From an uncultured Opitutia bacterium (GTDB taxonomy: Bacteria; Verrucomicrobiota; Verrucomicrobiia; Opitutales; UBA953), in contig CAITUF010000001.1 of NCBI GenBank assembly GCA_903895475.1, positions 1 to 32,398 of the forward strand: a stretch of 32,398 nt of DNA, given 5' to 3'. A program made the position numbers and the translations under genes. The notes under the pieces are model-generated. The model was not told the DNA's origin. It saw only the letters and a list, made by a program, of their open reading frames with translations, and ran no database searches. Every line of letters begins with the position of its first letter. Positions within the stretch are counted from its first letter, which is position 1. This document shows positions 1 through 32,398 of this stretch, in pieces.

Positions 1-1
1 C

Positions 2-748
2 GGGCCATTACTGGTGGACCTACCCGAGGAGTTTTCCCCGACCATCGCTGATGCGGGCGCGCGTGATGATTACGGCCTGCGCGGCGTCGGCTTCCTCTTG
101 GTCACCTCCGCTTACCGCGGCCACTTCAAGGAAGACGGGTGGAATCCGCTAGAGTTTCACGACGTCCACCCTGGTTGGATGGAGGATTTACTCTTCAGTG
201 GCGTCGATAGTGGCCCCTACGTTTCCGGGTCCCATGTCACGGTTCGGAAGGTCGTGCTGGAGGCAGGCCGCCCAGTCGGCCCGGGCGGTTTCATTGGGCA
301 CCACGGGGTGACTCTTTCCGGACAAGCGCACCGCTTGGAGGAATTCGAATTCAAAGCGCGCTTCCATCACGACGTGAGCTTCAGCCCATGGACTAATGGT
401 AATGTGGTTCGTGCGGGCACGGGCGTCGACCTCACCTTAGATTTCCATAAGCAGGGGCCCTTTGCTAATCTCGTCACCAACGTCACTTCCGCGAATGGCG
501 CGAACTTCTTCGCTTGCGGAGGCGGGGATGACCTTGGGCTGGATGCGGGCGCTTGGAATATCTTTTGGAATTTGAAAGGCCGGAAAGGCATTGAGGCGCC
601 ATCGCCCGAGTTTTGCCCCGCCCAGACCACCTTTGTCGGCGTCACCATGAAACTGCCGCGTGGGTCGCCGTTGAAGCCGCAACTATTGAAGACGGGTGAG
701 CCCACCGACCTCTGGTTGGCGGCGCGCGCCAAGCCGCCCGCACGCTGA
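2..748 (+). CDS. C-terminal fragment of a conserved hypothetical protein (frame stays open to the left window edge)
   Basis: ORF 14..748 begins with GTG, but codons 2-13 (GPLL) stay open upstream, so the true start is probably outside the window. The stop overlaps the next gene's ATG (TGATG at 746-750). No family assigned with confidence. Confidence 0.7.
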   Translation, partial: GPLLVDLPEEFSPTIADAGARDDYGLRGVGFLLVTSAYRGHFKEDGWNPLEFHDVHPGWMEDLLFSGVDSGPYVSGSHVTVRKVVLEAGRPVGPGGFIGHHGVTLSGQAHRLEEFEFKARFHHDVSFSPWTNGNVVRAGTGVDLTLDFHKQGPFANLVTNVTSANGANFFACGGGDDLGLDAGAWNIFWNLKGRKGIEAPSPEFCPAQTTFVGVTMKLPRGSPLKPQLLKTGEPTDLWLAARAKPPAR

Positions 749-1476
749 TGCGGATCTCGGTCATCATCCCGGCTTTTAATGAGGAGAAGCTGTTGCCCAA
801 AACGTTGGCCGCGGTGGCGGTAGCCGTCGGCGCTTTCCGGGCGAGGGGTTGGGAATACGAAGTCGTGGTGTGCGATAATAATTCGACCGATCGGACGGCG
901 GAGCTCGCCCGGGCCGCTGGGGCGACGGTGGTCTTTGAGCCGATTAATCAGATTGGTCGGGCCCGCGACGCCGGGGCGCGTGTCGCCACGGGGGACTGGT
1001 TTATTTTCATTGATGCCGACTCCTGGCCCTCGGCGGAATTATTCGCGGACATCGCCGACCATATCACCGCGGGACGACATCTCGGGGGCGGTAGTACGGT
1101 CGCGCTCGAGATCGGAACTCCGTTCATGGCACATCTTTTCTGCGGCTGCTGGAACACAGTAAGCCGCCTAGCCCGTTGGGCGGCTGGCTCGTGCGTTTGG
1201 GTGGAGGCGTCGGCCTTTCGCGCCGCGGGCGGTTTCGGTACGGAATTCTACGCCGGCGAAGAAGTTTTCTTAAGCCGTCGCTTACACAAGATTGCCCGGT
1301 CCCGTCGCCTTAAGTTCCGCGTGCTTGCCGCTCATCCGTTGGCGACTTCTTCCCGCAAGCTGAAGCTTTATACCTTCACCGAATCCGTGCGCTTCTTCGG
1401 CCGGATGTTCTTCAGTGCGGGGCGCGCGGCCAAAGACCCCCAAGCCTGTCACCTTTGGTACGACGGACGGCGTTAA
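748..1476 (+). CDS. Glycosyltransferase family 2 protein
   Basis: N-terminal MRISVIIPAFNEEKLLPKTL, VVCDNNSTDRT and FIDADSWPS motifs are typical of GT2 (GT-A fold, DxD-like). Confidence 0.93.
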   Translation: MRISVIIPAFNEEKLLPKTLAAVAVAVGAFRARGWEYEVVVCDNNSTDRTAELARAAGATVVFEPINQIGRARDAGARVATGDWFIFIDADSWPSAELFADIADHITAGRHLGGGSTVALEIGTPFMAHLFCGCWNTVSRLARWAAGSCVWVEASAFRAAGGFGTEFYAGEEVFLSRRLHKIARSRRLKFRVLAAHPLATSSRKLKLYTFTESVRFFGRMFFSAGRAAKDPQACHLWYDGRR

Positions 1477-1479
1477 GCG

Positions 1480-2142
1480 TTAGAGCCGCTGGTGTTTCCA
1501 GGCGGGAATCGGGAAGGCCGTCACCCGGTCCGAGGCGACTTCCACCGGATCCCGCGGGCGCAGGGCTTTGGCTTGGGCTAAGGTCACGATTGGATAATGC
1601 CGCGCGGCGGTGATGCGGTCGGCGATTTCCCAGCACTGTTCCGGATTATTCACCCATTTTTCAGCGGGGATTTTGCTCAGGTTGAAGGGGCGCGAATAAC
1701 TACGTAGCGTCTTACGCGGGCCTTTGGCGTATTCGTGGAAGTAGGACATCACCAATTCCCGAACGCTCCGATAAATTGGGTCGCGCCAGCGGAGGCAGAC
1801 GTAGTTTGTTTTCGAAATTGCCCCCCACCGGCCCTTGACCTTAAACGGCGCGATGACGTGGTCCATGTCCTGGTGGGCCGAGAGGTCGATGAGCAGGGGC
1901 GGGTGGCCTTGGAGCCAGAGGGCGAACGCCGCAATCATGGCACCCTCGATGCAGTGCGCGCAATTCGCGGTGAGGGCCGCCTGGACCGACCGCGCGGTAT
2001 CGCCGTCGGGCTCGAAGTTCTGCGGGAGCTTCGTCAGGAAGTCTTGAATCTTCCGCGGAGTCGTCAGGCCTGCGAGCTGCTTGGCCTGCCGGAGCGGGAG
2101 GCCGCGGCGTTGGGCTAAGCGAATGCGGGCAGGGGAGGGCAT
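1480..2142 (-). CDS. Hypothetical protein, possibly transglutaminase-like (Cys/His)
   Basis: 220 aa intact ORF. 'NCAHCIEGAMIAAFAL' followed by 'DMDHVIAPFKVKGRWGAISKTNY' resembles a Cys...His catalytic layout; family assignment is tentative. Confidence 0.7.
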   Translation of the reverse strand: MPSPARIRLAQRRGLPLRQAKQLAGLTTPRKIQDFLTKLPQNFEPDGDTARSVQAALTANCAHCIEGAMIAAFALWLQGHPPLLIDLSAHQDMDHVIAPFKVKGRWGAISKTNYVCLRWRDPIYRSVRELVMSYFHEYAKGPRKTLRSYSRPFNLSKIPAEKWVNNPEQCWEIADRITAARHYPIVTLAQAKALRPRDPVEVASDRVTAFPIPAWKHQRL

Positions 2143-2253
2143 GTCGACGCGGATACCTTAAGCTTACTGCTCCGCGTCCTCAAGGCGTATCCCTCGGAGG
2201 GGGTCTTTCGGATTGGCAGCAGACCACGGACGCCTATCAACAGGGTGTATTTC

Positions 2254-2466
2254 ATGCCTCTCTTTGACTTCCATTGCGCCGCTTGCGGGAAAGACTTCGA
2301 GTTACTCGTCCGTTCTTCCAAGGAAAAACCTGCCTGCACCCATTGTGCTTCCGAGCAGGTTGAAAAGCAGCTCGCGCTGGTGGCCGTCAAAGGCCTGAAG
2401 TCCGACCACGTTCACACCGGCACCTGTGGTTGCGGTAAGGCCCCGGGTTCCTGCGGCGCTAACTAA
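2254..2466 (+). CDS. FmdB-family zinc ribbon protein
   Basis: MPLFDFHCAACGKDFELLVRSSKEKPACTHCAS: paired CxxC knuckles and the typical 'MPxYxFxCxxCGxxFE' start. The ATG at 2254 is preferred over the ORF-track start at 2245. Confidence 0.88.
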   Translation: MPLFDFHCAACGKDFELLVRSSKEKPACTHCASEQVEKQLALVAVKGLKSDHVHTGTCGCGKAPGSCGAN

Positions 2467-2468
2467 CC

Positions 2469-3125
2469 ATGGATTTTTCACCCGAGCATCTCCGCTGGTC
2501 CCTCCTCCAGCTTATCCTCTTAGTTGTCTCAATCGGCATACACGAGTTCGGCCATGCCTGGGTCGCCGACCTTCGAGGGGACCCCTTACCCCGCCTGCAA
2601 GGCCGGGTGACCTTAAACCCCTTGGCCCATGCCGACCCCATCGGAACCCTGCTCATCCCAGGGATCATGATCTTCTTCAGCCCTGGCTTCGGCCTAATCG
2701 GCTGGGGCAAGCCCGTGCAGATTTCCCTGCCCAATCCCGCCACCCGCCGGATGGATGATATCCTCATCACCTTGGCGGGTCCGGCGATGAACTTGGTCTT
2801 GTGCCTCGTTTTTGTCCTCGTGGGGCTGGCCCTTGGGGTGTCATCCGATGACCCGACGTCCCGCAACCTTGGCCGGTTCCTTGTCTCGGGGATGCTGATG
2901 AACATCGGGCTCTTTTGCTTTAACCTTATTCCGATTCCCCCGCTGGACGGGTCCCGTATTTTCTACCGTCTGGGCCTCTACTCTTTGGAGCTCTTCACCA
3001 CGCTCAGCCAATACGGCTTCATTATCCTCATCATCTTAATTAACCTCCCTGGCTTCTCGGGAGTCCTTGGGTACCTTCAGTTGCTGATCCTATCCCCTTT
3101 CCTTTGGGTATGGCCAGGTAGGTGA
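2469..3125 (+). CDS. Site-2 protease family protein (M50 zinc metalloprotease)
   Basis: HEFGHAW (HExxH), multiple TM segments, 'NLIPIPPLDGSRI' (NPxPxxDG-like motif). Confidence 0.92.
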   Translation: MDFSPEHLRWSLLQLILLVVSIGIHEFGHAWVADLRGDPLPRLQGRVTLNPLAHADPIGTLLIPGIMIFFSPGFGLIGWGKPVQISLPNPATRRMDDILITLAGPAMNLVLCLVFVLVGLALGVSSDDPTSRNLGRFLVSGMLMNIGLFCFNLIPIPPLDGSRIFYRLGLYSLELFTTLSQYGFIILIILINLPGFSGVLGYLQLLILSPFLWVWPGR

Positions 3126-3213
3126 CCCACAGGAATTCTGGAATTTTGTGATGGTCGGGCGATAGCCCGAGCCGAGGCTTGCCTATTTTCGGCCTCCGCC
3201 CGAAAGTCGCCCC

Positions 3214-3612
3214 ATGCAGACCCTTGGTGAACGACTTCAAGAAGCGCGTCAGCGCTTGGGCGTGACTTTGCGCGAGGCCGCGGAATTCACAAAAATCCGG
3301 ACCGACTACCTCCAGGCGATGGAGGCTAACCAGTTCGAATCCATTCCCTTGGCGGAAGTCTACAAGCGCGGCTTCGTGAAGGTCTACGCCCGCTACCTCC
3401 GGCTCGACGACGAGAAAGCGGGTTCTGATTTTAACACCCATCACTCCGTGCGCGCCGCGCGCCGACCGCTCGACGCTGCTGGCCAGGAAGAAGAAGAAGT
3501 CCCCTTTGAGCCGGTCGCAGGCGGGAGCCTTTCCGTCAACCGCGACACCATCCTCTGGATTGTCATTGGGGTGGCGTTGACGGCCTTGCTTGCTTGGGTG
3601 TTTTTTTCCTGA
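3214..3612 (+). CDS. RodZ-like N-terminal helix-turn-helix plus single TM protein
   Basis: MQTLGERLQEARQRLGVTLREAAEFTKIRTDYLQAMEANQFESIP is an HTH_25-type RodZ/YfgA N-terminus; C-terminal TM 'TILWIVIGVALTALLAWVFFS'. Stops immediately after a T7 run. Confidence 0.88.
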   Translation: MQTLGERLQEARQRLGVTLREAAEFTKIRTDYLQAMEANQFESIPLAEVYKRGFVKVYARYLRLDDEKAGSDFNTHHSVRAARRPLDAAGQEEEEVPFEPVAGGSLSVNRDTILWIVIGVALTALLAWVFFS

Positions 3613-4001
3613 GCTCGTCTTCCGGGACGAGCCAACCCGCCCAGCCTAAGAAAGCCACGGCGCCAGTCGTCTTGGTCGGACGACCGCATCTCGTTGGAAT
3701 CACGGCCTTGCAAAGTGGCACGAGCTGCCTCGTCCGCGAAACCAATTCCGGCGAAATCCGCTACAACCAACTCCTCGGCGTCCGGGGCAAGGAAATCTTC
3801 ATTACGGTTAAAGGGGCCTTCTCGGTGACTTCCAATGCGATTGAGAACCTCACGGTCACCATTGACGGAGTCCCTTATCAGACGCCTGAACTCTTCGGCC
3901 GGCAGATGGCGTCCTTCCCTGACCCGGAAACCGTCCCGCCGGTAGTGCCGGCACCGCCAGCGAAAAGTGCCCCCGCCAAGGCGCCAGTGCGCTCGCGTTA
4001 A
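3594..4001 (+). CDS. RodZ C-terminal (DUF4115)-like ORF, possibly the frameshifted continuation of 3214..3612
   Basis: Overlaps the previous ORF in the -1 frame, has only a TTG start inside it with no SD, and lacks its own signal or HTH. The body (VGITALQSGTSCLVRETNSGEI...NAIENLTVTIDGVPYQTP) looks like the extracytoplasmic RodZ domain. Confidence 0.6.
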   Translation: MGVFFLSSSSGTSQPAQPKKATAPVVLVGRPHLVGITALQSGTSCLVRETNSGEIRYNQLLGVRGKEIFITVKGAFSVTSNAIENLTVTIDGVPYQTPELFGRQMASFPDPETVPPVVPAPPAKSAPAKAPVRSR

Positions 4002-4045
4002 GGAACAACGTTTGAGCCGCTGTTGACCGAGGCGGCAGAGTGGGT

Positions 4046-4678
4046 ATGGTTGCCCTCGCCTTGCCACCTCGTCCTGACCATCGCGTGCTCGTCTTGAACC
4101 GCCTCTGGCAGCCGGTGAACATCGTCGGCACTTTACGCGCCATGAGTTTACTCTTTCGCGGCCGTGCCTCCGTCGTGCATTCGGATGAATCCGGCCACCG
4201 GATCTTCGCGGCCGCTGAATGGGTTACTTATTCCTTGGCGGTACCCCCGCCCGCGGCGGAGGCCGTCCGTTCGCCGTGTATCGTATTACGCATGCCGCGC
4301 GTTTTACTCTTGGGGGCCTACGATCGCGTCCCCCGCCGCGAGATTCGCTTTAGTCGCCGCAATGTCTACCTCCGCGACGCCCATACTTGTCAGTATTGTG
4401 GCCGCGTCTTCCGGGAGGAAGAACTGAACCTCGATCACGTCGTCCCGCGCGATGTCGGCGGCAAGACCAACTGGGAGAACATCGTGACGGCCTGTGTGCG
4501 CTGCAATTCTCGGAAAGCGAACCGTCTCCCCGAGCAGGCGGGCATGAGCCTCCGCCGTCCGCCCGTAAAACCGAAGTGGCGGCTCGTGGTCGCCTCTTCC
4601 TTGGCGCCGGAAGAACAGGTGGCCTGGAAGGAGTTCCTCGAGGTCGCTCCGGCTGGTCAATTGCCTTGGCGGAACTGA
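4046..4678 (+). CDS. HNH endonuclease family protein
   Basis: VLVLNRLWQPVNIVG N-terminus; CQYCGRVF...LNLDHVVPRDVGGKTNWENIVTACVRCNSRK is the HNH motif with CxxC zinc ligands. ATG at 4046. Confidence 0.93.
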   Translation: MVALALPPRPDHRVLVLNRLWQPVNIVGTLRAMSLLFRGRASVVHSDESGHRIFAAAEWVTYSLAVPPPAAEAVRSPCIVLRMPRVLLLGAYDRVPRREIRFSRRNVYLRDAHTCQYCGRVFREEELNLDHVVPRDVGGKTNWENIVTACVRCNSRKANRLPEQAGMSLRRPPVKPKWRLVVASSLAPEEQVAWKEFLEVAPAGQLPWRN

Positions 4679-4692
4679 AGCCAGAGCCTCCT

Positions 4693-4766
4693 TGGTGCGG
4701 GTAACCAGATTCGAACTGGTGTCACCACTTTGGAAGAGTGGGGTCCTACCACTGAACGATACCCGC
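4693..4766 (-). tRNA. tRNA-Gly(TCC), CCA encoded, discriminator A
   Basis: Reverse complement GCGGGTATCGTTCAGTGGTAGGACCCCACTCTTCCAAAGTGGTGACACCAGTTCGAATCTGGTTACCCGC+ACCA folds as a cloverleaf with anticodon TCC. Confidence 0.95.
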
Positions 4767-4849
4767 GTGGCCAGGACGGCGACTATCCCTAGTGGGGCGG
4801 GCGAGGTCAAGCCTACCTCGGCCTAGGCTAGGTTCGGGCGGTTATCCTT

Positions 4850-4923
4850 TGGAGCGGGTAACCAGATTTGAACTGGTGTCACCACTATGGGAAAGTGGGG
4901 TCCTACCACTGAACGATACCCGC
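4850..4923 (-). tRNA. tRNA-Gly(CCC), CCA encoded, discriminator U
   Basis: Reverse complement GCGGGTATCGTTCAGTGGTAGGACCCCACTTTCCCATAGTGGTGACACCAGTTCAAATCTGGTTACCCGC+TCCA; anticodon loop TTCCCAT gives CCC. Confidence 0.95.
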
Positions 4924-5023
4924 GCGAAAGGACGCCTAGAATTGCCCGCCCCCCGTCCCCAGTCAAGCCGAGGGCACGCGTGTTTGCGCTTTCCGCCCGT
5001 TCGCCCATCGTCATCTTGCACCT

Positions 5024-6217
5024 ATGCCTCGCCCGACGACTAAAAAGAAGACGGTCCCCCGCCAGGACGATGTCCTGCTCATGGCGACGCCGACCAAGAA
5101 CGCCGACTTGCGGTGGTTCTCAGGCTTCCATGCCTCCGATCCATTCCCGGCGTTTAGCGCCCAAGGCCGCAAGGTCGGGCTATTGCCCTTATTGGAAGTC
5201 GGTCGAGCGAAGGCCGAATCCGACTTGGATGAGGTGCTTAACTTGACGGAAATCATCGCCGACCTGCGCCGGACCAACCCGACCGCTGCCATCGCTGACG
5301 CCATCGTGTTTGCGGCCTTGCAGCGCGGGGTGAAGAAGTTCCGAGTACCAGGCGATTTCCCCGTCACCCTGTTCTTGCGCTTGCAGGAGCTCGGCTTGGA
5401 GCTGGTCGCTACGGGGTCGTCGCGCGATGAACGTTCAACCCCCGCGCTTTTCCCGCAGCGCTGGGTGAAGTCGAAGGCCGAGCTCGACGGCATTCGCGCC
5501 GGTAACCGCGCCGCTTGTGCCGGTTTCTCCGCGGTCGAGAAAATATTGGCCGAAGCGCGTCCCGACAAGAAGGGCCGCTTAATTTGGAAGGGCAAGGTCC
5601 TGACGTCGGAAATCCTGCAGTCAGAAGTGCAGGCGGCGACGGTTCGGGCCGGAGCCCTCTGTGACACTGGTTTAATTTGTGCGCCGGGCGATCAAGCGGT
5701 CGACTGTCATAACAAGGGGACGGGCCCAATCCACGCCAACCAATTGATCGTCCTAGATATCTTCCCGCGTGATCTGGCCTCGTGGCATTACGGCGACATG
5801 ACCCGCACCTACTTGAAGGGCAAGGCTACGCCTGCTCAGCGGAAAATGGTCGAAGCCGTCAAAGCCGCCCACGGCCGCATCATCAAGGCCCTGCGCGCTG
5901 GCGTCACCGGGGCGGAGATCCATCGTATCCCCGTCGATTACTTCAAGTCGGTCGGCTACGAGACCGGACCAAACAAGCAAGGCGTCTATGTCGGCTTCTT
6001 CCATGGTTCCGGCCATGGCCTAGGTTATGACATCCATGAAGAGCCTTTCCTGTCTTTGCGAAACCCGAACCCCCTAGTCGCCGGCAATGCCATCACGGTT
6101 GAGCCCGGGCTTTATTATCCGGGTATCGGTGGTTGCCGCTTCGAAGATTGTGTCGTGATCACAAAGACGGGCTGCGAACTACTCTCGAAGCATCCCTATA
6201 ACTGGGAGATTGCCTGA
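5024..6217 (+). CDS. M24 family metallopeptidase (Xaa-Pro aminopeptidase-like)
   Basis: Creatinase/aminopeptidase fold signatures: VLDIFPRDLASWHYGDMTRTYLKG, GFFHGSGHGLGYDIHEEP, NAITVEPGLYYPGIGGCRFEDCVVIT. Confidence 0.94.
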   Translation: MPRPTTKKKTVPRQDDVLLMATPTKNADLRWFSGFHASDPFPAFSAQGRKVGLLPLLEVGRAKAESDLDEVLNLTEIIADLRRTNPTAAIADAIVFAALQRGVKKFRVPGDFPVTLFLRLQELGLELVATGSSRDERSTPALFPQRWVKSKAELDGIRAGNRAACAGFSAVEKILAEARPDKKGRLIWKGKVLTSEILQSEVQAATVRAGALCDTGLICAPGDQAVDCHNKGTGPIHANQLIVLDIFPRDLASWHYGDMTRTYLKGKATPAQRKMVEAVKAAHGRIIKALRAGVTGAEIHRIPVDYFKSVGYETGPNKQGVYVGFFHGSGHGLGYDIHEEPFLSLRNPNPLVAGNAITVEPGLYYPGIGGCRFEDCVVITKTGCELLSKHPYNWEIA

Positions 6218-6218
6218 G

Positions 6219-6515
6219 ATGGCTAAGGGGCGCGGTCGTGCGGGCACGCATACTACCGTCACGGACGCCGCTCGCCCCGTCGTTGACCTACTTGAGAAAT
6301 ACGGCCGCGTCTCGCGCGGTGTCATTCAGGCGCGGGTCGGGGCGCGCCGACATTCTATCAAGGTCATGCCGTTAGAGGGCGGCTTGCGCGTCACCGTCGT
6401 CTCGAAGGGTTCTCGGCAGGAGTTGCACGTCTACGGCATCACGGTCGAGCAGGCCCGGAAGATTCTCACGTCGACAGACTTGGCGGGCTACTTGATAAAT
6501 TTTACCGGTGAATAA
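6219..6515 (+). CDS. Small conserved protein, possibly DUF2103-like
   Basis: 98 aa from ATG 6219. 'THTTVTDAARPVVDLLEKYGRVSRGVIQARVG...IKVMPLEGGLRVTVVSKGSRQELHVYGIT' resembles DUF2103 proteins from memory; not verified by search. Confidence 0.65.
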   Translation: MAKGRGRAGTHTTVTDAARPVVDLLEKYGRVSRGVIQARVGARRHSIKVMPLEGGLRVTVVSKGSRQELHVYGITVEQARKILTSTDLAGYLINFTGE

Positions 6516-7986
6516 CGCGCCACCCATGCTCGCCGAAACGACGCTCGCCGAATGGGCGACGGCGGGTACGGGCTGGACGCACCTCCCTTACCTCGCCCGT
6601 TTTCCCGCGGCTAGCCTGCCCGCGGATTGGCGTACCTTACTCCGCGGCCGCTTCCATGCGGTGCTGGAAAGCGGACGGACAGGTAGCCTCACCATCGCGG
6701 TGCCGATCTCTGCCCGTGCCACGGTCTTCGCCGCCGATGGCCGCGTCGTCGTGCATGCGGCTGACGGCGCTCAAGAAGTTGAAGCCGATAAACCGCTGGA
6801 TGCCTTACGCCGATGGTCGCAAGAGCACCGCGCACCAACTTTCCCCGGCTGGCCCATTTTCCAAGGCGGTCTCATCGTGGCACTCGGCTATGAGTTGGCC
6901 ACGCAGTTCGAGCCCGTACACTCCGCCCATGCGGATGTGCCTTGTCCCTCGGCCGTTTTCCTAGAGGCCACGGAGGCGTACGTTTACGATGACGCCAAAC
7001 GCGAACTGACGGTCGTGGTATTATGTCCTGCGACCGGTCGGCACGAGACGACCTGGCGGTTAGCTCAAGGTCGTGCCCTCGCCTTAGCCCAAAATTGGTT
7101 CGAGGCCTGTGCGTCCGCAGCGCCACTGCTCGGGTCGGCGGTCTTGCCAGCGACGCCGGTCGCGGAGTCTTTAACGCGTCCGGAATTTGCAGCCGCCGTT
7201 CGGCAGGTGCTGGCCTATATCTCCGCGGGGGACACCTATCAGGTGAACCTTTCAACGCGACTCGAGGTGCCCGCGGTCGACCCCGCGCTTGCCTACGCTG
7301 CCCTGCGCCAAGCTAATCCCTCGCCTTACATGGGCTTGCTGAGTCTGCCGACTGGCACCTTAGCCTGCGGTTCCCCCGAGCTGTTAGTCGAAGTGACGGG
7401 TGGGCGCATTGCTTCTCGGCCGATTGCGGGGACGCGCCCGCGCGGAGCCGATGCCGCGGCGGATGCGGCGTGGGTGCAGGAACTTTCGGGCGACACCAAA
7501 GAGCGTGCCGAGCATTTGATGCTGGTCGACTTATTGCGCAATGATGTGGGCCGCGTGGCGGCACCAGGCTCGGTGCATGTGCCGGAGTTCATGGCTGTGG
7601 AGAAATACTCGCATGTCATGCATCTCGTCTCACAGGTGGAAGGCCGCTTGGCCGCCGGGGTCGGCCCCGCCGAGGTCGTGCGGGCGTTATTCCCGGGCGG
7701 CACCATCACCGGCGCGCCCAAGGTTCGGACGATGCAGATCATCGCGGAGCTCGAACCCGTTGCCCGCGGTTTCTACACCGGCTCCATCGGCTGGGTCGGG
7801 GCTAATGGTGACCTGTGCCTGAATATTATTATTCGGTCCCTGTGGACGACGGGTGGGCGTAGTTTTATTCAAGCGGGCGCCGGCATTGTCGCCGACTCTC
7901 TCCCCGACCGTGAACATGCGGAATCCTGGCGCAAGGCGCAGGCTCCCTTACTGGCGGCCGCCCGCGCCGCCTTACCTCCATGCTAG
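6508..7986 (+). CDS. pabB: Anthranilate/aminodeoxychorismate synthase component I (chorismate-binding enzyme)
   Basis: SAGDTYQVNLSTRLEV, PSPYMGLLSLP, SRPIAGTRPRG, LMLVDLLRNDVGRV, SHVMHLVSQVEGRL, FPGGTITGAPKVRTMQII, YTGSIGWVGANGDLCLNIIIRSL: classic PabB/TrpE motifs. Confidence 0.93.
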   Translation: MNNAPPMLAETTLAEWATAGTGWTHLPYLARFPAASLPADWRTLLRGRFHAVLESGRTGSLTIAVPISARATVFAADGRVVVHAADGAQEVEADKPLDALRRWSQEHRAPTFPGWPIFQGGLIVALGYELATQFEPVHSAHADVPCPSAVFLEATEAYVYDDAKRELTVVVLCPATGRHETTWRLAQGRALALAQNWFEACASAAPLLGSAVLPATPVAESLTRPEFAAAVRQVLAYISAGDTYQVNLSTRLEVPAVDPALAYAALRQANPSPYMGLLSLPTGTLACGSPELLVEVTGGRIASRPIAGTRPRGADAAADAAWVQELSGDTKERAEHLMLVDLLRNDVGRVAAPGSVHVPEFMAVEKYSHVMHLVSQVEGRLAAGVGPAEVVRALFPGGTITGAPKVRTMQIIAELEPVARGFYTGSIGWVGANGDLCLNIIIRSLWTTGGRSFIQAGAGIVADSLPDREHAESWRKAQAPLLAAARAALPPC

Positions 7987-8837
7987 CTTGGTGTTCCGGC
8001 GATTACCTAAATGTCCCCGATGGCGCGGACGTGGCGACCCTTCAGCCGGGGCGGTGTCTCTTCGAAACCTTCGCGCTCCGCGGTGGTGAGGTCGCTTGCA
8101 TCTCTGATCATCTCGCGCGCTTGGCCTTAGCCTGTCCGCGCCTGGGACTCGACCCGCGCCGCCTGCACTTGGGCGCTGGTCCCTCCTCGGAAGCCTGGGC
8201 GCCGATTCTCCACAAGTTACTGGCGTCAGCCAATCTCACCGACGCCATCGTTCGTTTAATCGTGGCGGCTCGCCCCGATGCCTTAGCGCGCGAATGGGTC
8301 AGCGTGCGGCCACTGCCGCCGACCCCGTCCGAGATAGATTTATTTGCGCTGCAGACGCGGCGCGACGCACCGGAGTGGTTACCGCGCCCCAAGAGCGGGC
8401 CTTGGCAGAATTCCGCCACCGCCTGGCGCGAACTTAAATCCATCGCCGATCGTGGCGATACCGAAGGCGTCCAGTGTGACGCGAATGGTCATGTCAGCGA
8501 AGCCACGCGGAGTTCCTTGGCCTGGTGGGATGGTGAGCGTTGGTGTTTCCCGGCGATTTCCACCGGACGCTTACCGGGCACGGCCGCGGCACAGTTTCGT
8601 TCGATTGTGGCGCAAGCTGGCCGGACCTGCGTCGACGTGGCCGTGCCATTTCCGGTGGACGCGCGTTCGGTCGTCGTCTTGCGGTCCACCTTCACGGCTG
8701 GGGCGGTTTTGGCCCGTCGTTACCAAACGACCGCGGGGGAAGTGCAGTGGCTACCCTCCTCCGACCAGGCTGAAGCCCACGCCCGCTTGGCCGACTTGGC
8801 GGCGTGGCGTGCTCAGCGATCCGTCAGCCTCGTGTAA
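7980..8837 (+). CDS. pabC: Aminotransferase class IV (aminodeoxychorismate lyase-like)
   Basis: Overlaps the pabB end. 'FETFALRGGEVACISDHLARLALACPRLGL', 'LKSIADRGDTEGVQCDANGHVSEATRSSLAWWDG' resemble the class IV PLP fold; the gene symbol relies partly on context. Confidence 0.8.
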   Translation: MLAWCSGDYLNVPDGADVATLQPGRCLFETFALRGGEVACISDHLARLALACPRLGLDPRRLHLGAGPSSEAWAPILHKLLASANLTDAIVRLIVAARPDALAREWVSVRPLPPTPSEIDLFALQTRRDAPEWLPRPKSGPWQNSATAWRELKSIADRGDTEGVQCDANGHVSEATRSSLAWWDGERWCFPAISTGRLPGTAAAQFRSIVAQAGRTCVDVAVPFPVDARSVVVLRSTFTAGAVLARRYQTTAGEVQWLPSSDQAEAHARLADLAAWRAQRSVSLV

Positions 8838-9193
8838 AGCGGGAGCGCAGTCGAGAGGATGAAGAGCGTCAGGAAGCCTACGCTGGCGACGGCCGAGAAG
8901 CAGACGGCGACGAGCAGCGTGGCCATCTTGCTAGCGCCTTCCTCATCCGCTTGGCGGTAGCCTTTGACGGCGACCCAGGTCGCAATGACGCCGAGTACGA
9001 GCAGCGTGAGTAGCGCCGCGGTGAAATAATTGAAGAAGAAGCCAGTCACGGCAGGCAGTGCGCCGGGTTCACCTTGGATAAGGGAGATGAGAATGGGTTG
9101 AGCGCGGAACGCCACGGCACCCACGGATGTAGGGAGGGCGGCGGAAAGGAAGACGGCCAGGGCCGAGACGATTTTAAGCTCGCGGGGGTTCAT
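8813..9193 (-). CDS. Hypothetical integral membrane protein
   Basis: Start ATG at 9193 (MNPRELKIVSALAVFLSAALPTS). Three to four hydrophobic segments; 3' end overlaps the convergent pabC-like ORF by 25 bp. Confidence 0.7.
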   Translation of the reverse strand: MNPRELKIVSALAVFLSAALPTSVGAVAFRAQPILISLIQGEPGALPAVTGFFFNYFTAALLTLLVLGVIATWVAVKGYRQADEEGASKMATLLVAVCFSAVASVGFLTLFILSTALPLYTRLTDR

Positions 9194-9282
9194 GGCCGGA
9201 TTGTTTCTATCGAGCCCTTCGCGGTCAATGTCGGGATTCTCCCTCGCCAACGGCAACCCATCGCCCTAGGGTCCCTGTTCCT

Positions 9283-10371
9283 ATGGACGTCGGTTTTCTT
9301 TGGCCTCTCTTTATCCTCCTAAACGGTAGTGCCGCTGGCGTTTCGCTCGTGGCAGGGGTCGTGGCCGCCTTTTCCCCAGGGGAAATCGAGGAGTTACGCC
9401 GGCAAGATGCGAAGGCGGCAGTGTCCTTGGAGCGTTGCCGTGGTGACCAAGGCAATACCTTGGCGGCTTTCGAAGTCCTGACGGCGGCCTTCGTCGGGAT
9501 GAGCGCCTTGCTTGGCGGCATCCTGCTCGGGGATAGGCTCATGGATAAGGCTTTTGCGGGTTGGCAGATGGCCGCGGGGATTGCCCTAGCGATTGTCGCC
9601 GTTTCTTTTCTGATGTCGTGGCTGACGGTGATGCTCCCCCGTAAGCTCGGGATGCACCTCCGCATCTCGCTCGCGCCGCGGATTGCGCCGACGCTTTCCT
9701 TGGTGCGCGGGGCTGCTTCCGTGCTGCGGAGTTTCGGTAAATTGCACGATTCCCTAGCACCGCCGGAAGAACCAGGGATTGACCGCGCGGATGCAGATAT
9801 CGGCAGTATGGCGCAGGCCGCCGCCCGCGAAGGTAAGATCACGCAGGCTGAGAGCACTTTAGTTGCCAACGCCGTCCGCCTCGATGACATCCCGGTTTCG
9901 CAGGTCCTCACGCCTCGGCCCGTGGTCACGGCAGTTGATGTCGACCTATCGGTCGGCGATGTGCTCCGCATGTATCCGAACGTCCCGCATGGCCGCTTGC
10001 CGGTGTGGGAAGGTAACCCTGACCGGATTGTCGGCATTGTCCGCCGTCGCGATATTTTGAAGGCGGCCGGTGAGGGCCGCCGGGAGGTGAAGGTCCGGGA
10101 GCTCATGGGCAAGGCCCATATTGTCCCCGAGAATGCGACCCTCTCGGATGCGCTCCATGACCTCGTGCGCGCCCACCAGCAGTTAGCGGTGGTCGTCGAT
10201 GAGTTCGGCGCCTTTGCCGGCGTGATCACGCTCGAAGACGTCTTTGAGTCGCTCTTGGGCGTCGAGATTTATGAGAAGGATGACCCGCATCCGGACATGC
10301 GCGAACTAGCCCGGCAACGCGGACATCGCGTCGGCCGCCGCCCCTCGGGTGAGGCTGGCAATAAACTATGA
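9283..10371 (+). CDS. CNNM/DUF21-CBS domain (hemolysin C/CorC-like) protein
   Basis: N-terminal TM region, then 'LDDIPVSQVLTPRPVVTAVD' and 'VKVRELMGKAHIVPENATLSDALHDLVRAHQQLAVVVDEFGAFAGVITLEDVFESLLG' tandem CBS. Confidence 0.92.
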   Translation: MDVGFLWPLFILLNGSAAGVSLVAGVVAAFSPGEIEELRRQDAKAAVSLERCRGDQGNTLAAFEVLTAAFVGMSALLGGILLGDRLMDKAFAGWQMAAGIALAIVAVSFLMSWLTVMLPRKLGMHLRISLAPRIAPTLSLVRGAASVLRSFGKLHDSLAPPEEPGIDRADADIGSMAQAAAREGKITQAESTLVANAVRLDDIPVSQVLTPRPVVTAVDVDLSVGDVLRMYPNVPHGRLPVWEGNPDRIVGIVRRRDILKAAGEGRREVKVRELMGKAHIVPENATLSDALHDLVRAHQQLAVVVDEFGAFAGVITLEDVFESLLGVEIYEKDDPHPDMRELARQRGHRVGRRPSGEAGNKL

Positions 10372-11195
10372 ACCTCGCGGCGGTGTCGGCGGCCCTTGCT
10401 TACTGGGTGCATGACCTCGACCCAGTGGCCTTCCGTTTCCCGGAGGGCTGGCCGTTACACGGCGTTCATTGGTATGGACTCTCTTATGCGGCTGGTTTCC
10501 TTGTCGCCGCTTTGCTCCTAGCCCACTGGCGTCGCCAGGCGGTGGCGCCCGTCCGCGATGTGGTCGATGAATCCGCCCTCATCACCGCCATCATGGTAGG
10601 TGTCGTCCTCGGTGGCCGCTTGGGCCATGTGATCTTATACGCCCGCGATGAATTCATGGCGGACCCGCTGATGCTTTTCCGCGTGTGGCAAGGCGGCATG
10701 GCCAGCCATGGCGGCTTCTTGGGCGTACTCCTAGCGGCCGTCTGGTTTGCCCGGACGCGCCGGGTACCCTTCTTGGCGGTGGGTGACTTAGTCTGCGCTT
10801 TGGCTCCCGCCGGGCTGCTCTTTGGACGCTTAGCCAATTTCGTGAACGCGGAACTCGTCGGGCGCACGACCACGGTCCCTTGGGCGGTAATTTTTCCGCG
10901 TGAAGGCCAAGAGCCGCGGCACCCGTCGCAGCTATACGAGGCTTTCGGCGAAGGCCTCCTCCCGTTGCTTTGGATTCTTTGGCGTTACCCGAAGCGCTTG
11001 CCGCCGGGTCAAGTCGCGGGCGAGTTCCTTCTCCTCTATGCGGTGGCGCGCTTTATCAGCGAATGGTTCCGCCTGCCCGAGGACGGTTATATTCTTGGAA
11101 TGACCGCTGGGCAGTTCTGGACCCTGCCGATGGCGATCGGTGGCCTTTACCTTATCTTCCGTGCCCGTACGGGGGCGAAAGATGTTGCCCGCTGA
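10368..11195 (+). CDS. lgt: Prolipoprotein diacylglyceryl transferase
   Basis: GVHWYGLSYAAGFL, GGRLGHVILY, GGMASHGGFLGVLLA, GRLANFVNAELVGR, RHPSQLYEAFGEG are canonical Lgt motifs. ATGA overlap with the upstream gene. Confidence 0.96.
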   Translation: MNLAAVSAALAYWVHDLDPVAFRFPEGWPLHGVHWYGLSYAAGFLVAALLLAHWRRQAVAPVRDVVDESALITAIMVGVVLGGRLGHVILYARDEFMADPLMLFRVWQGGMASHGGFLGVLLAAVWFARTRRVPFLAVGDLVCALAPAGLLFGRLANFVNAELVGRTTTVPWAVIFPREGQEPRHPSQLYEAFGEGLLPLLWILWRYPKRLPPGQVAGEFLLLYAVARFISEWFRLPEDGYILGMTAGQFWTLPMAIGGLYLIFRARTGAKDVAR

Positions 11196-11225
11196 AGCGG
11201 TCGGTGGGAGAAGCGTGGCCGCGAC

Positions 11226-12389
11226 ATGATCACCGTCCCGCTCCTCGACCTTGGCCCACAGAACCGCGCCCTTGAAGCCCAGTTCGAGGCCGCCTTTCGC
11301 GACGTCTTACGCTCCAATCAGTTTATCATGGGGCCGCGGCTCGAGGCCTTCGAGAAGGACTGTGCGGCTTTCCTCGGCGTCAAGCACGCCCTCGGCGTGT
11401 CATCGGGTACGGATGCACTCCTGCTCGCCCTCATGGCCCTCGATATTGGCGAAGGCGATGAAGTCCTCATCCCGTCCTTCACCTTCTTTGCGACCGCTGG
11501 TTCTGTGGCGCGCCTCGGCGCTGTTCCCGTCTGGGTCGACGTCGACCCGCACCATTTCAACATCGATCTGGCTGATGCTGCCCGCAAGGTCAGCCCGCGC
11601 ACCCGAGTAATCATGCCGGTGCACCTCTTCGGCCAGTCGTGCGACCTCGTCGCCTTGCAGGCCTTTGCCTCCGCGCATCGCCTCCGTATTCTCGAAGACG
11701 CCGCGCAATCCATGGGCGCTCGCTGGCAAGGACGGAGCACGATGTCGGTCGGCGATCTGGGGGCTACTAGCTTCTTCCCGTCAAAGAACTTGGGCGGGAT
11801 GGGCGATTCGGGCTTGGTGACGACTTCGGACGACGCCCTCGCGGACCGCGCGCGTATCTTACGCGTCCACGGCATGCAGCCGAAGTATTACCATCGCGAG
11901 ATTGGCGCGAATTTCCGCATGGATCCGCTCCAAGCCGCGTTGTTGCACCTGAAACTACCGCACCTGCCGGAGTATAATTGTGCGCGCGCGGGGAATGCGA
12001 ATTTCTACCATACGGCGCTCAAAGGGAAGACGGGTATCGCGGAGAACCGACCAGGCGTGGAAGCCGCGGCGAAGATTCTGCTCCCGGTGGATTTCTCGGG
12101 CCAAGGCATTTGGAATCAATTCACCTTGCGGGTCCCTGGTGGCCGTCGCGATGCGCTCAAGGCGTTTCTCACGACCCGCAAGATTGGCTGCGAAATCTAT
12201 TACCCAATTCCGCTCCACCGTCAGGAATGTTTTGCTTCGGCGGGCTATCGAGGCGGGGACAGTGTGCCCATCTCGGAGCAACTCTCGGCTGAAGTCCTCA
12301 GTATTCCTATCTTCCCTGAACTCGCCCCGGACCAGCGTCAGTGGGTAGCGGATTCGCTCGCAGATTTTGCGGCCGGGAAGACGGAGTGA
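11226..12389 (+). CDS. DegT/DnrJ/EryC1/StrS family aminotransferase
   Basis: GVSSGTDALLLALMALDIGEGDEVLIPSFTFFATAGSVARLGAVPVWVDVD, ILEDAAQSMGA, TSFFPSKNLGGMGDSGLVTT (PLP Lys), NFRMDPLQAALLHLKL. Confidence 0.96.
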   Translation: MITVPLLDLGPQNRALEAQFEAAFRDVLRSNQFIMGPRLEAFEKDCAAFLGVKHALGVSSGTDALLLALMALDIGEGDEVLIPSFTFFATAGSVARLGAVPVWVDVDPHHFNIDLADAARKVSPRTRVIMPVHLFGQSCDLVALQAFASAHRLRILEDAAQSMGARWQGRSTMSVGDLGATSFFPSKNLGGMGDSGLVTTSDDALADRARILRVHGMQPKYYHREIGANFRMDPLQAALLHLKLPHLPEYNCARAGNANFYHTALKGKTGIAENRPGVEAAAKILLPVDFSGQGIWNQFTLRVPGGRRDALKAFLTTRKIGCEIYYPIPLHRQECFASAGYRGGDSVPISEQLSAEVLSIPIFPELAPDQRQWVADSLADFAAGKTE

Positions 12390-12397
12390 TTCGGAGG

Positions 12398-12515
12398 TAG
12401 GGGCGCCACTGCGTGGCGTCCGTTCGCTGCGCAACGTAGTGGTCTGATTAACGTAGCTAAGCCCCGATGACTCTCGGCATCGGTTTAGAACGGACGCGAC
12501 GCAGTCGCGCCCCTA
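12398..12515. repeat. REP/BIME-like nested inverted repeat in a convergent intergenic region
   Basis: Arms 12398..12425 (TAGGGGCGCCACTGCGTGGCGTCCGTTC) and 12488..12515 (GAACGGACGCGACGCAGTCGCGCCCCTA) are inverted copies differing at 2 of 28 positions. Each arm contains its own hairpin (CGCCAC-TGC-GTGGCG; CGCGAC-TGC-GTCGCG). Confidence 0.8.
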
Positions 12516-12566
12516 TCCGTGCCCCAGCCAATCATCCGGTCTCCGGTTTCCCTTTGAAGCGTATCT

Positions 12567-12600
12567 TACCGCTAACCGCTCTCCGCCAACCGCTACGACC
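12567..12600. repeat. Dispersed intergenic repeat copy (ACCGCTAACCGCTCTCCGCCAACCGCTA)
   Basis: Shares CGCT[C/T]TCCGCC[A/C]ACCGCTA with 31823..31846; also internally repetitive (ACCGCTAACCGCT). Confidence 0.55.
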
Positions 12601-12608
12601 TTCGTCTC

Positions 12609-12947
12609 TCAGAAGAACCGAATGGTCTTCGCCTTCATCTTCTCATGTTCGGCGTCGGTGCAAGGGGCGTTCGTCGGCGCGTCGGCCGGCTTATCGGTGG
12701 ACTGCACGAGCCCGTTGGCCAGTAAGTATTTTTCGACCTCTTCGCCGGAGACGTCGGCGAGCATCACCCCGTTAACTTCGACGCAAGGGGAGAGACGTTG
12801 GCCGGTCTTCTCGACCATCTCGGCGTAATTCGTCGGGACATTGATGATGTCCACATCTTCGAAGGCGAGGCCATGCTTGCGCATGACGGCGCGGACGCCG
12901 TTGCTCCAGCCGCAGCTGGGTTTGAGGTAGGCCTTAATCGTAAGCAT
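12609..12947 (-). CDS. Glutaredoxin-like protein with monothiol CGWS active site
   Basis: MLTIKAYLKPSCGWSNGVRAVMRKHGLAFEDVDI...LSPCVEVNGVMLADVSGEEVEKYL: Grx-type thioredoxin fold. Confidence 0.85.
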   Translation of the reverse strand: MLTIKAYLKPSCGWSNGVRAVMRKHGLAFEDVDIINVPTNYAEMVEKTGQRLSPCVEVNGVMLADVSGEEVEKYLLANGLVQSTDKPADAPTNAPCTDAEHEKMKAKTIRFF

Positions 12948-12977
12948 CCCTCTAACTTGCGCGCCTTTCGGCGGGAA

Positions 12978-13742
12978 TCAAGCGCGGCGAATTTTTTTAC
13001 CAGATTTCGCTGTGGCCTCAGGCTCATACCAGTAGCCGATGCCGTGAATCGTCCGGAAGCACTCCAGACCTCGCCCGAGCTTTTGGAAGGCCTCGCGGAT
13101 CTTCGCAATATATTGGTCCAAGGAGCGGCTCCGTACGTTCGCGTGGACGCCCCAGACTGCATGGATGAGGCTATTACGGCTGATGATCACGCCGGGATTG
13201 GCGTGCAGGTGATAAAGAATACCAATTTCCTTCCGCCCGAGTTTACAGCTCTTGCCTGGACCAAAGACCAACTCCAGTCGCTCGGGGTGAACTTCGGCGC
13301 CGTTAAAGTGGAAGACGCTCGTCGCGAGGTCGGCGTTGCGCGTAAGCCGGCTATCGCCCGCGGTTTCGCTGCGCCGGAGCACCGCATGGATGCGGGCCGC
13401 CAGTTCTTCGGGGTGGTACGGCTTACCGATGAAGTCATCGGCGCCCGCCTCGAGCGCCTTGACGATGGCGCTTGGCGTCTGGACGCTCGCCAGGAAAATC
13501 ACCGCTGCGGGGGCGCCGGACTTGCGGATACGTTCCAAGACCGTGAGCCCATCGAGGTCGGGCAGGGTGGGGTCGAGCAGCACCAGGTGCACGTGGTTTT
13601 CTTCGATGAACTTAAGGGCGGTGGCCCCCTTGTGGAACGTTTGCGTCGCGAACCCGGCATCGGCGAGTTGCTGGTGCAGGGTCGCGGCTAAGCTGCGATC
13701 GTCTTCAACGATAACGATGAGGGGCCTCTGCTGGGGACTCAT
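12978..13742 (-). CDS. Response regulator transcription factor (OmpR/PhoB family)
   Basis: Receiver domain (IVEDDRSLAATL, LVLLDPTLPDLDGLTVLERI, ADDFIGKPYHPEELAARI) and C-terminal winged helix (ISRNSLIHAVWGVHANVRSRSLDQYIAKIREAF...IHGIGY). Start taken at MSPQQRPLIV. Confidence 0.94.
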   Translation of the reverse strand: MSPQQRPLIVIVEDDRSLAATLHQQLADAGFATQTFHKGATALKFIEENHVHLVLLDPTLPDLDGLTVLERIRKSGAPAAVIFLASVQTPSAIVKALEAGADDFIGKPYHPEELAARIHAVLRRSETAGDSRLTRNADLATSVFHFNGAEVHPERLELVFGPGKSCKLGRKEIGILYHLHANPGVIISRNSLIHAVWGVHANVRSRSLDQYIAKIREAFQKLGRGLECFRTIHGIGYWYEPEATAKSGKKIRRA

Positions 13743-13799
13743 GCAGAAAAACGGGGGTGGACTGTGGGGTTGCCGCAAAGTGGGTTTGCGGCGGGGTGC

Positions 13800-13811
13800 T
13801 TACATATGTAA
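13800..13811. promoter_or_regulatory. Candidate operator: perfect 12-bp palindrome TTACATATGTAA
   Basis: Lies in the divergent intergenic region between the response regulator (minus) and the small ORF (plus). Confidence 0.4.
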
Positions 13812-13865
13812 AAAAGAGCCCGTGGTTGCCAAGCCCATTAGAAACCATTTTGTGGGGACCTAGGT

Positions 13866-14042
13866 ATGAGCACATTCGAACAGGCCGAACCGAAAACCCC
13901 CAAGTGGTTAATCCTGTTATGTTTAGTCATCTTTATAGGTTCAGCCGCCTTTGGCGGGTATGCCTTGGCGAAGTCAGCCGAGGAGAAAGCCAGCCGGAAG
14001 TCCGCCGATCCTTTTGCTGACCGGAGCCTGTTCGGGCGCTGA
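13866..14042 (+). CDS. 58-aa single-TM small protein
   Basis: ATG 13866 to TGA 14042: MSTFEQAEPKTPKWLILLCLVIFIGSAAFGGYALAKSAEEKASRKSADPFADRSLFGR. Hydrophobic segment flanked by charged residues; below the ORF-track size cutoff. Confidence 0.65.
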   Translation: MSTFEQAEPKTPKWLILLCLVIFIGSAAFGGYALAKSAEEKASRKSADPFADRSLFGR

Positions 14043-14076
14043 GGCCGACGGTCAGTGGGTAGGGTAAATCAGGCAA

Positions 14077-14158
14077 TAGGGTTTTTACCCTAGGGGGTTC
14101 AAGGGTTGACAGTCTTAGGCCTAAAATAGATACCTTAACCCCTATTTTAACCCTACCC
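14077..14158 (+). promoter_or_regulatory. AT-rich promoter/leader region of the autotransporter pair with several inverted repeats
   Basis: TTGACA at 14106..14111 as candidate -35; hairpin TAGGGT-TTTT-ACCCTA at 14077..14092; TAAAATAG (14122..14129) / CTATTTTA (14142..14149) inverted repeat. Confidence 0.45.
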
Positions 14159-14170
14159 CGACCCCTCACC

Positions 14171-17100
14171 ATGCGGATTTCTAAGTCTCTGTTGGTGGCC
14201 GCCGCTATGCTTGCTTCCGCAGGTATCGCCCAGGCCCAGCAAAACGTGACCCAGGCCACTTGGCTCGGCTCTGCCGGCGACGGCGGCACGGGTATTTGGG
14301 ACAAGTGGAATACCGCCCCCACGGCGCACAACTACTGGCAGGCCACCAACCTGACGCCCCAGGTGGCGGTGTCCGGCGTCCGCCTGACGAATGCGGCTAA
14401 CCTGCTCTTTACTTACACGGGTACGGCGCTCACCGCGGGTGCCACGAACGACATCCTCATCGATTCGAACATCATTTCCAGCCAGTCCCAGACGCTCCGC
14501 TTCCAGTCGTCAGGCTATCGCCTTTTGCCGGGTGCCTTCGCCTCGGGCATCCAGCCGACCACCACCAACTTCCAAGACATCGATTTGGCCCGCACGGTGG
14601 TCAATGCCCCGTACACCGCCGCCCCCAATGGTACCCTGCAGATCGGGAACGTCACCTTCACCGTGGCGGGGATTCCTGGGGCGATTTCCGCTCAGCCGTT
14701 CCTGACGCTGCGTAACCCGACGAGTTTCGGCGGTGCGATTACCGCCGCGAACGCGGACACCACGATTAACCTGGAGAGCTTCGTTGCTTCCACCATCTCT
14801 GGCAACTTCAAGGGCAACGGGAATATCGTCAAGACGGGCGGCGCCGTCCTGCAGTATCAGGGCTATACGGGCGACATGTTCCGCTACGGCACCGAAGCGC
14901 GCCCTTATTCATACAACACGTTCTTAGGGGTTAATATTTTGTACGATGCGCACGCCGACCAGTACGGCCTCCGCCCGCTCGATTTAGCGCCGACGCTGGT
15001 CGTTAATGACGGTGCTAATGGCGCTCGTCTCGCTGGCCTCCAGGGACAAATGCGTGTCGATGGCGGCCTGCTCATGGTGAGCGGCCACCTCAACATGTGG
15101 CACGACTTCGGCGAAACCGTCGACGGCAACATCCTCACGGTGGGCACGCAGAACGAAATTCCGCTGCTAACCGCGAATATCGCCGCGGGCGCCAATACTA
15201 CTAAGCTGCGCCACAGCCTCGCTAAGCGGATGACGGGGGTCTCCTCCGTCGTCCTCAATGGCTCAGCGGAAATCAGTTTCACGAACACCCCGGTCAACGT
15301 TGGAAGCGGCGCCACCGCGGTGCGCCTCAACTTCCTCCACAACCTTAAGGCGGGTGACAACAACGATCAGTTTCAGACGACGGTCACGACGGGTCCTGAC
15401 GACAACTACCGTCTCGGTATTCACATCGACCAAGGCTTCGATGGCTCCGTCGGCATTCTCGCCGGTTCGGGCAAGGTCATCAAGACCGGTGCTGGCACAT
15501 TGACGGTCCTCAGTGACTCCCGCATGAACGGCGACTTCATCGCGGGCGGCGGCCGCACGGTCTTGGCGAGCGCCACGGGGCTGACCTTTGCCAATAGCAG
15601 TTCCTTCAATATCGCCGGGACCGATGCGCGTCTCGGGGCGGACATCAGTTACCAGGAACTTAATGACCCGAACCCTAATGACCCGCACGTCGACTACCGC
15701 CCCGCCCTTTTCCCAGACATTGGCACCGTGACCGTCACCACCAATGGTAATAGCCAGTTCACGGGAACGGTAGTCACTGGTGCCGAGGTCGTCCTAGTCG
15801 GCGACCAAACGGTTCGTAATTTCCAAGCCGATTTTGCGCTCAAGTCCAAAGGCACGACCAATATTGGCACGGCGACCTTGGGGGAAGTCTTCACAGCGGC
15901 GGATGCCGTCAGCACGGCGGCCAACGTTAATAATAAGGGCGAGCTCGTCATCTCGGGTACGGGCAAAGGCTCTAAGCTTTTCCTCAACGGCAATAGCCTG
16001 ACTATTAATCAGGACGCCACGGGTCGCGATGGCCTTTACTTCGGCGATATCTATGGTTCGGACCTCACCACGGGTGTTTCGGGTGGCCGCATCATCAAGA
16101 CGGGGGGCGGCACGCTCGCCCTGATGGGTACCAATAGTTTTTACGATTACACCGAAATCCTGGGCGGCACCTTCATTGCCAGCGTTCAGGGCCTCGGCCA
16201 GAAGGACGTCTTTATCGGCAATGGGGGCACCTTCGCCATCCTGCAGACCAACGCGGGCGTGCTGCTTGCGAGCCTTTCCGGCTCCGCTGGCTCCACGCTC
16301 AAGCTACTCGCTTCAGCGTTTATCGACAACGGCAGCGGCGCGAAGATTCAGGTTAATAGTGGGAATGATGTGGGCCAAGTGAATATCATCAATGTACAGG
16401 CCAATTTCTTCGGTAACATCGTCGTTAACGACGGCGTTAATCTCTCGTTCTCGGGCGGCGCGAATAACACGTTTGCCAACGCGAGCTCCATCAAGCTCGA
16501 CTCCGGCAACACCCGTGAAACCGTACTCAAGTTCGGCGACACGAACCAACTCATCCGTAACCTCAGCGGCGATCTGCTCTCCCGCGTTGAACTTGGCCGC
16601 GGTGACATCACGCTCGAGCAGAACAGTTCCACCGCTAATTTCCAGGGCTCCATCACTGGCGTCGGCAGTTTAATCAAGCAGGGCTCCGCCAGCTTCACGC
16701 TCGCTGGCACGACGCCCGGTGGCGCCATCAAGAATTCCTACTATGGTGCGACTATCGTTCGCCCAGGGGGTGCGCTCATCGCTGGCACCGCTAACGCGAC
16801 GCCCAACACCTCCGCCCTCATCCTCGTCGGTGCCGGTACGTTTAACACCGGTGGCCTTAACCAGACTTTCGGTGGCCTGTTCGGTTCGGCTGCCTCGACC
16901 CTGAATATCGGTGCCGCGACCGTCACCGTGGGCTACACGCCGGCGCGGGCAGCTTTGATGACCTCCGAGCTCGCGGGGTCCAACCCCTTGCTCGCCGATT
17001 ACCTCGGCACGACCGACCAGCTGAACCCTATCCTTAACCTGGCGAGCTTTACGGCGACGGGCGGAGCGATTGCCGCTTCCACTATCACCACGGCTTCGAC

Positions 17101-20100
17101 CACTGGCTTGGCCGTCGGCCAGGTGCTCACGGGCACCGGTATCCAACCCGGCACCCTCATCACGGGTATCGGCGCCGGCACCGTTAACATCAGCAAACCG
17201 CTGACCGCCGCTGCGACGGGTGTGATTGCGGCGACCGCCACCGTTACCTTTACGCCGACCTCGGGTGTCTCGGGTGCCTCGCAATTAACCGCCACGGCCT
17301 CGGCCGGCCTCGGCGTTGGGCAGATCATCGTTGGTACGGGGATTGCCGATGGTTCCTACATCACGGCCATCGTTGCGAACACCAGCTTCACGATTAACGC
17401 CGGCGCCGCCGGCACGACGACGGTCAAGACCATCTCTTCAGCTGGCCTGGCCGTGGGCCAGACCATCGCGGGCACCGGCCTGGCGCTGAACAGCCAGATT
17501 GCCTCCATCACCCCGAATACGTCGTTCTTCGCCACGGGGGGTGCGGTCGGTACGCGTACCATCACCACGACCGCGACGACCGGACTCTTCGTCGGACAGA
17601 CCTTAACCGGCACAGGTATCCCCGCGGGCGCTATCATCACGGCGGTCACCCCGACTTCCATTACGATCTCGGCTTCGCTCACCGCTAAGGCCGCTGGCAA
17701 CGTCACCGTCGGCGCCTTGATTGGCCTCACCAACGCTTTGACCGCGACGGCTTCGGGTACGGCGACCGTCAGCGCGCTCATCTCCCTGAATAACCCGCTC
17801 ACGGCGACCCTCGCCGCTGTGCCGGTTAACGCGGGTACTGTCCGCACCATCGATGTGTCGTCGCTCGGCCTCACCGCCAGCGAACTCAACGCGCTTTACG
17901 CGGGTTCGACCCCGATGTCGGCCCTGACTCGGCGCTACCTCTCGACGGTGGCCGTGGGGACGAATCTCGGCAGCTACGTGGCTCCTACCACGGACATTTC
18001 CTTCACCAACTCCTTGTCCTTCGACGGCCAACTGGTCGGCACGGGCACCTTCGTGAAGTCGGGCTCCGAAACGCTTTTCCTGCGCGGTTTCAGCACCGGC
18101 TTCACTGGCCAAGTTCAGGTCAACGGTGGCACGCTCGACATTTCCTTTGTCGGAGCCGTCAACAACCTCAACAACGCTTCCTCCATCACCGTAAACGCCG
18201 GCGGCAACCTCGCTGTCACGGTGGATGACGTCTATGTGGCGGGCCCGAGCGCGGTAAAGCGTACGCTGACCACGCCGGTCCTCGGCACGGGTAATTTCGT
18301 CAAGAACGGCGTCGGTTACCTCGTCCTCAACCCGACCCTCGCGGCCGGCCAGGTCTCTTATTCTGGCACGACCTTTGTGAATAATGGTTGGCTCGAAATG
18401 AACGCGCTGTCCACGAACGGCGCCGCGGTCATCAACTCCTTCAACGGCACCGCAGCCCACCTGGTGCTCAACGCCACCAACGATGTCACTTACTCTGGGC
18501 TTGTTTCGGGTACGGGTGAACTCGTCATCCAAGCGGCGGCCGGCAAGACGCTGACTGCAGGCGGTTCGCTGACCCACACCGGCGGCACCAATGTCCTCAC
18601 GGGCACACTCCTTGCCCAAAATGGTTGGGCAGGTGCGACCACGGGAAATATCACTGTCGCCGCGGGCGCGAAGGCACGCTTGAACGTGACCACCAACCTC
18701 GCCGCCACGGGCGTCTTCATCGGTGCCGGCACCATTATCAAGGAAGGTTCGTCTTCTCTTACCCTCGGCACCGCAACGACGGCCTTTAGCGGGACTTACC
18801 AGTCTAACGCTGGTACGACCGTCTTGGCTTCGGCCAATCTCTTCGGTGGTGCCAACCCGACGGATTTAATCGCCGCCATTGACCTCCGCGGCACGTCCGT
18901 GCTCGACGTCACTGCCAACCAGACCTTCCGTAACCTCACCGGTGAGGCCACCTCACAGATTTCCTACGGCGTCAACGGCACCGTCATCTCCTTGCCGATC
19001 GACACTGGCGCCACCAACAGCTTCGCGGGTCGCTTCACGCGCGGAGCGGGTGTCACCGATGCCTCGATTATTAAGACTGGTCTCGGCACTTTGGACCTCT
19101 CCCCGACGGGCGGCGACAATCAGCTGACCTTGATTAGCGTGACGGCAGGTCGCTTGGTCGGGACCGACGCCGGTTATCGCGGAGCGACCATAGAGGTTGG
19201 TACGGGTGCAGAAGTAGCCTTCAACGCCCCGACCGCTGGCGCCGTCGTCACCTTTAACAACAATATTTCTGGTATTGGTGCTGCGGCTGGCACGGGCACG
19301 GTCGTTAAGGTCGGCCTGGGCGAAGCCATCCTCGGCTCCGTCAACCTCACGGCGAACACCCCCGACTTCAAGGTTGAGCAGGGCATCCTCACCCTCACCG
19401 ATAGCCGGGCTGGTAGCGGCATTCCGATGCTGACCGCCAACGTTTCCGCCGGTGCCACCTTCCGCGTCAAGATCGCCAACGCGCGCTCCCTTGGTTCCGA
19501 AATCACCGGCACGGGCAAGCTCGACCTGCAGTCCGACGCGACCATCCCAGGTGTCAAGTTAGTGGCGGTTAGCTCGCAGCCGACGGTCAGCACGACCAAC
19601 ATCGGGAGCGACGTTCGTCTCGACGTCTCCGCTATTTCCGCGGTCACCGGCATCACCGCCGACACGGGGTCCTTCCTAGATATCGGTGCCATCGGCGCCG
19701 GCCGCACGCTGACTCTGACCCAAGGAACCGACGGCGTCTTCAATGGCATCATCGAAGGCACCGCGAACTTCACCGTGAAGGGCGCCGGCCTCTTCCGTTA
19801 CGCCAATAGCCTCCAAGCGACGACCGTCGGAACGGTCACCGTCGACGGCGGCTTCCTTGGCGTGAACGTCAACAACACCAAGGCAATCACCTTGGCCACC
19901 CCGGCGACGGGTACCTCTAAGCTTGGCGTCTATGTCGCCACCGGCAATTCCATCTACACGGGCATCCTTTCCGGCGGCACCGGTGCGCAGGTGGTCAAGC
20001 TCGGCTTGGGCACCCTCGACCTGACGAGCGGCGTGTCGTCTTCTCTGAAGGATGACCTGTTCGCGTCTTACGATGTTCGCGAAGGCACCCTCGCCACAAC

Positions 20101-22081
20101 CCTAGTAGCCGATCCGCTGAACCCGACCGGCCCTGGACTTATCCTCCCTAATTCCCTAAACGTCGGTCGCGCGGTGACGCTCTCCGGTGGCACTTTGGCC
20201 CTAACGGTCGGTGCGACGGGTGGCACCTTACTCTCCGGCTCTGGCTCTGCCAGCACCGGTAACCTAATCATCACCACTGCCAACGTCGGGGACACCTCGC
20301 TCCTGAATGTCCTCGGCAATGTCTCCGGTAACGTGAGCGTCGACGGCGGCACGGTCCTCAAGTTAGGTTCTTCAGGCGCCTCGTTGCTGTCCATCACCGG
20401 TGATCTCGCCGTCACCGCCGGTTCCAAGTTGACCGGCTCGGCGAACGTCGGCGGTAACTTTACCGTCGCTGCAAACTCGACCCTCGCCCCGGGTTACTCG
20501 CCTGGCACCATTAACGTCACGGGTAATTTCACGCTCGCTGGCACGGCGAATATGGAAGTCTCGGGCGATGTCGTCGGCGGTCTCTATAACGACTCCGTCA
20601 CCTTCTCCGGCACGGCCAACCTCTCGGCAGGCAACGTCCTCGTGCAGCGCTGGAATAACGGCCCCAGCACGGTCGCCCCGGCCTTTGGCCAGCGCTTCGT
20701 TCTCTTCCAGGGCACCGCGACCCCTTCGGTGGGAGCTAACCTCGTCGCCACTTACTTCACGGGTGCCACGCCAGCTGGTATTACGACCGATGACGCCTTG
20801 GGCCGTTACCTCGTCGTCGCTCCAGCCGCCGTCGATGCGGGTGCGGTCGCTTCGGGTTACGATGGCCTGATTCACAATGCGGACGGCTTGGCCCACAAGC
20901 CGAATGAGTACGCGGTCTACGCCGTGCGCGCCGAGAGCGGCTACGCTGTGGCGGGTGTCGATGCTGGCATCATTTCTTACGTCCAAGCCGCGACGAAGGT
21001 CGTCGCGGGCACAGTCTATATTCCTGGCGCCGTTAATAACCCTGGCTCCGTGGCGACCCTTGATCCTCTGGCGGCTCGCCTAATGACCATGAGCGACGGG
21101 CAGTTGACGCCGGCGCTGCTCAGTTTGCAGCCCGCCGCCTTGGCCGCCATCCCGGCCGCCATGGCCCTCGGCCAGCGCGCTGAAAGCGATGCCTTGCTGC
21201 GTCGTCTCGAGATGCGTCGCTACGACCGCGCTGGTTATAGCGTCTATTACAATGAAGGCTTCGCGCTGACGACTTCCTCGAGTTTCAAGGGTGGTTCCGG
21301 TTCGGATGCCACGCCTTTTGACTCCACCGTTACCGGCGCCATGGGTGGTATGATTAAGGACCTTAATCCTTGGTCCGTCGCAGGTTTCTCCGCCGGTTAC
21401 ACTAAGAGCAAGGGCGACCTCTCGGCCGGCGGTGCTTCCGCGGGCTCGGTCAGCGGTAATGCCTATCGCCTGACGGGTTTCTTCTCGTCGATGCTCGGCG
21501 AACGCAAGGACTCGCTGTTCGTAGATGCCGGTATTTCCGTCGGTACCTCGACTAATAAGTCTTCGCGTACGACCTTCCTCGGTACCGAGACCGCGAGCCC
21601 GAAGGCCACTGGCTACGGAGCCTTCGCCCGTTTGGGCGCAGGCTACGCCACCAAGGCAGGCGTCAGCTTCTCGCCCTACGTCGGCGTCGACTTCGCTAAG
21701 GTCAGCGGTAGCGGCTTCGATGAAGCCGGCGACGCTTCCGCGCTTAAGGTCAGTTCCTATTCCTACACTTCCGCCCGCGCCACCGTGGGCTCCGGTATGA
21801 CCTGGCTGACCGTGGGCGATGGCGAAACCTTGAAGTTCTCCATCGACTTCGAAGCCTTCGCCGAAATCGGCGGCGGCAAGACCACGGACATCTCGGCCCG
21901 CCTCGGCAACATCGACTTCACGTCGGAGGCCAACGTCTCTGCCGGTAGCGGTTTCCGCATCGCCCCATCGTTCACTTATGGTCCGAACCCGGACTCGGCG
22001 TATTACCTAACGCTCTCGCTCGAAAAAGCGGGCGCGACCCAGACCACCGGCTTCGAACTCGGCTACCGCCGCCGCTTCTAA
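14171..22081 (+). CDS. Giant autotransporter with beta-strand-repeat passenger and C-terminal beta-barrel (copy 1)
   Basis: 2636 aa: signal peptide MRISKSLLVAAAMLASAGIAQAQ; many 'GxGxxxKxGxGTLxLxGxxxxxGxxxVxGGTL' repeats; YSPGTINVTGNFTLAGT; C-terminal autotransporter barrel ending GFELGYRRRF. Confidence 0.95.
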   Translation: MRISKSLLVAAAMLASAGIAQAQQNVTQATWLGSAGDGGTGIWDKWNTAPTAHNYWQATNLTPQVAVSGVRLTNAANLLFTYTGTALTAGATNDILIDSNIISSQSQTLRFQSSGYRLLPGAFASGIQPTTTNFQDIDLARTVVNAPYTAAPNGTLQIGNVTFTVAGIPGAISAQPFLTLRNPTSFGGAITAANADTTINLESFVASTISGNFKGNGNIVKTGGAVLQYQGYTGDMFRYGTEARPYSYNTFLGVNILYDAHADQYGLRPLDLAPTLVVNDGANGARLAGLQGQMRVDGGLLMVSGHLNMWHDFGETVDGNILTVGTQNEIPLLTANIAAGANTTKLRHSLAKRMTGVSSVVLNGSAEISFTNTPVNVGSGATAVRLNFLHNLKAGDNNDQFQTTVTTGPDDNYRLGIHIDQGFDGSVGILAGSGKVIKTGAGTLTVLSDSRMNGDFIAGGGRTVLASATGLTFANSSSFNIAGTDARLGADISYQELNDPNPNDPHVDYRPALFPDIGTVTVTTNGNSQFTGTVVTGAEVVLVGDQTVRNFQADFALKSKGTTNIGTATLGEVFTAADAVSTAANVNNKGELVISGTGKGSKLFLNGNSLTINQDATGRDGLYFGDIYGSDLTTGVSGGRIIKTGGGTLALMGTNSFYDYTEILGGTFIASVQGLGQKDVFIGNGGTFAILQTNAGVLLASLSGSAGSTLKLLASAFIDNGSGAKIQVNSGNDVGQVNIINVQANFFGNIVVNDGVNLSFSGGANNTFANASSIKLDSGNTRETVLKFGDTNQLIRNLSGDLLSRVELGRGDITLEQNSSTANFQGSITGVGSLIKQGSASFTLAGTTPGGAIKNSYYGATIVRPGGALIAGTANATPNTSALILVGAGTFNTGGLNQTFGGLFGSAASTLNIGAATVTVGYTPARAALMTSELAGSNPLLADYLGTTDQLNPILNLASFTATGGAIAASTITTASTTGLAVGQVLTGTGIQPGTLITGIGAGTVNISKPLTAAATGVIAATATVTFTPTSGVSGASQLTATASAGLGVGQIIVGTGIADGSYITAIVANTSFTINAGAAGTTTVKTISSAGLAVGQTIAGTGLALNSQIASITPNTSFFATGGAVGTRTITTTATTGLFVGQTLTGTGIPAGAIITAVTPTSITISASLTAKAAGNVTVGALIGLTNALTATASGTATVSALISLNNPLTATLAAVPVNAGTVRTIDVSSLGLTASELNALYAGSTPMSALTRRYLSTVAVGTNLGSYVAPTTDISFTNSLSFDGQLVGTGTFVKSGSETLFLRGFSTGFTGQVQVNGGTLDISFVGAVNNLNNASSITVNAGGNLAVTVDDVYVAGPSAVKRTLTTPVLGTGNFVKNGVGYLVLNPTLAAGQVSYSGTTFVNNGWLEMNALSTNGAAVINSFNGTAAHLVLNATNDVTYSGLVSGTGELVIQAAAGKTLTAGGSLTHTGGTNVLTGTLLAQNGWAGATTGNITVAAGAKARLNVTTNLAATGVFIGAGTIIKEGSSSLTLGTATTAFSGTYQSNAGTTVLASANLFGGANPTDLIAAIDLRGTSVLDVTANQTFRNLTGEATSQISYGVNGTVISLPIDTGATNSFAGRFTRGAGVTDASIIKTGLGTLDLSPTGGDNQLTLISVTAGRLVGTDAGYRGATIEVGTGAEVAFNAPTAGAVVTFNNNISGIGAAAGTGTVVKVGLGEAILGSVNLTANTPDFKVEQGILTLTDSRAGSGIPMLTANVSAGATFRVKIANARSLGSEITGTGKLDLQSDATIPGVKLVAVSSQPTVSTTNIGSDVRLDVSAISAVTGITADTGSFLDIGAIGAGRTLTLTQGTDGVFNGIIEGTANFTVKGAGLFRYANSLQATTVGTVTVDGGFLGVNVNNTKAITLATPATGTSKLGVYVATGNSIYTGILSGGTGAQVVKLGLGTLDLTSGVSSSLKDDLFASYDVREGTLATTLVADPLNPTGPGLILPNSLNVGRAVTLSGGTLALTVGATGGTLLSGSGSASTGNLIITTANVGDTSLLNVLGNVSGNVSVDGGTVLKLGSSGASLLSITGDLAVTAGSKLTGSANVGGNFTVAANSTLAPGYSPGTINVTGNFTLAGTANMEVSGDVVGGLYNDSVTFSGTANLSAGNVLVQRWNNGPSTVAPAFGQRFVLFQGTATPSVGANLVATYFTGATPAGITTDDALGRYLVVAPAAVDAGAVASGYDGLIHNADGLAHKPNEYAVYAVRAESGYAVAGVDAGIISYVQAATKVVAGTVYIPGAVNNPGSVATLDPLAARLMTMSDGQLTPALLSLQPAALAAIPAAMALGQRAESDALLRRLEMRRYDRAGYSVYYNEGFALTTSSSFKGGSGSDATPFDSTVTGAMGGMIKDLNPWSVAGFSAGYTKSKGDLSAGGASAGSVSGNAYRLTGFFSSMLGERKDSLFVDAGISVGTSTNKSSRTTFLGTETASPKATGYGAFARLGAGYATKAGVSFSPYVGVDFAKVSGSGFDEAGDASALKVSSYSYTSARATVGSGMTWLTVGDGETLKFSIDFEAFAEIGGGKTTDISARLGNIDFTSEANVSAGSGFRIAPSFTYGPNPDSAYYLTLSLEKAGATQTTGFELGYRRRF
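17041..17820 (+). repeat. Block of degenerate 'GLxVGQxxxGTGIxxGxxIT' modules in autotransporter 1
   Basis: TTGLAVGQVLTGTGIQPGTLITGI; SAGLGVGQIIVGTGIADGSYITAI; SAGLAVGQTIAGTGLALNSQIASI; TTGLFVGQTLTGTGIPAGAIITAV. Confidence 0.85.
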
Positions 22082-22115
22082 TTCTTCTCCTGATCCACTC
22101 GCATCGCGCCTCGTC

Positions 22116-25100
22116 ATGAAACTCTCTCGTAAGTTCCTCGTTCTCGCCTCGGCCGCCCTCGTGGCTGGCCTGCCTTCCGCCCAAGCGGACGTCACCGTTA
22201 ACTATTCCTTGGGTGCGCCGGCTGTCCTGACGGGCACGGCGCTCACGGCGACGAACCTCGGCGCCCCTGGCCTACTCCCGCAGCCGACGGCCATCCAGGT
22301 CGTAGGGGAAAGAACCGTCAGCTCACTCAACATCGGGGCTTTGACGACCTTGACGATTAACCAGCTCGTGGACGCGACGACGCTCACCCAGTTCCTCAGC
22401 GCTCCGAATTCGGCCCTCATTGATGTCGGTAATTTCGCGACTTTACCTGTCTTAGTGAAGACCGGCGGCGCCACGTTGCAGTACGACGCCAATCGGCTCC
22501 TCCACTCCGATAATAAAGTGGTTAACCCTTACTTCTTAAATGCGACCTATTTTAGAACCGCACAAACGGGGCCTATGCCGAACGACCTGCGTCAGCTCGG
22601 CGCCTTCTCGGGCTTGGTCATCGTCAACCAAGGCACCTTGCAGGTGTCTGGCTATCTGAACCAGTGGGCCAGTTACGGTGTGGCGAATCCGGCCGGCTTC
22701 AACGCCCGCATGGAAGGCGCTGGCGCCGTCATCCTCCAAGGCTCGGCCTCGCTGAGCTTCCAAGGCACCGCTTACAATGTCGTCGGAGTGGGTCCTTCTT
22801 TAGGTGATAATGAGATTAACGGGCCCTACATCCCAGAGCGCTTCCGCCTGAATTACGTCCACAACCTCTACTCCGGCACGCAGGCTAACTTCCTCGCGGG
22901 CTTGGATGGCACGGATGTAAACACGGTCCTGGATGTGGGTAAGGATGCCGACTACATCGCTAATATCCACATCGATGACGGCGTCGTTGGCTCGGTCGGA
23001 CGTATCGATGGTGCCGGCCGCGTCTACAAGACCGGCTCGGGTTCTTTCACGATCCTCAACACCAGCCGCATCACGGGCGACGTGTTCGTGGGCGGCGGCG
23101 ACCTCGTCCTTTCCGACCCGAACAACCTGGCCCTCCGCCTCGCCAACTCGGTCAATCTTATTGGTTCCGACGGCAACCAGACGGCTTTGGCCCGCGCCGA
23201 CGCCGTAACGAGCGGCATCGTGACCCAGTGGCGCCCTGGTTACCTGCCGGGTCGCAGTGCCCCGCAGCTCAGCATCACCACGAATCAGTCGATTCGTAAC
23301 TTCCAGTCCCTCTGGGGTGAGAACGCGACCAACATGTGGGTCGCTGGCACGGGTGCCGGTACCGTCGTCGAAATCGCCTCGGGCACTTCGTTGACGCTTC
23401 TGCAGGACGCCAATCGCGATGGATACTTCACTGGCAGTATCAATGGCGGCCTCGGTCGATTGATCAAGGAGGGCGCAGGCTCGTTGGCTTTGATGGGCCA
23501 AAGCTCTTCGGTGGGCGAAATCGCCATCAATGGCGGCAAGATTATTTCCAATGTGCAAAGCCTCGGCTACGGGCGCGTCGTCATCGGCGCGGGTGGTACC
23601 CTTAGTATCGTCCAGAACAACGCCGGCACGCTCCGCGCCCAAATCAACGGCGCCGCTGGGTCAACCCTCACTGTTACCCCGCAGGACCTCATCGTTAGCT
23701 CGGTTTCGTCGGGCGCCAACGCTGGCAGCAGCCCGCCGAACGTCGGCAACGGCCAGTTGGGCGTGATCGACATCTACAACCAGCAACAGGACTTCTACGG
23801 ACAGGTCATCGTCAAGGACGGCATCACGCTGGCCTTCTCGTTTGGTAAGGACGACACCTTCATCCGCGCCTCAAATATCGTACTCAACTCCGGCACGAGC
23901 GGCCGCGAGACCACCATTCGTTTCAATGACACGACCCAGACGGTCAACAATCTCTCGGGCGACGCCAACACGCGCATCGAACTCGGTCGTGGTTCCATCA
24001 CGATTAACCAGACGGCCAATACGGCTTACGCGGGTAAGGTCACGGGCGCTGGCAACCTCATCAAGGCTGGCAACAGCAGCATGACGCTTTCGGGTCTCAG
24101 CAGCTACTACGGTGCCACCGTCGTCAAGGCCGGCTCGCTGGCTTCCACCGCCGCTGATGGCATCATTAACAGCGCGGGACTTGTCTTGCTGAGCGGTACG
24201 ACCTTCACCGCGTCCGCCAACCAGACGGTTGGGGCGCTTTTCGGCCAGACCGGATCCGTCGTCTCGGTGCAGACCGGCGCCACGTTGACCGTCGGCAAGA
24301 CGACGGCTCAAGTGACCCAGCTGAATAATGCTTTGGCCAGTTTCACGGGTGTCTCGCCCGATGCGAACCCAGCTTACTTCCTCCAGACAGACCTCGGGGC
24401 GGCTGCAGTCTCCGGCATGTCTCAGGCGAACACGATTGGCTTCCTGCGCACGGCGTTGGGCGAGCCCACGAGTTTCACGCCGGTCTCCGGCTCTGGCAGC
24501 ACCCTGATTGTTAAGAACACCTTCGGCCTCACGGTCGGCCAAGCCGTCACGGGTACGGGCATCGGTTCCGCCACCACGATTTCAGCGATCTTGGCCGCGC
24601 CTTCCGCCCAAGCCGCTCAGACGGCGACGGGCACAGTTATTCCTTTGGCGAACACCACCGGTTTCCTCGTGGGCATGCCGGTATCGGGCACGGGTATTCC
24701 TGCTGGTACCACGATCACCAGCATCGGCACGGGCTCGATCACGCTGAGTGCCTCGACCTCGGTCGCTGCCACGGGCATGATTAGCGGTACCGCCGCGGTC
24801 ACCTTGAGTAATGCACTATCGGTTGCCGCCGCGGGTGCTTATGCGCTGTCTCCGGTCACGACGGATGCGCAGGTCCTCGGGTTCCGCGGCGTTATCACCG
24901 GCAACGGTGGTCTCACTAAGGTGGGTAACCAGACTTTGTTCCTGCTGACGCCCAGCACCTACGCGGGTGCGACCAATGTCAACGGCGGCACCCTGCAGAT
25001 TGATCATAATACGTTGACGAATACGTCGGGCATCAATGTCGGCGTCGCGGGTAATCTCTCTGTCAACGTCACGAGTGGCAGCGCCACCTTCACCCGTTCG

Positions 25101-28100
25101 CTTAGCGGTCCTGGCTCCTTGACCAAGGTCGGCGCGGGTACGCTTGTCATCAACACGGCGTCCGGCTGGGTGAGTGGCGCCATCAATGTCCGTGCCGGTA
25201 GCTTGGAGTTTAATCCAGGCACCTTGGCGGCCATCACGGGTGGCATCTTGAACGTCGATCGCGGCGGCTCCTTCGTGATTAACACCCCGACCGACCTCAC
25301 TTGGGCTGGTAATCTGGTGGGTGCCGGCACGGTCACCAAAATCGGTGCAGGCACCTTGACGGTTGTTGGCGGTATCAATATGGCCGACGCGGCGGTTGGC
25401 TCGGGCTTGCTCGATATCCAGGTGGGCAAGGTCTACGGCTCGAATCTTCCATCCGTGTTCGGCCCGCCCGCTACTTTCGGTGTGGCCCAGCTCGCTGCTG
25501 GCACTACTTTTCGCGACACCGTTGCGAGTGCGACGGGATCGCAGACCACGGTCAGTTCCTTGATTAATGTCAGCAGCACGGTCGGCTTCACGGTCGGCCA
25601 GACGGTGAGCGGCACTGGTATCCAGGCCGGGTCAAAAATCACCTCCTTGACGGAAAACTCCATCACCCTCGATACCGTAACGACGGCGCTCGCCACGGGC
25701 ACGGTTAAGGTCGAAGAGTCCTTTGGTGCTTGGCTCTTCCAGGCTGGGACGCAGGCCGCCGCTGGCGCTACCTTTGGCGTTACTTCTACTGCCGGCCTCC
25801 AGGTCGGTATGCATGCCTTCGACAATAACGTGACTGGTTACGCCGGCCTCCTTGGCACGATCGTCTCCATCAACAACGTCGCTTCGACGGTGACCTTGAG
25901 TGCCCCGACCGCCGCCGCCCTGAACAGCACTTTGGCTTTCCAGCTCGGCGACGTCCGCGGTGCGGGTAAGTTTGAGAAAGCCGGCAATGGCACACTCACC
26001 TTGGACGTCCCCCTGTCGTTGACTGGCGCCGTCGAGATCCTCGGTGGTACCTTGGTCGTGAACACGGAATCGGCTTTCCATAATGCCTCCTCCATCACCC
26101 TCGGCGCTGGCGCAACGCTGGACGTTTCGGGCTTCGACCAGGACCTCGCCAATGTCACGAGCGATGCGGCTTCGACGCTCGTCGGTACGGGTTCGACTTT
26201 GACCTTAAAGGCCTCCGCGGGTGCCACCACTACCTATAGTGGGCTAATCACCGGCGCGCCGGACATCGTCTTCAATGAAATCCGTCCGTCCGGCAGCACG
26301 GCCGCTCTCGGAGCACTCAACCTGCTCCGTCCGTCCACCTCCGCCAACGTCATCAACTCCATCGACGTCCAGTCGGGTAGCCTGATTGGCACCATCGCTG
26401 GCTTCGGTGGCGCGTCGCTGAATGTCGCTGCGGGCGCCAAGATTGGCTTTAATAATAATGACCTCGCCGTAGCGGAAACTTTCACCGGTCCGGTGACGGG
26501 TGCAGGCACCATCCTGAAGACGGGTGTCGGCCAGATTACCTTGTCCAACGGCGGCGCCACGGCTTCGGCTTATGAAGTCTTGGGTGGTAAACTCACCGTG
26601 CTCGACACGCGTCCTAACGGTACTGCCAACGCCCCCATTGACTTAATCAATGCTACGATCGCGGCTGGGACGACGCTGGAAGTTCGTCTGAATGGTTTCC
26701 GCGAGCGCAATCTCGGCGCGCAGATTCAGGGCCTTAGCCTGACTTCACAGGGCACCTTGCAGATCACCAATACGACGAACGATAACTCCAACGTTTACCT
26801 CACGGCGGGCGCCTCCTTGGCCGCGGTCACGTTGGGTGATAAGGTCACCTTGCTCCAGAACGGACAGAGCTCCATCGCTGGGGTCAATGGCTCGTCGGGG
26901 TCTAATCTAAACTTCAACACCGGTGGTGCCGTCACCATCAATCAGGCCATTAATACGAGCTTCGTCGGCACGGTCGCCGGGGTGGCTTCGCAGTTAACCC
27001 TGGTCGGCCCTGGTCGCGCCGGCTTCACGAATTCCGCTCTTTCTACGCAACTCGGCGCCAGCATTACCTTGGCGGTCGGTTCGGGTGCGACGGCGGGACA
27101 CCTCGAGATTGATTCGCGCTTCAATAGCGCGACGGCCCTCACGCTCAACGCCGGTTCGCTCGCCGTTAATGTGGACCTTGCTTCCCCCGCAACCTTTAAC
27201 ACGGCGATCAGTGGTGCAGCTGGTGCTGTGAAGTTTATCAAGACGGGTGCCGGTACGCTCAACGCCAACCTCGGGGTCGTCGCGGACCCAATCTTCTCCG
27301 CTTACGAGATTGAGGCGGGCGAACTTTTAGTGACTCCAGTGGCAAACCAGATTCTCGGTGGCCGCAGCGTTTCGCTGATGGGTGGTAACCTTTCTATTCA
27401 GCAAGATGCCTCCGCGCCGATTTTGGGTACGTCAGGCTTCACCACCACCAGCGCTGGCATGCTGAACGTCCTAGGTGCAACGACTGGCCCCACGGGCATC
27501 TTGACCGTCACGGGTTCCTTCGCGGGCGGCCTTAGCCTGCAGTCGAGCGCCAACGTCGTCCTCGGTACCTCCGGTACGAATGTCATTGCTGTCACGGGCG
27601 CCGTCACCGTCGGCGCGGGTAGCACTTTGGGTGGTCAGGCCATCATCGGTACGACGCTCGCTAACGCGAACTTCGTCAACAACGGCACCGTCGCGCCGGG
27701 CTACTCGCCTGGTGTCGTCACGGTGAACGGCAACGTGACTAACACCGGTGCCTTCATCATGGAGCTCTCGGCCACGCTGGCTAACGGCACCTATAACGAC
27801 CAAGTACTCTTCACCGGCACGGCCAACCTCAATATCGGCGGCACTGGGTCAATCACCCTAAAGCAGTACGATGTGAACCCGCTCTCCCCGGCCACCCCGG
27901 CATTCGGTCAGCGCTTCGTCCTCTTCAAGGATACGCTCCTCCCAGATGCGTCCAGTTTCACTTCGTTGATCCCAGCCTCGCAGATCACCTCGCAGGGTAT
28001 CAGCCCCTTCCGCTACCTCCTTTCGATTCCAGGTACGCAGACCGTGGTTGGCGCCAATGGTGCGACGGGAGCGAGCACTTTGACGGTTCCTAGCGTGAGC

Positions 28101-29471
28101 GGCTTGGTGGTCGGCCAGGCGGTGTCGGGCACGAATATTCCTGCCAATAGTTCAATCAAAGCCATCAACACGGTGACCAACACGATCACCTTGAACACCG
28201 TCTTGGCTCAGCCAGTCGCCGGCAATATGTCGGTTAGCCTAGGCTCGGCTGGCGTTCCTGTTGTGAACGGTGAAATTGCCGCCTATGTGGTCCGCGCCCC
28301 TGCTGCCTACGACGCCTTCAAGGCTCCGGCCTCCTTGTTAGCCTCGATTAAGTCCATCACCCAAGTCGACTCGGCCTTGGTGAATAACGGTGCGGACACG
28401 GTGTTCAATACGGCCGATGACGTTTATAGTTCTACGCCGGCCTCCACTTATAATATCGTCGGCGGTGGCTTGGCGGTCTTGGGCGATACTGCCCTGCAGA
28501 CGGCCCTCGACAACCTCACTCCGTACGGTGCCGCGGGTACCGTCACGGCCGCAGGCACGCTCTTCCAGCAGAACATCAACAACGCCGCCCGTCGCCTCGA
28601 GCTCCGTCGCTTTGACCGCTCCAGCCTGACGATTCTCTCCAACGAGTGGTACGTCGACACCATCGGCGGCAAGGCCACCGTGGGCGCCTCTGGCGAGCTC
28701 CAGAATAAGGCGACGACCTACGGCATCACTGCTGGCTACACCACGCAGGTCGGCGTCGATGGCGTCGCTGGTTACGCCCTGACGGCTCAGCGCTTTTCGC
28801 TCTCGAGTGACACCTCCACCAGTGCTTCGGGCAATGGCTTCGCTGCCAATGCCTATGTCGGCACGGTCGCGATGCGTGGGCAACTCTCCCTCGATGCGGG
28901 CGTCTCCGTTTCGCACTTATCGTCAGAGGTTACCCGTGACTCCGTGATTGGGTCTGGCAACACGAACGCATCGTCTCCGAGCGCTTTGACCTACGGCGTC
29001 TGGGGTCGCCTCGGGACCGTCATCGCACTGAAGTCGGCCGATACCTTTATCACGCCTTTCATCGGCGTGCAGTATGCTTCGACCAAGTTATCGAGCATGG
29101 ACGAATCCGGCCAGGCCGACGCCATGGCGGTCACCTCTGGGTCGGTTTCGCAGTCCTCGGTGCGCGTGGGCACTGGCTTCCACCACGTGTGGGAAGAGGG
29201 TCGTGGCGATTGGCGCTACCGTCTGTCCATGGACGTGGGCTACGTGAAGCAGTTCTCGGGTGAGTTTGGGGACTTTACGTCCACGAACGCGACGGGCATC
29301 AACACGACTTACACCTCCAGTTTGCGTGTGAGCGCAGGCTCGGGTTTGTATGTTAACCCGTCCCTGAACTTCGGACCGGATGAGAATTCCACCTTCTCGA
29401 TTGGTTTGTCCTACGAGCAGGGTAACGGGAACTCGCTCGGCGTGAATGCGGGCTACCGTAAGCGCTTCTAA
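22116..29471 (+). CDS. Giant autotransporter with beta-strand-repeat passenger and C-terminal beta-barrel (copy 2, paralog of 14171..22081)
   Basis: 2451 aa: signal peptide MKLSRKFLVLASAALVAGLPSAQA; collinear with copy 1 (e.g. IHIDDGVVGSVGRIDGAGRVYKTGSGSFTIL vs IHIDQGFDGSVGILAGSGKVIKTGAGTLTVL); barrel ends VNAGYRKRF. Confidence 0.95.
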   Translation: MKLSRKFLVLASAALVAGLPSAQADVTVNYSLGAPAVLTGTALTATNLGAPGLLPQPTAIQVVGERTVSSLNIGALTTLTINQLVDATTLTQFLSAPNSALIDVGNFATLPVLVKTGGATLQYDANRLLHSDNKVVNPYFLNATYFRTAQTGPMPNDLRQLGAFSGLVIVNQGTLQVSGYLNQWASYGVANPAGFNARMEGAGAVILQGSASLSFQGTAYNVVGVGPSLGDNEINGPYIPERFRLNYVHNLYSGTQANFLAGLDGTDVNTVLDVGKDADYIANIHIDDGVVGSVGRIDGAGRVYKTGSGSFTILNTSRITGDVFVGGGDLVLSDPNNLALRLANSVNLIGSDGNQTALARADAVTSGIVTQWRPGYLPGRSAPQLSITTNQSIRNFQSLWGENATNMWVAGTGAGTVVEIASGTSLTLLQDANRDGYFTGSINGGLGRLIKEGAGSLALMGQSSSVGEIAINGGKIISNVQSLGYGRVVIGAGGTLSIVQNNAGTLRAQINGAAGSTLTVTPQDLIVSSVSSGANAGSSPPNVGNGQLGVIDIYNQQQDFYGQVIVKDGITLAFSFGKDDTFIRASNIVLNSGTSGRETTIRFNDTTQTVNNLSGDANTRIELGRGSITINQTANTAYAGKVTGAGNLIKAGNSSMTLSGLSSYYGATVVKAGSLASTAADGIINSAGLVLLSGTTFTASANQTVGALFGQTGSVVSVQTGATLTVGKTTAQVTQLNNALASFTGVSPDANPAYFLQTDLGAAAVSGMSQANTIGFLRTALGEPTSFTPVSGSGSTLIVKNTFGLTVGQAVTGTGIGSATTISAILAAPSAQAAQTATGTVIPLANTTGFLVGMPVSGTGIPAGTTITSIGTGSITLSASTSVAATGMISGTAAVTLSNALSVAAAGAYALSPVTTDAQVLGFRGVITGNGGLTKVGNQTLFLLTPSTYAGATNVNGGTLQIDHNTLTNTSGINVGVAGNLSVNVTSGSATFTRSLSGPGSLTKVGAGTLVINTASGWVSGAINVRAGSLEFNPGTLAAITGGILNVDRGGSFVINTPTDLTWAGNLVGAGTVTKIGAGTLTVVGGINMADAAVGSGLLDIQVGKVYGSNLPSVFGPPATFGVAQLAAGTTFRDTVASATGSQTTVSSLINVSSTVGFTVGQTVSGTGIQAGSKITSLTENSITLDTVTTALATGTVKVEESFGAWLFQAGTQAAAGATFGVTSTAGLQVGMHAFDNNVTGYAGLLGTIVSINNVASTVTLSAPTAAALNSTLAFQLGDVRGAGKFEKAGNGTLTLDVPLSLTGAVEILGGTLVVNTESAFHNASSITLGAGATLDVSGFDQDLANVTSDAASTLVGTGSTLTLKASAGATTTYSGLITGAPDIVFNEIRPSGSTAALGALNLLRPSTSANVINSIDVQSGSLIGTIAGFGGASLNVAAGAKIGFNNNDLAVAETFTGPVTGAGTILKTGVGQITLSNGGATASAYEVLGGKLTVLDTRPNGTANAPIDLINATIAAGTTLEVRLNGFRERNLGAQIQGLSLTSQGTLQITNTTNDNSNVYLTAGASLAAVTLGDKVTLLQNGQSSIAGVNGSSGSNLNFNTGGAVTINQAINTSFVGTVAGVASQLTLVGPGRAGFTNSALSTQLGASITLAVGSGATAGHLEIDSRFNSATALTLNAGSLAVNVDLASPATFNTAISGAAGAVKFIKTGAGTLNANLGVVADPIFSAYEIEAGELLVTPVANQILGGRSVSLMGGNLSIQQDASAPILGTSGFTTTSAGMLNVLGATTGPTGILTVTGSFAGGLSLQSSANVVLGTSGTNVIAVTGAVTVGAGSTLGGQAIIGTTLANANFVNNGTVAPGYSPGVVTVNGNVTNTGAFIMELSATLANGTYNDQVLFTGTANLNIGGTGSITLKQYDVNPLSPATPAFGQRFVLFKDTLLPDASSFTSLIPASQITSQGISPFRYLLSIPGTQTVVGANGATGASTLTVPSVSGLVVGQAVSGTNIPANSSIKAINTVTNTITLNTVLAQPVAGNMSVSLGSAGVPVVNGEIAAYVVRAPAAYDAFKAPASLLASIKSITQVDSALVNNGADTVFNTADDVYSSTPASTYNIVGGGLAVLGDTALQTALDNLTPYGAAGTVTAAGTLFQQNINNAARRLELRRFDRSSLTILSNEWYVDTIGGKATVGASGELQNKATTYGITAGYTTQVGVDGVAGYALTAQRFSLSSDTSTSASGNGFAANAYVGTVAMRGQLSLDAGVSVSHLSSEVTRDSVIGSGNTNASSPSALTYGVWGRLGTVIALKSADTFITPFIGVQYASTKLSSMDESGQADAMAVTSGSVSQSSVRVGTGFHHVWEEGRGDWRYRLSMDVGYVKQFSGEFGDFTSTNATGINTTYTSSLRVSAGSGLYVNPSLNFGPDENSTFSIGLSYEQGNGNSLGVNAGYRKRF
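24484..24840 (+). repeat. 'GLxVGQxxxGTGI' modules in autotransporter 2, first block
   Basis: FGLTVGQAVTGTGIGSATTISAI; TTGFLVGMPVSGTGIPAGTTITSIGTGSITLSAS. Confidence 0.8.
25538..25950 (+). repeat. 'GLxVGQxxxGTGI' modules in autotransporter 2, second block
   Basis: TVGFTVGQTVSGTGIQAGSKITSLTENSITLDTVTTALATGTV; divergent TAGLQVGMHAFDNNVTG unit. Confidence 0.75.
28040..28250 (+). repeat. 'GLxVGQxxxGTGI' module in autotransporter 2, between passenger and barrel
   Basis: VSGLVVGQAVSGTNIPANSSIKAINTVTNTITLNTVLAQPVAGNMSVSLG, located after the YSPG region and before the barrel. Confidence 0.75.
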
Positions 29472-29498
29472 GAAATCGGCCCAAAACCCTATAAATTA

Positions 29499-29528
29499 GG
29501 GGTGCGTCGTCCGACGCACCCCTTTTTT
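29499..29528 (+). terminator. Rho-independent terminator downstream of the autotransporter pair
   Basis: GGGGTGCGTCG-TC-CGACGCACCCC (11-bp inverted arms, minimal loop) followed by TTTTTT. Confidence 0.93.
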
Positions 29529-29590
29529 GTCTCTCGCCTAAAAACTTGACCAAGGGGTGCCGGTCCGTAAGTTCCGACTCTCCACCGGAA

Positions 29591-29668
29591 GCCCCCTTCG
29601 TCTAGCCCGGTCCAGGACACCTCGTTTTCACTGAGGTAACTGGGGTTCGAATCCCCAAGGGGGCGCCA
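29591..29668 (+). tRNA. tRNA-Glu(TTC), CCA encoded
   Basis: GCCCCCTTCGTCTAGCCCGGTCCAGGACACCTCGTTTTCACTGAGGTAACTGGGGTTCGAATCCCCAAGGGGGCGCCA; anticodon loop TTTTCAC. Confidence 0.96.
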
Positions 29669-29680
29669 AGGTGGAAGTCT

Positions 29681-30955
29681 TTAGCCGGCCGAGGTCTCAA
29701 TGACCACGGTGCGGCCTTCTTTGCGGGAGGTTTCCGCCGCAAAGGCCATGCGGTGGCTTTGGATCGAAACCTCTAGCGAGGTGCGCAGGGCGGAGGCATC
29801 AGCTCCCGTCAGCTCGGCGTGGAGCGTGGCCATCAGCCCCGCGTCGCCACCGCCGTGGCCGGCATACCCGCCCGTGGGCGTCTCCACGGTGATTTTCTCC
29901 GCAGTCTGGTTCCAGCCGTGGGGCGTGAAGACCAAGTCACAGCCCAAGTGCTTTTTGACGAAGGCCCCACCGCGCAGGACGCCCTTAGTCCCAAAAATCT
30001 CCAGCTGCCGGCCGTCGTCAAAAGCGGTCATCGTGAAGGTAGCGGTCACCTCACCCGTGAATTTCAGCGCCAGCACCTGATGGTCGACGACATCGTTATC
30101 GCAGCGGAAGGCGCAGCGTCCCCAGGGGCTCGTGCGGAGCCACGTGAAGATTTCTTCATCCGTGGCTTCCTTCGCGCGATCATAGACCATGCCCAGCCAG
30201 CGGCGGCCTTCGGGTTGGGCGTAGCGGTGTGCATCGTAAGGGCATTGGCTGGCCACGGGACAACCGTCGGTACAACGCGCAGGCGCGCCCGCCGGGGCGT
30301 GGGCCGCGGTGAATTGCGTCAGCGCGCCATGAGAGGAAACCGCTAAACAGGGCCGATTGATGAGCCAGGCCAAGAGATCCATGTCGTGGCAGCTCTTCGC
30401 TAAAATCATCGGCGAGGACTTGCTTTCGTTGGCCCAATGTCCGCGGACGAAGGAGTGCGCTTGATGCCAAGGTTGAACGCCCTCGATAAAGTTAGCGGTC
30501 ACGATTTCACCGACGACCCCGCTGCGGAGGAGGCTTTCGACTTTGGCGTAGAAAGGCGTGTAGCGGAGGACGTGGCAGACGACGACGCGACGCCCGAGGC
30601 GCCGGGCGGCGGCCTGGACGGCGAGGACGTCTTCGAGCCGGTTGGCGACGGGTTTTTCTAGGAGTAGGTCGCAACCGAGTTCCATCGCGCGGATGGCGTG
30701 GTCTCGGTGCTGGGCGTCTTGCGTGCCGATGATGACGACGTCGGCTGGCTTGCCGGCCGCGAACATGGCCTCGGCTGAAGCGAAGCCCTGGAAGTCGGTC
30801 GGACGGTCGGATTTGCCTCGGATGAACTCGACGCGTCCTTCGACCGGGTCGGCCCCGGCCACGAGCGAAAAGCGGTCAGGCATCTCAGAGGCAATCCCTG
30901 CGTAGGTCCGAGCGCGGGATCCACAACCGCAGAAGGCCAGGGTAAGACGTCGCAT
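29681..30955 (-). CDS. Gfo/Idh/MocA family oxidoreductase
   Basis: MRRLTLAFCGCGSRARTYAGIASEMPDRFSLVAGADP (Rossmann), LLLEKPVANRLEDVLAVQAAARRLGRRVVVCHVLRYTPFY. Start chosen at 30955 rather than 31024. Confidence 0.93.
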   Translation of the reverse strand: MRRLTLAFCGCGSRARTYAGIASEMPDRFSLVAGADPVEGRVEFIRGKSDRPTDFQGFASAEAMFAAGKPADVVIIGTQDAQHRDHAIRAMELGCDLLLEKPVANRLEDVLAVQAAARRLGRRVVVCHVLRYTPFYAKVESLLRSGVVGEIVTANFIEGVQPWHQAHSFVRGHWANESKSSPMILAKSCHDMDLLAWLINRPCLAVSSHGALTQFTAAHAPAGAPARCTDGCPVASQCPYDAHRYAQPEGRRWLGMVYDRAKEATDEEIFTWLRTSPWGRCAFRCDNDVVDHQVLALKFTGEVTATFTMTAFDDGRQLEIFGTKGVLRGGAFVKKHLGCDLVFTPHGWNQTAEKITVETPTGGYAGHGGGDAGLMATLHAELTGADASALRTSLEVSIQSHRMAFAAETSRKEGRTVVIETSAG

Positions 30956-31055
30956 GGGTGTAGCCAGATTTAGGCCTAGCCCGAAGGGGAGGCAAGGGCG
31001 GGTAGGGCAGGGGTCTCTGGGCACTTTAACTCATTCTGGCAAAAAGCCCTTGCGT

Positions 31056-31078
31056 ATGTTCAAAAAATATTGAAACAT
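31056..31078. promoter_or_regulatory. Candidate operator, imperfect inverted repeat ATGTTCAAAAAATATTGAAACAT
   Basis: Arms ATGTTCAA / TTGAAACAT (one-base bulge), 25 bp upstream of the regulator ATG at 31103. Confidence 0.4.
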
Positions 31079-31102
31079 CAGCCGAGTCCCCCGCTCGGTC
31101 CG

Positions 31103-31627
31103 ATGACGCCCCCTTCATCTAAACTATCTGCCCGCCGCAAGAGCCGGCCTTCCTTTGCGCCGTTGAGTGCCCATGAAGCTGAATTAGCCGAGTTTTTTGT
31201 CAGAATGGCGGGGATTTTAGGGGTGCCACGTTCGGTCGCCGAGATCTATTCGTTGCTTTACGCATCGCCCGACGCGGTCGATTTCGACCAAATCCAGGGC
31301 CGCTTAGGGATGAGTAAAGGCTCTGTCAGTCAAGGACTTAAGTTTCTTAGAGACCAAGGTATGGTCCTCTCGCTTAAGGCCCCTGGCTCCCGCCGGGAGC
31401 GCTGGCAACCGACCCCCTCCTTGGCTGCGTCCTTGGTCACCCTGTTGCGCAGTCAGGTTTTGCCCGCCTTGGAGCAATCGAGCCCCAGCCTCGACCGCAT
31501 CGTCCAAGGCGCCCAGGGCACGCAAGCCTCTCCCGCGGTCATCGAACGGCTGACCCAGCTTCGCCGCTGGAACGCCCGCGCCCTCGAACTCTTTCCTTTG
31601 ATGCTCCCTCCCCCGAGGGAGTCCTAA
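31103..31627 (+). CDS. GbsR/MarR-type transcriptional regulator
   Basis: FFVRMAGILGVPRSVAEIYSLLYASPDAVDFDQIQGRLGMSKGSVSQGLKFLRDQGMV is a GbsR/MarR-like winged HTH. Confidence 0.85.
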   Translation: MTPPSSKLSARRKSRPSFAPLSAHEAELAEFFVRMAGILGVPRSVAEIYSLLYASPDAVDFDQIQGRLGMSKGSVSQGLKFLRDQGMVLSLKAPGSRRERWQPTPSLAASLVTLLRSQVLPALEQSSPSLDRIVQGAQGTQASPAVIERLTQLRRWNARALELFPLMLPPPRES

Positions 31628-31701
31628 AGTTTTTGGCCGTTCACTCGGCTGACAGTCCATCTTCCCTCACGTGCGGCGACCATCGCCTCTACGTGCGGTA
31701 G

Positions 31702-31715
31702 CCTACCCGGGTAGG
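31702..31715. repeat. Perfect 14-bp palindrome CCTACCCGGGTAGG
   Basis: Read directly; lies in intergenic DNA upstream of the nucleotidyltransferase. Confidence 0.5.
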
Positions 31716-31735
31716 TAAAATAAGCAGGTGCGGTC

Positions 31736-31848
31736 GGTGGTTAGCGGTTAGAAAATAAAATACCCTGCCAAATATTTCCCGGCCTCATATCCCAAGCCCC
31801 GCCTTGGCTGCATCTTCCTAATCGCTTTCCGCCCACCGCTAACCACTT
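31736..31848. repeat. Intergenic inverted repeat of the GGTTAGCGG/CCGCTAACC type
   Basis: GTGGTTAGCGGT (31737..31748) and ACCGCTAACCAC (31835..31846) are perfect 12-nt inverted arms; the right side resembles 12567..12600. Confidence 0.65.
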
Positions 31849-31865
31849 AAATATTTCGTCAACCT

Positions 31866-32297
31866 ATGCGTATCGCCATTACCAGCGGCTACTTCGATCC
31901 CTTGCACCGCGGACACCTTGAGTTGCTGGAACTATCCCGCGCCCAAGGGGACGTCCTCTGGGTCATCGTGAATAATGACGTCCAAGGGGCGCTCAAGAAA
32001 GGCAAGTCGTTCATGGACCAAGACACGCGGCTCGCCGTGACCACCGCGCTCCGTATCGTTGATCGGGCGGTCCTCGCCATCGACCAAGACGGCTCCGTCT
32101 GCGCGACCTTAGAGCAATTGATTAGTGAGGCCCGGGCCGCTGGTCACGACGCCGTCTTCTGCAAGGGTGGCGACCGCCATGCCGGCAATATTCCCGAGAT
32201 GGTCGTGCTAAATAAGCATGGGGCCAAGCTAATCGACGGCCTGGGCGCCAAGATCGACAGCAGCTCCCGCATCATCGCCCAAGCCAAGCAGGCCTAA
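31866..32297 (+). CDS. Adenylyl/cytidylyltransferase family protein (RfaE2/TagD-like fold)
   Basis: MRIAITSGYFDPLHRGHLELLELSRAQGDVLWVIVNND: (H/T)xGH nucleotidyltransferase signature. Confidence 0.88.
   Translation: MRIAITSGYFDPLHRGHLELLELSRAQGDVLWVIVNNDVQGALKKGKSFMDQDTRLAVTTALRIVDRAVLAIDQDGSVCATLEQLISEARAAGHDAVFCKGGDRHAGNIPEMVVLNKHGAKLIDGLGAKIDSSSRIIAQAKQA

Positions 32298-32398
<101 letters not shown>

Follow-up and report, generated by a model that had tools for sequence, protein, structure and literature searches.

Conserved slip site and stop-proximal hairpin point to programmed -1 ribosomal frameshifting in rodZ of an Opitutales genus

The window analyzed here is a 32,398-nucleotide stretch of contig CAITUF010000001.1 from an uncultured Opitutia bacterium, and all coordinates refer to it. 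Its source assembly comprises 2.25 Mb in 341 contigs, and its near relatives are Opitutae or Opitutia MAGs (e.g., UBA953, UBA957 and UBA7397), mostly from lake samples. Near the start of the window, two forward-strand reading frames meet at a run of T's (Table 1). The zero frame reads GTG (3598) TTT TTT TCC TGA (3610-3612) across seven T's, just as the original prediction had it. The second ORF, 3594-4001, is open in the -1 frame up to a TAA at 3999-4001, and its sole start is a TTG inside the HTH-TM gene. A -1 shift at T_TTT would create the junction A-W-V-F-F-F-L-S-S-S-S, residue for residue the one originally proposed, and would join the 3214-3612 ORF to 3609-3998 in a fusion of 262 aa in total. 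In this predicted product, the junction of the two frames is spanned by WVFFFLSSSSGTSQPAQPK. The hairpin at 3613-3632 forms the second half of the signal and was absent from the original prediction.

Table 1. Features of the rodZ junction, in window coordinates
Feature	Position	Strand	Basis
Zero-frame ORF, 132 aa, with RodZ helix-turn-helix and transmembrane segment (predicted short isoform)	3214..3612	+	HTH_25, E 7.9e-19
T7 run	3601..3607	+	T-run of 5-7 in all 38 orthologous junctions
T_TTT slip tetramer (putative)	3603-3606	+	T preceding in-frame TTT in 38/38 junctions
6-nt spacer, TCC plus zero-frame stop TGA	3607..3612	+	NNC-stop kept in nearly all loci
Hairpin GCTCGTC-TTCCGG-GACGAGC, proposed frameshift stimulator	3613..3632	+	Synonymous-shuffle test, covariation, published criteria
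-1 frame extension (TTC CTG AGC ... TAA), predicted linker and extracytoplasmic beta domain	3606..4001	+	RodZ C-terminus homology

An HNH endonuclease-like gene (4040-4678) adjoins rodZ throughout the genus; NCBIfam gave only sub-threshold matches to the HNH region of IscB / Cas9d. Ahead of this gene, 3' of rodZ at 4023-4050, a TTGACC element occurs in nearly all loci, including those that encode only the short form of RodZ, and in the window TATGGT follows 16 nt further on. The pair looks like a promoter of the HNH gene itself, retained where rodZ is without its C-terminal region. Further along the window are two consecutive giant ORFs (14171-22081, 2636 aa, and 22116-29471, 2451 aa) that resemble autotransporters: each has a signal-like start, a passenger region rich in repeats and an end that looks like a beta-barrel.

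Judged by homology, the N-terminal part is a RodZ: besides its HTH_25 domain, it matches PDB chains of chlamydial RodZ CT009 (4GQM) and T. maritima RodZ (2WUS). The -1 ORF, by its substitution pattern, evolves as a protein, with 11 invariant columns in 37 sequences and codon-position differences like those of protein-coding sequence. Its domain is under looser constraint than the N-terminal part according to median dN/dS (0.42 vs 0.15, from partly saturated distances). Profile comparison of the -1 part with the C-terminal ends of RodZ proteins that sister lineages encode in a single ORF gave an hhalign probability of 97% (E 1.1e-10). The AlphaFold2 model of the -1 part is all-beta, with 8 strands and a core pLDDT of about 90; no PDB fold neighbors of the C-terminal model were found at E<=0.001. 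Pfam RodZ_C left the window's own C-terminus unmatched and was weak across the loci (best E 0.05, in 3/37). The label 'RodZ-C-like' originally given to the second ORF is thus upheld by profile comparison and not by a direct Pfam hit. The fused product itself is, on this homology, a RodZ with the predicted HTH-TM-extracytoplasmic layout, made up of HTH_25, a TM segment and a predicted beta domain homologous to sister-family C-termini.

We examined whether the junction recurs in related genomes, nearly all of those carrying the signal being environmental assemblies. Of the 57 genomes searched, 53 had a match to the N-terminal part and 29 to the C-terminal part, all of them within the genus. The same plan was found in 38 distinct loci of one Opitutales genus, drawn from many lakes and separate assemblies: a T-run, NNC and a stop, with the -1 frame open for another 120-141 codons. 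The exceptions are one CGG in place of NNC and one locus with an extra codon. The run has six T's in 31 loci, seven in 4 and five in 3; the T_TTT site is present in 38/38, with the in-frame stop a few bases on, and this zero-frame stop varies in identity (TGA 16, TAA 14, TAG 8). The orthologous junctions bear out a conserved T-run and frame arrangement. The pattern TTTTTNNCTRRGCTCG occurs exactly once per genome in 35/55 genomes of the genus, 34 of these 35 matches lying at rodZ and the other on contig 5 of G087; its reversed control gave 0 matches in the genomes of the genus. The junction pattern is far beyond chance. A search of Rfam at the junction returned no match.

The sequence after the stop was then assessed for secondary structure. 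The hairpin starts directly 3' of the stop, 6 nt from the slip site, and lies 3' of the T-run at nearly fixed spacing. Folding energies averaged over the 38 loci place the 32 nt that begin immediately after the stop among the region's most stable windows: their mean is -14.5 kcal/mol, as against -15.0 kcal/mol for the window 3 nt earlier and about -4 to -10.5 kcal/mol per 32 nt away from the stop. Compared with synonymous shuffles that preserve the -1 protein, the hairpin had a mean z of -2.8 and reached p<0.05 in 33/38 loci; support was weak in a few (L019, p 0.40; L021, p 0.12). The fold of the whole 71-nt region had a z of only -0.87, and the signal is therefore that of a local hairpin. For the 20-nt hairpin (21 rows, 19 distinct), 100% of cells were standard-paired and 9 were altered on both sides; two pairs had two-sided changes (U-A to C-G), and the covariation score was reached by 0/500 shuffles. 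A bulged 10-bp stem variant of one subclade had no covariation support. Two loci, L094 and L096, have a quite different, longer stem of 10-12 bp (CCGGTTCGCC...) at the same place, and in L095 the stop comes one codon later and the hairpin has moved along with it. Published rules for bacterial -1 stimulators (PMC4066793) ask for a hairpin that begins 4-10 nt past the motif, is closed by G-C and has a stability of at least 7.6 kcal/mol; 37/38 loci contain one, although in a few of these 37 the best-scoring hairpin differs from the stem adjoining the stop.

We also assessed whether the HTH-TM part is found by itself. In this genus (g1) and its sister genus g25, 17 loci encode only this form; the C-terminal region is gone, and the HNH nuclease gene comes next, with a conserved motif 69-92 nt after the stop. 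As 17 relatives encode nothing else of the protein, the short product is probably functional. A short working form is plausible, given that E. coli can largely keep its rod shape without the periplasmic domain of RodZ (PMC6946637) and that the chlamydial protein has no such domain (PMC4047632). MreB is encoded in the window's own genome (470 bits) and in 69/79 family genomes, those with the frameshift signal and those with only the short form included.

Taken together, these observations make it very probable that rodZ undergoes a programmed -1 ribosomal frameshift yielding two RodZ isoforms; the occurrence and rate of slippage, and the working of both isoforms with MreB, we infer. Most ribosomes would halt at the TGA at 3610 and release the 132-aa membrane-anchored HTH-TM RodZ. 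A ribosome decoding TTT TTT would meet the hairpin with the second TTT in its A or P site, and some ribosomes, held there, would slip back one base on T_TTT as tRNA-Phe re-pairs UUU to UUU. These would read on in the -1 frame and add the linker and extracytoplasmic beta domain. Among slip tetramers in E. coli, U_UU.C and U_UU.U (U_UU.Y) rank just behind A_AA.G (PMC4066793). Of the three options originally offered (recoding into a short HTH-TM and a full-length form, an assembly homopolymer error, or a recent pseudogenizing indel), recoding is strongly favored.

It is unlikely, if still worth weighing, that the gene carries a tolerated indel, with slippage merely rescuing a broken frame and the short product a by-product that has no role of its own. 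Such tolerance would fit the relaxed constraint on the -1 domain and the complete absence of that domain from some lineages. However, none of the 38 loci has lost the stop, even though a one-base insertion would be enough to put the gene back into a single frame, the stimulator hairpin is maintained, and the short-only relatives retain both the HTH-TM form and MreB.

The original prediction left open whether recoding is ribosomal or transcriptional, and it is the ribosomal half of that proposal that the evidence favors. If RNA polymerase added a T within the run, part of the mRNA would encode the fusion in one frame, and a T-run does stand at the junction in every locus. The runs are just 5-7 long, however, with T5 in three loci, short of the long homopolymer (about 8-9 or more) expected for transcriptional slippage; in many genomes, selection against slippage is visible from runs of 9 (PMC1088944). 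The hairpin, moreover, lies 3' of the run, at nearly fixed spacing, in the position of a ribosome stimulator. We regard transcriptional slippage as very improbable.

Still less credible is the production of two separate proteins, with the second ORF started independently or by re-initiation after the stop, which it abuts. The orthologues share no start codon or Shine-Dalgarno sequence, and one locus has no ATG, GTG or TTG start between positions -90 and +180 relative to the stop. A standalone second ORF with its own conserved start was looked for among them and not found, in keeping with the original view that ORF 3594-4001 has no plausible start, and an independent start was rejected. The C-terminal part alone would also be without a membrane segment, and sister families encode one protein. 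Short T-runs together with the lack of a conserved start thus disfavor both transcriptional slippage and re-initiation. Finally, a homopolymer junction in a MAG invites suspicion, but the arrangement is shared by 38 distinct junctions in independent assemblies, which excludes both an assembly error and a recent pseudogene, two of the options raised originally.

Among the matches listed from elsewhere in the order, outside g1 and g25, RodZ lies in one frame, open for about 210-424 aa, save for one match interrupted by a stop. Single-ORF RodZ is most likely ancestral. In the trees, some short-only loci lie beside frameshift loci, and at least 2 changes are needed; a single clade of the short-only form was not rejected (AU p 0.09). 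One rodZ-like match from another family of the order (G182:C435:1454-1693) has an in-frame TAA inside. Loci L099 and L119 come from MAGs labeled Polynucleobacter meluiroseus and Akkermansia muciniphila; as they carry the rodZ of this Opitutales genus, those names are probably wrong.

Many known bacterial programmed -1 frameshifts sit in mobile elements, and to our knowledge few convincing, vertically conserved examples exist in ordinary bacterial genes. The predicted rodZ signal resembles that of IS elements (IS1/IS3 families) and dnaX, which likewise combine a slip motif, an early frame-0 stop and a hairpin 5-8 nt downstream, and which also use U_UU.[U,C] tetramers (PMC4066793). In IS elements, as predicted for this rodZ, the -1 shift adds a C-terminal extension. 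Unlike them, rodZ is a vertically inherited cytoskeletal gene and not mobile; its slip site is a tetramer, in contrast to the A_AAA_AAG heptamer, and by eye its junction has no obvious upstream Shine-Dalgarno-like element. The protein described here has HTH_25, one TM segment and a predicted beta-type C-terminal domain in common with RodZ from E. coli and sister Opitutales; those proteins are each encoded by one ORF, whereas here two frames are joined by a conserved slip signal. Chlamydial RodZ (CT009; sequence match 4GQM), from the same superphylum, is likewise short and has no periplasmic domain (PMC4047632). In that case no other product is made, whereas here the short form is predicted beside a full one and has short-only relatives in the genus. 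The mechanism is known; for rodZ, no earlier report of frameshifting was found in the searchable papers, within which the gene is a new case of it.

Gene finders will annotate genes of this kind as two fragments or as pseudogenes. If our reading is correct, one mRNA gives rise to RodZ both with the outer domain and without it, and there is a real possibility that the MreB machinery is controlled at a level not described before. This bears on the open question of the role of RodZ's largely dispensable outer domain (PMC6946637), for which full-only, mixed and short-only states occur naturally within the family and can be compared. More tentatively, the frameshift may tune the proportions of anchored RodZ that lack and that have the outer domain. 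Translation itself would then control the coupling of the MreB machinery to the periplasm or to division, and lineages that have no outer domain would have settled at one end of the switch.
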